Shown: positions 1-64,000 of the stretch, one piece after another | Position numbering within the stretch: the stretch's first letter is position 1 | How the letters are laid out: each line of letters begins with the position of its first letter | The notes under the pieces: generated by a model | The model's database searches: none | What the model was told of the DNA's origin: nothing | Seen by the model: the letters and a program-made list of their open reading frames with translations, nothing else | Position numbers and translations under genes: made by a program | NCBI RefSeq assembly: GCF_002975275.1 | Contig: NZ_PCOQ01000003.1 | Location: 124,001 to 188,000, forward strand | DNA: 64,000 nt | Reading direction: 5' to 3' | DNA from: Achromobacter sp. MYb9 | GTDB taxonomy: Bacteria; Pseudomonadota; Gammaproteobacteria; Burkholderiales; Burkholderiaceae_B

Positions 1-669
1 CGCGGGGCGGTTGCCGTGGCGGCCCAGCGTGTCCAGCAGCTGCTGCGTGGCGCCCTGCGGCGGACAGCCGTAGCCGACCGGCATGAGGGTGCGGAATTCG
101 TATTCGCCATTGGGGCCGGTCTTGACCGCGCCGCGCAGGTTGAAATCGGTCTGCGCGCCGGTGGGGTCAAAGTGTGAGTAAAAGCCGTTGGAGTTGGCGT
201 GCCAGCATTCGACCACTGCGTTGGCCAGCGGCGCGCCGTTCGTGTCGGTGACCACGCCACGTATCACCAGCGGGCCGGCGTTCTCGTCCGCGTCCAGGTC
301 AATGCGCGACACGCCATCGCGCAGCGGCGCCCCGGCCACGTACAGCGGGCCTTCAATGGTGCGCGGCGTGCCGCCGTCCAGGCCCGCACGCTTGTCCTCT
401 TCATCCATGCGGATGTCCAGGTATTTTTCCAGGCCCAGGCCGGCCGCCAGCAACGCGGCTTCGCCGTCGCGGCCCAGCTTGTTCAGGTAGTTCACGCCGG
501 CCCAGACCTCGTCCGGCGTAATGTCCAGGTCGTCTATCGCCTTGAAGAGATCGCTTAACAGGCGGTGCGCGATCTGCTTGAAACGAGGGGTGCCCTCGGC
601 GCCTTCCAGATTGGTGGCGGCGGCCAGCAGGTCCTGGACTTCCTTGCTGTTGAAAATATTCAGGCTCAT
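1..669 (-). CDS. catA: Catechol 1,2-dioxygenase (C-terminus beyond window edge)
   Basis: Intradiol dioxygenase that opens catechol to cis,cis-muconate with a non-haem Fe(III), cytoplasmic. The frame is open to the window start, so only the first 223 residues are present (family length about 310). The N-terminal helical dimer/lipid-binding domain (about 1-100) is followed by the dioxygenase fold. Two iron-ligand tyrosines are visible, Tyr164 in GFYSHFD and Tyr200 in MPVGYGCPP, at the same positions as in the Acinetobacter enzyme. The frame ends in GRHGNRPA, just before the expected His-x-His ligands. It lies 50 nt downstream of catB on the same strand, so catBA is probably one transcript. Function is near certain; catechol preference over chlorocatechol is inferred from the catB partner. 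Confidence 0.93.
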   Translation of the reverse strand, partial: MSLNIFNSKEVQDLLAAATNLEGAEGTPRFKQIAHRLLSDLFKAIDDLDITPDEVWAGVNYLNKLGRDGEAALLAAGLGLEKYLDIRMDEEDKRAGLDGGTPRTIEGPLYVAGAPLRDGVSRIDLDADENAGPLVIRGVVTDTNGAPLANAVVECWHANSNGFYSHFDPTGAQTDFNLRGAVKTGPNGEYEFRTLMPVGYGCPPQGATQQLLDTLGRHGNRPA

Positions 670-719
670 GGTTTTGTCTCCGTTTGGTTTTCGCTGCATG
701 CGGGGAACGACGCCCGCAA

Positions 720-1865
720 TCACTGTCGTTTGTTGGTCACTTTGATCAGCCCGTCGCGGGTGAAGCGCTTGACCCGAGCCTCGTCCAGTTCGATACCCAG
801 GCCGGGGCCGGCGGGCACGGTCAGTTCAAAGTCGCTGTAGTCCAGCGGCTGCGTCAGGATTTCTTCGGTGATGAGCAAGGGGCCGAACAGTTCCGTGCCC
901 CATTGCAGTTGGGCAAAGCTGGCGAACAGATGCGCCGCCGCGATGGTGCTGACCGCGCCTTCCAGCATCGTGCCGCCGTACAGCTCAATGCCCGCGGCAT
1001 CGGCAATCGCGGCCACACGCTGGGCGGCGAACAGGCCGCCGTTTTGTTCGATCTTGATGGCGAACACGTCGGCACCGTGCTCGCGGGCAATGCCGAAAGC
1101 ACTTTCAGGGCCTTGCACCACTTCGTCGGCCATCAGCGCAATGGGAAAGCGTCGCATCAGTCGCGCCAGCGACACCGCGCTGGCCACGGGCTGCTCGACC
1201 AGTTCACAGCCCACCTGCGCCAATGCGGGAATGGCCCAGGAGGCTTGCGCCTCGCTCCAGGCCATGTTGACGTCCACTCGCACCGACGCCCGGTCGCCCA
1301 GCGCGCTCTTGATATCGGCCACATGCTGGATATCGACCTTGGGGTCCCTGCTGCCGATCTTCAGTTTGAAAATGCGATGACGCCGCGTATCCAGCATCTG
1401 TTCCGCCTCGGCGATGTCGCGCGCGGTATCGCCCGAGGCCAGTGCCCATGCCACCGGCAGCCGATCACGGCGCCGTCCGCCCAGCAGTTCGCTGACGGGC
1501 ACGCCCAAACGCTTGCCGTGCGCGTCCAGCAACGCAGTTTCCAGCGCGCTCTTGGCAAAGTGGTTCACTTTGACGAGCTTGCCCAGGTGCGCCATCAGGG
1601 CCTGGGTGCGGGTGGCGTCCTGGCCGATCATCGCGGGCGCGAAGTAGGCGTCGATGGCCAGCTTCATCGCCTCGGGGCTTTCAGGCCCGTACGCCATGCC
1701 GGCAATGGTGGTGCCTTCGCCGATACCCACGACCCCATCGCTGCACACCACCCGGACAAGCATCAACGTCTGCCCATACATCGTGGCGACGGATAGTTTG
1801 TGCGGCCGAATGGTCGGAAGATCGATGAGAGACGTTTCGATGCGTTCGATAGTTGCTGCGGGCAT
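720..1865 (-). CDS. catB: Muconate cycloisomerase (muconate-lactonizing enzyme)
   Basis: Converts cis,cis-muconate to muconolactone in the catechol branch of the beta-ketoadipate pathway. Enolase superfamily: N-terminal capping domain, then a TIM barrel. Counting from the GTG at 1874, visible catalytic features are the KLK motif (170-172), metal ligands Asp201 (RVDVNMAW), Glu227 (ELVEQP) and Asp250 (MADEVV), and Lys274 in IKIEQNGG. Length (about 381 aa) is usual. The ATG at 1865 is preferred; an in-frame GTG three codons upstream (1874) is possible, and neither has a strong Shine-Dalgarno. It is first in catBA and lies below a cluster of ATAC-N7-GTAT sites. Confidence 0.93.
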   Translation of the reverse strand: MPAATIERIETSLIDLPTIRPHKLSVATMYGQTLMLVRVVCSDGVVGIGEGTTIAGMAYGPESPEAMKLAIDAYFAPAMIGQDATRTQALMAHLGKLVKVNHFAKSALETALLDAHGKRLGVPVSELLGGRRRDRLPVAWALASGDTARDIAEAEQMLDTRRHRIFKLKIGSRDPKVDIQHVADIKSALGDRASVRVDVNMAWSEAQASWAIPALAQVGCELVEQPVASAVSLARLMRRFPIALMADEVVQGPESAFGIAREHGADVFAIKIEQNGGLFAAQRVAAIADAAGIELYGGTMLEGAVSTIAAAHLFASFAQLQWGTELFGPLLITEEILTQPLDYSDFELTVPAGPGLGIELDEARVKRFTRDGLIKVTNKRQ

Positions 1866-1900
1866 GTTGGGCACAAAAAGGATAAGGGTCGGGATGTGGA

Positions 1901-1931
1901 TTTATAGGTCCCGCCCGCTTTTTGCGTCCAA
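1901..1931 (-). promoter_or_regulatory. Candidate catB promoter
   Basis: On the minus strand TTGGAC (1926-1931) and TATAAA (1901-1906) lie 19 bp apart, about 35 bp upstream of the catB ATG and directly below the regulator sites. The spacing is longer than the 17-bp optimum, which would fit an activator-dependent promoter. Assignment is by inspection only. Confidence 0.35.
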
Positions 1932-1966
1932 TACTTTAGGAGTCCAAATTGATACCTTGTAGGTAT
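1931..1966. promoter_or_regulatory. CatM/BenM-type LysR operator pair upstream of catB
   Basis: A perfect ATAC-N7-GTAT palindrome (1952-1966) lies 21 bp, two helical turns, from an imperfect copy, ATAC-N7-GTCC (1931-1945). ATAC-N7-GTAT is the known recognition sequence of the muconate-responsive LysR regulators BenM and CatM. The strong distal plus weak promoter-proximal arrangement is the classical recognition-site/activation-site layout. No catR-like gene is adjacent. Confidence 0.7.
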
Positions 1967-2091
1967 ATATCGTGGATTACGCCCCGTTGAAGGTCATCGC
2001 CGTGCGTCCCGCTTCGTCCCTATAAGGGTTTATCAGTAAAGGGGTATTAGGAAGAATGCGGTATTCGTCTTGGGCTTTTATGTGGCGCCTA

Positions 2092-2106
2092 ATACCTTTA
2101 GGGTAT
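2092..2106. promoter_or_regulatory. Second perfect ATAC-N7-GTAT palindrome
   Basis: ATACCTTTAGGGTAT again matches ATAC-N7-GTAT exactly. It lies about 140 bp upstream of the first perfect site, between the MFS gene end and the catB promoter. It could be a remote site for looping by a tetrameric LysR regulator. No gene other than catB starts nearby. Confidence 0.5.
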
Positions 2107-2152
2107 GTAAGACTGGCTGTTCGTGGGCGGGGCCTCTACCGGCGTAACGGGT

Positions 2153-3334
2153 TCAAGTCTGCGCGCGGCGAGGCAGCCAGCGCCAGAACACACCGGCTGC
2201 CACCAAACCCAGCGAGCCAACGCCGAATGACGCGCCGCCCAGCGACACCAGGGCGGTCAGCACCGACAGCGCCACCGGCCCACCGCTGGCGCCCAGGTCG
2301 GCCATGAAGCGCCAGATACCCAGGAATTGCGTGCGCGCGCCCGCTGGCGCGGCGTCGGCGCCCAGCGTCATCACGATGCCTGAACCAATGCCGTTGCCGA
2401 AACCCAGCAGCGCCGACACCAGGACGAAGCTCGCCACGCCGCTGGTTAGCGGGATCGCCATCAGGCTCAGTCCCATCAGAAGCGTACACGGCAGCGCCAC
2501 CCACAGGCGGCCACGCTGGTCCATTACTTTGCCCGCCGGATAAAACACGGACATGTCGACCGCGGCGACCAGCCCATAGACGAGCGAGGTCGTGGTGGCG
2601 TCCAGGCCAAGATGGTCCGCCCACAGCGGAATGACCACCTGGCGCGACGCGCGCAGCGCGCTGATCAGCATTACGCCGACGCCGAGCGTAGCGTACACGC
2701 CGCGATGGTCACGCGCGACTTCACCCATGCGGGCTCGCGGCGCACCCGCGCCCGCGCCACCGGAGGGCTCGATGTCAGGCGCCTTGAGGGCGATGAATCC
2801 CGCGCCCAGCATGGCGCCGATGGCAATCCAATAGGCGCCGTCAAGACCCAGATAATGGATGAGCCCTGCGCCCGCGAAGGGACCGATGAAGGTGCCGATT
2901 CGGGTCGTACCGCCCAGCGTGGACAAGGCGCGCGCCCGGTACGCCAGCGGTACGACCTCGATCATGTAGCTCTGGCGCGCTAGCTGGAACACCGACTGCG
3001 CGCACCCCTGCATCAGCATGGCCAACGCCAGCACCCACAGGGTGGGAATGCCGATCACAAGCGCCAGGCCGATCACGCTCAACAGGGCCGCCCCGGTCAT
3101 CGCTCGCTTCTCGCCGAAGCGTTCGGTGATCAGCGCGGACGGAATGTTGGAGAGCAGCGAACCGACCCCGATAAGGGCGGCGATCAGGCCGGCGGTGGCT
3201 ACCGAGGCACCCTGTTCTCGCGCAGTTAACGCGATTACGGGAAGGATGGCGCCATTGCTGATGCCATAAAGGAGCGACGGGCCGAACGCTGGAATGGCGA
3301 TCTGCTTCAGATTGAACGAATCAGGTTGCGACAT
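2153..3334 (-). CDS. Major facilitator superfamily transporter
   Basis: Inner-membrane carrier with about 12 predicted membrane spans and a short cytoplasmic loop after the sixth (a Gly/Ala-rich segment around residues 205-225). A loop-2-like motif (ALITERFGEKRAM) follows the second span. The start at 3334 gives 393 aa and begins MSQPDSFNLKQIAIPAF, directly before the first span. The frame stays open for another 108 codons upstream, but that extension is Arg/Gly-rich and overlaps the neighbouring small gene, so it was rejected. Substrate unknown. It transcribes toward catBA with a regulatory gap between them, so co-transcription with cat genes is not implied. Confidence 0.85.
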   Translation of the reverse strand: MSQPDSFNLKQIAIPAFGPSLLYGISNGAILPVIALTAREQGASVATAGLIAALIGVGSLLSNIPSALITERFGEKRAMTGAALLSVIGLALVIGIPTLWVLALAMLMQGCAQSVFQLARQSYMIEVVPLAYRARALSTLGGTTRIGTFIGPFAGAGLIHYLGLDGAYWIAIGAMLGAGFIALKAPDIEPSGGAGAGAPRARMGEVARDHRGVYATLGVGVMLISALRASRQVVIPLWADHLGLDATTTSLVYGLVAAVDMSVFYPAGKVMDQRGRLWVALPCTLLMGLSLMAIPLTSGVASFVLVSALLGFGNGIGSGIVMTLGADAAPAGARTQFLGIWRFMADLGASGGPVALSVLTALVSLGGASFGVGSLGLVAAGVFWRWLPRRAQT

Positions 3335-3489
3335 GAAGACATGTTGGGAACACGGCCGCCTGCCTGCCGCTTTGCCTTTGCGCGGGGCCGGCCCAGCGGC
3401 CATCGACGCGGGATCCCGAGAGTGTAGCGGGAGCCTTCCCCGTCCACCTGTCAACCGCCTGACAGCGCGCGCTTGCCCGCGCCAGCCAC

Positions 3490-3768
3490 TTATGCCTGCT
3501 CGCGCTGCGCCCCTCGCGTCGACAGCCACGCGCGACCCTTGGGCGTCAAAACCGCCACCGGGGTTTTCGTCGCCGCGGACGGATCGGGGGCCAGATCGAC
3601 CAGCCCGTTGGCGGTCGCGTCCTCCCATGCAGAAAGGCGCGGACATGACGTGCGCCACGCCTCCATGATGTCGGCGTAGGTACGCGGTCGTTCGGCCACC
3701 CAGATCAGGAACTGCGTCAGATTGCCCAGTTGGGAAGCGCTGGCCTCGATGTAGGGGGTGTCGAGCAT
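3490..3768 (-). CDS. Small conserved hypothetical protein
   Basis: A 92-residue soluble protein starting MLDTPYIEASASQLGNLTQF. The start was chosen over an upstream in-frame codon (3816) because TGGAGT sits at Shine-Dalgarno distance. It is predominantly helical, with a pattern (ERPRTYADIMEAWRTSCPRLSAWEDATANGLV...LTPKGRAWL) resembling a winged-helix fold: the segment after position 26 could be the helix-turn-helix and the end the wing. No known family is recognised with confidence. It is encoded 155 nt upstream of the MFS gene on the same strand; function unknown. Confidence 0.6.
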   Translation of the reverse strand: MLDTPYIEASASQLGNLTQFLIWVAERPRTYADIMEAWRTSCPRLSAWEDATANGLVDLAPDPSAATKTPVAVLTPKGRAWLSTRGAQREQA

Positions 3769-3916
3769 GGCGGACTCCAGTGCGTTTTGCCGACGTTCAC
3801 GATACTCCCATGGCAAGCGCGCTGGTGACGGGGGGTCGGTGGCCTTCGCGCTTCTGCGTCTGACCGTCCAGCTTTGGGAAGACCCGCCTTTCCCATTCCT
3901 GGACGGAAACCTGCGA

Positions 3917-4903
3917 TCAGTTGGCCGTGATGTTGGCGGCCTTGACCACCTTGCCCCAACGGTCCAATTCCGATTGCGTATACGCCCCCAGTTCCTTCGG
4001 CCCCATGAAAATGGCTTCGGCGCCTTGTTCGGCGGCCTTCTGACGGAAGGCGTCGGTTTTCATGATCTTCTGGATTTCACCAGCGATCTTGTCCACGACC
4101 GGCGCGGGCGTGTCCTTGGGCGCGTACATGGCGAACCACGACGACACGATCAGGTCGGGATAGCCGGCTTCGGCGGCGGTCGGTACGTTCGGCAGGGACG
4201 GCAGGCGGGCGTTGCCCGTGACGGCCAGCGCCCGTAGCTTGCCGGCGGCGATCTGGCCCAACAGCGGCGGTGGCGTGGTGATGGTCATGTCCACGGCGCC
4301 GCCCAGCAGGTCGTTCAACGCGGGGCCGGTGCCCTTGTAGGGGATATGCGTGATCTGCGTGCCGGCCATCTGGTTCAGCAATTCGGTGGCCACCTGTTGC
4401 AGCGAGCCGTTGCCGGACGACGCGTAGTTCAGCTTGCCCGGGTTGGCCTTGGCGTACGCCACCAGTTCCTTCAGCGAATTGATGGGCAGGTCGGGACGCA
4501 CCACAACGACTTGCGGCGCCGACAGCACGTTGGCGACGGGGGCGAAGTCCTTGATGGGATCCCAGCCGGCGGCGGGCGTTACGTGGGGCGTGATGACCTG
4601 GAAACCGGAGTATTGCAGCAGCAGCGTATAGCCGTCGGGCTTGGCGCGGGCCACCGCCTGCGCGGCGATGCCGCCGGAGGCGCCCGGCTTGTTCTCGACT
4701 ACGACGCTCTGGCCAAGCGCCGCGCCCAGGGGCTGGGCGATCAGGCGGGCGGCAATGTCGGTGGTGCCGCCGGGCGCGGCGGACACGATCAGCGTGACAG
4801 GGCGGTTGGGAAAGTCCGCTTGCGCGCTGGCGGCGCTGGCGCCGATGGTCAGCGCGGCGGCGATACCGGCGCGCAGGATGGTGGGCAGGCTTGGGAATGC
4901 CAT
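3917..4903 (-). CDS. Tripartite tricarboxylate transporter receptor (Bug/TctC family)
   Basis: Periplasmic solute-binding protein of 328 aa with a cleavable signal peptide (MAFPSLPTILRAG...SAASAQA). Typical Bug motifs are present: YPxRPVTLIV-like start of the mature protein (FPNRPVTLIVSAAPGGTTD), VVVENKPGASG, and THIPYKGTGPALNDLLGG. The start at 4903 follows AAGGAG; a longer frame to 4978 has no signal logic. No TctA/TctB membrane subunits are nearby, as is usual for the expanded Bug family of Bordetella and Achromobacter. It ends the lyase/CoA-transferase cluster, so its ligand is probably the carboxylic acid that cluster degrades. Confidence 0.92.
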   Translation of the reverse strand: MAFPSLPTILRAGIAAALTIGASAASAQADFPNRPVTLIVSAAPGGTTDIAARLIAQPLGAALGQSVVVENKPGASGGIAAQAVARAKPDGYTLLLQYSGFQVITPHVTPAAGWDPIKDFAPVANVLSAPQVVVVRPDLPINSLKELVAYAKANPGKLNYASSGNGSLQQVATELLNQMAGTQITHIPYKGTGPALNDLLGGAVDMTITTPPPLLGQIAAGKLRALAVTGNARLPSLPNVPTAAEAGYPDLIVSSWFAMYAPKDTPAPVVDKIAGEIQKIMKTDAFRQKAAEQGAEAIFMGPKELGAYTQSELDRWGKVVKAANITAN

Positions 4904-4988
4904 GGGATGTCTCCTTGGTTTTTTATAGGTGTGGTCAAAACAATCGGATGAAACGGCTGCGCTACATCGGTAGCGCACTACATCGCTG

Positions 4989-5936
4989 CTACTGCGGAAA
5001 TTTCTCGGCCAGCCAGGCGGGCGCGGTGTGGGTTGCCAGGCGTGGCCCCGCTTGCAGCAAGGCGTTGCTCAGATCGCGCTGCACCAGCGCGGGCAGGCCG
5101 CGGACGATGGCCAGCAAAGGCGCAAGCGACACGCCGGTGTCCACGCCCATGCAGGCGAACATGTGCACGAGTTCTTCGGTGTTGACGTTGCCGCTGGCGC
5201 CGGGCGCGTAAGGGCATCCGCCCAGGCCGCCGGCCGCCGCGTCGAAGCGGGTGATGCCGGTTTGCCAGGCGGCCATCGCGTTGGCCAGCGCCATGCCGCG
5301 CGTATTGTGCAGGTGCACGGTCAGCGCCACGCCGGGCAGGCGCGCGGACGCCAGTTCGCACAAGGCGGCCACTTGCGTCGGGAACGCCATGCCGGTGGTG
5401 TCGCACAGCGTGATGCCGGTGGCGCCTGCGTCCGCCAGCCGCGCGGCCAGGTCCAGCACCTGGTTCACGTCCACGTCGCCGTCAAACGGACAGCCGAAGG
5501 CGGTGGACAGTGACACGTTGCACGGCGTGCCGCTGCGGCCAGCGGCAGCCAGCACCTGCGACAGTTCCGCATACGACTGCTCGCGCGTCATGCGCAGGTT
5601 GGCGCGGTTATGCGTCTCGCTGCACGACATGACCAGGTTCATCTCGTCGGTGCCGGCTTCCAGCGCACGTTCCAGCCCGCGAATGTTGGGCACCAACGCG
5701 GTATAGATCACGCCCGGACGGCGGCGGATGCGGCGCATCACGTCCGTTGCGTCGGCCAGCGCGGGAATGGCCTTGGGCGACGTGAAACTGGTGACTTCGA
5801 TGCGCGCAAAGCCGCAGTCGGACAAGGCGTCCACGAAGGCGACCTTGTCGTCGGTGGCGACCAGGGCTTTTTCTATCTGCAGGCCGTCGCGGGGGCCGAC
5901 TTCGTTGATCTCGATCTTGGCGGGGCCGGCGTTCAT
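4989..5936 (-). CDS. HMG-CoA lyase-like enzyme
   Basis: DRE-TIM metallolyase of the hydroxymethylglutaryl-CoA lyase group (315 aa, usual length). It cleaves a 3-hydroxy-3-methylacyl-CoA-type substrate. Visible active-site residues are Arg16-Asp17 in GPRDGLQ, the metal-binding His208-x-His210 (VHLHN), and the catalytic Cys241 with Asn250 in GGLGGCPYAPGASGN. Its start overlaps the stop of the upstream CoA-transferase gene (ATGA), giving tight translational coupling. The substrate could be HMG-CoA, citramalyl-CoA or a related hydroxyacyl-CoA. The mitochondrial-type leucine pathway enzymes are absent here, so a carboxylic-acid catabolic role is inferred. Confidence 0.9.
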   Translation of the reverse strand: MNAGPAKIEINEVGPRDGLQIEKALVATDDKVAFVDALSDCGFARIEVTSFTSPKAIPALADATDVMRRIRRRPGVIYTALVPNIRGLERALEAGTDEMNLVMSCSETHNRANLRMTREQSYAELSQVLAAAGRSGTPCNVSLSTAFGCPFDGDVDVNQVLDLAARLADAGATGITLCDTTGMAFPTQVAALCELASARLPGVALTVHLHNTRGMALANAMAAWQTGITRFDAAAGGLGGCPYAPGASGNVNTEELVHMFACMGVDTGVSLAPLLAIVRGLPALVQRDLSNALLQAGPRLATHTAPAWLAEKFPQ

Positions 5937-7126
5937 GCAATCACTCCCTTGGCGCGCAGCGCGTCGCGTTGTTCGTTCGACAAGCCCGCCTGCGCCAGCA
6001 CGGCATCGGTGTGCTCGCCCAGCGTGGGCGCGCGTTCGCGCACCGCGCCGGGGTTGGTGGACAGATACGGAAAGACCGCCGGCATTTCCACTTGCACGCC
6101 GGCGGCGGATGCCACGGTCGTGATGGCATTACGGGCCCGGTAGTGCGGGTCGGCGGCGATATCCGCCACCGAATAGATGCGGCCCGCCGGCACGTCGGCT
6201 TCGCGCATCGCGGCCAACACGTCGTCGATAAGCCGGGTCTGTGTCCACGCGCCGATGGCGGCATCGATTTCCGCGACGCGCCGGGCGCGGCCGTCGTTGT
6301 GCGCCAAGGCCGGGTCCTGGCCCAGGTCGTCGCGGCCAATGCGTGCCATCAGGCGGGTGTAGATGGCGTCGCCATTGCCGGCGATGAGCACGTAGCCGTC
6401 CTGGCAGGGATAGGCATTGGACGGCGCAATACCCGGCAACGCGGCGCCGGCCGGCTCGCGTACGGCGCCAAACACGGAATATTCGGGCAGCAGGCTTTCG
6501 CTAAGGTTGAACAGGCTTTCGTACAGCGCCGCGTCGATCACCTGGCCCACGCCGCCACGCGCGTCGCGCTGGTACAGCGCCATCATCACGCCCAGCGCGC
6601 CATGCAGGCCCGCGATGGTGTCGCCCAACGACAAGCCCGCCCGCACCGGCGCGCGGCCCGGTTCGCCGTTCAGGTAGCGCAGCCCGGCCATGGCCTCGCC
6701 GATGGCGGCAAAGCCCGGTTCGCGCGCCTTGGGACCGGTCTGGCCGTACCCCGAGATGCGCAGCATGATCAGGCGCGGGTTCAGTGCATGCAGGGTTTCC
6801 CACGACAAACCCCATTTTTCCAGGGTGCCGGGGCGGAAGTTCTCGATCAGCACGTCGGCCTGTTGCGCCAGGAGGCGCACGATGTCCTGGCCTTCCTGCT
6901 GGCGCAGGTCCACGCACACCGACTGCTTGTTGCGCGACTGCGCTTCCCACCACACGGACGTGCCTTCGTGCAGCAAACGCCATTTGCGCAGCGGGTCGCC
7001 TTGTCCGGGGGGCTCGATCTTGATGACCTGCGCGCCAAAATCCGCCAGGGTCTTGGCGGCGAACGGCCCTGCTATCAGTTGACCCAGCTCCAGCACGCGG
7101 ATGCCAGCAAGAATCTGCCCAGCCAT
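5933..7126 (-). CDS. Family III CoA-transferase (CaiB/BaiF)
   Basis: Transfers CoA between carboxylic acids through an aspartyl-CoA intermediate. The 397-residue length is typical. The N-terminal Rossmann-like part (VLELGQLIAGPFAAKTLADFGAQVIKIEPP) and RAGLSLGDTIAG are present, the latter placing the catalytic Asp at position 169 as in formyl-CoA transferase. The start at 7126 has a near-ideal AAGGAGG. It is the first enzyme gene of the cluster, followed by the overlapping lyase and then the Bug receptor, which suggests acid uptake, CoA activation and cleavage in one operon. Donor (often succinyl-CoA) and acceptor cannot be read from sequence. Confidence 0.92.
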   Translation of the reverse strand: MAGQILAGIRVLELGQLIAGPFAAKTLADFGAQVIKIEPPGQGDPLRKWRLLHEGTSVWWEAQSRNKQSVCVDLRQQEGQDIVRLLAQQADVLIENFRPGTLEKWGLSWETLHALNPRLIMLRISGYGQTGPKAREPGFAAIGEAMAGLRYLNGEPGRAPVRAGLSLGDTIAGLHGALGVMMALYQRDARGGVGQVIDAALYESLFNLSESLLPEYSVFGAVREPAGAALPGIAPSNAYPCQDGYVLIAGNGDAIYTRLMARIGRDDLGQDPALAHNDGRARRVAEIDAAIGAWTQTRLIDDVLAAMREADVPAGRIYSVADIAADPHYRARNAITTVASAAGVQVEMPAVFPYLSTNPGAVRERAPTLGEHTDAVLAQAGLSNEQRDALRAKGVIA

Positions 7127-7209
7127 TACGCCTCCTTGGCGACACTCGATATTGATAGGCGGCAGTGTGCCCGCAAAGCGGCGCCCGGCGGAATGGAAAA
7201 TCGGGGAAA

Positions 7210-7237
7210 GGGGGGTTCCTGGAACGAGAAACCCCCG
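7210..7237 (-). terminator. Hairpin downstream of LysR gene
   Basis: Arms GGGGGTT (7211-7217) and AACCCCC (7230-7236) pair perfectly around a 12-nt loop. Read on the minus strand the hairpin is followed by a pyrimidine-rich stretch with TTT and TTTT runs. It lies 25 nt past the LysR stop and before the CoA-transferase start, so it may separate the two transcripts. Confidence 0.5.
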
Positions 7238-7261
7238 GGCAAACCCGCAGCGGCAATCGCC

Positions 7262-8158
7262 TCAGTGATCGCCGCGCAGATGCGCCAGCAGCAGGCGGGC
7301 GCCAACGGTCAGCGTGTCGGCATCGCGCACGCCCAGCAGCAGCCAGCGGCGCGCCCATTCGTCGGTCAGGGGGATAAGTTTGATCGGCATCGACCGTGCA
7401 TGCGGCTCGGCGGCGATGCGCGGCAGGATGCCCACGCCACGGGTCGCCGCCACCATGCGGCAGATGGCGTCAAAGCTGCGCACCTGGATGCGCAAGCGCA
7501 TCGCCCGGCCCAGACGGCCGCTTTCGTCGGACAGGCGGGTCGCCAGCGACGTGGCCGGGGGCAGGCCGACGTAGTCGTAGGCCAACGTGTCCGCAAACGC
7601 CACCTGCGCCTCGGCCGCCAACGGATGGCGCTGCGGCACGATCAGCACCAGTTCATCCAGCCGATAGGGAAAGGTCGACAAGCCGTCGGCCGGCGTGCGG
7701 TCGGCGAATACGCCAATATCCGCGCGGTTCTCAAGCACCGCGGTGACGATGTCGCTGCTGTTCTGCTCTTCCAGGTCGATGCGCACGGCGGGATGGCCAT
7801 CCATGAAGGCGGCCAGGTCTTCGGGCAGAAACTGCGTCAGCGACGAGGTATTGGCGGCGATACGCACCTGGCCGCGCACGCCTTGGGCGAAATCCGACAG
7901 CGCGCCCGTCATCTGCTCTACTTCCTGCAACACGCGAAGCGCGTGGACCAGGCAGGCTTGGCCCGCGTCGGTCAGCTCCACCCCGGCCGCGTTGCGGTAC
8001 AGCAGCGCGGTGCCCAGGGCGGCCTCCAGGTCCGAAATGCGTTTGCTGGCCGCCCCAACCGCCAGATGCGACTGGCGTGCGCCGGCCGAGATGCTGCCCT
8101 GGCGCGCAACGGAAACAAACAGGGCAAGGGTGACGAGGTCGATGCGAGCAAGGTTCAT
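7262..8158 (-). CDS. LysR-family transcriptional regulator
   Basis: A 298-residue LTTR. The N-terminal winged helix-turn-helix (about 1-60: LALFVSVARQGSISAGARQSHLAVGAASKRISDLEAALG) is followed by a periplasmic-binding-like effector domain. The ATG at 8158 is used because the upstream in-frame codon at 8185 is TTG and precedes the canonical LTTR start. It lies just upstream of, and in the same direction as, the CoA-transferase/lyase/Bug cluster, so control of that cluster is likely. The inducer is unknown. A hairpin sits between it and the CoA-transferase gene. Confidence 0.88.
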   Translation of the reverse strand: MNLARIDLVTLALFVSVARQGSISAGARQSHLAVGAASKRISDLEAALGTALLYRNAAGVELTDAGQACLVHALRVLQEVEQMTGALSDFAQGVRGQVRIAANTSSLTQFLPEDLAAFMDGHPAVRIDLEEQNSSDIVTAVLENRADIGVFADRTPADGLSTFPYRLDELVLIVPQRHPLAAEAQVAFADTLAYDYVGLPPATSLATRLSDESGRLGRAMRLRIQVRSFDAICRMVAATRGVGILPRIAAEPHARSMPIKLIPLTDEWARRWLLLGVRDADTLTVGARLLLAHLRGDH

Positions 8159-8274
8159 GGAGAAATTCGGCGCGGAGTATGCCAAGGCGGTGGGGCTGAT
8201 TGCTATGACCGCGTCGCCAATTCAATAATTATGTCCGAATTTCTCCCTTTGCCCCGATGCGCGCAAGCGCCAGG

Positions 8275-9735
8275 TCATCGAACCGCCACGGACTCGAACT
8301 GAGGGGGCAGCCAGCCGCCGCCAAGCGCCTTGAACACCGAAATGGCTGCCCGTGCCGACTCGGTCTGCGCCTGCGCCCTGGCATCCGAGGCCTGCAGCAG
8401 GGTTTCGTCCGCATGCAGGACATCGATCAGGCTGGCCGTGCCTTTCTCGTAGGCCATGAACGACGACTGACGCGCACGCGTCAACGAGTCCTCGCCACCG
8501 GTAAGCGTCGTGGCTTGCGTCTCCCGGTTGACCAGGGCCGAGAACGCGTTCTCGACGTCTTCGGTGGCGCGCAGCACGGACTGGCGGTAGGCCGCGAGCG
8601 CTTCTGCTTCCTGTCCCTTCGCTTGATCGATCTGCGCATTGATGCGGCCGAAGTCGAAAAGCCGCCACCGCAGGCCCAGAACTGCGGCCGACTGGCTGGC
8701 GCCGCTTGCGAACAGGTTGCCGCTGGAAATGGAAGTGGCGCTACCCAGCAAGGCATCCAGGGAGAATTTCGGGTAGTACTCGGCGATAGCCACGCCAATG
8801 CGCGCATTGGACGCAGCAAGGCGACGTTCTGCCACGATGAGATCGGGTCGACGGCGTAACAGATCCGCGGGCGTACCTGCGGAGGTGATCTGCGGTGCCT
8901 TCGGGATAGCTCCGGTGGCTGCCAGTTCCGTGCGATGGGTGCCGGGCGGGGTGCCCAGCATGACGTCCAGTGCATTCATCGCCGCATCCAGGCCGGTCTG
9001 GAGCACGGGAACCGTTGCCTGCACCTGTGCAAGCGAGCCTTCGGTCTGCCGAACCTGGTACTCGGCGGCAAGGCCCTTGCTGTGTAGCAACTGAACCTTC
9101 TCCAGCAACCCCCGTTGCGTCTTTACCTGGTGGTTTGCAATGTCCAGGCGTGCCTGCAATCCGCGGATGGTGATGTAAATGTCGGCGGTTTGCGCGGCGA
9201 CGGCCAGTCGTGTGGCCGCAGCGCCTGCCTCGGATGCCTGGTATTCGGCGAGCGCGGCCTGGCGTTCGCGGCGCAACCCTCCAAACACATCCAATTCCCA
9301 GCTCGCACCCAGGTTGGTCTCATATGAGTTGCCGTACCGGTCGAAATCCGGGGTGGAGTTCAGCACCTGACCGAGCGGCGTTTCAATAGACTGATACGCA
9401 CGTCCCGCCTGGCCATTGATGTTGCCGGTAGGCAATAATGCGGCTGTCGCGGCGCCGAGTCCGGCGCGCGCCTGAGTCACCCTGGCCAAGGCCTGGGCAA
9501 GATCCAGGTTTTGCTCGAGCGCCCTTGTGACGAAGTGACTCAGTACCGGGTCTCCAAAGCCCTCCCACCAGATCGCAAGGCTGGCAGGGGTAGCCGCCGT
9601 CCGTTGTTCGACGGCCTGCTTGCCCATGTAGTGCTCTGAAAGCGGAGCATCCGGCCGGTGATAATCCGGCCCCACCGCACAACCCGTCATCAGGCAGGCG
9701 CTCATCACCAGAGCGAGAGAGCGAGGGGAAAGCAT
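8275..9735 (-). CDS. RND efflux outer-membrane channel lipoprotein (OprM/NodT type)
   Basis: Outer-membrane component of a tripartite efflux pump (486 aa). A lipoprotein signal (MLSPRSLALVMSACLMTGC, lipid-attachment Cys19) is followed by the family start AVGPDYHRPDAPL and two homologous OEP repeats. Typical sequences include LGASWELDVFGGLR and LLRRRPDLIVAERRLAASNARIGVAIAEYYP. The ATG at 9735 follows AAGGAT and directly precedes the signal; an upstream GTG (9756) is less likely. It is transcribed divergently from the TetR gene, unlike the usual downstream position, and shares an operator with it. Confidence 0.93.
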   Translation of the reverse strand: MLSPRSLALVMSACLMTGCAVGPDYHRPDAPLSEHYMGKQAVEQRTAATPASLAIWWEGFGDPVLSHFVTRALEQNLDLAQALARVTQARAGLGAATAALLPTGNINGQAGRAYQSIETPLGQVLNSTPDFDRYGNSYETNLGASWELDVFGGLRRERQAALAEYQASEAGAAATRLAVAAQTADIYITIRGLQARLDIANHQVKTQRGLLEKVQLLHSKGLAAEYQVRQTEGSLAQVQATVPVLQTGLDAAMNALDVMLGTPPGTHRTELAATGAIPKAPQITSAGTPADLLRRRPDLIVAERRLAASNARIGVAIAEYYPKFSLDALLGSATSISSGNLFASGASQSAAVLGLRWRLFDFGRINAQIDQAKGQEAEALAAYRQSVLRATEDVENAFSALVNRETQATTLTGGEDSLTRARQSSFMAYEKGTASLIDVLHADETLLQASDARAQAQTESARAAISVFKALGGGWLPPQFESVAVR

Positions 9736-9762
9736 GGGAGATCCTTGAATGAGCACTAAGAG

Positions 9763-9786
9763 GTGACGATATTACCGTATGGTCAC
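9763..9786. promoter_or_regulatory. TetR operator, copy 1 (channel gene side)
   Basis: GTGAC-N14-GTCAC, 24 bp, between the divergent channel and TetR genes, 28 bp upstream of the channel ATG. The right arm extends to GGTCACT. The same 24-bp architecture recurs at 10447-10470 in front of the adaptor gene. TetR-family efflux repressors commonly bind palindromes of this size. Confidence 0.65.
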
Positions 9787-9824
9787 TCGTTGTCAATCAA
9801 AGTTCTTCAGGCTAAGCTAAGTAA

Positions 9825-10439
9825 ATGACTGAAAACAGTACTACACCGCCCTCGCGTGGGCCGTCGGAGCACAACGTGCGCGACCAGATCGTCGACGCGG
9901 CGACCGAGCATTTCAGCCACTACGGCTATGAGAAGACCACGGTGTCGGATCTGGCCAAGGCGATCGGCTTCTCCAAGGCTTACATCTATAAATTCTTCGA
10001 TTCCAAGCAGGCCATCGGCGAGGTGATTTGCTCGAACCGTCTTGCGATCATCATGCAGGTCGTTGACTCGGTGGTCGCTGATTCGCCCACCGCGTCAGAG
10101 CGATTGCGTCGCCTGTTCCGCGCGCTGACCGAGACCGGCAGTGATCTTTTCTTCCATGATCGCAAGCTCTATGACATTGCCGCCGTTGCCGCACGCGATC
10201 AATGGCCTGCCGTGCGTGCGCTGGAGGCACATTTGCGTCAGGTGATCCAGAACATCCTTCTGGAGGGGCGCGAATCGGGCGAATTTGAGCGTAAGACACC
10301 GCTTGACGAAGCGTCCAACGCCATCTATCTGGTCATGCGGCCTTACATCAATCCTGTGCAGCTTCAGTACAACCTCGACATGGCGACGGAGTCGGCAGTG
10401 CAACTATCAGCGCTCATCCTGCGGAGCCTGTCGCCCTAG
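9825..10439 (+). CDS. TetR-family repressor of the RND pump
   Basis: A 204-residue regulator. The TetR N-terminal domain covers about residues 19-65, with the helix-turn-helix TTVSDLAKAIGFSKAYIYKFFDSKQAIGEVI; a variable helical ligand domain follows. It lies between the divergent channel gene and the adaptor-pump genes. A shared 24-bp palindrome on each side is consistent with repression of both transcripts and of itself. Ligands are probably pump substrates. The start is the ATG at 9825, without a strong Shine-Dalgarno. Confidence 0.9.
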   Translation: MTENSTTPPSRGPSEHNVRDQIVDAATEHFSHYGYEKTTVSDLAKAIGFSKAYIYKFFDSKQAIGEVICSNRLAIIMQVVDSVVADSPTASERLRRLFRALTETGSDLFFHDRKLYDIAAVAARDQWPAVRALEAHLRQVIQNILLEGRESGEFERKTPLDEASNAIYLVMRPYINPVQLQYNLDMATESAVQLSALILRSLSP

Positions 10440-10446
10440 GTTTATA

Positions 10447-10470
10447 GTGACCGTTGACTTTAGTGGTCAC
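10447..10470. promoter_or_regulatory. TetR operator, copy 2 (adaptor gene side)
   Basis: GTGAC-N14-GTCAC of the same length and arms as the copy at 9763-9786, with flanking AGTGACC and GGTCACT. It lies between the TetR stop and the adaptor ATG at 10519. This implies a separate regulated promoter for the adaptor-pump operon rather than simple read-through from tetR. Confidence 0.65.
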
Positions 10471-10518
10471 TAGTCGCAGAATGCGGTTCCTGTTCTATTC
10501 ATTTAAGTAAGGGAACCC

Positions 10519-11628
10519 ATGCTTCGGCTACGACCTGCCACCATTGCCGTTTGCTTGCTGCCTTTCGTCTTGACGGCGTGTGGCGAGCCGTCCAAGGCCG
10601 ACGATCCGCGCACGCACGCGCCACTCGTGAGATCGGCAGCGGTCCAACATTCTTCCGATACTTCCCGTTCGTTCACCGGCACTGTCGCGGCCCGGGTGCA
10701 GAGCGACTTGGGGTTCCGCGTATCGGGCAAGATCCTTGAGCGGCTGGTCGATACCGGACAGACCGTCAAGCGCGGTGAGCCGCTGATGCGCCTGGATCCC
10801 ATTGACCTTGGTCTTCAGGCGCGCGCGCAGCAAGAGGCAGTGACGGCCGCGCGGGCGCGAGCCAAGCAAACCGCCGATGACGAGGCGCGTTATCGTGACC
10901 TGGTCGCGGCCGGCGCCGTGTCGGCATCGGCATATGACCAGATCAAGGCAGCCGCCGACGCGGCCAGGGCGCAGTTAAGCGCTTCGGTCGCACAGGCCAA
11001 TGTGGCCCGCAATGCCTCGGGCTACGCCGTACTGTTGGCCGACGCCGATGGTGTGGTCATGGAAACACTGGCGGAGCCGGGGCAGGTCGTCAGCCCGGGG
11101 CAACCAGTGGTTCGACTGGCGCGGGCTGGCCAGCGAGAGGCAATCGTGAACTTGCCAGAGACGCTGCGCCCGGCCCCTGGATCCACGGCGCTGGCGACGC
11201 TATATGGCCGCAACACCGGTGCGGTATCCGCAACGCTGAGGCTGCTGTCTGACTCGGCGGACCGTCTTACTCGGACGTTCGAGGCGCGCTACGTACTGGA
11301 AGGTGCGCTGGCCAATGCCCCACTGGGCGCGACGGTTACGCTTCATATTCCCGAAGGACCCACCAACAAGCCGGTGCTTCAAGTGCCGATCGCGGCCATC
11401 TATAACGCCGGCAAGGGGCCGGGTGTGTGGGCAATTGCGGGCAACCCGGCAAAAGTGACGTGGCGATCCGTCGAGGTCCTGAGCCTGGGTGATGATGCCG
11501 CGCGCGTGTCCGGCGAGCTGAAGGCCGGCGAGCAGATTGTCGCGCTGGGCGCCCATCTGCTGCATGAGGGCGAGCAGGTCCGGCTGGCTTCTCAAAGCGT
11601 CGCCAGCGTAGCCGGGAGCCGTCCATGA
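10519..11628 (+). CDS. RND efflux periplasmic adaptor lipoprotein
   Basis: Membrane-fusion subunit (369 aa) linking the inner-membrane pump to the outer-membrane channel. It has a lipoprotein signal ending LTAC (Cys21). The barrel-sandwich half-motif GFRVSGKILERLVDTGQTVKRGEPLMRLDP is followed by an alpha-helical hairpin (about 95-145), the second lipoyl half (DADGVVMETLAEPGQVVSPGQPVVRLA) and a beta-barrel domain. The start at 10519 is preceded by AAGGGAA. It overlaps the pump gene by 4 nt (ATGA). Confidence 0.93.
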   Translation: MLRLRPATIAVCLLPFVLTACGEPSKADDPRTHAPLVRSAAVQHSSDTSRSFTGTVAARVQSDLGFRVSGKILERLVDTGQTVKRGEPLMRLDPIDLGLQARAQQEAVTAARARAKQTADDEARYRDLVAAGAVSASAYDQIKAAADAARAQLSASVAQANVARNASGYAVLLADADGVVMETLAEPGQVVSPGQPVVRLARAGQREAIVNLPETLRPAPGSTALATLYGRNTGAVSATLRLLSDSADRLTRTFEARYVLEGALANAPLGATVTLHIPEGPTNKPVLQVPIAAIYNAGKGPGVWAIAGNPAKVTWRSVEVLSLGDDAARVSGELKAGEQIVALGAHLLHEGEQVRLASQSVASVAGSRP

Positions 11629-14600
11629 GCGAGGGGCGTTTCAATCTTTCGGCGCTCGCCGTCCGTGAGCGCTCGGTTACGGTATTCCTCATTTTTCTGA
11701 TTGCGATTGCCGGAACCTTGGCGTTCTTCCAGTTGGGTCGTGCGGAGGATCCGCCGTTCACGGTCAAGCAGATGACGATCATCACCGCCTGGCCGGGCGC
11801 TACTGCGCAGGAAATGCAGGATCAGGTGGCCGAGCCGCTTGAAAAGCGCATGCAGGAGCTGAAGTGGTACGACCGAACGGAAACCTACACCCGTCCCGGC
11901 TTGGCCTTCACCATGGTGTCTCTTGCCGACAAGACGCCGCCCTCCGAAGTCCAGGAGGAGTTCTATCAGGCCCGCAAGAAGCTCAGCGACGAATCGGGAA
12001 AGTTGCCGGCCGGTGTTATCGGACCGATGGTCAACGACGAGTTTTCGGACGTGACCTTTGCGCTCTTCGCGCTGAAAGCCCAGGGCGAGCCGCAGCGGTT
12101 GTTGGTGCGAGACGCCGAAACGCTGCGTCAACGTCTTCTGCACGTGCCCGGTGTCAAAAAAGTCAACATCATTGGCGAGCAGGCCGAACGTATTTTCGTC
12201 TCGTTTTCGCATGATCGTCTTGCCACGCTAGGCGTATCGCCACAGGACATTTTTTCTGCACTGAACAGTCAGAACGTCCTTACCCCGGCCGGCTCGATCG
12301 AGACCGAAGGGCCGCAGGTTTTCCTGCGGCTTGACGGGGCCTTCGACAAACTGGAAAAGATCCGCAATACGCCCATCGTAGCCGGGGGGCGCTCGCTCAA
12401 GCTTTCGGATGTGGCAACCGTCCAGCGCGGATATGAAGACCCTGCGACGTTCCTGGTGCGCAATAACGGCGAAGAGGCCTTGTTGTTGGGCGTCATTATG
12501 CGCGAAGGCTGGAACGGCCTGGATCTGGGCAAGGCGCTTGATGCCGAGGCGGTCAAAATCAATGAAGACATGCCACTGGGTATGACCCTGACCAAGGTCA
12601 CCGACCAGTCTGTCAACATCAGCTCGGCGGTCGACGAATTCATGGTCAAGTTTTTCGTTGCCCTGCTGGTGGTGATGGTGGTGTGCTTTGTCAGCATGGG
12701 ATGGCGAGTGGGCGTGGTGGTCGCGGCGGCGGTGCCGCTGACGCTGGCAGTGGTGTTCGTGATTATGGCGGCCACCGGCAAGAACTTCGACCGAATCACC
12801 CTGGGTTCTCTGATACTGGCGCTTGGCCTGTTGGTGGACGACGCCATCATTGCCATCGAAATGATGGTCGTGAAAATGGAGGAAGGCTATGACCGGATCA
12901 GAGCCTCGGCGTATGCCTGGAGCCACACCGCGGCGCCAATGCTCTCTGGCACCCTGGTCACCGCAGTCGGCTTCATGCCCAACGGCTTTGCCCAGTCGAC
13001 GGCGGGCGAGTACACCAGCAACATGTTCTGGATCGTGGGCATTGCCCTGATCGCCTCGTGGGTCGTCGCCGTGGTCTTTACGCCCTACCTCGGGGTGAAG
13101 ATGCTGCCGGACATCAAAAAGGTGGCCGGGGGGCACGCGGCGATTTACGACACGCCTCGCTATAACCGCTTCCGCAAGGTGCTGACCCGTGTCATCGCCC
13201 GCAAGTGGCTGGTGGCTGGAACGGTCATCGCGGCATTTGCGGTGGCGATCGCCGGCATGGGCGTGGTCAAGAAGCAGTTCTTTCCGAATTCTGATCGTCC
13301 GGAAGTGCTGGTCGAGGTGCAGATGCCCTATGGCACCTCCATTGAGCAAACGAGCGCCACCACGGCGAAGATCGAAGCCTGGCTGCAAAAGCAGGAAGAA
13401 GCGCTGATCGTCACGGCGTATGTTGGCCAGGGCGCGCCGCGCTTCTATCTGGCCATGGCGCCTGAGCTGCCCGACCCCTCGTTTGCGAAGATTGTCGTGC
13501 TTACCGACAGCCAGGAGGCGCGCGAAAAGCTCAAGCTTCGCCTGCGCGAAGCCGCGGCTGACGGACTTGCGCCGGAAGCCCGCGTGAGGGTCTCACAGCT
13601 CGTGTTCGGCCCGTATTCGCCGTTCCCCGTGGCCTATCGTGTGATGGGACCCGATCCGTCCACGTTGCGCGATATCGCCGGTCAGGTGCAGCAGGTGATG
13701 CAAGCCAGTCCCATGATGCGCACGGTCAATACCGACTGGGGACCGCTGGTGCCGACACTGCATTTCTCGCTGGATCAGGATCGTTTGCAGGCGGTTGGGC
13801 TGACGTCTTCTGCCGTCGCCCAGCAGTTGCAATTCCTGCTCACGGGCGTGCCGATCACATCCGTCCGCGAAGATATTCGTTCGGTTCAGGTCGTGGGGCG
13901 CGCAGCGGGCGATATCCGACTCGATCCGGCCAAGATTGAGGGCTTTACCCTGGTGGGTTCCGCTGGCCAGCGCATCCCACTGTCTCAGGTGGGCAAAGCC
14001 GATGTTCGCATGGAAGATCCCATTCTGCGTCGTCGGGACCGCACCCCCACGATTACCGTGCGGGGCGATATTGCCGAAGGCCTGCAGCCGCCTGACGTGT
14101 CTGCCGCGATTACCAAGGCCTTGCAGCCGGTAATCGACAAGCTTCCTGACGGTTACCGGATTGAACAGTCGGGTTCGATCGAGGAATCGGGCAAAGCCAG
14201 CACGGCGATGTTGCCGCTGTTCCCGATCATGATCGCCCTGACGCTGCTGATCATCATTCTGCAGGTGCGTTCGATGTCGGCCATGGTCATGGTGTTCCTC
14301 ACTGCGCCGCTTGGGCTGATCGGTGTGGTGCCGACCTTGCTGATTTTCCAGCAGCCGTTTGGCATCAACGCACTGGTGGGCCTGATCGCTCTGTCGGGCA
14401 TCCTGATGCGGAACACGCTGATTCTGATCGGGCAGATACACCACAATGAGCACGAGGGGTTGGACCCCTTCCACGCGGTGGTGGAAGCCACGGTGCAGCG
14501 CTCGCGTCCGGTGCTGCTCACCGCCCTGGCGGCCATTCTGGCCTTCATTCCGCTCACGCACTCGGTGTTCTGGGGAACGCTGGCCTATACCCTGATCGGA

Positions 14601-14714
14601 GGCACGCTGGGCGGCACGATCATGACACTCGTCTTTCTGCCGGCGATGTATTCGATCTGGTTCAAGATTCGCCCAGAGCAGGGCAGAAACACCCAAGAGG
14701 CTCAGCACGCATAG
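11625..14714 (+). CDS. RND efflux inner-membrane pump (HAE1-like, TriC/MexK-type)
   Basis: Proton-driven tripartite efflux transporter of 1029 aa, full family length. It has 12 membrane spans arranged 1+5 and 1+5 with two large periplasmic loops. Essential proton-relay aspartates are visible as Asp405-Asp406 in LGLLVDDAIIAIE of the fourth span. The periplasmic start (RAEDPPFTVKQMTIITAWPGATAQEMQDQV) and late segment (GILMRNTLILIGQI) resemble the TriC/MexK branch more than AcrB. That branch placement is a judgement by eye. Substrates are unknown. Its gene overlaps the adaptor stop; the cognate channel is encoded divergently at 8275-9735. Confidence 0.93.
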   Translation: MSEGRFNLSALAVRERSVTVFLIFLIAIAGTLAFFQLGRAEDPPFTVKQMTIITAWPGATAQEMQDQVAEPLEKRMQELKWYDRTETYTRPGLAFTMVSLADKTPPSEVQEEFYQARKKLSDESGKLPAGVIGPMVNDEFSDVTFALFALKAQGEPQRLLVRDAETLRQRLLHVPGVKKVNIIGEQAERIFVSFSHDRLATLGVSPQDIFSALNSQNVLTPAGSIETEGPQVFLRLDGAFDKLEKIRNTPIVAGGRSLKLSDVATVQRGYEDPATFLVRNNGEEALLLGVIMREGWNGLDLGKALDAEAVKINEDMPLGMTLTKVTDQSVNISSAVDEFMVKFFVALLVVMVVCFVSMGWRVGVVVAAAVPLTLAVVFVIMAATGKNFDRITLGSLILALGLLVDDAIIAIEMMVVKMEEGYDRIRASAYAWSHTAAPMLSGTLVTAVGFMPNGFAQSTAGEYTSNMFWIVGIALIASWVVAVVFTPYLGVKMLPDIKKVAGGHAAIYDTPRYNRFRKVLTRVIARKWLVAGTVIAAFAVAIAGMGVVKKQFFPNSDRPEVLVEVQMPYGTSIEQTSATTAKIEAWLQKQEEALIVTAYVGQGAPRFYLAMAPELPDPSFAKIVVLTDSQEAREKLKLRLREAAADGLAPEARVRVSQLVFGPYSPFPVAYRVMGPDPSTLRDIAGQVQQVMQASPMMRTVNTDWGPLVPTLHFSLDQDRLQAVGLTSSAVAQQLQFLLTGVPITSVREDIRSVQVVGRAAGDIRLDPAKIEGFTLVGSAGQRIPLSQVGKADVRMEDPILRRRDRTPTITVRGDIAEGLQPPDVSAAITKALQPVIDKLPDGYRIEQSGSIEESGKASTAMLPLFPIMIALTLLIIILQVRSMSAMVMVFLTAPLGLIGVVPTLLIFQQPFGINALVGLIALSGILMRNTLILIGQIHHNEHEGLDPFHAVVEATVQRSRPVLLTALAAILAFIPLTHSVFWGTLAYTLIGGTLGGTIMTLVFLPAMYSIWFKIRPEQGRNTQEAQHA

Positions 14715-14721
14715 CCCGGGC

Positions 14722-14750
14722 GGCGGGATGGCGGCTTGCTGCCTCCCGCC
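14722..14750 (+). terminator. Possible hairpin after the RND pump gene
   Basis: GGCGGGA (14722-14728) pairs with TCCCGCC (14744-14750), with an inner GGC/GCC pair. It lies 8 nt past the pump stop, in a gap between convergent genes. No T-run follows, so an intrinsic terminator is only possible. Confidence 0.35.
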
Positions 14751-14826
14751 CGCCATACCGCAACGCTATGGGTGACGACGTCCGCGTTCGATCCAAAGCG
14801 ATCACCCCAAGCGCTGCCCCGGTTCC

Positions 14827-15582
14827 TCAAGTGGCCAAATGCGGAGCATTGATTTTGCGGTTCATCGCGACGACGGCTTCGTGTGCTGGACTGGCGCCCA
14901 GCTTCGCAAAAGCTGCCGGCATCTGGTCACGCTTTTGCTCGGCTTCGCCCTTCACCGCGGCTGCAAGGGCCGCGCGCGTTTCGTCTGCATCCCAGTCGCA
15001 ACAATAGGCAGGCGTGGACGGCTGCTGTCGCCACGACTCCATGAGGGAACCCGCGTCGACGGGGTCAAAGCCGACTTCGTCAACCAGGTTCATCGCGACC
15101 TGCTTACATTGGGCGTCGTCACCCGCCACCGCGATGGCCAATCGGCCCTGGGCGCCCGTGGGCCTTCCCAGATTCGCCAGCGTGTAAGCCAGCGCATTGT
15201 TGAACGCTTTGATCACTGGGCGGCCAATCTGTTGAGACACCCATATGCTTTCAGGCATTCCGTCGTCGATGTCTGCAATGCGCACGTCTCGCATGCCAGG
15301 ATAGTAGTTGCTCGTGTCGATGATCGGCACCCCGGGCGCGACGGCATCGAACAAGCCAGCCGGAAGCTGCTGCATCGCCGGTAGGGGAATGGCAAGAATG
15401 ATGGCGTCTACCTGATCCACGGCATCCTGGACGTCCGCTGCCGTGGCGCCCATTTGCTTTGCAAGCTTGGCGACGTCCTCCTTGCCCTTGGAATTCGCCA
15501 CGCGCACGTGATGCCCAGCCGCCGTCAATTTGCGAGCGAGGGTGCCGCCGATGTTTCCGGTTCCGATGATTCCGATGTTCAT
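14827..15582 (-). CDS. NAD(P)-binding reductase, F420-dependent NADP reductase-like
   Basis: A 251-residue Rossmann protein. The dinucleotide motif IGIIGTGNIGGTLARKL is at the N-terminus, followed by VRVANSKGKE as in NADPH-dependent F420 oxidoreductase/ProC-like proteins, then a helical C-terminal domain. In proteobacteria lacking F420 these proteins act on unknown substrates with NADP. The start at 15582 is preceded by AGGAG. It is divergent from an HxlR regulator with 93 nt between, so probably its target. Cofactor and substrate are not determinable here. Confidence 0.8.
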   Translation of the reverse strand: MNIGIIGTGNIGGTLARKLTAAGHHVRVANSKGKEDVAKLAKQMGATAADVQDAVDQVDAIILAIPLPAMQQLPAGLFDAVAPGVPIIDTSNYYPGMRDVRIADIDDGMPESIWVSQQIGRPVIKAFNNALAYTLANLGRPTGAQGRLAIAVAGDDAQCKQVAMNLVDEVGFDPVDAGSLMESWRQQPSTPAYCCDWDADETRAALAAAVKGEAEQKRDQMPAAFAKLGASPAHEAVVAMNRKINAPHLAT

Positions 15583-15675
15583 ATGAACTCCTGCGTATAA
15601 GAGGCCAACTGTAGAATGTCGCTATCGGAATTGGAAGTACTTACCAAAACCTCAGTAACCCACTAAGGAGTTCCC

Positions 15676-16041
15676 ATGGCCGGGGATCGCGAATGGAACT
15701 GTGAAGACCCCAGTCGTCGACGCGAGTGGGCAGCGGCGACCACCGAAACCTTGCGCGTGCTTGAGGGGAAATGGAAGATCATCATTCTTTGCCAGCTATT
15801 TGCCGCCAAGAAACCGATCCGCTTTTCAGAGTTGGAACGGCTTATCGATGGCGTGAACCAGAAGATGTTGATTCAGCAGCTAAAGCAGCTTGAGGCAGAT
15901 GGAATCGTGCATAGAACGGTTTTCCCTCAGGTCCCTCCGAAAGTGGAATATCAACTGACAGAGGCGGGTTACGCGCTCGGGCCCTCGATGCAGGCGCTTA
16001 TCGAATGGGCAGAAAGACGCCACGAATTTGGTACCACCTGA
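15676..16041 (+). CDS. HxlR-family winged-helix regulator
   Basis: A 121-residue MarR-like winged-helix regulator. Family features are the conserved N-terminal Cys (WNCEDPSRR), LEGKWKIIILCQL, RFSELERLIDGVNQKMLIQQLKQLEADGIVHR and the wing before YQLTEAGYAL. Such proteins often sense electrophiles or redox changes through the N-terminal Cys. It is divergent from the reductase gene, its likely target. The start at 15676 follows AAGGAG. A 13-bp palindrome (CCCGGT-A-ACCGGG, 16044-16056) lies just past the stop and may end its transcript. Confidence 0.9.
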   Translation: MAGDREWNCEDPSRRREWAAATTETLRVLEGKWKIIILCQLFAAKKPIRFSELERLIDGVNQKMLIQQLKQLEADGIVHRTVFPQVPPKVEYQLTEAGYALGPSMQALIEWAERRHEFGTT

Positions 16042-16080
16042 TTCCCGGTAACCGGGCCGTCTTGCAAGCGAAAGCCAGCC

Positions 16081-16263
16081 ATTCCGGATCGCCACGGGTT
16101 TTGGGAGCTGGACGTTAACCACAACCCGCTTCGATCCACTTGTACCTATGGCGGATGGATCAATAACGGCTTTCTATCGCTGCCCGAAGCGCCCGGCTTG
16201 GGGTTTGAGGTCGACTTGCACAGCATCGAAACCTACTGCCGCGCTTCCTGCACTGTCAGATAA
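16081..16263 (+). pseudogene. C-terminal remnant of an enolase-superfamily (mandelate racemase-like) gene
   Basis: An open stretch without start codon, ending in TAA (16261-16263), translates to FWELDVNHNPLRS...GGWINNGFLSLPEAPGLGFEVD...SIETY. This matches the C-terminal end of mandelate racemase/galactonate dehydratase-type enolase proteins, where ENPLR and PGLGxEVD close the barrel. Nothing upstream continues the fold: the HxlR gene occupies that DNA. The remainder of 16042-16327 holds no gene. The call rests on motif recognition in about 55 codons. Confidence 0.45.
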
Positions 16264-16327
16264 AGCGAAGGACAGGCTGCGGCAATCGTATTGAAAGGCG
16301 CTGGGGGCAGTGACCCGCGAACGGGTC

Positions 16328-16645
16328 TCAGGGCTGGAAGAACGCCGTCGGCGTCATAAGCCGGTTTTCCTGGCGGATCAGATAGCCGGCGTCGGCGCTC
16401 TTGGTCAGGTAGCCCGCCCAGGCGGGGTCCTTTTGCAGCGCCTGGCGCTTGGCTTCGCGGTCGGCGGCGCTGTCATAGACCCAGATGTGCATGTAGCTGT
16501 TAACGTCGCCGGTCTCGGTCTGCATGTAGGCCAGCGGCTTGCCCAGGTGGCGGCTTTGCACCTCATAGCCGTGCTCTGCATAGAGCGCCAGGTGTTTCTT
16601 GATGGTGCCGGCGCGGCAGGTGTAGGTTCGTACGTCGTAAAGCAT
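16328..16645 (-). CDS. NIPSNAP-family protein
   Basis: A 105-residue dimeric alpha-beta barrel (ferredoxin-like) protein. The NIPSNAP signature is visible from the start: MLYDVRTYTCRAGTIKKHLALY, later SYMHIWVYDSAADREAKRQAL and DPAWAGYL. Function of bacterial members is not established; many sit in catabolic operons, where small dimeric barrels can act as isomerases or decarboxylases. The start at 16645 follows CAAGGAAA. It is 52 nt below a Bug receptor gene and probably the last gene of that operon. Confidence 0.85.
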   Translation of the reverse strand: MLYDVRTYTCRAGTIKKHLALYAEHGYEVQSRHLGKPLAYMQTETGDVNSYMHIWVYDSAADREAKRQALQKDPAWAGYLTKSADAGYLIRQENRLMTPTAFFQP

Positions 16646-16697
16646 GGTGTTTCCTTGATGGGGCGTTGCGATTGGGGGTGCGAAGGGGGATCGATCG

Positions 16698-17684
16698 TCA
16701 GTCGGCCGTGGCGCCGGACTGTTTCACCAGCACGCTCCAGCGTTCGACTTCCTGGTTCACGTACTGCTGGAACGCGGCATGGCCGTCGCCGACGGGGTCG
16801 GCGCCCAGCCCTTTCAGCTTGTCTTGCACGGTGGGGTCGGCCAAGCCCTGGGTGATGGCCTGCGACAGCTTTTCCACCACGGGCGCGGGCGTGGCCGCGG
16901 GCACGAACAGGCCGAACCAGGACCGGGCGTTCATGGCCGGGTAGGACGTTTCGGAAAACGCAGGCACGTTGGGCAGCGCGGCATGGCGCTGCTTGCCCGT
17001 GACGGCGATGGGCGTCAGGCGGCCGGCCTGCACCTGCGACAGCACTTCGGGCAGGTTCGCGAACATGATCTGGACCTGGCCGCCCATCAGGTCATTGAGC
17101 GCTTGCGAGCCCCCTTTGTAGGGCACGTGCGTCATCTGCGCGCCGGCCAGCGAATTGAACTGGGCGCCTGCCAGGTGCGATGCCGTGCCGGTGCCGCCCG
17201 AGGCGTAGTTCACGCGGTTGCCGTTGGCTTTGGCGTAGGCGGCCAGCTCTTCGGGCGTCTTGGCCGGCACCGACGGGTTCACCACCAGCAGCAAGGGCAC
17301 CGAGGCCAGGTTCGACAGGCCCGCGAAGTCGCCCGTCAGGCTGTAGTCCAGCTTGTGATACAGCGTGGAGTTGATGGCATGGCTGGACGTGGCCATCAGC
17401 AGGGTGTAGCCGTCGGGCTCGGCGCGCGCCGCCATGACGGCGCCGATGTTGCCGTTGGCGCCTGCCTTGTTTTCCACCACCACCGGCTGGCCAAGGCGCG
17501 TGGACATGGATTGCGCCACGGTGCGCGCGATGACGTCGGTGGCGCCGCCCGCGGCAAAGGGCACGATGATGCGCAGGGGGCGCTCGGGGTAGTCGGCGGC
17601 GGCGGCCGATGTGGCGCCCAGGGTCGCGGCAGCCAGCATCGCGGCCACGGCTAGCCGCCGCAGGGGGGGCAAGGGGGTATTCAT
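16698..17684 (-). CDS. Tripartite tricarboxylate transporter receptor (Bug/TctC family)
   Basis: Periplasmic binding protein, 328 aa. Signal peptide MNTPLPPLRRLAVAAMLAAATLGATSAAAA, mature start DYPERPLRIIVPFAAGGATDVIARTV, then VVVENKAGANGNIG and THVPYKGGSQALNDLMGG. The start at 17684 follows GGAGAGAGACT. It lies between a ThDP-dependent enzyme gene and the NIPSNAP gene on the same strand, with short gaps, so its ligand is likely the substrate of that enzyme pair (probably a 2-oxo or aromatic acid; inferred). TctAB membrane subunits are not encoded nearby. Confidence 0.92.
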   Translation of the reverse strand: MNTPLPPLRRLAVAAMLAAATLGATSAAAADYPERPLRIIVPFAAGGATDVIARTVAQSMSTRLGQPVVVENKAGANGNIGAVMAARAEPDGYTLLMATSSHAINSTLYHKLDYSLTGDFAGLSNLASVPLLLVVNPSVPAKTPEELAAYAKANGNRVNYASGGTGTASHLAGAQFNSLAGAQMTHVPYKGGSQALNDLMGGQVQIMFANLPEVLSQVQAGRLTPIAVTGKQRHAALPNVPAFSETSYPAMNARSWFGLFVPAATPAPVVEKLSQAITQGLADPTVQDKLKGLGADPVGDGHAAFQQYVNQEVERWSVLVKQSGATAD

Positions 17685-17769
17685 AGTCTCTCTCCAGGTG
17701 TGGATATTTTTTTATGTGTGCGCCGCGCGCCGCGCTTGCGGCCGGCGCGCGGCAATCCGATCCTGAACG

Positions 17770-19455
17770 TCAGGATGCGGCAAGCCGCGCGTTTTCGCGC
17801 AAGCTGGTCAGGGTGGCCCGAGGCGTGATCACCTCGGGATCCAGACTGAGTTCGATCAGATACGGCGACCCGCTGTCCAGTGCGCGCGCCAAGGCGGGCG
17901 CGAAACCTTCGTGGCTGTCCACCCGCTCGGCGGCCACGCCGAACGATTCCGCGTAGGCCACGAAGTCGGGGTTGCAGAGGTCCGTGCCGATGGTCCGGCC
18001 CGGGTAGTTCTTTTCCTGGTGCATGCGGATCGTGCCGTACATGCCGTTGTTGAACACGATGAAGACGATGGCCAGGCGGTGCTGCCTGACGGTGGCCAGC
18101 TCTTGCGAGGTCATCAGAAAGCAGCCGTCGCCGGCCAGGCAGACGACCTGTCGTTCGGGGTGGCGCAGCTTGGCCGCAATGGCGGCGGGCACGCCGTAGC
18201 CCATGGCGCCGCTGGTGGGCGCAAGCTGGGTGCGGGGATGGCTGAAACGGTAGTAGCGATGCGCCCAGGCGCTGTAGTTGCCCGCGCCGTTGGTCAGGAT
18301 GGCGCGCGCATCCAGCCCATCGCGCAGGGCGACGATGATACGTGCCGGATCCATGCGCAGATCGTTGGCGGGCGGTTCCGTGTAGCGCAGGTAGCGCTGC
18401 CGCAGCCCGTCCAGCCAATCGCGCCACGGGGCCGCGTCCACCGGCTCCCTTCCGGCGGCCGCGTCCGCGAAGGCGTCCAGACCCGACGGTATCTTCAAGG
18501 TGGGCTGATACACCCGGCCCAGCTCTTCCGGGTTGGCCAGCACATGGATCAGCGTCTGTCTGGGCACGGGAGATTGCAGCAGCGTATAGCCGCCTGTCAC
18601 CATTTCGCCCAGGCGCGCGCCCACCGCCAGGATCACGTCGGCGTTGCGCACGGCGTCGGCCAGTTCCGGATTGACGCCTATGCCCACTTCACCGACGTAT
18701 TGCGGGTGGTGGTTGTCGTACAGGTCCTGGCGGCGGAACGAGCACGCCACGGGCAGGCCGTTGCGGCTGGCGTAGCGGGCCAGGGCATCGAGGCCTGCGC
18801 CGGTCCACCCAGAACCGCCCACAATCATCAACGGCCGCTGCGCGCCGGCCAGAAGTGCCTGCATGTCGGCCAATGCATGGGGCGCCGGGTGCGCCTGCGG
18901 AAACTGGATCGTGCCGCAGTCCTGGGGCGCGGCCAGTTCGGTCAGCATATCTTCGGGCAGCGCCAACACCACGGGGCCGGGCCGGCCCGACATCGCCACC
19001 GAGAAGGCGCGGTTCATGTATTCGGTGACGCGCGCGGCGCTGTCGATCTGCGCCACCCATTTGGTGAACTGGCCGAACATGCGCCGGTAATCGATTTCCT
19101 GGAACGCCTCGCGCTCGACCATGTCGTTGCCCACCTGGCCCACCAGCACGATAAGCGGCGTGGAATCTTGAAACGCCGTCTGCACGCCGATGCTGGCGTT
19201 GGTGGCGCCGGGGCCGCGCGTGACCATGCAGATGCCCGGCCGGCCGGTCAGCTTGCCGTGCGCCTCGGCCATGAACGAGGCCGCGCCTTCGTGGCGGCAG
19301 GACACCAGGCGGATCCGCTCGCGTTCCGTGTACAACGCGTCCAGCACGTCCAGATAGCTTTCGCCGGGAACGCCGAATACGGTGTCCACGCCGTGTTCCA
19401 GCAGCGCGCGCACCACATGCTGGCCGCCCGTCATCAATGTTGCAGTGTCGTTCAT
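17770..19455 (-). CDS. Thiamine-diphosphate-dependent enzyme, acetolactate synthase large-subunit-like
   Basis: A 561-residue ThDP enzyme with the three-domain POX/ALS layout. The Pyr domain carries catalytic Glu56 in RHEGAASFMAEAHGK. A central domain follows, and the PP domain has the ThDP/Mg motif from GDG at 442 to NN at 469-470 (FNNGMYGTIR). It lacks a neighbouring regulatory subunit (IlvN) and lies in a catabolic setting with a Bug receptor and AraC regulator. A decarboxylase or carboligase acting on a 2-oxo acid is therefore more likely than valine/isoleucine biosynthesis. The exact reaction cannot be told. Confidence 0.85.
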   Translation of the reverse strand: MNDTATLMTGGQHVVRALLEHGVDTVFGVPGESYLDVLDALYTERERIRLVSCRHEGAASFMAEAHGKLTGRPGICMVTRGPGATNASIGVQTAFQDSTPLIVLVGQVGNDMVEREAFQEIDYRRMFGQFTKWVAQIDSAARVTEYMNRAFSVAMSGRPGPVVLALPEDMLTELAAPQDCGTIQFPQAHPAPHALADMQALLAGAQRPLMIVGGSGWTGAGLDALARYASRNGLPVACSFRRQDLYDNHHPQYVGEVGIGVNPELADAVRNADVILAVGARLGEMVTGGYTLLQSPVPRQTLIHVLANPEELGRVYQPTLKIPSGLDAFADAAAGREPVDAAPWRDWLDGLRQRYLRYTEPPANDLRMDPARIIVALRDGLDARAILTNGAGNYSAWAHRYYRFSHPRTQLAPTSGAMGYGVPAAIAAKLRHPERQVVCLAGDGCFLMTSQELATVRQHRLAIVFIVFNNGMYGTIRMHQEKNYPGRTIGTDLCNPDFVAYAESFGVAAERVDSHEGFAPALARALDSGSPYLIELSLDPEVITPRATLTSLRENARLAAS

Positions 19456-19583
19456 CGCAGTTTCAATCAGGCCGCAAGGCGGCGGGTTGGGTCTGGATGA
19501 ACTTTACGCAGCCCGGCACCGGGCGCGTTAGGACAGATCAGAGCTTGTATTGCACTTTTTCGCGGATCCGCCCGGCGCGGCCG

Positions 19584-20483
19584 TCAGCCGATGGGGCGGT
19601 CGTACTTCTTGCGGAAATCGCCGGCGGTGCTGCCGGTATGCTTCTTGAAGAACCGGGCGAAGTAGGAGGGGTCTTCGAAATTCAGCTGGAACGCAATTTC
19701 GGCGATGCTCAGGCCCGTATTGCTAAGCAGGCGCTTGGCCTCCAGCGCGACGCGTTCTTGCACCAATTGGCTGGCAGTGCGCCCCACGCTGCGCTTGACC
19801 GCCTCGTTGAGCTGGCGTTCGCTGACGCATAGCGCATCGGCGTACTGGCGGATGGCGTCGAAGTCCAGATAGTGTTCTTCGATAAGCATGGTGAACCGCT
19901 TGGCCAGTGAATAGCTGGGGCCGGCGGTGGTCTCGCGCTCGTCGGCCGGATAAAGGCGGCGTAGCTGCGTCAGCAGGATCAGCAGGTAGGAGCGCACCAC
20001 GTCGAAGCGCCCCGTCTGGCGGTCGCGCGTTTCGCGTTCGATTTCATTCAGCAGCGGCAGCATGCCGTCGTGCTGTTCGCGCGACAGATAAATGGCGGGT
20101 GAGCCGCCCGCCAGGTGAAAGAAGGGAAATTTGGCGATGTCGTCCGCGCGCGGGAACATGTGCGCGAAGAAGTCCGTGCTGATGTTCAGCACGTAGCCGC
20201 GTGGCTTGACGGACGAGGTCCAGGCGTGGATCTGGCCGGGTGACAGGAAGAATACCGAGTGGTCGCGTACCTCGTGCTGCTCGAAGTCCAGCATGTGCGT
20301 GCCGCGGGCTTCGCTCATCCAGAGCAGGTGGTAGTAGTTGTGCCGGTGCAGGAAGCCGCGCGGAATATCGTCCCGGTCCTGCAGGCGGACAAGGTCGAAA
20401 TAGAACGATCCCTCGCCTGAGAAATCGGAGGTTTCAAAGGTGGGGAACGGTTCCGGGTAGGGCGTGTGCAGGCCTGCGGACAA
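19584..20483 (-). CDS. AraC-family regulator (TTG start)
   Basis: A 299-residue activator. The N-terminal cupin sensing domain (DIPRGFLHRHNYYHLLWMSEARGTHML...VFFLSPGQIHAW) precedes two AraC helix-turn-helices at about 190-290 (SIAEIAFQLNFEDPSYFARFFKKHTGSTAGDFRK). The cupin part resembles the HpaA/PobR group that senses aromatic acids. The only well-placed start is TTG at 20483, with AAGGAG 8 nt upstream; the next Met is about 55 codons in. It is just upstream of, and co-directional with, the ThDP enzyme/Bug/NIPSNAP genes, its probable targets. Confidence 0.87.
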   Translation of the reverse strand: MSAGLHTPYPEPFPTFETSDFSGEGSFYFDLVRLQDRDDIPRGFLHRHNYYHLLWMSEARGTHMLDFEQHEVRDHSVFFLSPGQIHAWTSSVKPRGYVLNISTDFFAHMFPRADDIAKFPFFHLAGGSPAIYLSREQHDGMLPLLNEIERETRDRQTGRFDVVRSYLLILLTQLRRLYPADERETTAGPSYSLAKRFTMLIEEHYLDFDAIRQYADALCVSERQLNEAVKRSVGRTASQLVQERVALEAKRLLSNTGLSIAEIAFQLNFEDPSYFARFFKKHTGSTAGDFRKKYDRPIG

Positions 20484-20558
20484 GCGGGAGTCTCCTTGAC
20501 GGCGCGCGGGGCGGCTCTATTTTTTGCCATGATATAGGTAAACCCCGGCGCCGCCGCC

Positions 20559-21599
20559 CTAGCCCTTGACCGGCGCGGGCCGTTTCAGTGCATCGAGCAG
20601 CGCGGCATTGAAGCGCTTCGGATCCTGGACCTGCGGCGAGTGTCCCAGTTCGGGCCACATCACCAGCGTTGCGCCGGGGATCGCCCGAGCCGTCTTCGGG
20701 CCCAATTCGGCGTAATTGCCCAGGCGCTTGGCGACCTCGGGCGACGCGGCGTCCTTGCCGGGCGCGGTGTTGTCCTGCTCGCCGATCAATAGCGTGGTGG
20801 GCACGGTGATCTGGCCGAACTCATGCACGACCGGCTGGGTGTAGATCATGTCGTAGGTGAGCGCCTGGTTCCAGGCCACGCGCTCCCGGCCGTCGCCCTG
20901 CAGCATGCCGGCGGCCATCAGTATCCATTTGTCGTAGTCGTCGCGCCACTGCCCCGCGTAATACGTGCCCTGCTGGTACTTCTTCATGCCGGCAAAGTTG
21001 GCCTTGAGTTCGCGTGCGTACCAGGCGTCGATGCTGCGGTAGGGCACGCCTTCCTGCTTCCAGTCTTCCAGCCCGATCGGATTCACCAGCACCAGCGCAT
21101 CGGTGGTTGCGCCGTGCATCAGCGCATAACGCGCCGCCAGCATGCCGCCCATCGAATGTCCGACCACGCTGGCGCGTTCCACGCCCAGGTGCGTCAGCAG
21201 GGCCTGGGTGTTGGCGGCAAGCTGGTGAAACGAAAATTGATAGCTTGCCGGCTTGTCGGATTTGCAAAAGCCGATCTGGTCGGGCACCACGACCCGATAG
21301 CCGGCCTGGCTCAGCGCCGTGATCGTGGTGTCCCAGGTGGCGCCGCAGAAGTTCTTGCCATGCATGAGCACGACGGTCCGGCCGTTGGCCTGCTTGGGCT
21401 TTACGTCCATGTAGGCCATCGACAGCGCCTGGCCCTGCGAGTTGACCGTGTGGCGATGGACCTCGTGCGGATACTCGAAGCGTTCGAGATTGGGACCGTA
21501 GTCTGGCACTTTGGGCGCGTCGGCCGCCCGTGCCGCGCCGCCCGCCAGCAACAGGCTGGCGCACCATGCGGCAAGCTGGATATGTCGGATTCGTGTCAT
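20559..21599 (-). CDS. Exported alpha/beta hydrolase
   Basis: A 346-residue hydrolase with a signal peptide (MTRIRHIQLAAWCASLLLAGGAARA). The oxyanion segment VVLMHGKNFCG and nucleophile elbow VVGHSMGG (Ser149) are present; a His late in the chain (PELGHSPQVQD) completes the triad. It acts in the periplasm or outside. Close matches to non-haem haloperoxidase/epoxide-hydrolase-like folds are expected, but the substrate is unknown. AGGAG precedes the start at 21599. It lies 99 nt below the exported DJ-1-like gene on the same strand; both may answer to the divergent LysR regulator. Confidence 0.85.
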   Translation of the reverse strand: MTRIRHIQLAAWCASLLLAGGAARAADAPKVPDYGPNLERFEYPHEVHRHTVNSQGQALSMAYMDVKPKQANGRTVVLMHGKNFCGATWDTTITALSQAGYRVVVPDQIGFCKSDKPASYQFSFHQLAANTQALLTHLGVERASVVGHSMGGMLAARYALMHGATTDALVLVNPIGLEDWKQEGVPYRSIDAWYARELKANFAGMKKYQQGTYYAGQWRDDYDKWILMAAGMLQGDGRERVAWNQALTYDMIYTQPVVHEFGQITVPTTLLIGEQDNTAPGKDAASPEVAKRLGNYAELGPKTARAIPGATLVMWPELGHSPQVQDPKRFNAALLDALKRPAPVKG

Positions 21600-21698
21600 G
21601 CAATGGCTCCTGTTTTGGCGCCGGCCCGCTGCCGGCGCTGTACTAGAGTGACCATGCAGGGCAGGCGAGGTTCCGTGGCACGCCGGGCGTGGCCTGGA

Positions 21699-22538
21699 CT
21701 ACTTCAGGCGCTTGAGAAGCTCTTGCGCGACGCCAAGCGCCGATGCCGGGTTCTGGCCGGTGATCAACTCGCGGTCGACGACGACATTCGGTGTCCACGG
21801 CGCGGCGTTGCTGCGATACTGCGCCCCGGCTTGTTGCAACGCCGTCTGTGGATAGAACTTCATCTGGCCGCCACCCAGCTGGGACTTGGCCTGTTCCTCT
21901 TCCTGGTTGCTGATGACGGTCATCTGATACCCGCTGTATATCCATTGCGGCGCACGGCCGGCCTGCCCGGATTCCAGCGCGGTCACGAAGTGCTGGGCGT
22001 CCGGCAGCGTCGACAGCAACGCGATTGGCCCATGGCAGACCAATGCCGTGGTCTTGTTGCGGCTATGGAAGTCGGCGAGCAAGCGCCCCAGCGCCGGGCT
22101 TTTCAGCAGGTCCTGCATCGGCGCATGACCGCCGGGGATGTAGACCGCATCGAAGCGGCCATAGCCCTGCTGCTCGATACGGGCCAGGCTCACGACCGGC
22201 GACTTTTCCGACGAGGTCAGCGCAAGTCGGTCAAGCAGATCCTGATGGACCCTCAGCTGGGCGGGGTCGTTGCCGAAGTACATCGGATCGATGGAGCTTG
22301 CATCCACCGTCGGAGCCGACCCCAGCGGCGTGGCGAACGTAATCTCGTGACCCGCATCAAGCAGCAGCTTGACGGGCTGCATCAGTTCGTTGAGATAGAA
22401 GCCCGTCGCAAAGACCTTTCCGTCCTTCAGGTCCAGGTGGTTGGCGTCGGACAACACGACCAGCACGTTGCCGGCGTGGGCGGTGGTGGCCGCAAGGCCC
22501 AGGGCCATCACGGCCGCGAATTTGTGGATCGATTTCAT
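21699..22538 (-). CDS. Exported DJ-1/PfpI-family protein
   Basis: A 279-residue class I glutamine-amidotransferase-like fold with a signal peptide ending AHA (about residue 22). The nucleophile elbow ALVCHGP places the reactive Cys at 168, and the preceding [13 protein letters not shown] is the usual DJ-1/Hsp31 segment. Family members act as glyoxalase III, deglycase-like or chaperone proteins, usually in the cytoplasm; secretion is unusual. The start at 22538 is preceded by AGGAACC. It is divergent from a LysR gene with a perfect palindrome between them. The reaction is not determinable. Confidence 0.85.
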
Positions 22539-22652
22539 TTTCTGGTTCCTGGCGGGCTTCAGGTTCAGGAGGGGTGCGCTTGCTGGTTTAGCCGCGCGTC
22601 TCGCAATGCCGTCACTGTATTAGGGCCGCCAGAAGAGATAAACTAGCCTTTC

Positions 22653-22669
22653 AGAACAATATCTGTTCT
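22653..22669. promoter_or_regulatory. LysR operator candidate AGAACA-N5-TGTTCT
   Basis: A perfect 17-bp inverted repeat, arms AGAACA and TGTTCT, centred 20 bp upstream of the LysR ATG at 22682 and in the gap to the divergent DJ-1-like gene. It contains the T-N11-A spacing typical of LysR sites. Position suggests autoregulation plus control of the divergent gene. Confidence 0.6.
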
Positions 22670-22681
22670 TTTGAGAGCAAG

Positions 22682-23584
22682 ATGGGCCGGAAATTCGACT
22701 ATCTAGGGGATGTAGAGGCCTTCGTCGCGGTGGTCGAGCATGGTTCGTTCACCGCCGGCGCCGTGGCGCTATCGACCACCGCTTCGGTGCTGAGCCGCGC
22801 CGTCGCACGGTTGGAAACGCGCCTGGGGCGGCAATTGCTGCAGCGGACGACGCGCCGCCTGGGCCTTACCGACGCGGGCCGGCGCTACCTTGAACAGGCC
22901 CGCTCGGCCTTTTCCCAGTTCGAGGACGCCGGGCGGGAAGTGCTGGGTCAGGAGGGCGAACTGGCCGGCCGCGTGCGACTGAGCGTGCCCACTACCTACG
23001 GGCACTACCGATTGCCGCCGCTACTGGCGCGCTTTGCTCAGCTGTATCCCCAGGTCCAGGTGGCACTGAACATCACCAACCGCAACGTTGACCTGGTCGC
23101 CGAAGGATTCGACTTGGCCATCCGATTGGGCCACCTGCCCGATAGCGGCCTGGTCGCGCGCAAGCTCGAAGATGCGCCGCTGCTGTTGGTCGCTTCGCCG
23201 GAGTACGTCAAGCGAATGGGGGCGCCACAGACCGTGGAAGACCTGCATCACCATGTCTGTCTTCCCTTCATGATGCCCAGCACGGGCCGGCTCGCGCCAT
23301 GGATATTCCGCGACGGTGGGTGCGACAGGGATTGGGTGCCAGGCTCTCGCTTCGAGATCTCGGACGACGTGCTAGGTGTGGTGTCGCTGGCCGAACAGGG
23401 CGTGGGTATTTGCCAAAGCTATGAATTCATCGTCCGCGACCGCATCCAGCACGGCAGGCTGGTGGAAATACTGCCGCAGTTGCGGGGGCGGTCGCGTCCG
23501 TTCTCTGTCGTCTACGCGCCGCACCGACACCAGTCGGCCGCTGCGCGCGCCCTGATCGATCTTCTGAGCCATCCGGGCGGATAG
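22682..23584 (+). CDS. LysR-family regulator
   Basis: A 300-residue LTTR of the AaeR/DmlR-like type. The winged helix (about 5-65: YLGDVEAFVAVVEHGSFTAGAVALSTTASVLSRAVARLETRLG) precedes the effector domain with RVRLSVPTTYGHYRLPPLLARF and NRNVDLVAEGFDLAIRLG. It is divergent from the exported DJ-1-like/hydrolase genes and convergent with pcaC. A near-perfect operator candidate lies just upstream. The effector is unknown. Confidence 0.88.
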   Translation: MGRKFDYLGDVEAFVAVVEHGSFTAGAVALSTTASVLSRAVARLETRLGRQLLQRTTRRLGLTDAGRRYLEQARSAFSQFEDAGREVLGQEGELAGRVRLSVPTTYGHYRLPPLLARFAQLYPQVQVALNITNRNVDLVAEGFDLAIRLGHLPDSGLVARKLEDAPLLLVASPEYVKRMGAPQTVEDLHHHVCLPFMMPSTGRLAPWIFRDGGCDRDWVPGSRFEISDDVLGVVSLAEQGVGICQSYEFIVRDRIQHGRLVEILPQLRGRSRPFSVVYAPHRHQSAAARALIDLLSHPGG

Positions 23585-23591
23585 CCGTTGT

Positions 23592-23975
23592 TCAATGCCC
23601 GATTTCTTCAGCGAAGATTTCGGCAGCGGTGTGGAACGCGGAATTGGCCGCCGGTACGCCACAGTAGATGGCGGATTGCAGCAGCACTTCTTTCACCTCG
23701 TCCAACGTGACGCCGTTATTGGCGGCGGCGCGCAGATGCAGCTTGAGTTCGGTCTCGCGGTTCAACGCGATCATGGTCGCAATCACAAGCAAGCTGCGCG
23801 TGTGGCGCGGCAGCCCCGGGCGCGTCCAGATTTCGCCCCAGGCATAGCGCGTGATCAGGTCCTGGAATTCGCGATTCAATTCCGTCGATGACGCCAGCGA
23901 GCGGCTGACGTGCGCTTCACCCAGGACCTCGGTGCGCACTGCCAGGCCCTGCTCGAATCGCTCGTGCTCGTTCAT
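23592..23975 (-). CDS. pcaC: 4-carboxymuconolactone decarboxylase
   Basis: Decarboxylates 4-carboxymuconolactone to beta-ketoadipate enol-lactone in the protocatechuate pathway. A 127-residue all-helical CMD protein of usual length. Typical sequence: RFEQGLAVRTEVLGEAHVSRSLAS, ITRYAWGEIWTRPGL, RSLLVIATMIALNRETELKLHLRAAANNGVT, LLQSAIYCGVPAANSAFHTA. AGAGGAGA precedes the start at 23975. It follows the IclR gene by 15 nt and faces the pcaHGB operon across the shared regulatory region, which supports the assignment over the generic AhpD-like alternatives. Confidence 0.92.
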   Translation of the reverse strand: MNEHERFEQGLAVRTEVLGEAHVSRSLASSTELNREFQDLITRYAWGEIWTRPGLPRHTRSLLVIATMIALNRETELKLHLRAAANNGVTLDEVKEVLLQSAIYCGVPAANSAFHTAAEIFAEEIGH

Positions 23976-23990
23976 GATTGTCTCCTCTGC

Positions 23991-24815
23991 TTATTGTGGG
24001 GATGCTTCGTCGCCGGCATTGCGGCCCTGCATGGGAAAGCGCTTGCGGAACATGGGCGATGCCAGGCTTGCCAGCGCCAGCTCTTCGGTGGCGGCCAGCA
24101 GCTGAGGCCCAAGTTCCAACATACGCGCTTCGGTCAGGCGCATGGCCGGCCCCGCGATACTGAGCACGCCAATCGCGTCTTCGCCCTTGCGCTGCACGGG
24201 CGCCGCCATGGCCGTCATGCCGGGCGCGAACACTTCATTGATCATCGCGTAGCCGCGTTTGCGGCCCGCATGCAGCATCTTGGTCAGGGCGGCAATCGTC
24301 GTGGGTGCGTTGGGCCCATATTCGGCGGGGGAACCAAAGCCCTGGCGCGACACCAGATCCAGCGCGCGCTCGTCCGACATCGTCAACATCCACGCGTGCC
24401 CGGATGCGCTGCACGACAGTCTGGCGTCTGATCCCATTTCGGGGTCATAGCGCAGACCGTGACGCGCGCCCTGCGCCTTGGCGACCCACGTCAGCCGTTC
24501 GTTGTCGACGATGGCCAGGCGCACCAACTCGCCCGAGATATCGGCCAGGCGGTCGACCAGGGGCTGCGCGATATCGACGATGCCCGTGGCGGCCAGATAG
24601 CTCAGGCCGATGGACGCCACGCGGGCCGTCAACGCGTAATCGCCATGGTCGCGGATCTGCCTGACGTAGCCGCAACGGCACAGGTCGGTCAGCAGGCGGT
24701 GGGCGGCGCTTTGAGGGATCTCCAGCTGCTGCGCAAGCGAGGCTAGCGGCACGCCTTCGGGTCTGGAGGATAGGTGCTCCATGACGGCAAGCGCGCGTTC
24801 GAGGACTCCGGCCAT
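23991..24815 (-). CDS. IclR-family regulator of protocatechuate genes (PcaU/PobR-like)
   Basis: A 274-residue regulator. The N-terminal winged helix (about 1-65: VLERALAVMEHLSSRPEGVPLASLAQQLEIPQSAAHRLLTDLCRCGYVRQ) precedes the IclR effector domain (about 80-255; GHAWMLTMSDERAL, RGYAMINEVFAPGMTAMAAPV). It leads pcaC on one strand and is divergent from the TRAP/aroQ/pcaHGB operon. The gap holds an inverted-plus-direct repeat like that of Acinetobacter PcaU. The effector is inferred to be protocatechuate, quinate or a near intermediate. Confidence 0.88.
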   Translation of the reverse strand: MAGVLERALAVMEHLSSRPEGVPLASLAQQLEIPQSAAHRLLTDLCRCGYVRQIRDHGDYALTARVASIGLSYLAATGIVDIAQPLVDRLADISGELVRLAIVDNERLTWVAKAQGARHGLRYDPEMGSDARLSCSASGHAWMLTMSDERALDLVSRQGFGSPAEYGPNAPTTIAALTKMLHAGRKRGYAMINEVFAPGMTAMAAPVQRKGEDAIGVLSIAGPAMRLTEARMLELGPQLLAATEELALASLASPMFRKRFPMQGRNAGDEASPQ

Positions 24816-24856
24816 GTCATCTCAACAAGTAGTGGGGTAATGGATGATAACCCTAG

Positions 24857-24890
24857 GTGGAAAACTATTCCACTCGGAATTACATTCCAC
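24857..24890. promoter_or_regulatory. IclR-type three-half-site operator
   Basis: GTGGAA (24857-24862) and TTCCAC (24868-24873) form a perfect inverted repeat with a 5-bp spacer. A third half-site, TTCCAC (24885-24890), repeats directly 17 bp further; the direct copies share eight bases, ATTCCACT. A palindrome plus an added direct repeat is the layout known for PcaU/PobR operators. It lies between the IclR gene and the TRAP receptor gene, so both strands could be controlled. Confidence 0.65.
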
Positions 24891-24946
24891 TACCGAGTCC
24901 TCCAAGACATCGAGAACATTCCAAAAAAACCCGGAAGGAGACAACG

Positions 24947-25954
24947 ATGAAGACCCGCATTTTCTGCTTGGGCTTGATGGGCGTTCTATGCTCGGCCGCG
25001 ATGACGGCCCACGCGCAGGACATCCAGGAACGCACCATCCGCTTCGGCCACCTGAACAACACTGACCACCCCGTGAGCGCGGGCGTGAAGAAGTTTGCAG
25101 AGATCCTGTCCAGCAAAAGCGGGGGCAAACTGAAGGTGAAGGAATTCCCGGCATCGCAGCTGGGCAACGAGATGCAGCAGCAGTCCGGCCTGCAAGGCGG
25201 CGTGCAGGAAATGTCCGCGCCAGCGTCCACCTCGCTGGCCGGCATCGTCAAGGAATTCGGCCTGATCGATCTACCTTTTTCGGTCACCGACTTTGGTCAG
25301 GCGGACGCGCTGCTGGATGGGCCGCTGGGCCGCGCGCTGACCGCCAAGCTGCCCGAAAAAGGCCTGGTGGCGCTGGGTTTCTGGGACCTGGGCTTTCGCA
25401 ACGTGACGAACTCCAAGCACGCCATCACCAAGCCGGAAGACCTGGCGGGCCTGAAGATCCGCGTTATTCCCAATCCGGTGTTCCTGGACACGTTCAAGGC
25501 GTTCAAGGCCAACCCCGTGCCCATGCCGTTTGCGGAACTGTACGGCGCGCTGGAATCCAAAGCGGTGGACGGCCAGGAAAATCCGTACTCGGTGATTCTG
25601 TCCAACAAGTTCTACGAAGTGCAGAAGTACGTCAGCGCGACCAACCACGTCTATGCGGCCAACATCGTGCTGGTCAGCAAGAAGTTCTGGGACAAGTTGT
25701 CGCCCACCGAACAGCGCATGATGCAAGAGGCGGCCGACGAAGCGCGCGGTTACCAACGCAAGGTCAGCCGCGAAGCCGCGCAAAAGGCCGTGGCGGAATT
25801 GCAAGCCAAGGGCATCCAATACAACACGATCGAGCCGGGCCAAAAAGTGCGCATGCAGCAGGTCGTCAAGCCGGTCATCGAACACTTCACCGGCAGCTAC
25901 GACCCCGCCATCGTCAAGCTCTACAACGACGAACTCGCACGCATCCGCAAGTAA
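24947..25954 (+). CDS. TRAP transporter periplasmic solute-binding subunit (DctP type)
   Basis: Periplasmic receptor of a tripartite ATP-independent importer, 335 aa. Signal peptide MKTRIFCLGLMGVLCSAAMTAHAQ. Hallmarks are IRFGHLNNTDHPVSAGVKKFAE and the carboxylate-binding region LKIRVIPNPVFLDTFKAFKANPVPMPFAELYGALESKAVDGQENP. The start at 24947 follows AAGGAG; a longer frame from 24857 overlaps the operator and was rejected. It is first gene of the TRAP-aroQ-pcaHGB run. Given aroQ and pca genes downstream, the ligand is probably quinate, shikimate, dehydroshikimate or protocatechuate (inferred). Confidence 0.93.
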   Translation: MKTRIFCLGLMGVLCSAAMTAHAQDIQERTIRFGHLNNTDHPVSAGVKKFAEILSSKSGGKLKVKEFPASQLGNEMQQQSGLQGGVQEMSAPASTSLAGIVKEFGLIDLPFSVTDFGQADALLDGPLGRALTAKLPEKGLVALGFWDLGFRNVTNSKHAITKPEDLAGLKIRVIPNPVFLDTFKAFKANPVPMPFAELYGALESKAVDGQENPYSVILSNKFYEVQKYVSATNHVYAANIVLVSKKFWDKLSPTEQRMMQEAADEARGYQRKVSREAAQKAVAELQAKGIQYNTIEPGQKVRMQQVVKPVIEHFTGSYDPAIVKLYNDELARIRK

Positions 25955-25973
25955 ACGCACCGGCGTATCCATC

Positions 25974-26417
25974 ATGAAGATTCTTGTTCTGCACGGCCCG
26001 AACCTCAACCTGTTCGGCCGCCGCGAGCCGCATATCTATGGCACCACCACCCTGGCCGAAATCAATCAGCGCCTGGCCACCCTGGCGGCCGAACTGGGCG
26101 TGGAACTGGCCACGCTGCAATCGAACCACGAAGGCGCGCTGATCGATTTCTTGCACGAGAACATCGACGCGGCGCAGGGCGCGCTGGTCAACCCGGCCGG
26201 CCTGACGCAGCACGGCGTGCCGCTGCACGACGCCATCAAGGCCATGCCGTTCCCCACGCTGGAAGTGCATATGTCGAACATCGCCGCGCGCGAAACGTGG
26301 CGCGCGCATTCGATCATTTCGCCGGCGGTGCGCGGCACCGTGCAGGGGTTGGGGCCGCATTCGTACCTGACGGCGCTGCGTGGGTTGGTCGACATCCTGC
26401 AAGAAGCACGCGCATGA
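25974..26417 (+). CDS. aroQ: Type II 3-dehydroquinate dehydratase
   Basis: Interconverts 3-dehydroquinate and 3-dehydroshikimate; 147 aa, a flavodoxin-like dodecameric enzyme. Family signatures are plain: MKILVLHGPNLNLFGRREPHIYG with catalytic Tyr22, LQSNHEGALIDFLHE, NPAGLTQHGVPLHDAI, EVHMSNIAARE with the catalytic His, and SIISPAVRGTVQGLG. It lies between the TRAP receptor and membrane-subunit genes, so it serves a catabolic quinate/dehydroquinate route (like catabolic qutE/quiB functions) rather than aromatic amino acid synthesis; this role is inferred from context. It starts 19 nt after the receptor stop. Confidence 0.93.
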   Translation: MKILVLHGPNLNLFGRREPHIYGTTTLAEINQRLATLAAELGVELATLQSNHEGALIDFLHENIDAAQGALVNPAGLTQHGVPLHDAIKAMPFPTLEVHMSNIAARETWRAHSIISPAVRGTVQGLGPHSYLTALRGLVDILQEARA

Positions 26418-26457
26418 CACGGGGCACTCTTCTTTCCACGCCGAAGGAGGCTGCTCC

Positions 26458-27033
26458 ATGGCTTTCATAGATGGGTGCATCGCGGCGGCGTGCCGCGTGC
26501 TGGAAATGGCCATCGCGCTGCTGCTGGCGGCGATGGTGGTGCTGGTCTTCGGCAACGTCGTTGCTCGCTATGGCTTCAATTCCGGCATCACGTTGTCGGA
26601 AGAGCTATCGCGCTGGATGTTCATCTGGCTGACGTTCCTGGGCGCGGTCATCGCGTTGAAGGAACGCGGCCACCTGGGCATGGACATGGTGGTGGCCAAG
26701 CTGCCGACGGCGGGCAAGAAGATCTGCCTGGTCGTGGGCCAGATCATCATGCTGTACATCGTGGGCCTGATGTTCAAGGGCAGTTGGGAACAGGCCGTGA
26801 TCAATGCGGACGTCAGCGCGCCGGTCAGCGGCTTGCCGATGGCGATCGTGTATGTGGCGGGGCTGGTGTTCTCGGCCCTGGCCGGGCTGATCATCGCCGT
26901 GGATCTGTACCGCGTGCTGACCGGAAAGCTGCGCGACCAGGACCTGATCATGGTCCAGGAGTCTGAAGAAGCCGTGCAACTCAAGCAGATTCTGGACGAC
27001 GCCAACCACGGCGCACCGGGGAGAAGCGCATGA
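26458..27033 (+). CDS. TRAP transporter small membrane subunit (DctQ type)
   Basis: A 191-residue inner-membrane protein with four predicted spans. Family sequence: VLVFGNVVARYGFNSGITLSEELSRWMFIWLTFLGAVIALKERGHLGMDMVVAKLP. The start at 26458 has GAAGGAGG upstream; the in-frame codon at 26380 lies inside aroQ and was rejected. It overlaps the large subunit gene by 4 nt (ATGA). It forms the permease with the next gene product. Confidence 0.92.
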   Translation: MAFIDGCIAAACRVLEMAIALLLAAMVVLVFGNVVARYGFNSGITLSEELSRWMFIWLTFLGAVIALKERGHLGMDMVVAKLPTAGKKICLVVGQIIMLYIVGLMFKGSWEQAVINADVSAPVSGLPMAIVYVAGLVFSALAGLIIAVDLYRVLTGKLRDQDLIMVQESEEAVQLKQILDDANHGAPGRSA

Positions 27034-28310
27034 CTATCTTCGTATTCATCGGGTCGCTGCTGGGCGTGATGGCGCTGGGCGTGCCCATCGCTTTTGCACT
27101 GTTGGCCAGCGGCGTGGCGCTGATGTGGCACCTGGACATCTTCGATTCGCAGATCCTGGCGCAGAACGTCATCGGTGGCGCCGACAGTTTTCCGCTGCTG
27201 GCAGTGCCGTTCTTCATGCTGGCCGGCGAAATCATGAACGTGGGCGGTCTGTCCAAGCGCATCGTGGACCTGGCCCTGGCGCTGGTCGGGCACGTCAAGG
27301 GCGGGCTGGGCTACGTGACCATCATGGCCGGCTGCCTGTTGTCGGCGTTGTCCGGCTCCGCCGTGGCGGATGCGGCGGCGTTGACGGCGTTGCTGCTGCC
27401 GATGATGGTCTGTGCCGGCCACAAGAAATCAACGGCCGGCGGCTTGATCGCGGCCACGGGCGTGATCGGCCCGGTGATCCCGCCCAGCATCGGCCTGGTG
27501 ATTTTCGGCGTGGCGGCGAACGTGTCGATTTCGAAGCTGTTCATGGCCGCGATCGTGCCGGGGCTGCTGATCGGCGGGGCCTTGTGGCTGACCTGGGCCT
27601 GGCTGGTTCGCCGTGAAAAAGTGGTGCCGCCACCGCGCAAATCCGCCAAGGAAATCGGCACGGCGGCGCGCAAGGCGCTGTGGGCGCTGATGCTGCCGGT
27701 CATCATCCTGGTGGGCTTGCGAATGGGCGTCTTCACGCCAACCGAGGCCGCGGTGGTCGCGGCCACCTACGCGCTGCTGGTATCGACGCTGGTCTACCGC
27801 GAACTGAAGCTGAATCAGTTGTATGCGGTGTTCGTGTCGGCCGCCAAGACCAGCGCGATCGTGATGTTCCTGATTGCCGCCGCCATGGTCAGCGCCTGGC
27901 TGATTACCGTGGCCGACCTGCCCGCCAAAGTCGTGGACATGCTTCAGCCATTCATCGGCAACAAGATCCTGTTGATGGCGGCGATCATGGTGTTGGTGAT
28001 GGTGGTGGGCACCGCCATGGACATGACGCCCACCATCCTGATCCTGACGCCCGTGCTGATGCCGGTGGTGCGCGCGGCCGGCATCGACCCGGTGTATTTC
28101 GGCGTGCTGTTCATCATCAACAACTCGATCGGCCTGGTGACGCCGCCCGTGGGCACCGTGCTCAATGTGGTGGCGGGCGTGGGCAAGATGAAGATGGACG
28201 ACGTCACCCGAGGGGTCATGCCGTTCATGGCCGCGGAATTCGCAGTCATGTTCCTGATGGTCGTCTTCCCGGCGCTGGTCATCGTGCCCGCGCGCTGGTT
28301 CGGCGGTTGA
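27030..28310 (+). CDS. TRAP transporter large membrane subunit (DctM type)
   Basis: Sodium-coupled permease of 426 aa with about 12 spans. Typical family sequences are GVPIAFALLASGVALM, FPLLAVPFFMLAGEIMNVGGLSKRIVDLA, LSGSAVADAAALTALLLPMM and the late VTPPVGTVLNVVAGVGKM. It starts inside the stop of the small subunit gene and is followed 79 nt later by pcaH, which ties the importer to protocatechuate catabolism. Confidence 0.93.
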   Translation: MTIFVFIGSLLGVMALGVPIAFALLASGVALMWHLDIFDSQILAQNVIGGADSFPLLAVPFFMLAGEIMNVGGLSKRIVDLALALVGHVKGGLGYVTIMAGCLLSALSGSAVADAAALTALLLPMMVCAGHKKSTAGGLIAATGVIGPVIPPSIGLVIFGVAANVSISKLFMAAIVPGLLIGGALWLTWAWLVRREKVVPPPRKSAKEIGTAARKALWALMLPVIILVGLRMGVFTPTEAAVVAATYALLVSTLVYRELKLNQLYAVFVSAAKTSAIVMFLIAAAMVSAWLITVADLPAKVVDMLQPFIGNKILLMAAIMVLVMVVGTAMDMTPTILILTPVLMPVVRAAGIDPVYFGVLFIINNSIGLVTPPVGTVLNVVAGVGKMKMDDVTRGVMPFMAAEFAVMFLMVVFPALVIVPARWFGG

Positions 28311-28389
28311 TACGCACGCCTCGTTCGCGCCTCGTTCCTATTGCTGAACGGGGCAGGCGCGAACCGCTATTCAAAGGAGAATTCCAGCA

Positions 28390-29091
28390 ATGTCCAAGCT
28401 TGCCCAATACCGGCGTCCGTTCTGGGACACGCAGCCCGCTTACCGCTTCGACGCGTATGGTTCCACGCTGCTACGTTCGCCAAACGAGCCGCTGATCGCG
28501 GTGCCGCAGACCCTGTCGGAAATCACTGGCCCGGCGTTCGGGGCCGCCTTCGTCAAGCAGGGCGACAACGACCTGACGCGCATCGCCAGCGCCGAGGCCA
28601 TCGGCGAACGCATCATCGTGTCGGGCCGCGTGCTGGACGAGAACGGCCGCCCCGTGCCCGACGCGCTGATCGAAATATGGCAGGCCAATGCCGCCGGCCG
28701 CTACCTGCACAAGCGCGATCAGCACGATGCGCCGCTGGACCCGAACTTCAGCGGCGAGGGCCGGACGGTGACGGACGCACATGGCCGTTATCAGTTCAAG
28801 ACGATCAAGCCCGGCGCCTACCCGTGGGGCAATCATTACAACGGCTGGCGGCCGCAGCATATCCACTTTTCGTTGTTTGGCCGCGCCTATGCCACGCGGT
28901 TGGTCACGCAGATGTACTTTCCGGGCGATCCGCTGCTGGAATTCGACCCCATCTTCCAGTGCGTGCCGGACGCCAAGGCGCGCGCGCGCCTGGTCGCCAC
29001 GCTTGACTGGGAAACCACCGTGCCCGAATACGCGCTGGGCTATCGCTTCGATATCGTGCTGCGCGGCCGCAACGCTACCCCGATGGAGTAA
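28390..29091 (+). CDS. pcaH: Protocatechuate 3,4-dioxygenase beta subunit
   Basis: Iron-binding subunit of the intradiol dioxygenase that opens protocatechuate to 3-carboxy-cis,cis-muconate. 233 aa, normal length. All four Fe(III) ligands are visible: Tyr105 (GRYLHK), Tyr144 (GAYPWGN), His157 and His159 (RPQHIHF). Their spacing equals Tyr408/Tyr447/His460/His462 of the Pseudomonas enzyme. AAAGGAGA precedes the start. The gene is followed after 3 nt by pcaG. Confidence 0.96.
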   Translation: MSKLAQYRRPFWDTQPAYRFDAYGSTLLRSPNEPLIAVPQTLSEITGPAFGAAFVKQGDNDLTRIASAEAIGERIIVSGRVLDENGRPVPDALIEIWQANAAGRYLHKRDQHDAPLDPNFSGEGRTVTDAHGRYQFKTIKPGAYPWGNHYNGWRPQHIHFSLFGRAYATRLVTQMYFPGDPLLEFDPIFQCVPDAKARARLVATLDWETTVPEYALGYRFDIVLRGRNATPME

Positions 29092-29094
29092 CGC

Positions 29095-29673
29095 ATGCTC
29101 TACCCCACTACCTCGCAAACCGTCGGCCCCTACCTGCACATCGGCCTGTCGGGCCTGAACTGTGCGGACTTGACCGCGGGCCAGCCCGACCTGGCCGTGG
29201 CCTCGGTCGTGATCGAAGGGCGCGTCATTGATGGCCAGGGCAATCCGGTGCCCGACGGCATGATCGAAATCTGGCAAGCCGACGCCCGCGGCGTTTACCG
29301 CCATCCGGACGACCCGCGCCATGGCGAGCCCACCACGAGTACGCCGGGCTTTACGGGGTTTGGACGCGTGCCGACGGAAGCGGACGGTTCGTTCCGCTTC
29401 ACCACGATCAAGCCCGGCAACGTGCCCGCGCCGGACGGGACGCTGCAAGCGCCCCATCTGGTGGTCTCGCTATTCATGCGCGGCCTGCTTAAACACCTAT
29501 CGACGCGCCTGTACTTTCCGGATGAAGCCCAGGCCAACGAACAGGATTGGGTACTGCGCCAGACCCCGGCCGCCCGCAGGGGAACGCTGGTCGCGCAGGC
29601 GTCGGACGACGGCGTACTGCGCTGGAATGTCGTCTTGCAGGGCGCGGGCGAAACCGTGTTCTTCGATGTTTGA
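29095..29673 (+). CDS. pcaG: Protocatechuate 3,4-dioxygenase alpha subunit
   Basis: Non-catalytic partner that pairs with PcaH; 192 aa. The characteristic start MLYPTTSQTVGPYLHIGLSGL is followed by the intradiol beta-sandwich (VIDGQGNPVPDGMIEIWQADARGVY, TTIKPGNVPAPDGTLQAPHLVVSLFMRGLLKHLSTRLYFPDE). The His-x-His iron pair is replaced, as expected for the alpha subunit. It lies between pcaH and pcaB in one operon. Confidence 0.96.
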   Translation: MLYPTTSQTVGPYLHIGLSGLNCADLTAGQPDLAVASVVIEGRVIDGQGNPVPDGMIEIWQADARGVYRHPDDPRHGEPTTSTPGFTGFGRVPTEADGSFRFTTIKPGNVPAPDGTLQAPHLVVSLFMRGLLKHLSTRLYFPDEAQANEQDWVLRQTPAARRGTLVAQASDDGVLRWNVVLQGAGETVFFDV

Positions 29674-29697
29674 TCGCCACGGCAACGGACGCGCCAC

Positions 29698-31080
29698 ATG
29701 ACCATTCTTTCCGGCCTGACCGAACAGATCTATTCCGACCGCGACATCATGGGTTTGTTTTCCGGGCCCGGCACCATCAGGCGGATGTTGGCGGTGGAAG
29801 CGGCGCTGGCCCGCGCCCAGGCGCACTGTGGCGTTATTCCCAACGGCGCGGCCCGCAGCATCCATGACGTCTGCCATGCCGAGGACATTGATGCCATCCT
29901 GGATCTGGAGGCGATCGCCACGGCCTCAATGCTGGCCGGCAACATTGCCATTCCCTTTGTCAAGCAACTGACCGCCGCCGTGCGCCGGGTTGATCCCGAG
30001 GCGGCACGTTTCGTGCATTGGGGCGCCACCAGCCAGGACGTGCTGGACACCGCGCTGGTCTTGCAGCTGCAACAGGTCGCCGCGCAGCTGGACCAAGACC
30101 TGGACGCGGCGCAACGCGCATGTGCGCGACTGACAGCGGCGCATCGCGACACGATCATGGTCGGGCGCACGTGGTTGCAGCACGCGCTGCCCACTACGTT
30201 TGGCGTCAAGACGGCTGGTTGGCTGGAAGCCTTGGCGCGCGCGCAGCGACGCCTGCGGCACGACGCCGAACAAGCCGCTCTGCTGCAATTCGGCGGCGCC
30301 GCCGGCACGTTGGCCAGCCTGGGCGACGCCGCACCCGCCATCGCCGGCGCCTTGGCCAAAGAGTTGGGCCTGGCGCTGCCCAATATGCCCTGGCATGCGC
30401 ATCGCGACCGGTTGGCCGATATGGCCGCGACGTTGGGCGTATTGACGGGCACGCTGGGCAAGATCGCCCGCGATGTGTCGTTGATGGCGCAGACCGAAAT
30501 TGCCGAACTTGCCGAACCCGGCGGCCCGGGACGGGGCGGCTCCAGCACCATGCCGCACAAGCGCAATCCCGTCAGCAGCGCCGCCATCCTGGCCGCCGCC
30601 ACCCGCGTGCCGCCACTGGTGTCCACCATGCTTTCGGCCATGGTGCAAGAACACGAACGCGCGTTGGGCGGCTGGCAGGCGGAATGGGACGTCCTGCCAC
30701 AAATCTGCGCGCTGACCGGTGGCGCGCTACGCCACATGGCAGGCATGCTGGACGGGCTTGAAGTCCACTCCGCCAACATGGCGCGCAATGTAGACGCAAC
30801 AAACGGATTGATCCTTGCCGAGGCTTATGCGCTTGCGCTGGGCGCCCGAATCGGCCGCATGGAGGCCCACGAACTGATCGAACAGGCATCGCAGGACGCC
30901 GTGCGCCGAAACTGTTCGCTAAAAGCAAGCGTACGCGAGGCATTAGCCAAGCATGAAGCGACACGCGAGTTGCTGGGCGACCACGACCTTGACCGCCTGG
31001 GCGATCCCGCCAACTACTTGGGTGAAGCGCAATCTATTTGCGACCGCGTGCTCGCGAGCTGGGCGGGATCCTCTTCCTGA
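29698..31080 (+). CDS. pcaB: 3-carboxy-cis,cis-muconate cycloisomerase
   Basis: Forms 4-carboxymuconolactone, the substrate of PcaC. 460 aa, fumarase/aspartase superfamily. The superfamily signature is GGSSTMPHKRNPVSS; the first conserved region is FVHWGATSQDVLDTALVLQL and an active-site His region is TIMVGRTWLQHALPTTFG. It follows pcaG by 24 nt. PcaC is encoded across the shared regulatory region, and PcaD, PcaIJ and PcaF are not in the window. Confidence 0.95.
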   Translation: MTILSGLTEQIYSDRDIMGLFSGPGTIRRMLAVEAALARAQAHCGVIPNGAARSIHDVCHAEDIDAILDLEAIATASMLAGNIAIPFVKQLTAAVRRVDPEAARFVHWGATSQDVLDTALVLQLQQVAAQLDQDLDAAQRACARLTAAHRDTIMVGRTWLQHALPTTFGVKTAGWLEALARAQRRLRHDAEQAALLQFGGAAGTLASLGDAAPAIAGALAKELGLALPNMPWHAHRDRLADMAATLGVLTGTLGKIARDVSLMAQTEIAELAEPGGPGRGGSSTMPHKRNPVSSAAILAAATRVPPLVSTMLSAMVQEHERALGGWQAEWDVLPQICALTGGALRHMAGMLDGLEVHSANMARNVDATNGLILAEAYALALGARIGRMEAHELIEQASQDAVRRNCSLKASVREALAKHEATRELLGDHDLDRLGDPANYLGEAQSICDRVLASWAGSSS

Positions 31081-31187
31081 GCACCGCATCGCTTTTGTTC
31101 AGGTCCATCCCGGTCTGATGTATCTTTAATCCGCAGATTTATTCGCAAAGGTCGGGCTGGATTTGGGAATTTCGGGAGAACGACACC

Positions 31188-31745
31188 ATGGGAATCCTGA
31201 CTTTCAGTATGAACGTCACCCTTGACGGCTGTGTAGACCATCAGGAAGGGATTGCCGACGACGACACGCACGCCTTCTTCACCCGGCTCATGGACGAGTG
31301 CGGGGCGGTGTTGTGGGGGCGGGTCACCTACGAGATGATGGAGGCCTATTGGCCGGCCGTCGCCCGCGGCGACGTCGAGGCATCAGCGGCGATGCGCGAG
31401 TGGGCCGTCAAGCTGGACGCCAAGCCGAAATACGTGGTGTCCTCGACGCGAAAGGACTACCCGTGGATCAACACCCACCCCATCGCAGACGACCTGCGCA
31501 CTGGCGTACAGAAGCTCAAGGACGCGAACCCGAGGGGTGTACTGGTCGGTAGCGGCAAGCTCGCGGCCGAGCTGGACCGGCTGAATCTGGTCGATGAATA
31601 CCAATTCCTTATTCACCCTAGGATCGCCGGGCACGGCCCGACGCTGTTCGAGGGCGGGCTGCCCAGTACGCGACTGCTCGATTTGATCTCTGCCAAGCCG
31701 CTCCGTGGCGGTGTGGTCGCCATGCACTACCGGCGTGCGCGCTGA
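31188..31745 (+). CDS. Dihydrofolate reductase-like (RibD C-terminal domain) protein
   Basis: A 185-residue NAD(P)H-binding reductase fold. Family markers are the start MGILTFSMNVTLDGCVDH, LWGRVTYEMMEAYWP, PKYVVSSTRKDY, GVLVGSGKLAAELDRLNLVDEYQFLIHPRIAGHGPTLFE. Members of this group are common in bacteria and their substrates are mostly unknown; they are not true folate enzymes. It stands alone between pcaB and the molybdenum hydroxylase operon, with about 105-120 nt of non-coding DNA on each side. Confidence 0.87.
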   Translation: MGILTFSMNVTLDGCVDHQEGIADDDTHAFFTRLMDECGAVLWGRVTYEMMEAYWPAVARGDVEASAAMREWAVKLDAKPKYVVSSTRKDYPWINTHPIADDLRTGVQKLKDANPRGVLVGSGKLAAELDRLNLVDEYQFLIHPRIAGHGPTLFEGGLPSTRLLDLISAKPLRGGVVAMHYRRAR

Positions 31746-31798
31746 CGCCAAGGCGAGTCAATTTGCGCACGACTACCCCGTGAACGCTTAAAGTGCCT

Positions 31799-31813
31799 AT
31801 TAGCCCGGCTAAT
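31799..31813. promoter_or_regulatory. LysR box ATTAG-N5-CTAAT upstream of the iorAB-like operon
   Basis: A perfect 15-bp palindrome with T-N11-A spacing, about 100 bp before the [2Fe-2S] subunit gene. The identical arms occur at 35955-35969 beside the LysR gene at 35995. A second near-palindrome, TGGCGGAA-TT-TTCCACCA, lies at 31820-31837 and might be the core-promoter-proximal site for another factor. Confidence 0.6.
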
Positions 31814-31915
31814 TGTCTGTGGCGGAATTTTCCACCAGAATGACTTACTTTCGAGCCAATCCCCTCGTTGGGGGCATCGCACAATGTTCTTGGCTCTGAC
31901 CCAAGGAGTTCGTCC

Positions 31916-32389
31916 ATGATGCGTCTTCAAGTCAACGGCCAGACCAAAGAGATCAGCGCGCCTGATGAGATGCCCCTGCTGTGGGCCCTGCGCGACGAGC
32001 TTGGCATGACCGGCACCAAATTCGGCTGTGGCATGGCCTTGTGCGGGGCCTGTACGGTCCACATGGACGGCTCGCCGATCCGTTCGTGCGTCACGCCGGT
32101 CTCGGCTACCGTCGGCCATGCGATCGCGACGATCGAAGGCATGGAGGCGGACCGCTTGGGCAAGGTCGTGCAACAGGCCTGGGTCGAGAACAACGTTGCG
32201 CAGTGCGGCTACTGCCAGGCCGGCCAGATCATGACGGCGGTTAGCCTGCTCAAGACAACCCCCAAGCCCACCGAACAGCAGATCGACGATGCCATGAGCG
32301 GCAACATCTGCCGCTGCGGCACGTACCCGCGCATCCGCGCCGCCATCCAGCAGGCTGCCCTTCGCCTGGCACAGGGAGACAAGCAATGA
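31916..32389 (+). CDS. [2Fe-2S] subunit of a molybdenum hydroxylase (IorA-like)
   Basis: A 157-residue electron-transfer subunit with two clusters. The plant-type ferredoxin cluster is bound by Cys38, Cys43, Cys46 and Cys58 (GCGMALCGACTVHMDG...C); the second by Cys97, Cys100, Cys132 and Cys134 (CGYCQAGQIM, NICRCGTY). AAGGAG lies 7 nt before the ATG at 31916; an earlier in-frame codon (31868) is less likely. It overlaps the large subunit gene by 4 nt. It belongs to isoquinoline 1-oxidoreductase/aldehyde oxidoreductase-type enzymes. Confidence 0.93.
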   Translation: MMRLQVNGQTKEISAPDEMPLLWALRDELGMTGTKFGCGMALCGACTVHMDGSPIRSCVTPVSATVGHAIATIEGMEADRLGKVVQQAWVENNVAQCGYCQAGQIMTAVSLLKTTPKPTEQQIDDAMSGNICRCGTYPRIRAAIQQAALRLAQGDKQ

Positions 32390-34686
32390 CCGTTACTGCT
32401 CAACTCTCCCGGCGCGGGTTCTTGCAAGGCACCGTCGCCGCGTTGACGCTCGCAGTCACTGCCAAGGGCGTGGTCACGGCCGCCTGGGCGGCCGACACCG
32501 CCGTCCAGAAATATGGCGCCGAATCCATGCCCGGCGGCACGGTGGATGATCCGCTGGTTTTCGTCTCTATCGCACCGGATGGCACCGTCACCATCGTGGC
32601 ACACCGCGCCGAGATGGGCACTGGCGTGCGCACCAGCTTGCCCATGGTGGTGGCGGATGAAATGGAGTCGGACTGGGCGCGGGTGAAGGTCGTGCAGGCG
32701 GACGCCGACGAGACCCGCTATGGCAACCAGAATGTGGACGGTTCGCGCAGCGTCCGTCATTTCCTGATGCCCATGCGGCGCGTGGGGGCGGCAGCCCGCC
32801 AGATGCTTGAAGCCGCAGCCGCGGCGCGTTGGTCCGTTCCGGTGCTTGAGGTCAAGGCCGTGCAACACGAGGTGTTGCACCCGCCCACCGGACGCCGGCT
32901 GAGTTATGGCGAACTGGCGGCGGACGCGGCCAAGCAGGCGGTGCCGACGGGCGACGCGCTCAAGTTGAAGGCCCGGACCGAGTTCCGGTACATCGGCAAG
33001 GACCGTGTGCGCCTGGTTGACCTGGAGGCCATCGGGAAAGGCCAGGCGACCTACGGCATGGACATGCGCCTGCCCGGCATGGTCTATGCCGTGGTGGCGC
33101 GCCCGCCCGTCGTGGGCGGCCGGCTGCGTCGCTTCGACGGCGCCAAGGCGCTGGCCGTGCCCGGCGTGCTGAAGGTCGTGGAAATTCCTGCGATGACGGG
33201 CGCGCCCGCCTTCCAGCCACTGGGCGGCGTGGCGGTCGTTGCACGCAACACCTGGGCCGCCCGCCAGGGCCGCGACGCATTGGAAATCGAATGGGACGAT
33301 GGCCCAAATGGCGGCTACGACTCCGGCGCCTACCGCCAGACGCTAGAGGCGGCGGCGCGCAGGCCCGGCAAGGCGATACGTCATCAAGGCGACGCCGCGC
33401 AGGCTTGGGCCAAGGCGCCCGAAGCCGAGCGCGTGGCCGCGGAATACTACGTGCCGCATCTGGCCCACGCCTCGATGGAACCGCCGGTGGCCACCGTGCT
33501 GCTCAAAGGGGGCAAAGCCGAGGTCTGGACGTCCGTTCAGAACCCCGTGGCCGCGCGCGATGCCGTGGCTGCCCGCCTCAAGCTTGAACCGGCCAACGTC
33601 AAGGTCAACGTCTTGCTGCTGGGCGGCGGCTTCGGACGGAAGTCCAAGCCCGACTTCGTGGATGAGGCCGCCATCGTTGCCCGCGCCATGCCCGAAGGCA
33701 CGCCGGTCAAGCTGGTATGGACGCGCGAGGACGACATCCGCCATGATTACCTGCACACCGTTTCGGTCGAACGGCTGGAGGCCGTCCTGGACAAGAACGG
33801 ACAGGTCCAATCCTGGCTGCACCGCAGCGCCGCGCCCACCATCGCCTCTCTTTTTTCCGAAGGGGCCAAAGGCCAGCAGATGTTCGAGTCGGCGATGTCG
33901 GCGATCAACATGCCTTACCGCATTCCGAACGTGCAGGTGGAAACGGCCGAAGTAGAGGCTCACGCCCGCATCGGATGGTTCCGCTCTGTCGCCAACATTC
34001 CGCATGCTTTCGCGGCGCAATGCTTCATCGCCGAGTTGGCTGACCGCGCAGGCAAGGATCCCAAGGACTTCGCGCTGGACCTTATCGGTCCGGCGCGACG
34101 CATCGACCCGGGCACCCTGGCCGACACCTGGAACTACTCCGAATCACCCGAACGCTATCCCTACGACACCGGCCGCCTGCGCGGGGTCATCGAGGCGGCA
34201 TGCAAAGGCGCCGAATGGGGCCGCACGCTGCCCAAGGGCCACGGCCTGGGACTGGCATTCTGCTACAGCTTCATGAGCTACACCGCCACCGTGGTCGAGG
34301 TTGCCGTGGACGACAAGGGCGAAGTGCGCATCATCGCGGTGGACATGGCGATGGACTGCGGGCCGCAGATCAACCCCGAGCGCATCCGCGCCCAGATGGA
34401 AGGCGGCGCCGTCATGGGCCTGAGCCTGGCCCTTACCAGCGAAATCACCTTCGAGAAGGGCCGCGTGAAGCAGAGCAATTTCCACGATTACGAGGTATTG
34501 CGCCACAATGCGTCGCCGCGCGTGATCCGGACCCACCTGGTCAATGACGACCACGCCCTGCCGCCTGGCGGCGTCGGCGAGCCGCCGGTGCCGCCCGTGG
34601 CGCCCGCGCTATGCAACGCCATCTTCGCTGCCACCGGCAAGCACGTGCGCAGCCTGCCGGTGCGCACGGTGGTTCGAACGGCGTGA
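32386..34686 (+). CDS. Molybdopterin-binding large subunit of a periplasmic hydroxylase (IorB-like)
   Basis: A 766-residue xanthine-oxidase-family subunit with a twin-arginine signal (SRRGFLQG, residues 8-15, ending AAWA). Molybdenum-cofactor-binding segments include LLGGGFGRKSKPDF; the catalytic Glu is Glu732 in GGVGEPPVPPVAP. The chain shows the IorB order (CoxL-like domain split), and export is expected as a folded complex with the [2Fe-2S] subunit. No cytochrome c subunit follows, so the electron acceptor is unknown. Substrate might be an N-heterocycle or an aldehyde. A LysR box upstream links it to the regulator at 35995. Confidence 0.92.
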   Translation: MTVTAQLSRRGFLQGTVAALTLAVTAKGVVTAAWAADTAVQKYGAESMPGGTVDDPLVFVSIAPDGTVTIVAHRAEMGTGVRTSLPMVVADEMESDWARVKVVQADADETRYGNQNVDGSRSVRHFLMPMRRVGAAARQMLEAAAAARWSVPVLEVKAVQHEVLHPPTGRRLSYGELAADAAKQAVPTGDALKLKARTEFRYIGKDRVRLVDLEAIGKGQATYGMDMRLPGMVYAVVARPPVVGGRLRRFDGAKALAVPGVLKVVEIPAMTGAPAFQPLGGVAVVARNTWAARQGRDALEIEWDDGPNGGYDSGAYRQTLEAAARRPGKAIRHQGDAAQAWAKAPEAERVAAEYYVPHLAHASMEPPVATVLLKGGKAEVWTSVQNPVAARDAVAARLKLEPANVKVNVLLLGGGFGRKSKPDFVDEAAIVARAMPEGTPVKLVWTREDDIRHDYLHTVSVERLEAVLDKNGQVQSWLHRSAAPTIASLFSEGAKGQQMFESAMSAINMPYRIPNVQVETAEVEAHARIGWFRSVANIPHAFAAQCFIAELADRAGKDPKDFALDLIGPARRIDPGTLADTWNYSESPERYPYDTGRLRGVIEAACKGAEWGRTLPKGHGLGLAFCYSFMSYTATVVEVAVDDKGEVRIIAVDMAMDCGPQINPERIRAQMEGGAVMGLSLALTSEITFEKGRVKQSNFHDYEVLRHNASPRVIRTHLVNDDHALPPGGVGEPPVPPVAPALCNAIFAATGKHVRSLPVRTVVRTA

Positions 34687-34707
34687 ACGGGTGCGGCGCA
34701 GGCCGGG

Positions 34708-35895
34708 TCAGCGGCTGCTTGCCCGGGCTTGCGACCGCGAGGTCAGGAAGGCGAGGAATGCCGCGAACAGCAGCACCACGGCACTTGCCATGAAGGTGCC
34801 TTGGTAGCCTGTCGAATCGAACAGCAGGCCGCCAAGGGTGGAGCCCAGGGCAATGGCCAACTGGATCACCGCCACCATCAGGCCGCCGCCGGCCTCCGCG
34901 TTGCGAGGCATGGCGTCGGCGATCCAGCTCCACCAGCCTACCGGGGCCGAGGTCGCCATCAGGCCCCACAGGGCCAGCAGCGCGACCACGGCAGCGACTC
35001 GCGCACCGAAAGGAATCAGCGTCAACGCGATCACCGCCATGAGGACGGGAATGACGATCAGCGTCCCGTACAGGCTGCGCTTGAGGACCGAGCCGATCAG
35101 CGCCGTGCCGATGACGCCGGCCACGCCGATTGCCAGCAGGATGAGCGACAGCGTGGTCACGTTCACGATCGTCACGGTTTCCAGGAACGGCCGCACATAG
35201 GTGAACAGGGCGAACTGCCCCATGAAGAACGCGCCGCAAGCGGCCATTCCCAGGGCTACCGGTGGGCTTGCAAGTACCTTGAAGACGTTGCTGGAACCCG
35301 GCGCGCGCTTTTGGGCCGCCATGTCCGGCAGGCTGATCCACTGCCAGACCAGCGCCACCGCCGCCACCGGCACGAGGCAGAAGAAAGCGCCACGCCAACC
35401 CAGGATAGCGCCCAGCCAGGCTCCCAACGGTGCGGCGATCACCGTCGCCAGCGCATTGCCTCCGTTGAAAATCGCCAATGCGCGCGGCACCTGGTCGGGA
35501 GGCACCAGGCGCATGGCCGTCGCGGCCGACATGGACCAGAACCCGCCGATCACCATGCCGATGAGCGCGCGCCCCACCATGTAGATCAGGTAGCTTGGCG
35601 CCAGTGCCACCACGGCGCCGGAAACGGCCATCAGCGCCGTCAACGCAAGCAGTAGCGTCTTGCGGTTCATGTCGCCGGCAAGCCGCGAGATGGACAGGCT
35701 GGTCAGCACCGCGAACGCGCCAGAGATGGCGATGCCTTTGCCGACCATTCCGTCGCTGACGCGCAGGTCGGCCGCGATCGGCGTCAGCAGGCTGACGGGC
35801 ATGAACTCGGAGGCGATCAGCGCAAAGACGCACAGCGACATGGCGAACACGCCGCTCCAGTTCGGATCGCCGTCGCATCGGTATTGTTTTTTCAT
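34708..35895 (-). CDS. MFS transporter, DHA1 family (NepI/AraJ-like)
   Basis: A 395-residue carrier with 12 predicted spans. Sequence such as FALIASEFMPVSLLTPIAADLRVSDGMVGKGIAISGAFAVLTSL and GRALIGMVIGGFWSMSAATAMRLVP is typical of the DHA1 group of sugar/purine-ribonucleoside exporters. It is divergent from a LysR gene, with a perfect LysR box between. That same box stands before the molybdenum hydroxylase operon, so it may move the hydroxylase substrate or product. The gene ends 22 nt from the convergent hydroxylase gene. Confidence 0.88.
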   Translation of the reverse strand: MKKQYRCDGDPNWSGVFAMSLCVFALIASEFMPVSLLTPIAADLRVSDGMVGKGIAISGAFAVLTSLSISRLAGDMNRKTLLLALTALMAVSGAVVALAPSYLIYMVGRALIGMVIGGFWSMSAATAMRLVPPDQVPRALAIFNGGNALATVIAAPLGAWLGAILGWRGAFFCLVPVAAVALVWQWISLPDMAAQKRAPGSSNVFKVLASPPVALGMAACGAFFMGQFALFTYVRPFLETVTIVNVTTLSLILLAIGVAGVIGTALIGSVLKRSLYGTLIVIPVLMAVIALTLIPFGARVAAVVALLALWGLMATSAPVGWWSWIADAMPRNAEAGGGLMVAVIQLAIALGSTLGGLLFDSTGYQGTFMASAVVLLFAAFLAFLTSRSQARASSR

Positions 35896-35954
35896 CCCGT
35901 GAATCTTGGCGCACGGAAGGCCACTTGACTAGCTAATGAAATCTTAAAAGGTAT

Positions 35955-35969
35955 ATTAGTTCTACTAAT
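35955..35969. promoter_or_regulatory. LysR box ATTAG-N5-CTAAT in the MFS/LysR gap
   Basis: A perfect 15-bp palindrome (T-N11-A), 26 bp before the LysR ATG. Its arms are identical to those of the box at 31799-31813. A degenerate copy (CTAGCTAAT) lies nearby at about 35928-35936, toward the MFS promoter. Confidence 0.65.
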
Positions 35970-35994
35970 TAATAGTTCGTGGGAGACTCCTGCC

Positions 35995-36909
35995 ATGGTC
36001 AAACGCAACCTGAACGATCTTCTGTACTTCGTGACCGTGGCGCGGGAAGGCAGCTTCACGCGCGCCGCCTCGTTGCTGGGCGTCACGCAGTCGGCCCTCA
36101 GCCAGGCCATCAGCGGCCTGGAGTCCAGGCTGTCGATCCGGCTGCTTACGCGCACCACGCGCAGTGTGTCGCCCACCGCTGCCGGCGAGCGCCTGCTTAA
36201 TGCCATCGGGAACCGATTTGACGAGATCGACGCGGAACTCGATGAACTGACCAAGATGCGGGACAAGCCGGCCGGCACGGTAAGGATCACGTGCGGCGAG
36301 CACGTTCTTCGAACCACGCTGCTACCCAAGCTGACGCCCCTGCTGCTGGAATATCCAGACATCAAAGTCGAATTCGACGTCAACTACGGATTCCGGGACA
36401 TCGTGGCCGACCGCTTCGATGCGGGCGTGCGGATGGGCGACACCATCGATAGGGACATGATCGCGGTGCCCGTGGGGCCGAAATTGCGCATGGCGATCGC
36501 GGCTTCGCCGGCATACTTCCAGACGCATCCAATTCCCAAGGTGCCGCGCGACCTGCTCAACCACAACTGCATCAACATGCGCATGCAGACGGCAGGGGGG
36601 CTCTACACCTGGGACTTCGATCGTCGCGGCCAATCACTGAATGTGCGCGTGGATGGTCAACTCGTCTTCAACACTTCGCCCAGCATCGTGGATGCGGCGG
36701 TGGCGGGATTGGGGATAGCGTCCCTGCCTGAAGAAGAGTTCGCGCCGCACATCCAGGAAGGGCGGTTGGTGCGCGTATTGGAGGATTGGTGCCCACCGTT
36801 CCCCGGATACTACCTGTACTACCCAAGCCGCAAGCAACCGTCCCATGCGTTTTCGCTGGTGCTTGATGCGCTGCGGTGGAATGCGCCTTCCGGCGCCAAG
36901 AAGCCATAG
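35995..36909 (+). CDS. LysR-family regulator of the MFS and hydroxylase genes
   Basis: A 304-residue LTTR. The helix-turn-helix region is LLYFVTVAREGSFTRAASLLGVTQSALSQAISGLESRLS, followed by an effector domain (TVRITCGEHVLRTTLLPKLTPLLLEYPDIKVEFDVNYGFRDIVADRFDAGVRMGD). GGGAGA precedes the start. Shared ATTAG-N5-CTAAT boxes at its own promoter and before the iorAB-like operon support a regulon covering 31.9-36.9 kb. The inducer is unknown. Confidence 0.9.
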   Translation: MVKRNLNDLLYFVTVAREGSFTRAASLLGVTQSALSQAISGLESRLSIRLLTRTTRSVSPTAAGERLLNAIGNRFDEIDAELDELTKMRDKPAGTVRITCGEHVLRTTLLPKLTPLLLEYPDIKVEFDVNYGFRDIVADRFDAGVRMGDTIDRDMIAVPVGPKLRMAIAASPAYFQTHPIPKVPRDLLNHNCINMRMQTAGGLYTWDFDRRGQSLNVRVDGQLVFNTSPSIVDAAVAGLGIASLPEEEFAPHIQEGRLVRVLEDWCPPFPGYYLYYPSRKQPSHAFSLVLDALRWNAPSGAKKP

Positions 36910-36950
36910 GGCAATGCCGCCCGGCGCCGGGCATTCGGAACGCCGGTCTT

Positions 36951-36975
36951 GGCGCCTGTGCAAGATGCAGGCGCC
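36951..36975 (+). terminator. Hairpin after LysR gene
   Basis: GGCGCCTG (36951-36958) and CAGGCGCC (36968-36975) pair perfectly with a 9-nt loop, 42 nt past the LysR stop. A second strong GC palindrome, GCCCGGCGCCGGGC, lies at 36919-36932. No long T-run follows, so the intrinsic-terminator role is likely but not certain. Confidence 0.45.
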
Positions 36976-37078
36976 GTCTTGGAAAGCGGTTGAGTGGCCA
37001 TGAACTCAAGTACGCTTGTGTTGTGTAAAAATTGTATTCATCATCCTTTTCTTTTTCACATCATCGGAAAATCAAGTC

Positions 37079-37912
37079 ATGGCTGACGAGAAGCACTCTG
37101 CGGTGGGCGGGCGAGTCAGCATCTACCGAAGGCCGAACAGCAGGTTCTGGCAATGCCAAGCCACATTCGACGGCAAGAGTGAGCGCATCAGTACCAAGAC
37201 AGAAGACTTGGGTAACGCGCGGCATTTTGCCGAGAATTGGTACTTATCCCGAACGGATAATGGGGATGCGACGCAGGGCGAGCGCGGGGCGGCACACAAC
37301 GCGGTGAGGGCCGGCCGGCCGAACTACAGTTTGCCGCTGCATGACAAACGGGCGCGCTTTCTGGCGGCGGCGATTGATTTGGTGGCGCAGGTGGGGTTTC
37401 GCGACACCCAGGTCAATGCGATCGCCGAGCGCGCGGGCATGGCGCCCGCGACCCTATACCGGTATTTCAGTTCACGGGAAAGCCTGCTGGTGGAAGTGGT
37501 CTCCCACGTCTCGCAGCATGAGGTCAATGTCGTTGCCGGGATCGCGATGGGAAATGACGAGCCCGCGACGCTGCTGCGGGCGTGCGCCTATGCCTTCGGC
37601 AGCCGTGCCATCCGCGCGAAGCAGCTTGGCTACGCATTGGTAGCCGAGCCGGTTGACTCCGCCATTGAGCTCGAACGGCTGAAATACCGAAGCAAGCTGA
37701 TGCGCGTCTTTGAAACGATCATTGAACGGGGCATGCGCAATGGCGACTTCGTTGAACAAAACCCGGAGGTCTCCTCCGCATGTATCGTGGGGTCATTGTT
37801 CGAGGCGCTCGTCGGCCCGCTGGCGCGCAACAACGACGCGACCGACCGTCAGCGGCTGGAGAGCGTCAGAGAAATTGCGGACTTTTGCGTGAGAGCCGTC
37901 GAGCGACGGTGA
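37079..37912 (+). CDS. TetR-family regulator with an integrase-like N-terminal extension
   Basis: A 277-residue protein, about 75 longer than usual for TetR. Residues 13-57 (VSIYRRPNSRFWQCQATFDGK...STKTEDLGNARHFAENWYL) look like the N-terminal arm/AP2-like DNA-binding segment of tyrosine recombinases. After a Gly/Ala-rich linker (60-85) comes an ordinary TetR helix-turn-helix (about 90-136: TQVNAIAERAGMAPATLYRYFSSRESLLVEVV) and a TetR_C-like domain. The ATG at 37079 is preferred; an upstream frame to 37016 adds a hydrophobic stretch of AT-rich DNA. It is convergent with the acyl-CoA operon, which it may control from a distance. Confidence 0.82.
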   Translation: MADEKHSAVGGRVSIYRRPNSRFWQCQATFDGKSERISTKTEDLGNARHFAENWYLSRTDNGDATQGERGAAHNAVRAGRPNYSLPLHDKRARFLAAAIDLVAQVGFRDTQVNAIAERAGMAPATLYRYFSSRESLLVEVVSHVSQHEVNVVAGIAMGNDEPATLLRACAYAFGSRAIRAKQLGYALVAEPVDSAIELERLKYRSKLMRVFETIIERGMRNGDFVEQNPEVSSACIVGSLFEALVGPLARNNDATDRQRLESVREIADFCVRAVERR

Positions 37913-37931
37913 GCAACCGTTGGCGGTCGGC

Positions 37932-38717
37932 CTAACGGCTGCCTACAAATCGAGCCAGCCCGTCTTGCATGACGCGAGTGTCCGAATGCGCTTCGAGCGT
38001 CGTGATCTCGTTCTCCAGCGCTTCTGCGATGGGCAGTGCGTGGGCGGCGACAAACAGGGATTTTGCCCGTTGGATCGTCTGCCTATCTGCAAGCGACATT
38101 TCGCCCGCAAGGCGGATGGCGCATTGTCGCAACGCTTCCATCGGCGCCACGGCGTGCACGATGCCCCAATCCATGGCTTGCGTGGCGCTGATCGCGCTGC
38201 CAGACAAGATCATCCATTTGGCCCGCTGATGGCCGATGACACGCGGCAGCCTGACACTACTACCCCCACCGGGCAGAAGTTCGCGTAGCGTATGGGCGTC
38301 GCCGATGGTGGCGTCGTCCGCCGCGATGATGGCGTCGCAGCACAACAGCAGTTCCAGTCCGCCGGCGCGCACGGCGCCGTGCGCCATGCCGACAATGGGC
38401 AGGGCAGACGATTCGAATCGCCGGCAGACTTCACGGAAGTTGTCCAGCAGTCGCCGCACGGCGGTCTTGCCGCCTTCCAGCAATTCAACGAGGTCGGCTC
38501 CCGCACAAAAATTCCGCCCCGCTCCAGAAAATATGACTGCCCGCACGTCCGATTCGGCTTCCGCCGCATCCAATGCGGCGATCACATCGCTTAGCAGCTC
38601 GGAGCTGACGGCGTTGGCCTTTTCCGGACGGTCGAGCGTGATCCAGGCGATGCCTGCATGCACCCTGCAGATCCGGGTAAGCAGACGTCCTTCGTGTTCC
38701 AATCCAGCGTGTTCCAT
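37932..38717 (-). CDS. Enoyl-CoA hydratase/isomerase family protein
   Basis: A 261-residue crotonase-fold enzyme. Features are the CoA-binding/oxyanion regions VIFSGAGRNFCAGADLVELLEGG and MAHGAVRAGGLELLLCCDAIIAADDATIGDAHTLRELLPGGGSSVRLPRVIG. Residues equivalent to the two hydratase glutamates are not both obvious, so isomerase, hydrolase or lyase activity is possible. It is the last gene of an MFS / ligase / SDR / hydratase run and ends 19 nt from the convergent TetR gene. Confidence 0.87.
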   Translation of the reverse strand: MEHAGLEHEGRLLTRICRVHAGIAWITLDRPEKANAVSSELLSDVIAALDAAEAESDVRAVIFSGAGRNFCAGADLVELLEGGKTAVRRLLDNFREVCRRFESSALPIVGMAHGAVRAGGLELLLCCDAIIAADDATIGDAHTLRELLPGGGSSVRLPRVIGHQRAKWMILSGSAISATQAMDWGIVHAVAPMEALRQCAIRLAGEMSLADRQTIQRAKSLFVAAHALPIAEALENEITTLEAHSDTRVMQDGLARFVGSR

Positions 38718-38758
38718 TACTTCACCTTGTGTTCCATCGGTATTGCTGTTTCTTCGGC

Positions 38759-39523
38759 CTATGGTGCAAAGCGCGCCCCGCCGTCCAGGCGGTAGCAGGT
38801 GCCGTTCACGTACGGGTTGGTCAGAATGGACTGCACCATCTGTGCGAATTCGTCCGGTAGCCCGGTACGTTTCGGAAAAAGGAAGCTCTTCTCCATGGCC
38901 TCCATGCCCTTCGTCGGGACGTTCGCGGTGAGCTCGGTTTCGAAAACGCCCGGCGCCACCGTCATGCAGCGGATGCCGTGTTCGGCCAGGTCACGCGCAA
39001 TCGGCAGGGTCATACCGACGATGGCCGCCTTGCTTGCGCTGTAGGCGGCTTGTCCTTTCAATCCATCGAAAGCCGCGATGGAGCTGGTGTTCACGATCAC
39101 ACCGCGCTGGCCATGACCGTCTGGCTGGTTTTCGATCATTTTTTCGGCGGCCAGTCGCAATACGTTGAATGACCCGGTCAGGTTGATGGCGATGACCCGG
39201 TTCCATAACTCAAGGTCATGGGCAACGCCGCGCGAAACCGTCTTTGCCGCGGAAGGAATGCCGGCGCAATTGACGACGAAACGAAGTTCCCCGAACGCCG
39301 ACATCCCTTGGTCAATGGCAGCGCTGACTTCCATGGGGTTGCAAACGTCTGCCTGGGCGGCGACGTGGTCGCCGGGCAACTCGGCCTTCAAGGCTTCGAG
39401 TTTTTCCCTGTTCAGGTCGACCAGCACGAGCCTTGCGCCATGGGATGCCAACAACCAAGCGGTGGCACGACCCAGTCCCGAGGCGGCGCCGGTCACGATT
39501 CCTGTTGAAGCTGCCAGTGTCAT
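38759..39523 (-). CDS. Short-chain dehydrogenase/reductase
   Basis: A 254-residue NAD(P)-dependent oxidoreductase. The cofactor motif TGAASGLG (11-18), the structural NCAG-type segment (VVNCAGIPSA) and the catalytic YSASK with a preceding Ser (VNTSSIAAF) are all present. The motif ADVCNP and LVLVDLNREK suggest NAD preference. The start at 39523 follows AAGGAG and overlaps the ligase stop by 4 nt. In this operon it probably oxidises a 3-hydroxyacyl-CoA made by the neighbouring hydratase; HSD10/FabG-like enzymes do so. Confidence 0.9.
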   Translation of the reverse strand: MTLAASTGIVTGAASGLGRATAWLLASHGARLVLVDLNREKLEALKAELPGDHVAAQADVCNPMEVSAAIDQGMSAFGELRFVVNCAGIPSAAKTVSRGVAHDLELWNRVIAINLTGSFNVLRLAAEKMIENQPDGHGQRGVIVNTSSIAAFDGLKGQAAYSASKAAIVGMTLPIARDLAEHGIRCMTVAPGVFETELTANVPTKGMEAMEKSFLFPKRTGLPDEFAQMVQSILTNPYVNGTCYRLDGGARFAP

Positions 39524-41169
39524 GCCGGACTCCTTAGCGCATCACGCAACTCTTTGCGCAACACGAACCGCTGAGTTTTCCCGGAAGGGGTTTTCGGTAG
39601 CTCGTCCCGGTAGTGAACCCGGCGCGGATAGGCGTGCGCAGCGTATTCCGTGCGCACTTTTTTCTGAAGTTCCTCTGACAACGCGTCATTGGCCGAGTAT
39701 CCCGGGTTTAGGACGACGACCGCTTCCAGGACTTCGCCCCGGATTTCGTCAGGGACGGCGACGACGGCGACGTCCCGCACGGCCGGATGTGCGGCGATAA
39801 CGGATTCCACATCGAAGGGGCCAATCCGGTAGCCGGCCATGATGATTACATCGTCGTCTCGTGACGAGAAGCGGAAGTAGCCTTCGTCGTCATACAAGGC
39901 CAGGTCCCCGGTCAGATACCAACGTCCGCAAGGCGTGAGTCTGTCGGCATTTTTTTCCGGCGAGCTGGCGTATCCCTCGAACCACGCCAAGGGGCTACGG
40001 GACAGGCACGCGGCCAGCAGACCGGCCTGATTGGGGCCCAGCTCCTCGTGCGTCGCGGGGTCGATCACGGTCATATGCCAGCCCGGCAGGGCGCGGCCCA
40101 TCGAGCCAGGCTTGATGGGCTGCCGCAGATCGGGGTGGTGATGGTTGTTCAGCAGCATTCCCGCTTCCGTTTGGCCAAAATGGTCGTGAACCAGCGTTCC
40201 AAGACCGGCGGGCGCCCATTGATTGACGTCCGGCGTCAGGGGCTCGCCCGCGCTGGATGCGCAGCGCAACGAGACGAATTCCGCAGGCATGCCGTGGGCT
40301 TTCAGGCTGCGATAGACCGTGGGGGCCGCGGTGAAGTTGGTCACGCCCTCGCGCTTTAGCACCGCCAGCGTGCCTTCCTGGGTGAACTTCTCCGTGTGCA
40401 TGATCGACGGCACGCCGGTGGAAAGCGAGACCATCACGCCGAAATAGAGCCCATAGGCCCAGCCTGGGTCCGCGGCGTTCCAGAATGTGTCTTCGGCAAT
40501 AAGGCCGAGTCCAAATTCCCCATAGGCTTGAAACCCTGCCACGGCGCGCAATGGCACGACGACGCCTTTGGGCTTGCCGGTGGTGCCTGATGTGTACACC
40601 TCGATTACGGCGCCTTGGCCCGAGGTGACATGCGCCGAAAAAGACCGGTCACCGCCTGCTTCGATCTCAGCCAGCGTTAGCCCGTCGGCGGAAGTTGGGC
40701 CGGCGATTGCAACCCCGAGCCCGGGCAGGACGTCCCCAGCTAGCCCCTGGAGTTTGGCACGCTGCGCCTCATCGCACACCACCAGCTTGGTGCCGCTGCT
40801 TGCAAGCCGCATCTCGATGGCGGGCTTGGCGAAGGCCGTGAATAGCGGGACATACACGGCGCCAAGGCGCCAGATCGCCAGCAGCGTCACGAGATAATCT
40901 TCGCCCTTGGCCATCAGCGTCGCAATGCGGTCGCCCACGCCGTAGCCGCGCTTGCTTAATCCGCTGGCGAGCTTTTCAGACCGCTCGCGCAGCCGACCGT
41001 AAGTGATGACGATCGCCTTGCCGTCCGCGGTGACGACGCGATAGGCGGTGGCGCCCGGATCGTGCCGGTCGCATAGCAGGTCGCTCGCGGTGGCGTCTGC
41101 CGCGCCGTAGGCGGCGATGAGGTCCGCCAGGCGGTCCCCCACGCGCGCGCTGTACTCGGCTACCTTCAT
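39520..41169 (-). CDS. Acyl-CoA synthetase (AMP-forming)
   Basis: A 549-residue ANL-superfamily ligase. The P-loop VYTSGTTGKPKG (191-202), the adenine-binding HDHFGQTEAGM, the hinge WYLTGDLALYDDEGYFRFSSRDDDVI and the catalytic Lys531 in TPSGKTQRF are present. The sequence is closer to acetyl/medium-chain acyl-CoA synthetases than to 4-coumarate ligases. It activates an imported acid in an operon with an MHS transporter and beta-oxidation-like enzymes. AAGGAGA precedes the start. The substrate is unknown. Confidence 0.92.
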   Translation of the reverse strand: MKVAEYSARVGDRLADLIAAYGAADATASDLLCDRHDPGATAYRVVTADGKAIVITYGRLRERSEKLASGLSKRGYGVGDRIATLMAKGEDYLVTLLAIWRLGAVYVPLFTAFAKPAIEMRLASSGTKLVVCDEAQRAKLQGLAGDVLPGLGVAIAGPTSADGLTLAEIEAGGDRSFSAHVTSGQGAVIEVYTSGTTGKPKGVVVPLRAVAGFQAYGEFGLGLIAEDTFWNAADPGWAYGLYFGVMVSLSTGVPSIMHTEKFTQEGTLAVLKREGVTNFTAAPTVYRSLKAHGMPAEFVSLRCASSAGEPLTPDVNQWAPAGLGTLVHDHFGQTEAGMLLNNHHHPDLRQPIKPGSMGRALPGWHMTVIDPATHEELGPNQAGLLAACLSRSPLAWFEGYASSPEKNADRLTPCGRWYLTGDLALYDDEGYFRFSSRDDDVIIMAGYRIGPFDVESVIAAHPAVRDVAVVAVPDEIRGEVLEAVVVLNPGYSANDALSEELQKKVRTEYAAHAYPRRVHYRDELPKTPSGKTQRFVLRKELRDALRSPA

Positions 41170-41234
41170 GGTGTTCTCCTTTCCTCTGTCTTGCTTGATG
41201 CGTAGATGTTTGCCGGCTCTTTGGCCGGTTCGTG

Positions 41235-42893
41235 CTAGCCGCGCGAGATATCGGTTCCCTTTGTTTCGCGCGCGAAAATCAGGCTAAGCACCGTGCAGGC
41301 GATTGCGATGCCGACCGGGTAATAAAGGCCGGCGTAGATATTTCCGGTGGCTGCGACAATCGCGAATGCCGTCGCAGGCAGAAACCCGCCGAACCAGGCC
41401 GCACTGAGGTGATACGGGAACGACATGGCCGTATAACGGATGCGCGAGGGAAACATTTCCAGCAAAGAGGTCGTGGACGGTGCGAATGTGATCGTGCCGA
41501 AGCTGAGCAAGAGCATTAACAGCAGAACGATGGCCGGCGCGTTCACGTCGTCGGGGTTCGCGTTGCCCAGCGGGTAGTGCTTCTCGATGAGTGCCGCTCG
41601 CAATTCAGCGTCAAAGCGTTTCTTTTCTTCGGCCGCGTTTGGTGCGTCGCCCTGGTATGAGGCGATCACCTTATCGCCAACACGGATTTCCGCCACGCGG
41701 ATGTCTGTCCGAGCGACGCTTGTGTGGTTAAGGCCGAGTGACGTCATGGCGTTGGTGGCGACGTCGCAAGACGAGGTGAATTTGCTGGTACCGAGCAGAT
41801 TGAACTGCACCGAGCAGTCGGCCGGATTCGTGGCGACCACAATCGGCGACATTTCCTGAGCCCGCTGCAGCGCGGGGTTGGCATAGTGCGTGAGGCCTTG
41901 GAAGATCGGAATGGTCAGCACTGCCGCAAGAATGTAGCCGCCGATGTAGACCGGGCGCCGTCCTATCCGGTCGGACAGATTCGCGAAGATGATGTAGAGC
42001 GGCGCTGTCAGCACGGTCGCGATGATCAGCATGAAATTTGCCGTCAGTGTCTCGACCTTCAAGACCTTGGTCAAAAAGAACAGCGAGTAGAACTGGCCGG
42101 TGTACCAGAGCACGGCTTGCGCCGGCAGAATGCATAGTGCCCCGATCAGAATCAGGCGCAGGTTCTTCCAGTGGCCAAAGGTCTCGGCCAATGGTGATTT
42201 TGATGCCCGGCCCTCTGCCTTCATCTTCTTGAATTCAGGCGATTCGTCCAGCTTCAGGCGTATCCACAGCGAGATGCCCAACAACAGGATGGAAACGATG
42301 AAAGGAATGCGCCAACCCCATGCCATGAATGCGGCCGGCTCCATGCTCAGGCGCAAAGGGATGATGATGGCGACCGCCAGCAGAAACCCCACGGCGGCAG
42401 TCAGGATCACCCACGCCGTCCAGGTTGCCCGTTTGTTGGTAGGCGCGTGCTCGGCCACATAGATCATGGCGCCGCCGAATTCGCCACCGAGCGCCAATCC
42501 CTGAATCATGCGCATCAACACAAACGCGATCGGAGCGATCAGGCCGGCGGTTTCGTACGAAGGCAATACCCCGATCAGGAAGGTCGACCCGCCCATCAGG
42601 ACGATCGTGACCAGGAACGTGTACTTGCGCCCGACCAGGTCTCCCAGGCGGCCAAAGACGATGGCCCCGAACGGTCGCAGCATGAAGCCTGCGGCGAATC
42701 CCAGCAGCGTGAAGATGAAGCCGGCGGTTGGATTGACGCCAGAGAAAAACACACGGGCGATCTCGGCGGCAAGCAGCCCGATCAGGAAGAAGTCGTAAAA
42801 CTCGAACACCGTGCCCAGCGACGCGGCGATGATGACGCGTCTATCCTTTTTTGACATGGACGCCGAATGTGGTGCGGATGCGGTTATTTCCAT
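41235..42893 (-). CDS. MFS transporter, metabolite:H+ symporter family, with large inserted loop
   Basis: A 552-residue carrier. The MHS start (IAASLGTVFEFYDFFLIGLLAAEIARVFFS) and loop motif FGRLGDLVGRKYTF are typical. About 110 extra residues sit roughly at 340-450 between late membrane spans, with two Cys (NPADCSVQ and TSSCDVATN), and are probably an extracytoplasmic domain. The start at 42893 follows GGGGGAGG; an extension to 42971 is not needed. It is the first gene of the ligase/SDR/hydratase operon and likely imports the acid that the ligase activates. Confidence 0.9.
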   Translation of the reverse strand: MEITASAPHSASMSKKDRRVIIAASLGTVFEFYDFFLIGLLAAEIARVFFSGVNPTAGFIFTLLGFAAGFMLRPFGAIVFGRLGDLVGRKYTFLVTIVLMGGSTFLIGVLPSYETAGLIAPIAFVLMRMIQGLALGGEFGGAMIYVAEHAPTNKRATWTAWVILTAAVGFLLAVAIIIPLRLSMEPAAFMAWGWRIPFIVSILLLGISLWIRLKLDESPEFKKMKAEGRASKSPLAETFGHWKNLRLILIGALCILPAQAVLWYTGQFYSLFFLTKVLKVETLTANFMLIIATVLTAPLYIIFANLSDRIGRRPVYIGGYILAAVLTIPIFQGLTHYANPALQRAQEMSPIVVATNPADCSVQFNLLGTSKFTSSCDVATNAMTSLGLNHTSVARTDIRVAEIRVGDKVIASYQGDAPNAAEEKKRFDAELRAALIEKHYPLGNANPDDVNAPAIVLLLMLLLSFGTITFAPSTTSLLEMFPSRIRYTAMSFPYHLSAAWFGGFLPATAFAIVAATGNIYAGLYYPVGIAIACTVLSLIFARETKGTDISRG

Positions 42894-43218
42894 TTCCTCC
42901 CCCTTTGTGAAGGCACTTCGTCTCGTTGAGAGCTTGTTTCGCTCATCTTTCTTGCGCACATAACTGTGCAAATACAGTATTGATCAATATTGTAAATGTA
43001 CATATATGTGGAAACCCTAGGGTTTCACGGGGAGGGTGAGGGAGGGGAGCGGGACCGATCAGCCAGCAGCGTGGGAAGGGGCCTTTGTGGTCTCTTTTGA
43101 TCGAAGCGCCTGTCGGCGTCCGCCATGAATTATTTGGAACAAATATTCACAAACTGCAATTTATCTATCAGAATTGAGTTTGCGCGGACCCCTCGCGCCC
43201 CTGCCGAAGGATCTGCCC
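42894..43218. promoter_or_regulatory. 325-bp regulatory gap between the MHS transporter and chemoreceptor genes
   Basis: No coding signal on either strand. It holds two palindromes: 42973-42994 (core TATTGATCAATA, flanked by matching TACA/TGTA with one mismatched pair) and 43011-43026 (GAAACCCTAGGGTTTC, perfect). The first lies about 80 bp before the transporter ATG, suiting a TetR operator. The DNA between is AT-rich relative to its surroundings. Divergent promoters are expected here. Confidence 0.55.
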
Positions 43219-44712
43219 ATGCGCACCGCAAGCCGCTTGCTGGAAGAATCGTATCGCCGGACCGACCGTGCGATGTTGCCGCTGCTCTGGCTGCTATTCA
43301 TCGTTGGCCTATGCCTGGCGCCGCAATATGGCCGATGGGGCGCCGCTGTCACGGTAGGCGCGGTGGCGGCGGGCATTCCCACGCTGCTGATCCTGTGGCG
43401 GCCGGGCAGCGTGTCCACCCGCCTGGCGGTGGCCTGTAGCCTGATGGTGTTGGCCGCGCTTCATATTCACCTCATGTCCGGCATGGCCGAGATGCACTTC
43501 GGCATCTTCGTGCTGCTCTCCGTGCTGCTGGCGTACCGGGATTGGCGGACCATTCTGTGCGCGGCCCTGGTGATCGCGGTACATCACCTGTCTTTCAATT
43601 TCCTCCAGCAGTGGGGATACGGAACGATCTGCTTCACGGAACCCAGCCTGGGAATGGTGCTGTTGCATGCCACTTATGTCGTGGTGCAGGCTACGGCGCT
43701 GGGATGGCTGGCGTGGAAGATGGAACGCGCCGGCATCGCCGCTGAAGAGCTGGCCCGGCTTAGTGCGCATATCGGGCGCGAGCCGGGGGTATTCGACCTG
43801 CGATTTGGCGGCTTGAGCATGGATAGCGGCCTGGGCCGCAGCTTCAAGACAACCATGGACGCGGTGCACCGGACCATGAGCGACGTGCGCGCCACGGCGA
43901 CGACGCTATCGGCCGCGTCTGGCGAAATGATGCAGGGCGACCAGAAGCTGGAGGAGCGTTCGCGCGCGCAGGCCGATTCGCTGGCACAGACCGTGGCGTC
44001 GATGCGTGGCCTGGCCGCCAATGTCCATGACAACGCGGCGCACGCCATGCAGGCCCGGCAACTGACCGATCAGGCGCGCCAGATCGTGGGCACGGGGAGT
44101 ACGGCGGTGGCCGGCGTCGCGACCGTGATGGGAGAAATCCAGCAGGAAGCGAAGAAGATCTCCGAGATCATCGGCGTGATCGACAGCATCGCGTTTCAAA
44201 CGAATATCCTGGCCTTGAACGCGGCCGTGGAGGCGGCCCGCGCGGGTGAAAGCGGCAAGGGCTTCGCGGTCGTGGCCACCGAAGTCCGCGCGCTGGCCCA
44301 GCGTAGCGCCGGCGCCGCGCGCGAGATTCGCGGCCTTATCGAGGGTTCATTGGAAAAGACCACGAATGGATTCCGTCAGGCCGACAACGCGGCCGGCGTG
44401 ATCCGTGAAGTCGTTTCCAGCATTGACGGGGTTGCGGGCATCGTCGGCCAGATCGGCGACGCCGGCCGAGCCCAAAGCGCGGATATCGAAGAGGTTAATC
44501 AGGTGGTGGCCAAGATGGACGAACTGACCCGGCAAACCGCAGGCCTGATCGCAGAGGCCGCAAGCGCGTCCGCGGCCCTGCAAGCCCAGGCCGCCCAATT
44601 GCTGCAAGCGGTTAGCGTGTTTCGCTTGCAAGGCAGCCAGCTGTCTGATGTGCCGCCGGCGCCAAAGCGAATCGCGCCGTCTCCGGTCAGGCGGGCACTG
44701 GCCAGCGCCTGA
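43219..44712 (+). CDS. Methyl-accepting chemotaxis protein with polytopic N-terminal domain
   Basis: A 497-residue chemoreceptor. Instead of a periplasmic ligand domain it has about six membrane spans (roughly 20-180) with conserved His residues ([19 protein letters not shown]), resembling a membrane-embedded sensor. The cytoplasmic signalling domain carries the conserved tip [54 protein letters not shown]. No CheR/CheB-binding pentapeptide is seen at the C-terminus. The start at 43219 has AAGGAT upstream; an in-frame TTG at 43174 is less likely. Stimulus unknown; an intracellular or membrane cue is possible. Confidence 0.9.
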
Positions 44713-44778
44713 GCCACGCACGCGCCGTAAGCCGGGGCTTGCGCGGGCTGCGGCGCGCGGGCGCCGCTGGCCCACCAT

Positions 44779-45222
44779 TCAATGGAGCTGTTCCGAGCCT
44801 TTGGGCTGCAATTGCGACAACCCATTCCAATCCGGGTCCTTGAACACGCGTAGATTGATGGGGTAGGCCGGGTGCCCGGCCAGGCATTGGTTGAACGCCT
44901 CCATAAAGGCATCGACGTCGTGGGTGTAGAAACGCCACTCTTTCAGGTTATTGCCCGTCAGGCCAACTACCTGCACGCCCACATTGGAGTTTTCGAAGCC
45001 CTTCTCGATGGCGCTTTCAAAGCTGTCGGTGCTTTTCTTGTCTTCGTCATTGGGCATGCCGGACTCAATGCCGGTATATGGCCAAGAGACAATGATCAAG
45101 TTTTCGTTGACCTGACGATCAGGCGCCGACGGCAGTCCGGTACGAAAGCGAACGATGACCGAAAAACCGTTGATGCGGGTTTCACCCACTGCCCAGAGAT
45201 CGCCTGGGAAAATGCTGCTCAT
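44779..45222 (-). CDS. DUF695-type protein
   Basis: A 147-residue soluble protein. The stretch FSVIVRFRTGLPSAPDRQVNENLIIVSWPYTGIESGMPNDEDKKSTDSFESAIEKGFENSNVGVQVVGLTGNNLKEWRFYTHDVDAFMEAFNQCLAG fits the DUF695 family. In other bacteria this domain accompanies regulators of RNase E-like or unknown proteins, but its biochemical role is not settled. It is convergent with the chemoreceptor gene and shares no operon; the start ATG is at 45222. Family assignment is from memory of the pattern, hence moderate certainty. Confidence 0.65.
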   Translation of the reverse strand: MSSIFPGDLWAVGETRINGFSVIVRFRTGLPSAPDRQVNENLIIVSWPYTGIESGMPNDEDKKSTDSFESAIEKGFENSNVGVQVVGLTGNNLKEWRFYTHDVDAFMEAFNQCLAGHPAYPINLRVFKDPDWNGLSQLQPKGSEQLH

Positions 45223-45271
45223 TGAATGTATTCCTGTGTAAAAGCCGAACCGACGGGTTCAGCCCTGGATC

Positions 45272-46237
45272 CTACAAAACCTCGTGCGAATGCGCCAGCG
45301 CGCGGGCTTCACGGATGCTGCGCCCCGGTGGTTGGCCGAACATCCGCGCGTATTCCCGCGTGAACTGCGTCACGCTTTCATACCCGACGCCATAGGCGGT
45401 GGAGCTGATTGCGGCCCCTTCTGCAAGCAGGCGTCGGCGTGCTTCAAGCAGGCGGAGTTGCTTCTGGAATTGCAGCGGGGTAAGCGTGGTGATGCTACGA
45501 AAATGCGTGTGAAACGCCGACAGGCTCATGCCGGCGGCATTGGCAAGGGTTTCGACGCGCAAGGGCTCGGTGAATTTCTTCCGCAGGATTTCAACGGCGC
45601 GTGCAATGCGGTGCGCGTGGCTGTCCGTGACACCCAGTGCGCGAATCGCGTTGCCATGCCGGCCAACCAGCAGCCAATAGTGCAGTTCTCGTACCAGTTG
45701 GCGGCCCAGCAAGGCGATCGGGCCTGGCCGGTCCAGCAATCTGATCAGCCGTAACGCGGCTTCCGCCACTTCCGTTTCGGTGGGATCCACGCGCACGGGC
45801 TGATCGGGCACGGCCGGCAGGGCACGCATTTCGCTGAGCAGATCCGTGATCACGCCCAAGTCCAATTGCATGACGAACGAGTAGTAAGGCGCGGCTGCGC
45901 TGGCCGTGGTTATCTGGCTGACCGTCGGCACGTCCATCGTGATCAGCAAGGATTCGCCCGCGCCAAATTCGAAGGTCCTGGCGCCCATGGTCACGCGCTT
46001 TCGGCCTTGCAAAACCAAGGCAACCAAGGGTTTGGTGATGGCGTGTTGCAGCGGGGAGGGGGAGGTTTCACGCAGGAGGGCCACGCTGTCGATGGAAGTG
46101 GCCGCGAATCCTTCGCCGTTGACATGCGCATCGGCGTAGCGCCGCGCTACCTGCAACAAGGCTTCGGTTACACCGACATGCCTGGATGAGTCGGCCGTTG
46201 CCACGCAAGATTCAGCAGATTGGGCAAGTGAATTCAT
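45272..46237 (-). CDS. AraC-family regulator
   Basis: A 321-residue regulator of the AraC_N (cupin) type: PLVALVLQGRKRVTMGARTFEFGAGESLLITMDVPTVSQIT for sensing, then two helix-turn-helices near the C-terminus (LANAAGMSLSAFHTHFRSITTLTPLQFQKQLRLLEARRRLLAEGAAISSTAYGVGYESVTQFTREYARMFGQPPGRS). The ATG at 46237 begins MNSLAQSAESC; an upstream 48-codon extension looks non-coding. It is divergent from an SDR gene, its likely target, as for many AraC/SDR pairs. The effector is unknown. Confidence 0.88.
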   Translation of the reverse strand: MNSLAQSAESCVATADSSRHVGVTEALLQVARRYADAHVNGEGFAATSIDSVALLRETSPSPLQHAITKPLVALVLQGRKRVTMGARTFEFGAGESLLITMDVPTVSQITTASAAAPYYSFVMQLDLGVITDLLSEMRALPAVPDQPVRVDPTETEVAEAALRLIRLLDRPGPIALLGRQLVRELHYWLLVGRHGNAIRALGVTDSHAHRIARAVEILRKKFTEPLRVETLANAAGMSLSAFHTHFRSITTLTPLQFQKQLRLLEARRRLLAEGAAISSTAYGVGYESVTQFTREYARMFGQPPGRSIREARALAHSHEVL

Positions 46238-46398
46238 TGTCTTGGGCAAACACGCGTAGAGGAAAACGTCCGGAAATTGTATTCCTGGCCTTTCCGGTTC
46301 TCTACGATAAAACAAATAGGCAAGTGGCCAATATGATCGGGCAACCTGCTTGGCGCGGCAACTCCTAGCATGAACGCTCAACGATTCAGGAGCTTTTC

Positions 46399-47154
46399 AT
46401 GACAACCATTTCTCTCGTTACCGGCGCTAGCCGAGGTCTGGGCCGCAATACGGCCCTGAGCATCGCGCGCCATGGTGGCGACGTGATCATTACGTATCGC
46501 AGCGACAGGGATTCGGCGGATGCGGTGGTCGCCGACATCGCAGCGCTCGGCCGCAAGGCGATCGCGCTGCAACTGGACACGAACAACGTGGCGTCCTTTG
46601 CGGGTTTCGTGGCCGCCCTGCGCGAGGCGTTGAGCAGCAATTGGGGCCGTGACAGGTTCGATCACCTGATCAACAACGCCGGCCACGGCGAAATGGCGGA
46701 CTTCGCGTCCACCACCGAGGCGCAGTTCGATGCGCTCTTTGGCACCCACGTCAAGGGCGTGTTCTTCCTGACCCAGGCGCTGCTGCCGCTGCTGGCGGAC
46801 GGCGGCCGCATCGTGAACCTGTCGTCGGGCCTCACCCGCGTGTCTTTTCCCGGGTTTTCGGCCTACGCCGCCGCCAAGGGCGCCGTGGAAACGCTTTCCG
46901 TGTACATGGCCAAGGAACTGGGCAGCCGAGGCATCACCGTTAACGCCGTTGCGCCCGGCGCCATCGAAACCGATTTCCTTGGCGGCGCGGTGCGCGATAT
47001 CCCCGACTACAACAAGGCCTTCGCCGACCTGACCGCGCTTGGCCGTGTGGGGGTGCCGGATGATATTGGCCCTATGATCGCCAGCCTGTTGGGTCCGGAT
47101 AATCGCTGGGTTAACGGCCAGCGCATCGAAGTCTCGGGCGGTCAGTCGATTTGA
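46399..47154 (+). CDS. Short-chain dehydrogenase/reductase
   Basis: A 251-residue classical SDR. The cofactor motif VTGASRGLGRNTALSIARHG, NNAGHGEMADF, the catalytic YAAAKGAVE after VNLSSG, and the PGAIETDF segment are present. VIITYRSDRDSADAVV suggests NADP(H). It is divergent from the AraC-family gene. The substrate is unknown. The ATG at 46399 follows GGAGC at Shine-Dalgarno distance. Confidence 0.9.
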   Translation: MTTISLVTGASRGLGRNTALSIARHGGDVIITYRSDRDSADAVVADIAALGRKAIALQLDTNNVASFAGFVAALREALSSNWGRDRFDHLINNAGHGEMADFASTTEAQFDALFGTHVKGVFFLTQALLPLLADGGRIVNLSSGLTRVSFPGFSAYAAAKGAVETLSVYMAKELGSRGITVNAVAPGAIETDFLGGAVRDIPDYNKAFADLTALGRVGVPDDIGPMIASLLGPDNRWVNGQRIEVSGGQSI

Positions 47155-47226
47155 TCGAGCGATGCGCGAAGGCAGCACGCCATTCTGCAAGGACTGGACG
47201 GCGCTAAAGCAGGGGCGGTTTGCTGG

Positions 47227-47757
47227 CTAGCCGCGGAGCCCCTCTGTTTGATAGAAATGCCTGAGCTCGGCCATCGTCGCGAGTTTCACTTTGGGCAGCG
47301 CGATGCGCTCGTACATTTCTGCATACCGCCGTCGGTTGGCTGGGGTGACGACCGTGATGTGGTGGATCATTCGCCACTTCACGGAGTCCCGCCCTCCTTC
47401 CAGCGCGCCACGCCGGTCGCGTTCAATCAAGGTTCGGCGAAAGTACCGGAATAGGCTGGAGGCTGTCGACAAGTCCAGCAGAATGAAGCCGGTGGCTCGT
47501 TCGAGCCGTTGGCCAATGCTATTCGTGTAGTTTCCCTCCATGACCCAATGTTCCTGCTGTATGGCCCGGTCGTGCAGACGAAGGAAATCGGCTTTAGGAC
47601 GAGGCGTCCAGTCGCTGTGAGGCAGGTGGAAAAGCTGATCGAGGTGAATCGCTGGCAGTTCGCGCTTGCGCGCAATGGCCTGGGCCAGCGTGGACTTGCC
47701 GCTATTGCTGGGGCCCAGAATGCAGATGCGCGGGCCAAGGTCTTCAAGACGGTTCAT
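47227..47757 (-). CDS. P-loop kinase, topology-modulation/adenylate kinase-like
   Basis: A 176-residue nucleotide-binding protein. Walker A is GPSNSGKST (15-23), followed by LPAIHLDQLFHLPHSDWTPRPKADF and WVMEGNYTNSIGQRL, the pattern of the FlaR/topology-modulation and small-nucleoside-kinase-like group. Family members are AAA-like ATPases with unclear substrates. It stands alone between the SDR gene and the FAD oxidoreductase gene. Confidence 0.8.
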   Translation of the reverse strand: MNRLEDLGPRICILGPSNSGKSTLAQAIARKRELPAIHLDQLFHLPHSDWTPRPKADFLRLHDRAIQQEHWVMEGNYTNSIGQRLERATGFILLDLSTASSLFRYFRRTLIERDRRGALEGGRDSVKWRMIHHITVVTPANRRRYAEMYERIALPKVKLATMAELRHFYQTEGLRG

Positions 47758-47801
47758 ATGTGAGCCATGGACACCATTTGCATGAGCGTCAATAGAATTG
47801 C

Positions 47802-48929
47802 CTACGCCTGGAAGAAGAATCGGTCGGGACGGCAGGGATCAAGGGCACTGGACGCGTTATTGTCCAGGATTTCTTCTGAGGCAAGGCGGCCCACTATGGC
47901 CGCCAACGTAACGCCAGGATGCATGACGCAAACGTAAACGCCGCCGATATTTGGCAGATAACCGATGAAGGGAATGCCGTCGGCGGGTATGGGTCTAAGC
48001 CCGACACAAGCGGATTCCAGCTCAATGGAGGCGGCCCCATGGAGCTCGTTCTTTATTGCCTTGGCCGTTCGTAGCGCGATGGCTGCTGGCTGGTTCTCCA
48101 CGGCGTTGTCCAGGTAGTCTTCCGCCGCCAGCAACGCGCCGTCCAAGCACTGCCTGACTTCCATTTCAGGGCTGGATATCAGGGTTCGTACAAGACCGGG
48201 GGGCGCCTTGTAACGGATGAAAATGGACGGAGAAGCCGCTATCGGAAGCGGCGCACCAAGCATGTTGGTCAGCTTTGTGATGCCGGTTCCCGCCGCCAAT
48301 ACGACAACATCGGCATTGATGACTCCCATTGCGGTTTCCACGCCGGTCACAGTGGCCCCCTGGCGTGCAAAGCCGAGAACGCGTGTCTGGGTGAAAATCC
48401 TGGCCCCATTCGCTTGGGCGCCAGCGATCAACGCATGTGTCGCCGCAACCGCGTCCAGCGCCCCTTCTTCTTCCGCATAGGAAGCATAGTGAGGCGGATG
48501 CTTGAGGTTCGGCTCAAGGTCGACGATCCGTGATCGGGACACTCCATTTTTGGAGGTCGGATTACCTGAGCCTGGTAGCGCTTCACTCGACGTCGAGCGA
48601 TAAGATAACGCGCCCGTCCATCGAATTTTCATGTCGGGCAATTGGGTTTCGAGTCGCCGGTACGCGTCAATGGCCGCACCGCGCAATGGCGCGATGGGGT
48701 CGGGTTCGGGGTGCGAGGCGTTAAGCCATGCGAACGAGCTTCCTGTTACCCCAGACGCGATGTCTTCGGCCTCGACCACGGTGACGTCCGCGCCTTTACC
48801 TGCCAGATGATAAGCAACGGACGCCCCCACGATGCCTGCGCCGATGACAACAACTCGTTTATCCAGACCGTTTCCCACACTTACCTCCACACCTTCGAAC
48901 TGTCGATGGTACACAGCTGGATGATTCAT
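47802..48929 (-). CDS. FAD-dependent oxidoreductase (D-amino-acid/glycine oxidase family)
   Basis: A 375-residue DAO-family enzyme. The FAD-binding motif VVVIGAGIVGASVAYHLAGKGADVTVVEAEDIASGVTG has GAGIVG at 30-35. The substrate domain includes GLRPIPADGIPFIGYLPNIGGVYVCVMHPGVTLAAIVGRL. Its ATG (48927-48929) overlaps the stop of the LysR gene (ATGA). The frame is open much further upstream, but that DNA belongs to the LysR gene in another frame. It probably oxidises an amino acid or amine; the partner regulator and the divergent lyase/CoA-transferase fusion suggest one pathway. Substrate unknown. Confidence 0.88.
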   Translation of the reverse strand: MNHPAVYHRQFEGVEVSVGNGLDKRVVVIGAGIVGASVAYHLAGKGADVTVVEAEDIASGVTGSSFAWLNASHPEPDPIAPLRGAAIDAYRRLETQLPDMKIRWTGALSYRSTSSEALPGSGNPTSKNGVSRSRIVDLEPNLKHPPHYASYAEEEGALDAVAATHALIAGAQANGARIFTQTRVLGFARQGATVTGVETAMGVINADVVVLAAGTGITKLTNMLGAPLPIAASPSIFIRYKAPPGLVRTLISSPEMEVRQCLDGALLAAEDYLDNAVENQPAAIALRTAKAIKNELHGAASIELESACVGLRPIPADGIPFIGYLPNIGGVYVCVMHPGVTLAAIVGRLASEEILDNNASSALDPCRPDRFFFQA

Positions 48930-49855
48930 GGCTTGAGCGCCGCGGCGGTGTTGCCGTGACGCGCCACATTGGCCAGGTGTTCCAGAAGCACCTGCGCGGC
49001 GGGCGACAGATTTTCTTCGTCGCGAAAGCACAAGGTGAAACGCCGCTCGGCCCAGGCATCGGTCAATGGAATCACGATCAATCCCGTTGCGTGCGCATAG
49101 GGCTGCGCGACTTCGCGGGGAACGATGGTTATGCCCAGGTTCGCGCGAACCACACGCAAGGCCGAATCGAAGTTCGACACGATCACCCGATGCAGTAAAG
49201 GTTTTCCGGCTTGCGCGGCGGCCCGGTGCAACATGACTTGCACGGAGCTTGCGACGGGCATGCCCACATGTTCGTAATCTAGCGTTTGGCTGAACTGCAA
49301 CGTGGATTCCCGTGCCAGGGGATGGGCAGGGTGCACGACCATCGCCAGGTGATCGTTGCGGTATGGGCGGGACTGCAACCCGTCCAGAGGCGATGCGTCC
49401 CAGCAGATACCCAACGACGCCACGCCTTCCTTGATGCCGCGGATCACTTGGTGGCTCAAGCCTTCTTCCATGTCGACGCGGATGCTGCGATGACGCGGGT
49501 CTTGCAGGAACATTGCCACATCTTCGGCTAGCGATTCGGCCAGCACGGAGGACGTGGCCAGTACACGGATCTGGCCCCGCAGCCCATGGGAATAGGCGGA
49601 CATGTCGCGTTCGATCCGGGCCGTGCTGGTCATGATCGCGCGGGCATGTTCCAGCAGCGTTTCCCCGGCTGGCGTGGGCTCCATGCCGTGTTTGCGTCGG
49701 GTCAGGAGTTTGGCGCCCACGGCGCTTTCCAGCTGGGCCAGACGCTTGCTGATGGCGGATCCGACGATGTTGGCGTTCTCGCCCGCCCGGGCAATGTTGC
49801 GGGTTTCGCAAACGGCCACGAATAGCCGCAATGAAGTCAGGTCCAGGTCGCGCAT
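48926..49855 (-). CDS. LysR-family regulator
   Basis: A 309-residue LTTR. The helix-turn-helix is LRLFVAVCETRNIARAGENANIVGSAISKRLAQLESAVGAKLL; the effector domain has the LTTR-8 style GLRGQIRVLATSSVLAESLAEDVAMF. It is translationally coupled to the FAD oxidoreductase gene and divergent from the fused lyase-CoA-transferase gene. A 23-bp palindrome lies between, so it probably controls both. It is the same LTTR type as the regulator at 7262, which sits beside the unfused lyase/CoA-transferase pair. Confidence 0.9.
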   Translation of the reverse strand: MRDLDLTSLRLFVAVCETRNIARAGENANIVGSAISKRLAQLESAVGAKLLTRRKHGMEPTPAGETLLEHARAIMTSTARIERDMSAYSHGLRGQIRVLATSSVLAESLAEDVAMFLQDPRHRSIRVDMEEGLSHQVIRGIKEGVASLGICWDASPLDGLQSRPYRNDHLAMVVHPAHPLARESTLQFSQTLDYEHVGMPVASSVQVMLHRAAAQAGKPLLHRVIVSNFDSALRVVRANLGITIVPREVAQPYAHATGLIVIPLTDAWAERRFTLCFRDEENLSPAAQVLLEHLANVARHGNTAAALKP

Positions 49856-49906
49856 GGGAAGTCCCGTTTACAGGAAAGTCATCAAACCCTGCCTAAGATA
49901 TTCCGT

Positions 49907-49929
49907 TTTGGAACGTTTTGCATTCCAAA
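49907..49929. promoter_or_regulatory. LysR operator candidate TTTGGAA-N9-TTCCAAA
   Basis: A perfect 23-bp inverted repeat in the gap between the divergent LysR/oxidoreductase and fusion/Bug operons, 51 bp from the LysR ATG and 70 bp from the fusion ATG. No other candidate operator is evident in this gap. Confidence 0.6.
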
Positions 49930-49998
49930 TGATCGTTATTCGGCCGATATGTGAAATCTACACTACGCCTATTCCTGCCTTATCGGACGAAGCCATTC

Positions 49999-52233
49999 AT
50001 GTTTGCTACCGAACTTCCTACTGGCTGGCCTGCCCGCGCGATCTTGCGCGAGGTGGGTTTGCGCGACGGCCTGCAAAGCCTGGCAAGGGTGGTGCCCACC
50101 GCCATCAAGCGTGAGTGGATTGCGCAGGCCTATGCCGCGGGACTCCGCGAAATCGAGGTTGGCTCGTTTGTACCGGCGCGCCTGCTGCCGCAATTGGCCG
50201 ACACGGCCGAGCTGGTGGCCTATGCCCGGACGTTTCCCGGTTTGCGGGCGACGGTGCTGGTGCCCAACCTGAAAGGGGCGGAACGCGCCATCGACTCTGG
50301 CGCGGACCTAATGGTCGTGCCGTTGTCGGCCAGCCATGCCCACAGTCTGGCCAATCTGCGCAAGACGCCCGACGACGTGGTCAAGGAGGTCTCCAGAATT
50401 CGCGCGGCGCGCGATGCCGCGGGTTCCCGGATGTTGCTTGAAGGCGGCGTGGGCACTGCGTTCGGCTGCACGCTACAGGGGCATGTGGAGCCGGCGGAAG
50501 TGCTGCGATTGATGCAGGCGTTGCTGGATGCGGGCGTTGATTGTGTCAGCCTGGCCGACACCGTGGGGTATGCGGATCCCCTGATGGTGCGCCGGCTGTT
50601 TGAAGCTGCGCGCCGCATTGCCGGCGACCGCCTGACGTGCGCGCATTTTCACGACACGCGGGGCCTGGGACTGGCCAATGTGATGGCGGCGCTGGAAACC
50701 GGCATCACGCGATTCGATGCCTGTCTGGCGGGAATCGGCGGGTGTCCCCATGCGCCGGGCGCCAGTGGCAACGTGTCCACCGAAGACGTGGCCTATCTGC
50801 TGGGAAGCATGGGCGTGGACACGGGGCTGGACATGCCGCGGCTGCTGGCCTTGCGTAAACAGGCCGGCGTCTGGCTGGAAGGGGAAACGCTGCGCGGATC
50901 GATTGCGCAAGCAGGGTTGCCGAAGATCTGGAAGGGCGCGGCGCCGGCCGCGGACGACGCTGCCGCCGCTTCCGCACCCGCGCCGGAACATAACGGCGCG
51001 TCGTGCGGCGACGCCTCTGCGCCCGCCGCACCGGCGGTTGGCAGGACACGCCGTTTGCCGTTGGCCGGTATCCGTGTGGTGGAATTCACCCACATGGTGA
51101 TGGGGCCTACCTGCGGTCTGGTGCTGGCGGACCTGGGCGCCGAGGTGATCAAGGTCGAACCCATCGAGGGCGACCGTACCCGTCATCTGCTGGGCGCGGG
51201 CGCGGGTTTTTTCCCGATGTTCAACCGGAATAAGAAGTCCATTTCATTGGATCTGCGTAGCCCTGCCGGCGCCGACGCCGCGCGCAAGCTATGCGCCAGC
51301 GCCGATATCGTGGTCGAGAACTTTCGGCCCGGCGTCATGGCCAGATACGGTCTGGACTATGCATCGTTAAGTCAGCGAAATCGCGGTCTGATCTATGTCA
51401 GCTGCAAGGGGTTCTTGCCCGGCCCGTACGAACAACGCACCGCGCTGGACGAAGTCGTGCAAATGATGGGCGGCTTGGCCTACATGACGGGACGCCCGGG
51501 CGACCCCTTGCGCGCCGGCTCAAGCGTGAACGACATCATGGGCGGCATGTTTGGCGCGATAGGCGCGATGGGTGCGCTACAGGAACGCGCGGTGACGGGC
51601 CAGGGACAGGAAGTGCAATCGGCGCTGTTCGAAAATAACGTCTTCCTGGTCGGGCAACACATGCTGCAATACGCGGTCACCGGCCAGGCCGCCGCGCCCA
51701 TGCCCGAGCGCATTTCCGCCTGGGCCTTGTACGACGTCTTTACCGTGAAGGACGAGGGCCAGATCTTCCTGGCTGCCGTCAGTGACGCGCAATGGATCAC
51801 GTTCTGCGATGCCTTCGGGTTTGACGATCTTAAGCACTCGCCGCATCTCAAAACGAATAACGACCGCGTGCGAGCGCGCCCGGAACTGCTGCCCGATCTG
51901 CGGACGCGCTTGAAGGGGTACGAGGTGGACGAATTGGCGCGCGTCTTCGAAAAGAACGGCTTGCCGTTCGCGCCCATCGTCCGGCCGGAAGCGCTTTTTG
52001 ACGACCCGCATCTGCGCGCCACCGGTGGCCTGGCCAATATACGGTTGACCGATGGCGAACGCGCCGGGCAGCAAGCGAAGGTGACGTTGTTTCCGATCAC
52101 CATGGACGGCGCCCGGCTGGATGTGCGGCTGCAACCGCCCATCATGGGGGAACACACCACGGAATTGCTGAGACACGTGGGTTACCCCGACGAGAGTATT
52201 CACAAGCTGCGCGAGCAAGGCGTCATCCACTGA
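49999..52233 (+). CDS. Fused HMG-CoA-lyase-like / family III CoA-transferase
   Basis: One 744-residue chain with two complete enzymes. Residues 12-300 are an HMG-CoA-lyase-like domain: Arg22-Asp23 (GLRDGLQ), His216-x-His218 (AHFHD) and Cys249 (GIGGCPHAPGASGN). After an Ala-rich linker (312-353) comes a CaiB/BaiF CoA-transferase (354-744), with GPTCGLVLADLGAEVIKVEP and the catalytic Asp512 in VNDIMGG. Both active sites look intact. The ATG at 49999 is preferred; the GTG at 49951 overlaps the regulatory region. A Bug receptor gene follows. The reaction expected is CoA transfer then C-C cleavage in one protein; the acid is unknown. Confidence 0.93.
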   Translation: MFATELPTGWPARAILREVGLRDGLQSLARVVPTAIKREWIAQAYAAGLREIEVGSFVPARLLPQLADTAELVAYARTFPGLRATVLVPNLKGAERAIDSGADLMVVPLSASHAHSLANLRKTPDDVVKEVSRIRAARDAAGSRMLLEGGVGTAFGCTLQGHVEPAEVLRLMQALLDAGVDCVSLADTVGYADPLMVRRLFEAARRIAGDRLTCAHFHDTRGLGLANVMAALETGITRFDACLAGIGGCPHAPGASGNVSTEDVAYLLGSMGVDTGLDMPRLLALRKQAGVWLEGETLRGSIAQAGLPKIWKGAAPAADDAAAASAPAPEHNGASCGDASAPAAPAVGRTRRLPLAGIRVVEFTHMVMGPTCGLVLADLGAEVIKVEPIEGDRTRHLLGAGAGFFPMFNRNKKSISLDLRSPAGADAARKLCASADIVVENFRPGVMARYGLDYASLSQRNRGLIYVSCKGFLPGPYEQRTALDEVVQMMGGLAYMTGRPGDPLRAGSSVNDIMGGMFGAIGAMGALQERAVTGQGQEVQSALFENNVFLVGQHMLQYAVTGQAAAPMPERISAWALYDVFTVKDEGQIFLAAVSDAQWITFCDAFGFDDLKHSPHLKTNNDRVRARPELLPDLRTRLKGYEVDELARVFEKNGLPFAPIVRPEALFDDPHLRATGGLANIRLTDGERAGQQAKVTLFPITMDGARLDVRLQPPIMGEHTTELLRHVGYPDESIHKLREQGVIH

Positions 52234-52278
52234 CCGCCTGGCCGTGCCAATACCTATAAAACCAGAGGAGACAGCATC

Positions 52279-53277
52279 ATGAAGACACACGACATATCTT
52301 GTACTCGGCGTGGGATGCTGGGCGTCTTGGGGGCGGGCATGCTGGGGGCCGCTCTGCCGCTGCGCGTGGCGCGCGCGCAAGACAGTGCCCGGCCAGTACG
52401 GTTGATTCTGCCCATCAGCGTGGGCTCTGGCGTGGACACGATCGTGCGTTCCGCGGGGCCGGCGTTGAATCGGGCGTTCGGGCAGTCGGTGGTGGTGGAA
52501 AATCAGCCGGGTGCTGGCGGTATCCTGGGCACCTCGGCCATTGTGCGCGCCACGGCCGACGGCCACACCCTGGGCGTCGTGTCCAATAACCACGTGATCT
52601 TTCCCAGCGTGCTGAAATCCGTGCCGTTCGACCCCATCCAGGACATCACGCCCATTTCCGTCATTGGCACCACGCCGCTGCTTCTGGTCGTGAATCCGAC
52701 AAAGCTGCCCTACAGCAATGTGCGCGATCTGGTCGCGGCCTTGCGGGCGAAGCCCGACGCCTATAACTACGGATCATCGGGCAATGGCACCATCCTGCAC
52801 CTGGGTTGCGAGCTGTTCCTGCAGCAAAACGGACTGAAAATTCGCCACATCCCCTACAAGGGAACGGGCCCCATGGTTACCGACATCATGAGCGGGCAGG
52901 TTGATTTTGGCGTGACCTCGCTGCCGTCCATCTTGCCGCACCTGAAAAGCGGCGCGCTGAAGGCCATCGGCGTGGGCAGCAAGGAACGTAGTCCGGCAGC
53001 GCCGGACATTCCCACTATTCGTGAACAGGGCATGCCCGACTACGAAGTGGAAGGCTGGTTTGCCGTGATCGGCCCCGCGAAGTTGCAGGCGGATCAAGTG
53101 CGGCGCGTGTACAAGGCCTTCGAGGCGGCGTACCGCGACCCCGAAACAAAAAAGGCCATGGACCTGCAGGGCAACAGGATCACCATGCGGGATTCCGCCG
53201 ATACGGTCGAGTACTTCAAGAGCGAGACCCGAAAATATGCGCAAATCGTGAAGAACGCGAATATCGAACTGCAATAA
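52279..53277 (+). CDS. Tripartite tricarboxylate transporter receptor (Bug/TctC), Tat-type leader
   Basis: A 332-residue periplasmic binding protein. The leader holds a twin-arginine-like motif (CTRRGMLGVLGAG) before a hydrophobic stretch and an AxA-type site (RVARAQDS). Mature sequence shows Bug motifs RPVRLILPISVGSGVDTIVR, VVVENQPGAGG and RHIPYKGTGPMVTDIMSG. It follows the fusion gene by 45 nt and is presumably co-transcribed with it. Its ligand is likely the acid handled by the fused enzyme (inferred). Confidence 0.92.
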   Translation: MKTHDISCTRRGMLGVLGAGMLGAALPLRVARAQDSARPVRLILPISVGSGVDTIVRSAGPALNRAFGQSVVVENQPGAGGILGTSAIVRATADGHTLGVVSNNHVIFPSVLKSVPFDPIQDITPISVIGTTPLLLVVNPTKLPYSNVRDLVAALRAKPDAYNYGSSGNGTILHLGCELFLQQNGLKIRHIPYKGTGPMVTDIMSGQVDFGVTSLPSILPHLKSGALKAIGVGSKERSPAAPDIPTIREQGMPDYEVEGWFAVIGPAKLQADQVRRVYKAFEAAYRDPETKKAMDLQGNRITMRDSADTVEYFKSETRKYAQIVKNANIELQ

Positions 53278-53295
53278 GGCCCGGCGCCATTGCAT

Positions 53296-54186
53296 TCATA
53301 GGGCCGCCTGCGCATCGCCGCAGCGCTGCCCCATGAAGTCCACGAACACCCTCACCTTGGGCGACAGGTTCCGGTTCGACGGCCACACCAGTTGAAACCG
53401 GCCGGCGCCTTCGGTGTGCTGGGGCAGCACCTCTACCAGAACGCCCGCAGCCAGCGCATCGCGCGCCAGGAAATCCGGCATGCAACCGATGCCGAAACCC
53501 TGTATCACCGCGCCGCGCAGCGCTTCCATGTTGTTGCAGGTGAGCGCGGTGCGCAGCGCAGGGTCGGGGTCCGTCAGCGGCCAGCGTTGCAGGTGCCCAG
53601 AGTTTGGAAAGCGGAAGCGGACCGCGGCATGCGCGTGCAGGTCATCCGGCGATTGCGGCGTGCCGTGCGTCGCCAGATATTCCGGACAGGCGCATAACAA
53701 CATCCGAAACCGGCTCAACGGTCGGGCCATCAGTCGGGAGTCCGGCAGGTCGCCGCTGCGGATCGCGACGTCCATGCGTTCGCCAATCAGGTCGACGACG
53801 CGATCATTGAAGTCCAGGTCAAGCTCGACGCCGGGATAACGCGCCGCGAAGTCGGGCAATACCGGCAGCAGGAAGTGATAGCTGATCAGCGGCGCGCTGA
53901 CGCGCAGGCGGCCATGCGGTGCGTCCCGCGTGCGCGAAAGCATGGCATGGGCGTCATCGAGATCGTCCAGGATGCGCTTGCAGCGCTCGAAGTACAGGCG
54001 GCCTTCTTCGGTGAGCTGCATGCGACGCGTGCTGCGTTGGAACAGGCGCACCTGAAGGTCCTGTTCCAGGCGGGCAACGGCCTTGCCCACGGCAGAGGGC
54101 GACAGGCCAAGGTTGCGGCCTGCGGCGGCGAAGCTGCCCAGCTCCGCGCTGCAGACAAAGGGCATAAGAGCGGCAAGGCGGTCCAT
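53296..54186 (-). CDS. LysR-family regulator
   Basis: A 296-residue LTTR. The helix-turn-helix is LAALMPFVCSAELGSFAAAGRNLGLSPSAVGKAVARLEQDLQ, then FQRSTRRMQLTEEGRLYFERC and an AaeR/DmlR-like effector domain (SGDLPDSRLMARPLSRFRMLLCACPEYLATHG). It is divergent from a DHA2 MFS exporter and converges with the Bug receptor gene, with 18 nt between stops. It likely regulates the exporter. Confidence 0.9.
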   Translation of the reverse strand: MDRLAALMPFVCSAELGSFAAAGRNLGLSPSAVGKAVARLEQDLQVRLFQRSTRRMQLTEEGRLYFERCKRILDDLDDAHAMLSRTRDAPHGRLRVSAPLISYHFLLPVLPDFAARYPGVELDLDFNDRVVDLIGERMDVAIRSGDLPDSRLMARPLSRFRMLLCACPEYLATHGTPQSPDDLHAHAAVRFRFPNSGHLQRWPLTDPDPALRTALTCNNMEALRGAVIQGFGIGCMPDFLARDALAAGVLVEVLPQHTEGAGRFQLVWPSNRNLSPKVRVFVDFMGQRCGDAQAAL

Positions 54187-54208
54187 GTCTATTCAAGAAT
54201 GTTATTCC

Positions 54209-54227
54209 GTAATGATCGGATTATTAC
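54209..54227. promoter_or_regulatory. LysR operator candidate in the LysR/MFS gap
   Basis: GTAAT-N9-ATTAC inverted repeat, 19 bp, 23 bp from the LysR ATG and 63 bp from the MFS start. The arms are short, so this is only a candidate. Confidence 0.4.
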
Positions 54228-54289
54228 CCCATTTATCGGTCAAGGCTGCCCCGTTATCTTGAAATCCCTTTTCGGATTCCGCATTGACC

Positions 54290-55846
54290 ATGACCACGCC
54301 CGTTTCCACTTCTTCCGCCTCGCAGCGGTTGGTGCTTGCCGCCGTCTGCCTTGGCGCGCTGGTGATGCCGCTTAGTTTTACCGGCCCGGCGGTTGCGCTG
54401 CCGGCACTGGCGCAGGCGCTGCATGCCAGCCCGGAGGCGCTCAATTGGGTGACCAATGCGTTCATGCTGGCGTTTGGCAGTACCTTGTTGGCCGCCGGCG
54501 GGCTGGCCGACCGGCATGGGCGCCGGCGGGTCTATCTGTGGGGCGCGGCACTTTTCGTGCTGGCGTCGCTGGCGCTGATCGCGGCCCCGGGAATGGCGGT
54601 GTTCAACCTATTGCGGGCCGCGCAGGGGCTGGGCGGCGCGGCGATTTTGTCGGCAGGCGCCGCGGCGCTGGCGCAGGAATTCGATGGCGCGGCGCGCACG
54701 CGGGCCTTCAGCTTGATGGGCACGAGTTTCGGCGTGGGGCTTTCATTCGGACCGATCCTGTCGGGCTTGCTGGTAGCGCAATTCGGCTGGCGCGGCGTGT
54801 TCGGCCTGACGGTCTTGATGGCCCTGGCGGCGTGGGGGTTGGGATGGCGCTATCTACGCGAATCGCGCGATCCGGATGCGGGCAGGCTGGACTGGGCGGG
54901 AGCCTTCACGTTCTCGGGCGCGTTGGCGTTGCTGACGTGCATGGCGCTGCGCGTGCCGGCCGCCGGTTGGGCGGATCGCGGCACCCTGGGGTTGCTGGCG
55001 GGTTGCGTGCTGGCGTTCATCGTGTTCGTAAAAATCGAGCTGCGCAGCAAGCGGCCGTTGCTCGATCTCACGCTGTTCCGTCATCCGCGCTTCGTCGGCG
55101 TGCAACTGTTGGCCGCGGCGCCGGCGTATGGGTTCGTGGTGCTCTTGATTCTTCTGCCGGTGCGTCTGATCGCGGTGTCCGGCCTGGACGAGGTGCATGC
55201 GGGCCTGCTGATGATGGCGTTGTCGGCCCCGTTGATGGTGGTGCCGATGCTGGCGGGGCGCCTCGTTCAACGGTTTTCGGCAGCGAGCCTGTGCGCCGCC
55301 GGGCTGCTGGCGAACGCCGCGGGCTTGGCCTGGCTGAGCCACGTGATGGGGCACGCCGAGGTGTCCGCCATGGTCGGGCCGATGCTGCTGATCGGCGTGG
55401 GCATTGGTCTGCCCTGGGGGCTGATGGATGGGCTGGCGGTGAGCGTGGTGCCCAAGGAGCGCGCCGGCATGGCGGCGGGCATCTTCAGCACCTCGCGGGT
55501 GGCGGGCGAGGGCCTGGCCCTGGCGATCGTAAGCGCGATACTGGCCGGGCTGACGTCCCATTATCTTGCGGCCGTCGCGCGGGAAGGGGCGGCATCGGTG
55601 GGGACGGCGGCTCAGCGGCTGGTGGCCGGCGATGTGGCCGGGGCGATGACGCTGCTGCCGTCGGTGCAGCAAACCGCGTTGGCGCTGGCGTCGGGACAGG
55701 CGTTCGCGGCGTTGCTCTACGTGCTGTGCGCCGTGACCGTGGTGACTGCGGTGGCGCTGTATTGGTTCATCGGACGGGAGGCGCACGGCGGGGTCAAGCC
55801 CGTCCATGCCCGTCAGGAAGTATCGACGGGCGAGGCGACCAGTTGA
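54290..55846 (+). CDS. MFS drug exporter, DHA2 (14-span) family
   Basis: A 518-residue exporter with about 14 spans. DHA2 features: LVMPLSFTGPAVALPALAQALHASPEALNWVTNAFMLAFGSTLLAAGGLADRHGRRRVYLWG (antiporter motif A) and the span-5 motif C region LMGTSFGVGLSFGPILSGLLVAQFGWRGVFG. The ATG at 54290 is preferred to a TTG two codons upstream. It is divergent from a LysR gene. Substrate unknown; proton-coupled export of small toxic compounds is usual for the family. Confidence 0.9.
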   Translation: MTTPVSTSSASQRLVLAAVCLGALVMPLSFTGPAVALPALAQALHASPEALNWVTNAFMLAFGSTLLAAGGLADRHGRRRVYLWGAALFVLASLALIAAPGMAVFNLLRAAQGLGGAAILSAGAAALAQEFDGAARTRAFSLMGTSFGVGLSFGPILSGLLVAQFGWRGVFGLTVLMALAAWGLGWRYLRESRDPDAGRLDWAGAFTFSGALALLTCMALRVPAAGWADRGTLGLLAGCVLAFIVFVKIELRSKRPLLDLTLFRHPRFVGVQLLAAAPAYGFVVLLILLPVRLIAVSGLDEVHAGLLMMALSAPLMVVPMLAGRLVQRFSAASLCAAGLLANAAGLAWLSHVMGHAEVSAMVGPMLLIGVGIGLPWGLMDGLAVSVVPKERAGMAAGIFSTSRVAGEGLALAIVSAILAGLTSHYLAAVAREGAASVGTAAQRLVAGDVAGAMTLLPSVQQTALALASGQAFAALLYVLCAVTVVTAVALYWFIGREAHGGVKPVHARQEVSTGEATS

Positions 55847-55879
55847 GTGCGCCGCGCGCCGATCAAATGTCCATGGGTC

Positions 55880-56785
55880 TTATTTTTTGCTCTCCATAGG
55901 GCGGCCGCCTAAATCGAAAGCGACGCGCAACAATCTGCTGATTTCGCCAGTCAGATGGCGCTTGCGGCCCTGTTCCACGATGCTGATGCTGCGGAATTCT
56001 TGTGGCCCCGGCAATGACAGCACTTTCAAGGCTCGGTCTTCATTCCAATAGACGTTTTGCAGCAAGGGCACCAAGCTGACACCCACTTGTTGGCGCACCA
56101 ACGCCGCAATGCCAAGGATCGAGTTGAGCTCCAGGATTTCTTGCGGCTTGACTCGCAAGCGGCGCAGCACCCGGTCGGCTTTGGAACCGGTGGCCGTATT
56201 GCGGTCATAGCGAATATAGGGCTGGGTAGTCAGCAGCTCCGTGATGTCTGGCGTTCGGGCATGAGCCTCGGCGCTTGCCAGCAAGATCAGGGGTTCGTCA
56301 TATAGCCGCAAGCAGCTCAGGCCTTTGAAGTCCTGTCGGGGCGACTTCACCACCACGGCTGCGTCCAACTCGCCGGCCAGCAACAGTGGCGCCAATTCAT
56401 CCGAGCGGGCGCTGGTCAGCGTGACCGACACTTTGGGATGAATGGCCTTCAACTGCACCAGACAATTGGCCAGCAGGCCCATGGCCGAAATGATGCCGCC
56501 TACCGTGATTTCGCCTTCCATGCGCAAGTCGCGATCGGGGTCTTCCAGCATCGCTTCGTAATCGGCAACCAAGCGTCTGGCCCGCGGCAGCAACAGCTGC
56601 CCTTCGCGGCTCAAACTCGTTTGTCTGTGGTTGCGCGCAAACAGGGCTCGCCGCATTTCATCTTCAAGCGCGCGCATTTGCTGGCCGACAGCGGCGCTGG
56701 TCAACGCGACCCGATCGGCTGCGGCAGCAAAGCTGCCTTCCTCGGCGACAGCAATAAATGTTTTGAGGAACCGGATGCTGCTCAT
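55880..56785 (-). CDS. LysR-family regulator of the hydrolase/ABC/aminotransferase operon
   Basis: A 301-residue LTTR. The helix-turn-helix is LKTFIAVAEEGSFAAAADRVALTSAAVGQQMRALEDEMR, followed by a CbbR/GltC-like effector domain (GEITVGGIISAMGLLANCLVQLKAIHPKVSVTLTSARSDELAPLLLAGELDAAVV). It is divergent from the alpha/beta hydrolase that opens the ABC transporter operon, with two 19-bp inverted repeats between, so it probably controls that operon. Confidence 0.9.
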   Translation of the reverse strand: MSSIRFLKTFIAVAEEGSFAAAADRVALTSAAVGQQMRALEDEMRRALFARNHRQTSLSREGQLLLPRARRLVADYEAMLEDPDRDLRMEGEITVGGIISAMGLLANCLVQLKAIHPKVSVTLTSARSDELAPLLLAGELDAAVVVKSPRQDFKGLSCLRLYDEPLILLASAEAHARTPDITELLTTQPYIRYDRNTATGSKADRVLRRLRVKPQEILELNSILGIAALVRQQVGVSLVPLLQNVYWNEDRALKVLSLPGPQEFRSISIVEQGRKRHLTGEISRLLRVAFDLGGRPMESKK

Positions 56786-56800
56786 GTCGCGTAGGTTTAA

Positions 56801-56838
56801 GGTAAAAATTTACTTTACCCTAATTAAAACTAAATTAG
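56801..56838. promoter_or_regulatory. Two adjacent 19-bp inverted repeats
   Basis: GGTAAA-N7-TTTACC (56801-56819) is directly followed by CTAATT-N7-AATTAG (56820-56838). Arms match perfectly within each repeat, spacers are equal, but the two arm sequences differ. They occupy the AT-rich gap between the LysR and hydrolase genes. One may be the regulator site and the other a second factor or the promoter itself. Confidence 0.5.
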
Positions 56839-56898
56839 ATTTTCTTTGTTTAGACGCTGACGGATACTGCGGGTCTTTCTCATTGAGTGGTTTAGACC

Positions 56899-57780
56899 AT
56901 GAGCACTGCTACCCCGGAATCCCAGGCCGAACTGCTGGCGCGACAAACCGCGCGGCGTCTCTACGATCAAGGCCCGACGACGGTCTATTCCCATGTGGGC
57001 GACAGGCGTTTTTCGTACTGTCTTTACGTGCCCGAGTCCATCGAAGATGCGACGCGTCCGGTGGACCTGGTGGTTGTGGTGCACGGCTCAAACCGCGCGA
57101 TGGAGACCTACCGGAACAGCTTTGCCGAGTTTGGCCGCTGGAACGACTGCATCATCCTGGCGCCGCTGTTTCCGGTGGGCGTGCAGGGCGATGGCAATGG
57201 CGACGGCTACAAGCAGATTCTTGAAGGCGATATCCGGTATGACCAGATCCTGCTGGATATGGTCACCGAGGTCGGCAGGAAATACGGCCGTCACTTCGAC
57301 ACCTTCGGGCTCTTCGGCTATTCGGGAGGCGGCCAATTCACCAATCGCTTCTGCTATCTGCACCCCGACCGGCTCTGGGCCGCGTCGATAGGCGCGCCCG
57401 GTTCGGTCACGCTACTGGACACCGATCGCAAGTGGTGGGTGGGCGTGGCCGATATGGAGACGCGTTTTGGCAAGGCGCTGAACCTGGACGCCTTGCGTCA
57501 AGTGCCCATCCACATGGTGGTGGGCGCTGCCGATCTTGAAACCTGGGAGATCACCCATCGCCCCGGTGGCAAGCACTACATGGAAGGCGCCAATGACGCC
57601 GGCCGCACCCGACCCGAGCGGCTGGAGCGTCTGCGCGCCAGCTTTGAAGCCGCCGGAGTGAAGGCCACGCTGGATCAAATTCCCAACGTGCCCCACATGG
57701 GCATCAAAGTCATGCCGGCCGCGCAGAAATTCTTCGCCGCGGTGTTGCGCGAACGGCGGGCCCGCCAAGTGCAGCAATAA
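56899..57780 (+). CDS. Alpha/beta hydrolase, esterase/PHB-depolymerase-like
   Basis: A 293-residue hydrolase without a signal peptide. The nucleophile elbow GLFGYSGGGQF places Ser142, VVVVHGSNRAM provides the oxyanion region, and NVPHMGIKV places His266. The overall pattern recalls the poly(3-hydroxybutyrate) depolymerase/feruloyl-esterase-like fold. It begins an operon with a peptide-type ABC importer and an aminotransferase, so it probably cleaves an imported ester or amide in the cytoplasm, releasing an amino compound (inferred). Confidence 0.87.
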   Translation: MSTATPESQAELLARQTARRLYDQGPTTVYSHVGDRRFSYCLYVPESIEDATRPVDLVVVVHGSNRAMETYRNSFAEFGRWNDCIILAPLFPVGVQGDGNGDGYKQILEGDIRYDQILLDMVTEVGRKYGRHFDTFGLFGYSGGGQFTNRFCYLHPDRLWAASIGAPGSVTLLDTDRKWWVGVADMETRFGKALNLDALRQVPIHMVVGAADLETWEITHRPGGKHYMEGANDAGRTRPERLERLRASFEAAGVKATLDQIPNVPHMGIKVMPAAQKFFAAVLRERRARQVQQ

Positions 57781-57841
57781 GCACAAGCGGCATGGCCTGA
57801 CGCTGGCCATGCAGCCCACCCCATTGAAGGAGGAGTACTTC

Positions 57842-59419
57842 ATGCACAACACTGTAAAAGCCGCTCTGAGCTGCGCCACGCTGGCATTGGCGCTGGCGGC
57901 GGCCGGGGCTCACGCTACCGAGCCATCACGCATCCAGGTCGGCATCAACGGAGATATCCGCAGCACCGACCCTGGCGTCAACCGGGACGAGAACACCGAC
58001 GCCGTCGTCATGCATGTGGTGGAGGGCCTGGTGGCCTACCGCGAAGACGCGACCGTGGGCCCCATGCTGGCCGAGTCGATCAGCGTTTCCGACGATGGAC
58101 GCAGCTATCGCTTCAAATTGCGCGACGGCGTGCGTTTTCATAATGGCGCGCCGCTGACAGCCGCCGAGGTTCTGTGGACCTGGCACCGTTACCTGGATCC
58201 CAAGACGCAATGGCGCTGCCTGGCCGACTTTGATGGCCGTGGCCTGCTCAAGGTGCAGGACATCAGCAGCCCGGATTCGATGACCGTGGTCTTCACGCTG
58301 GAGCAGCCCAATGCCCTGTTTCTGGCGACCATGGCCAGGACCGATTGCGGCGGCGCCGGCATTCTGCATCCGGACTCGCTGACACCCGAGGGGGCATGGC
58401 GTGCCCCGGTCGGTACCGGGCCCTTCAAAGTAGGGCAGTGGCAACGCGGGCAATATATTGACCTGCAACGCTTTGCCGAATACGCCGCACGCGCCGAGGC
58501 CATGCCGGATGGCTATACCGGTAACAAGCAGGCGCTAGTGGACCAAGTGCGCTTTGTCGTGATTCCCGACAGCGCCACGGCAAAGGCCGCGCTGATGGCA
58601 CGTGGCGTCGACCTGCTGCCCGACGTCACGGCAACGGACGCGGCTGATTTGAAGCAGGCCAAGGGCGTGACCATCCAGGTCAGCCCCGCCATGTCCATCA
58701 ACGGCTTGCTGTTCCAGACCCGTGACCCGCTGCTGAAAGATGTGCGCATTCGCCGCGCCATTGCGCTGTCGCTGGATTACGGCCAGATGGTGGCCACGCT
58801 GTCCAGCGGACTGTCCCAGGTCAACAACTCGGCCGTGCCCAGCAGCAGCACCTACTATGACGCGGCCACTGCCAAGGGCTATGGCACTGATCTGGCCGAG
58901 GCACGCGCCTTGCTAAGCGCCGCCGGCTATCGCGGCCAGCCGATCAAGATGATCGTGAACAAGCGCTATCCGCAGATGTTCGATATGGGCATTCTGAGCC
59001 AGGCCATGCTGGCGTCCGTGGGCATCAACATCCAGATGGAAACGCTGGAATGGGGCACGCAGCTGGAACGCTACCAGAGCGGCAACTACCAAATGATGTC
59101 GTTCTCCTATTCGCCGCGTTTCGACCCGGCCTTGAGTTTTGAGCAATTGTTGGGAGACAAGTCCAAGGAAGCCCGCAAAGTCTGGGACAACGCTGACGCC
59201 ATCGGCGTCTTGCGCCAAGCCATGCGTGAAGCCGAACCGGCGAAGCGTCAGGCGCTGTTCGATCAGCTGCATGGCATGTTGATCCAGGATGTGCCCATGG
59301 TCATCATCTACAACGGCACGGCCATCGGCGCGTTCCGTGACGGCGTTCAGGGCTATCGAACCTGGCCGATATCGAAGCCGCGCCTGTGGGGTGTGTCTTT
59401 GGCCACGACCGCGAAATAG
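57842..59419 (+). CDS. ABC transporter substrate-binding protein (peptide/nickel family 5)
   Basis: A 525-residue periplasmic receptor. Signal peptide MHNTVKAALSCATLALALAAAGAHA. Family features: INGDIRSTDPGVNRDENTDAVVMHVVEGLVAY, YRFKLRDGVRFHNGAPLTAAEVLWTW and VRIRRAIALSLDYGQMV. GGAGGAG precedes the ATG at 57842. It leads the importer genes and follows the hydrolase by 61 nt. Family 5 receptors bind peptides, opines and related compounds; the ligand here is unknown. Confidence 0.93.
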   Translation: MHNTVKAALSCATLALALAAAGAHATEPSRIQVGINGDIRSTDPGVNRDENTDAVVMHVVEGLVAYREDATVGPMLAESISVSDDGRSYRFKLRDGVRFHNGAPLTAAEVLWTWHRYLDPKTQWRCLADFDGRGLLKVQDISSPDSMTVVFTLEQPNALFLATMARTDCGGAGILHPDSLTPEGAWRAPVGTGPFKVGQWQRGQYIDLQRFAEYAARAEAMPDGYTGNKQALVDQVRFVVIPDSATAKAALMARGVDLLPDVTATDAADLKQAKGVTIQVSPAMSINGLLFQTRDPLLKDVRIRRAIALSLDYGQMVATLSSGLSQVNNSAVPSSSTYYDAATAKGYGTDLAEARALLSAAGYRGQPIKMIVNKRYPQMFDMGILSQAMLASVGINIQMETLEWGTQLERYQSGNYQMMSFSYSPRFDPALSFEQLLGDKSKEARKVWDNADAIGVLRQAMREAEPAKRQALFDQLHGMLIQDVPMVIIYNGTAIGAFRDGVQGYRTWPISKPRLWGVSLATTAK

Positions 59420-59427
59420 GCCCCGTC

Positions 59428-60369
59428 ATGTTGCGATTCTTCCTGCAGCGCTTGGGCATGGCGCTGCCCACTTTGCTGCTGATCTCCATCATGGTGTTTG
59501 GCCTGATCCGTTTTATCCCCGGTGACCCAGCCTTGCTGATGCTGGGGGATATGGCAGACGCGCACAGCCTGGCTGAGATGCGCAAGGCTCTGGGTCTGGA
59601 TCACTCTATCGTGACCCAGTACCTGATCTGGATCCGGGCCGTGTTGAGCGGCGATTTCGGCTTGTCCATCAGCAGCAGCCAGCCGGTGCAGGATCTGCTG
59701 GTCGAGCGCTTCAGCGTCAGCGCCGTCATCGTCCTGATTTCGGTTGGCCTTGCCGTGCTGCTGGCCGTGCCGGTTGGCCTCTACGCGGCATGGAAGCAGA
59801 ACAGCCTGATGGATCTGGGCTTGGTCGCCAGCGCGACCTTGCTGTTGTCGATTCCGGCCTTCTGGCTGGGCTTGCTGCTGCTGTACTTCTTCGGCATGCA
59901 GTTGGGCTGGCTCCCTATCGTTGGCTACGTCAGCGTCAGCGCAGATCCCTTGCGAGGGCTGAGCTACCTGGTCCTGCCTGTGGTAACGCTGACGCTGGTG
60001 GAGTTCGGCTCGATTGCCCGCATGGCGCGCGCCAGCACGATCGAGGTCTTGCGGCTGGAGTACATCGCCCACGCCCGCGCCAAGGGCCTGTCGGAAACGG
60101 CGGTGCTGTGGGGCCATGCCTTGCGCAATGCCTTTGCGCCGACCTGGACGCTGGTGGGCCTGATTCTGGGCAATCTGCTGGGCGGCATCGCGGTGCTGGA
60201 AACCGTCTTCACGCTTCCGGGCATCGGCAGGCTTATGGTGGATTCGATTTTTGCGCGCGACTATCCGGTCTTGCAAGGGTGTCTTCTGTTGATCACCAGC
60301 ATCTATGTCGTGGTGAATTTGATCGTCGACCTGCTGTATCCGGTCTTTGATCCCAGGGTGAAACTATGA
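59428..60369 (+). CDS. ABC transporter permease (DppB type)
   Basis: A 313-residue inner-membrane permease with six spans. Typical DppB start MLRFFLQRLGMALPTLLLISIMVFGLIRFIPGDPA and the EAA loop EYIAHARAKGLSETAVLWGHALRNAF. The ATG at 59428 is 8 nt after the receptor stop; an upstream in-frame codon would overlap the receptor gene. It overlaps the next permease gene by 4 nt. Confidence 0.94.
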   Translation: MLRFFLQRLGMALPTLLLISIMVFGLIRFIPGDPALLMLGDMADAHSLAEMRKALGLDHSIVTQYLIWIRAVLSGDFGLSISSSQPVQDLLVERFSVSAVIVLISVGLAVLLAVPVGLYAAWKQNSLMDLGLVASATLLLSIPAFWLGLLLLYFFGMQLGWLPIVGYVSVSADPLRGLSYLVLPVVTLTLVEFGSIARMARASTIEVLRLEYIAHARAKGLSETAVLWGHALRNAFAPTWTLVGLILGNLLGGIAVLETVFTLPGIGRLMVDSIFARDYPVLQGCLLLITSIYVVVNLIVDLLYPVFDPRVKL

Positions 60370-61223
60370 ATGGCAACGCCATCTCTCTGCCGGCAGTGCC
60401 TGCGCGGCGCCGCAGCCTGCCGGCACTCAATGCCTTGATCGGCGGTGGCCTCCTGCTGAGTCTGGTCGCGCTGGCCCTGCTGGGCCTGGTGTGGACGCCG
60501 TATGACCCGCTGAAGCTGGATCTGAGCTTCCGCCTTCAGGCGCCCAGCGCGCTTCATTGGCTGGGGACGGACGAGTTCGGCCGCGATATCTTGAGCCGTC
60601 TGATCATTGGCGCCTCGACCAGCTTGTGGATCAGCCTCCTGTCCGTGGCGGTGGCCTTGGCATGCGGCACCATGATAGGCATGCTGGCCGGCTACCTTCG
60701 TGGCTGGACTGACCGCATCCTGATGATGTTCAACGATGCCTTGCTGGCCTTTCCGGGAATCCTGCTGGCGTTGGGCATCATGGCCGTCTTGGGCGCCAGC
60801 CAATACAGCATTGTGCTTGCCTTGGGCATGGCCTATACGCCGTCGGTGGTGCGTGTGGTCCGCGGCAGCGTGTTGTCGCTGCGTGAGCGCGAGTTCATCG
60901 AGGCGTCCCGAGTCATCGGCAATTCCGAGCTGTACACGATGTTCCGCCACATTGTTCCCAACTGCCTGGCGCCGGTGTGCGTGCTGGCTACCAGCATGTT
61001 CGGCTGGGCACTGCTGTCCGAAAGCGCATTGAGCTTTCTGGGGCTGGGCGTGCCGCCGCCTGCCGCCACCTGGGGCAGCATGTTGGCGGCTAGCCGGCCT
61101 TACATCGCTTCGGCCGCCTGGCTGGGCGTGTTTCCCGGTGTGCTGATCAGCATGGCCTTGCTGGGTATCAATCTGTTTGGCGATGCCTTGCGCGATCGCC
61201 TCGATCCGCGCATGAGGAAGTGA
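60366..61223 (+). CDS. ABC transporter permease (DppC type)
   Basis: A 285-residue permease, six spans. It has the DppC landmarks APSALHWLGTDEFGRDILSRLIIGASTSLWISL and the EAA loop REFIEASRVIGNSELYTMFRHIVPNCLAPV. It starts in the stop of the DppB-type gene (ATGA) and forms the translocation pathway with it. Confidence 0.94.
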   Translation: MNGNAISLPAVPARRRSLPALNALIGGGLLLSLVALALLGLVWTPYDPLKLDLSFRLQAPSALHWLGTDEFGRDILSRLIIGASTSLWISLLSVAVALACGTMIGMLAGYLRGWTDRILMMFNDALLAFPGILLALGIMAVLGASQYSIVLALGMAYTPSVVRVVRGSVLSLREREFIEASRVIGNSELYTMFRHIVPNCLAPVCVLATSMFGWALLSESALSFLGLGVPPPAATWGSMLAASRPYIASAAWLGVFPGVLISMALLGINLFGDALRDRLDPRMRK

Positions 61224-61225
61224 GC

Positions 61226-62857
61226 ATGACCGAGAAAGCGCCGCTATTGTCTGTGAAGAACCTTAAGATCCGTGCCGGCCTGGATGGCCCGCTGGCCGTG
61301 AACGATGTCAGTTTCGAGCTTGCGCCAGGCGAGATCCTGGCCTTGGTGGGCGAGTCGGGCAGCGGCAAGACCATGGCCGCCCGCGCCGTGATCGGCCTGT
61401 TGCCCGCTCCCATGCAGGTGGTTGGCGGCAGCATAGGCTTCAAGGGTCAGGCCCTGGACACCCGGAACGCCAGAGCCTTGCGTCGTGTGCGTGGGGCCGA
61501 GATCGGCATGGTGTTCCAGGAACCCATGGTCTCGCTCAACCCGGCTTTGACCATAGGCCGGCAAATGAGTGAAGCCCTCAAACTGCATACCCAGCTCAGC
61601 GCTGCCGATATACGCCGGCGCTGCCTGACCATGTTGGAGCGCATCGGTATCAAGGATCCAGTGCGCTGCCTGACCGCCTATCCGCACGAATTCTCGGGCG
61701 GCATGCGCCAGCGCATCATGCTGGCTTCGGTCATGCTGCTGCGTCCGGCCCTGTTGATCGCCGATGAACCGACCACGGCGCTGGACTGCCTGGCGCAGTT
61801 GGACGTCATCGAGCTGATGCTGGAGCTGACTCGCGAGCAGGGCACGGCCGTGCTTTTCATCAGTCATGATCTTTCGCTGGTGGCGCGCTACGCCAGCAAG
61901 GTCGTTGTCATGCGTAATGGACAGGCGGTCGAGCAGGGGCCGACGGCCTCCATCCTGCTCAACCCGCAAGCCGATTACACCCGTCAGTTGCTGGAGGCGC
62001 TGCCGCGCCGTGGCGTTCTTCCCCCTTTGCCCCAGGCCAGCGCACCGCTGGTCGAAATCAAAGGCGTGTGCATCGAATACCCCGGCCAGCGCAGCTTCTG
62101 GTCGCGCAGCGCCGCCTATCGCGTGGTGCGCAGCGTGGATCTCAGCATCGCGCCGGGTGAAACGCTGGCCCTGGTCGGCGGCAGCGGCTCTGGCAAGACC
62201 ACGCTGGGGCGCGCCGTGGCGGGGTTGGTCAAACCCTGCGCCGGCAGCATCAAGTTTGATGGCGTGGACCTGCTCAGGTCCGTTCACCGCAGCGCCCGCC
62301 TGCAATGCCAGATGATCTTTCAGGACCCTTATTCTTCGCTGGACCCTCGTATGCGAATAGGGCAGATTCTGGACGAACCTCTCCGTCATAGTGATGACCT
62401 GGACGCCTCGCAGCGTCGCACACGGGTAGCGGAAACGCTGAACGATGTCGGCTTGAATCCGTCGTTCCGTGACCGCTTCCCGCATCAGCTGTCTGGCGGC
62501 CAGCGCCAGCGTGTGGCCATCGGCCGTGCACTGGTGCGGCGGCCGAAGATGGTCATTGCCGACGAACCGATTTCGGCGCTGGATATGACCATCCAGAAGC
62601 AGATTCTGGATCTGTTCGAGCGCTTGCAGAAGCAATACGGGTTTGCCTGCTTGTTTATCTCGCATGATCTGGCGGCCGTTGAACGGATCGCGCATCGCGT
62701 CGCGGTGATGAGCCAGGGGGAAATAGTGGAAGTCGCCGGCCGCGATGCCTTGTTCGACCATCCGCAACACCCCTATACACGCAAATTGCTGGCCGCAGCC
62801 AGCCCGCTGGAACGGCTAGCCAACGGTGGCTATCGCATCCGCTCGGCGCAACCCTGA
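61226..62857 (+). CDS. ABC transporter ATPase with two fused nucleotide-binding domains (DppD-DppF type)
   Basis: A 543-residue protein with two ATPase domains, so one gene replaces the usual DppD and DppF pair. Domain 1 (about 5-260): Walker A GESGSGKT, signature FSGGMRQRI, Walker B LLIADEPTTALD. Domain 2 (about 275-540): Walker A GGSGSGKTT, signature LSGGQRQRVAIGRAL, Walker B MVIADEPISALD. The ATG at 61226 is preferred to a GTG two codons upstream that overlaps the preceding stop. Both sites appear catalytic. Confidence 0.95.
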   Translation: MTEKAPLLSVKNLKIRAGLDGPLAVNDVSFELAPGEILALVGESGSGKTMAARAVIGLLPAPMQVVGGSIGFKGQALDTRNARALRRVRGAEIGMVFQEPMVSLNPALTIGRQMSEALKLHTQLSAADIRRRCLTMLERIGIKDPVRCLTAYPHEFSGGMRQRIMLASVMLLRPALLIADEPTTALDCLAQLDVIELMLELTREQGTAVLFISHDLSLVARYASKVVVMRNGQAVEQGPTASILLNPQADYTRQLLEALPRRGVLPPLPQASAPLVEIKGVCIEYPGQRSFWSRSAAYRVVRSVDLSIAPGETLALVGGSGSGKTTLGRAVAGLVKPCAGSIKFDGVDLLRSVHRSARLQCQMIFQDPYSSLDPRMRIGQILDEPLRHSDDLDASQRRTRVAETLNDVGLNPSFRDRFPHQLSGGQRQRVAIGRALVRRPKMVIADEPISALDMTIQKQILDLFERLQKQYGFACLFISHDLAAVERIAHRVAVMSQGEIVEVAGRDALFDHPQHPYTRKLLAAASPLERLANGGYRIRSAQP

Positions 62858-62891
62858 GCCGGCCCCCGTTTCAATCATTCAAGGAGATTCC

Positions 62892-64000
62892 ATGACCGAC
62901 GCCAGTTCCGTTTCCGATGCATTCTGGGCGCCTTTCACTCCCATGCGGCAGTTTCAACAGCAGCCCATGATGTTCGATAGCGCCGACGGCATGTACTACC
63001 GCACGTCCGACGGCCGCCAGATTCTGGACGCCATGGCCGGCCTGTGGTGCGTCAACGCCGGTCACGGCCAGGCCAGCATCGTGCAGGCCATTCAACAGGC
63101 CGCCGCTCGCCTGGACTTTGTGTCCTCGTTCAAGATGAGCCACCCGGCAGCGCAGACCATGTCGGACGCCCTGATTGAATTGGCGCCCGAAGGCATGGAC
63201 CGGGTGTTCTTCACCAACTCTGGCTCCGAAGCCGTCGACACGGCCTTGAAGATCGCGCGCGCCTACCATCAGGCACGCGGCGACAGCCGCCGCATCAAGT
63301 TCATCGGCCGGGCCAAGGGCTATCACGGCATGGGCTTTGGCGGCCTTTCCGTCTCGGGAATCGGCCGTCAGAAGCGCGACTTCGGCCCGCTGCTGGGTGA
63401 AGTCAGCCATTTGCCGTTGCCTTATGACGCCAGCATGCGCTTTAGCGCCGGGCAACCCGAACAGGGCGCCAGCTATGCGGAAGCGCTCACGCAATTGCTG
63501 GATATCCAGGACCCGAGCACGGTTGCCGCCGTCATCGTCGAGCCGGTAACCGGTTCGGGCGGCGTTTATCCGCCACCGGTCGGCTATCTGCAACGCTTGC
63601 GCGAGCTGTGCACCCAGCACGGCGTGTTGCTGATTTTTGACGAAGTGATCACCGGCTTCGGGCGCGTTGGCGGCAACTTCGCCTCGCAGGTCTTTGGCGT
63701 TACGCCCGACTTGATGACGGTGGCCAAGGGGCTGACAAACGGCGCGGTGCCCATGGGGGGCGTCATCGTCAGCGGCGGCGTCTATGAGGCCTTCATGGCC
63801 GGCCCGCCGCAGGTGGTGGAACTGATGCACGGCTACACCTATTCCGCCCACCCGCTGGCCTGCGCCGCCGGGCTGGCGACGCTGCGTTTGCATCAGGAAC
63901 TGGGCATCAACGCCATGGTGCAGGAGATCAGTCCCTTCTGGCAGTCTTGCGCGCTGGCGCTCAAAGGCCTGCCGCATGTCAACGACGTGCGCAGCATCGG
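62892..64000 (+). CDS. Class III aminotransferase, omega-amino-acid:pyruvate type (C-terminus beyond window)
   Basis: PLP enzyme, 369 residues visible of about 440. The start MTDASSVSDAFWAPFTPMRQF is typical of beta-alanine/omega-amino-acid:pyruvate aminotransferases. Conserved parts are FTNSGSEAVDTALK, KGYHGMGFGG, LLIFDEVITGFGRVG and the PLP-binding Lys279 in TVAKGLTNGAVPMGG. AAGGAGA precedes the ATG. It is 34 nt after the ABC ATPase gene, so the operon delivers an amino compound to it. The actual amine donor is unknown. Confidence 0.93.
   Translation, partial: MTDASSVSDAFWAPFTPMRQFQQQPMMFDSADGMYYRTSDGRQILDAMAGLWCVNAGHGQASIVQAIQQAAARLDFVSSFKMSHPAAQTMSDALIELAPEGMDRVFFTNSGSEAVDTALKIARAYHQARGDSRRIKFIGRAKGYHGMGFGGLSVSGIGRQKRDFGPLLGEVSHLPLPYDASMRFSAGQPEQGASYAEALTQLLDIQDPSTVAAVIVEPVTGSGGVYPPPVGYLQRLRELCTQHGVLLIFDEVITGFGRVGGNFASQVFGVTPDLMTVAKGLTNGAVPMGGVIVSGGVYEAFMAGPPQVVELMHGYTYSAHPLACAAGLATLRLHQELGINAMVQEISPFWQSCALALKGLPHVNDVRSI

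Follow-up and report, generated by a model that had tools for sequence, protein, structure and literature searches.

Which acid would be activated and cleaved by an enzyme that combines an HMGL-like lyase and a family III CoA-transferase in a single polypeptide chain? This question is raised by a gene at positions 49999–52233 on the forward strand of the window, by which we denote the entire analyzed stretch of 64,000 nucleotides. An earlier note on this DNA had described its product as two complete enzymes with intact catalytic residues joined by an Ala-rich linker, and had proposed that it activates an acid as CoA ester for subsequent cleavage.

Domains and active site residues of the fused protein

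The gene encodes a protein of 744 residues in a reading frame that is open throughout, and an alternative GTG start located 48 bases upstream would extend it to 760 residues. Its N-terminal domain (50044–50856, forward strand, residues 16–286) matches the Pfam family HMGL-like with 138.5 bits at a cut-off of 29 and also exceeds the NCBIfam cut-off of the HMG-CoA lyase subfamily (PRK05692, 266.7 vs 246 bits). The C-terminal domain (51061–52158, forward strand, residues 355–720) covers all positions (1–366 of 366) of the Pfam model CoA_transf_3 with 364.9 bits at a cut-off of 23.3 and contains the catalytic nucleophile D512, which together identify it as family III CoA-transferase. Both domains are connected by an Ala/Pro-rich linker (50941–51045, forward strand, residues 315–349), which is predicted to be disordered, with pLDDT values below 50 in the model, and alanine accounts for 16 of the 46 residues in the stretch 307–352. 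None of the residues E18, R22, D23, E53, H216, H218, C249, N258 and D512 is missing. In an alignment with HMG-CoA lyases of known structure, R22, D23, H216, H218, C249 and N258 fall on the motifs RDG, H-x-H-D, GGCP and GASGN, and the catalytic and metal-binding set of these enzymes (R, D, H-x-H, C, N) is thus complete; D512 aligns with an Asp of SUGCT. Pfam assignments and alignments therefore agree with the presence of two complete enzymes in one chain, and the proposed Ala-rich connection is equally evident in its composition and predicted disorder.

The transferase domain reaches no curated CoA-transferase equivalog cut-off among those scanned, with 243.5 vs 750 bits for the succinate–glutarate CoA-transferase of SUGCT type (NF052585) and scores of 201.2 vs 504.2, 187.6 vs 700 and 92.4 vs 413 for the formyl-CoA, mesaconate and carnitine CoA-transferases, respectively. 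A frameshift or an artefact of assembly or sequencing is unlikely to account for the fusion, since it is found unbroken in a relative of 83% identity (G032, L009/L112) and in many protein clusters.

Organization of the locus and recurrence of the fusion

In the window, the fused gene is separated from a divergent LysR regulator (48926–49855, reverse strand) by an intergenic region (49856–49998) that is, from its coordinates, presumed to contain the promoter, and it is followed by a TctC/Bug substrate-binding protein (52279–53277, forward strand), a presumed member of the same operon. This order of LysR, fused gene and TctC/Bug receptor is common to a clade of 109 loci, which we have defined by a lyase score of at least 405 bits: 104 of them encode such a LysR close to the lyase, and 80 a similar binding protein nearby. 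One family was sampled with 299 genomes, 71 of which contain a lyase of the clade.

The window also holds a second, unfused set on the reverse strand (3917–8185), consisting of a LysR, a CaiB-type transferase (5933–7126), an HMGL-like lyase (4989–5936) and a TctC receptor (3917–4978), a paralogous module with 43% (lyase) and 33% (transferase) identity to the fused protein. Three more neighborhoods with lyase and transferase are located elsewhere in the genome (G000 C7:66946–69053, C1:564326–567557 and C19:9777–13357), of which the C1 pair (L109) groups beside a pair of Achromobacter anxifer (L069) in the tree described below. The genome thus contains about five versions of the module, each perhaps serving a different acid.

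A database search for other fusions, as suggested in the earlier note, revealed that the arrangement is not unique: among 120 listed protein clusters, 111 contain both domains, one of these being the window's own protein (P0001); a second search with the fusion at L210 as query returned mostly the same clusters. Among 551 matching plasmid records, 85 contain a single place spanning at least 80% of the query, and the 40 plasmid entries listed show, where annotated, mostly two adjacent genes, with one fused gene in Roseomonas. Within the genus, the window's clade is represented in 15 of 37 genomes. The gene is fused in two of them (G000, G032) and the other 13 encode lyase and transferase as neighbors in unchanged order, with the transferase split over two frames in G009.

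A tree of 176 pairs (111 fused, 55 adjacent and 10 divergent), calculated with FastTree only and accompanied by long-branch warnings, contains at least 24 changes between the fused and the not-fused state, 17 of which are forced by well-supported branches, and the sample is skewed towards fused forms by a protein search that takes lengths near that of the query, a skew that creates no changes. These 24 changes, 17 of them forced, rule out a single origin. The fusion is not rare: an operon of two genes has, many times over, either merged into one gene or come apart again, which provides a clear example from nature of how the members of an operon turn into a single protein. The repeated encounter of both genes as neighbors or in fused form supports the notion that the product of one enzyme is the substrate of the other, and with it the proposed two-step activation and cleavage. 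In six loci (L036, L040, L041, L042, L043 and L045), a transferase with 63–71% identity to that of the window is found with no lyase in the fetched stretch, adjoining a LysR gene and an oppositely oriented malate synthase G.

Genes linked to the lyase and transferase in related loci

A gene for 4-hydroxyphenylpyruvate dioxygenase (HPPD) is found within the fetched stretch in 18 of the 109 clade loci, 17 times on the same strand. None of the 90 control loci contains this gene; these comprise lyase/transferase loci of other clades or transferase loci without this lyase and include some short contigs and some of the same genera. Excluded from the controls were L001–L027 and loci fetched via their aconitase gene (L136–L166, L168, L169); the controls contain FAH once (L068) and an aconitase-type gene twice (L031, L133). 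L167 was itself fetched through its aconitase gene, and without it the count amounts to 17 of 108. In six loci, a distance of 45–96 bases separates HPPD from the match to lyase or transferase (L135, in two pieces, L167, L185, L199, L210, L236), and in L207 and L214 it is more than 3 kb away. All seven linked HPPD proteins that were scanned singly exceed the curated HPPD cut-off. In L185, the lyase is separated from the transferase by HPPD, homogentisate 1,2-dioxygenase and fumarylacetoacetase, HPPD, HmgA and FAH follow the pair in L201, HPPD, FAH and MaiA are present in L177 and L250, and in L210 HPPD is placed directly after a fused gene.

On a clade tree of 103 rows, which omits L113 with its transferase in two frames and five loci in which no nearly complete transferase match of 400 bits lies on the strand of the lyase, the HPPD linkage requires 13 changes. 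Its distribution is uneven: 4 of 67 rows of the window's subclade are linked to HPPD, compared to 14 of the 36 rows of its sister, and the window's enzyme might thus prefer another substituent. Among 16 genomes with linked HPPD, six contain another copy outside the locus, G572 contains one on another contig and G626 two within the locus. The linked HPPD is the sole one found in 8 of the 16, where it may be a plain enzyme of the tyrosine pathway placed nearby. The fetched stretches of 91 of the 109 clade loci, some of them short, contain no HPPD, and neither HPPD nor an aconitase gene is found alongside the window's own locus; HPPD, HmgA and FAH are all encoded in its genome, on contigs C41 and C6.

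A gene of the aconitase/isopropylmalate-isomerase type is linked in 13 of the 109 clade loci. It follows the fused gene with an overlap of 4 bases in Roseomonas, is linked to it in Methylobacterium, and is found on another contig in the window's genome (G000 C6:200112–202091). The encoded protein is a single chain of about 660 residues in which the small, C-terminal-type domain precedes the large one (L133, 10220–12214), and its matches to the isopropylmalate dehydratase and aconitase families of NCBIfam do not reach the respective cut-offs. A relative in Streptomyces (42% identity) adjoins a LeuA and an isopropylmalate dehydrogenase, and the matches to its relatives in G021 and G034 are split into two. 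Of the 37 genomes of the genus, 11 contain the pair and the aconitase-type gene, 4 the pair alone and 4 the gene alone (Fisher p 0.0017, uncorrected for kinship), in sets that were read by eye from genome search results and include some incomplete genomes. Aconitase-type enzymes require a hydroxyl adjacent to a carboxyl group, and 3-hydroxy-3-methylglutarate (HMG) does not contain such a hydroxyl. The gene may be taken as a hint, independent of HPPD, that also points to substituted malates.

Other combinations are found in the vicinity of related genes. In another clade, two-gene LeuC/LeuD is located beside the transferase in 10 loci, 9 of which also contain the lyase, and in L053 and L082 the starts of all four genes overlap. 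For the window's clade, a route from citraconate via two-gene LeuC/LeuD was discarded, as such genes occur at L240 only. In sphingomonads (L053, L056, L076), PuuE/allantoinase-like, isochorismatase-like, LeuC, LeuD, lyase and transferase genes occur together, suggesting a pathway in which substituted maleimides would be converted via maleamates and maleates to malates. In four loci of Comamonadaceae (L128, L162, L163, L164), a short gene of the RraA family, possibly a keto-acid aldolase or decarboxylase, is located after the aconitase-type and Bug genes, and in L130, L132 and L134, belonging to another clade, lyase and transferase are accompanied by an IclR regulator and an Amidohydro_2 (PF04909) gene, perhaps a different hydratase or lactonase that replaces the isomerase.

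Candidate substrates and comparison with known systems

The linkage to HPPD permits the simple reading that the lyase produces 4-hydroxyphenylpyruvate. For a retro-Claisen lyase that releases this 2-oxo acid together with acetyl-CoA, the activated acid would be 2-(4-hydroxybenzyl)malate, also known as eucomic acid. With good confidence we consider the substrate to be some 2-substituted malate, the genes that use the expected 2-oxo acid being linked within the clade (HPPD in 18 of 109 loci). The arylmethyl version of this proposal for the window's gene appears somewhat favored, and the fused enzyme would then probably, though by no means certainly, cleave a plant acid of the benzylmalate type, with eucomate as best candidate, to 4-hydroxyphenylpyruvate and acetyl-CoA. 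In such a process, the acid would be taken up with the aid of the TctC/Bug protein encoded next door and permeases encoded elsewhere, and CoA would be transferred from a donor such as succinyl-CoA to its C4 carboxylate at Asp512. A metal-dependent retro-Claisen cleavage at R22, D23, H216, H218, C249 and N258, expected from the family, would in effect run backwards the reaction of the alkylmalate synthases, which belong to this superfamily as well. The resulting 2-oxo acid could enter the HPPD and homogentisate pathway encoded elsewhere in the genome. Enzymes of the aconitase type relocate water between carbon atoms of 2- and 3-substituted malates; the one encoded in the genome is predicted to do so on the free acid and thereby to bring 3-substituted malates or unsaturated acids into the 2-substituted form.

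Other substrates have to be weighed against eucomate. Closest in chemistry is piscidate, 2-(4-hydroxybenzyl)tartrate, whose conversion to 4-hydroxyphenylpyruvate and glycolyl-CoA overlaps with the eucomate proposal, the enzyme and mechanism being the same and the substrate carrying one more hydroxyl. Both eucomic and piscidic acid are plant acids, and the latter is reported to be released by pigeon pea roots as an exudate that frees soil phosphate (PMC3176199). A malate synthase G, expected if glycolate or glyoxylate is formed, is encoded in opposite orientation in the vicinity of 4 of the 109 clade loci (L129, L190, L211, L231), but it is accompanied by HPPD in 0 of 109, and an aconitase-type gene would be superfluous, so that piscidate as main substrate seems quite unlikely. 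A small 2-alkylmalate such as citramalate, perhaps obtained from citraconate by the aconitase-type isomerase, activated and split to pyruvate and acetyl-CoA, would be in line with the isopropylmalate-isomerase-type genes linked to pairs in several clades. The itaconate cluster PA0878–PA0883 leaves room for such a route, since Pseudomonas putida into which it had been introduced was unable to grow on (R)-citramalate or citraconate (PMC9875883), and citramalate is a root exudate (PMC3176199). The presence of HPPD, HmgA, FAH and MaiA next to pairs of this clade is nevertheless best explained by an arylmethyl product, and we regard citramalate as an unlikely but not negligible candidate.

The use of free HMG, which the transferase would convert to HMG-CoA for cleavage to acetoacetate and acetyl-CoA, would match the score of the lyase domain above the HMG-CoA lyase subfamily cut-off and the best structural match of the transferase, human SUGCT, whose entry is named succinate–hydroxymethylglutarate CoA-transferase. 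HMG is also described to be consumed by the bee symbiont Snodgrassella alvi with the first two steps unannotated (PMC11343714). Yet the aconitase-type and HPPD neighbors would be left unexplained, the transferase scores far below the succinate–glutarate CoA-transferase cut-off (243.5 vs 750) and paired lyases mostly contain Thr or Ser after GC, where four solved HMG-CoA lyases contain Pro, which makes HMG quite unlikely as well. Of the substrates named in the earlier note, HMG is thus disfavored by the isopropylmalate-isomerase-type and HPPD/homogentisate neighbors, and citramalate retains its value as a chemical type, a 2-substituted malate, although the neighbors indicate an arylmethyl substituent. 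A role in handling the end products of tyrosine degradation, with the transferase activating the acetoacetate released by fumarylacetoacetase and the lyase acting in the same pool, would agree with the adjacent HPPD, HmgA, FAH and MaiA genes; it appears very improbable, as the use of acetoacetyl-CoA needs no lyase and no explanation would be provided for the aconitase-type genes, the TctC or MFS importers and those pairs that lack tyrosine genes.

Returning to the preferred eucomate-type substrate, chances appear evenly balanced that the loci define a widespread bacterial pathway for arylmethylmalates such as eucomic and piscidic acids, in which a repeatedly fused bifunctional enzyme would feed 4-hydroxyphenylpyruvate into homogentisate, as benzylmalate synthesis run backwards, and that many 'HMG-CoA lyase' genes beside CaiB in Burkholderiales would be substituted-malyl-CoA lyases. 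If true, this would assign an enzyme to the breakdown of plant acids, explain the annotated pair of HMG-CoA lyase and CaiB in soil and plant bacteria, and provide a ready-made bifunctional C–C lyase for substituted malates. At the level of titles and the beginning of abstracts, our literature search revealed no account of a CaiB-type transferase and an HMGL-type lyase, fused or paired, for such acids, and nothing on such an enzyme in work on HMG use, citramalyl-CoA with HMG-CoA lyase or benzylmalate catabolism. These titles and beginnings of abstracts equally contained no bacterial pathway for eucomic or piscidic acid and no description of the proposed route. Every part is from known families.

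Compared to HMG-CoA lyases of known structure (human HMGCL 2cw6; bacterial 6nds, 1ydo and 2ftp), the lyases of the window's clade are instead fused to, or encoded in an operon with, a CoA-transferase, and their neighbors indicate substituted malates. The four solved enzymes contain a GCP motif, whereas lyases paired with a transferase mostly contain GC[T/S], and it is our guess that this loop sets specificity. The nearest solved lyase by sequence is 6nds, a structure with CoA and 3-methylmalate. The transferase shares 27–28% identity with SUGCT (9br6/9br7) and the benzylsuccinate CoA-transferase BbsEF (9fol, 9fn0), and succinyl-CoA:(R)-benzylsuccinate CoA-transferase is among its nearest solved relatives; both the ligands of 6nds and this transferase agree with a mechanism on substituted malates. 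The 2-alkylmalate synthases, which form isopropylmalate, citramalate or methylthioalkylmalate and include benzylmalate synthase, belong to the same superfamily as the lyase but work in the opposite direction, and they hydrolyse the CoA ester and require no CoA-transferase. In the degradation of itaconate and citramalate by Ict-Ich-Ccl, the lyase is CitE-like. This system likewise employs a CoA-transferase and an acyl-CoA lyase, in this case acting on citramalyl-CoA (PMC12290011, PMC9875883). It differs from the system of the window, in which the lyase is HMGL-like and hydration is predicted to proceed on the free acid.
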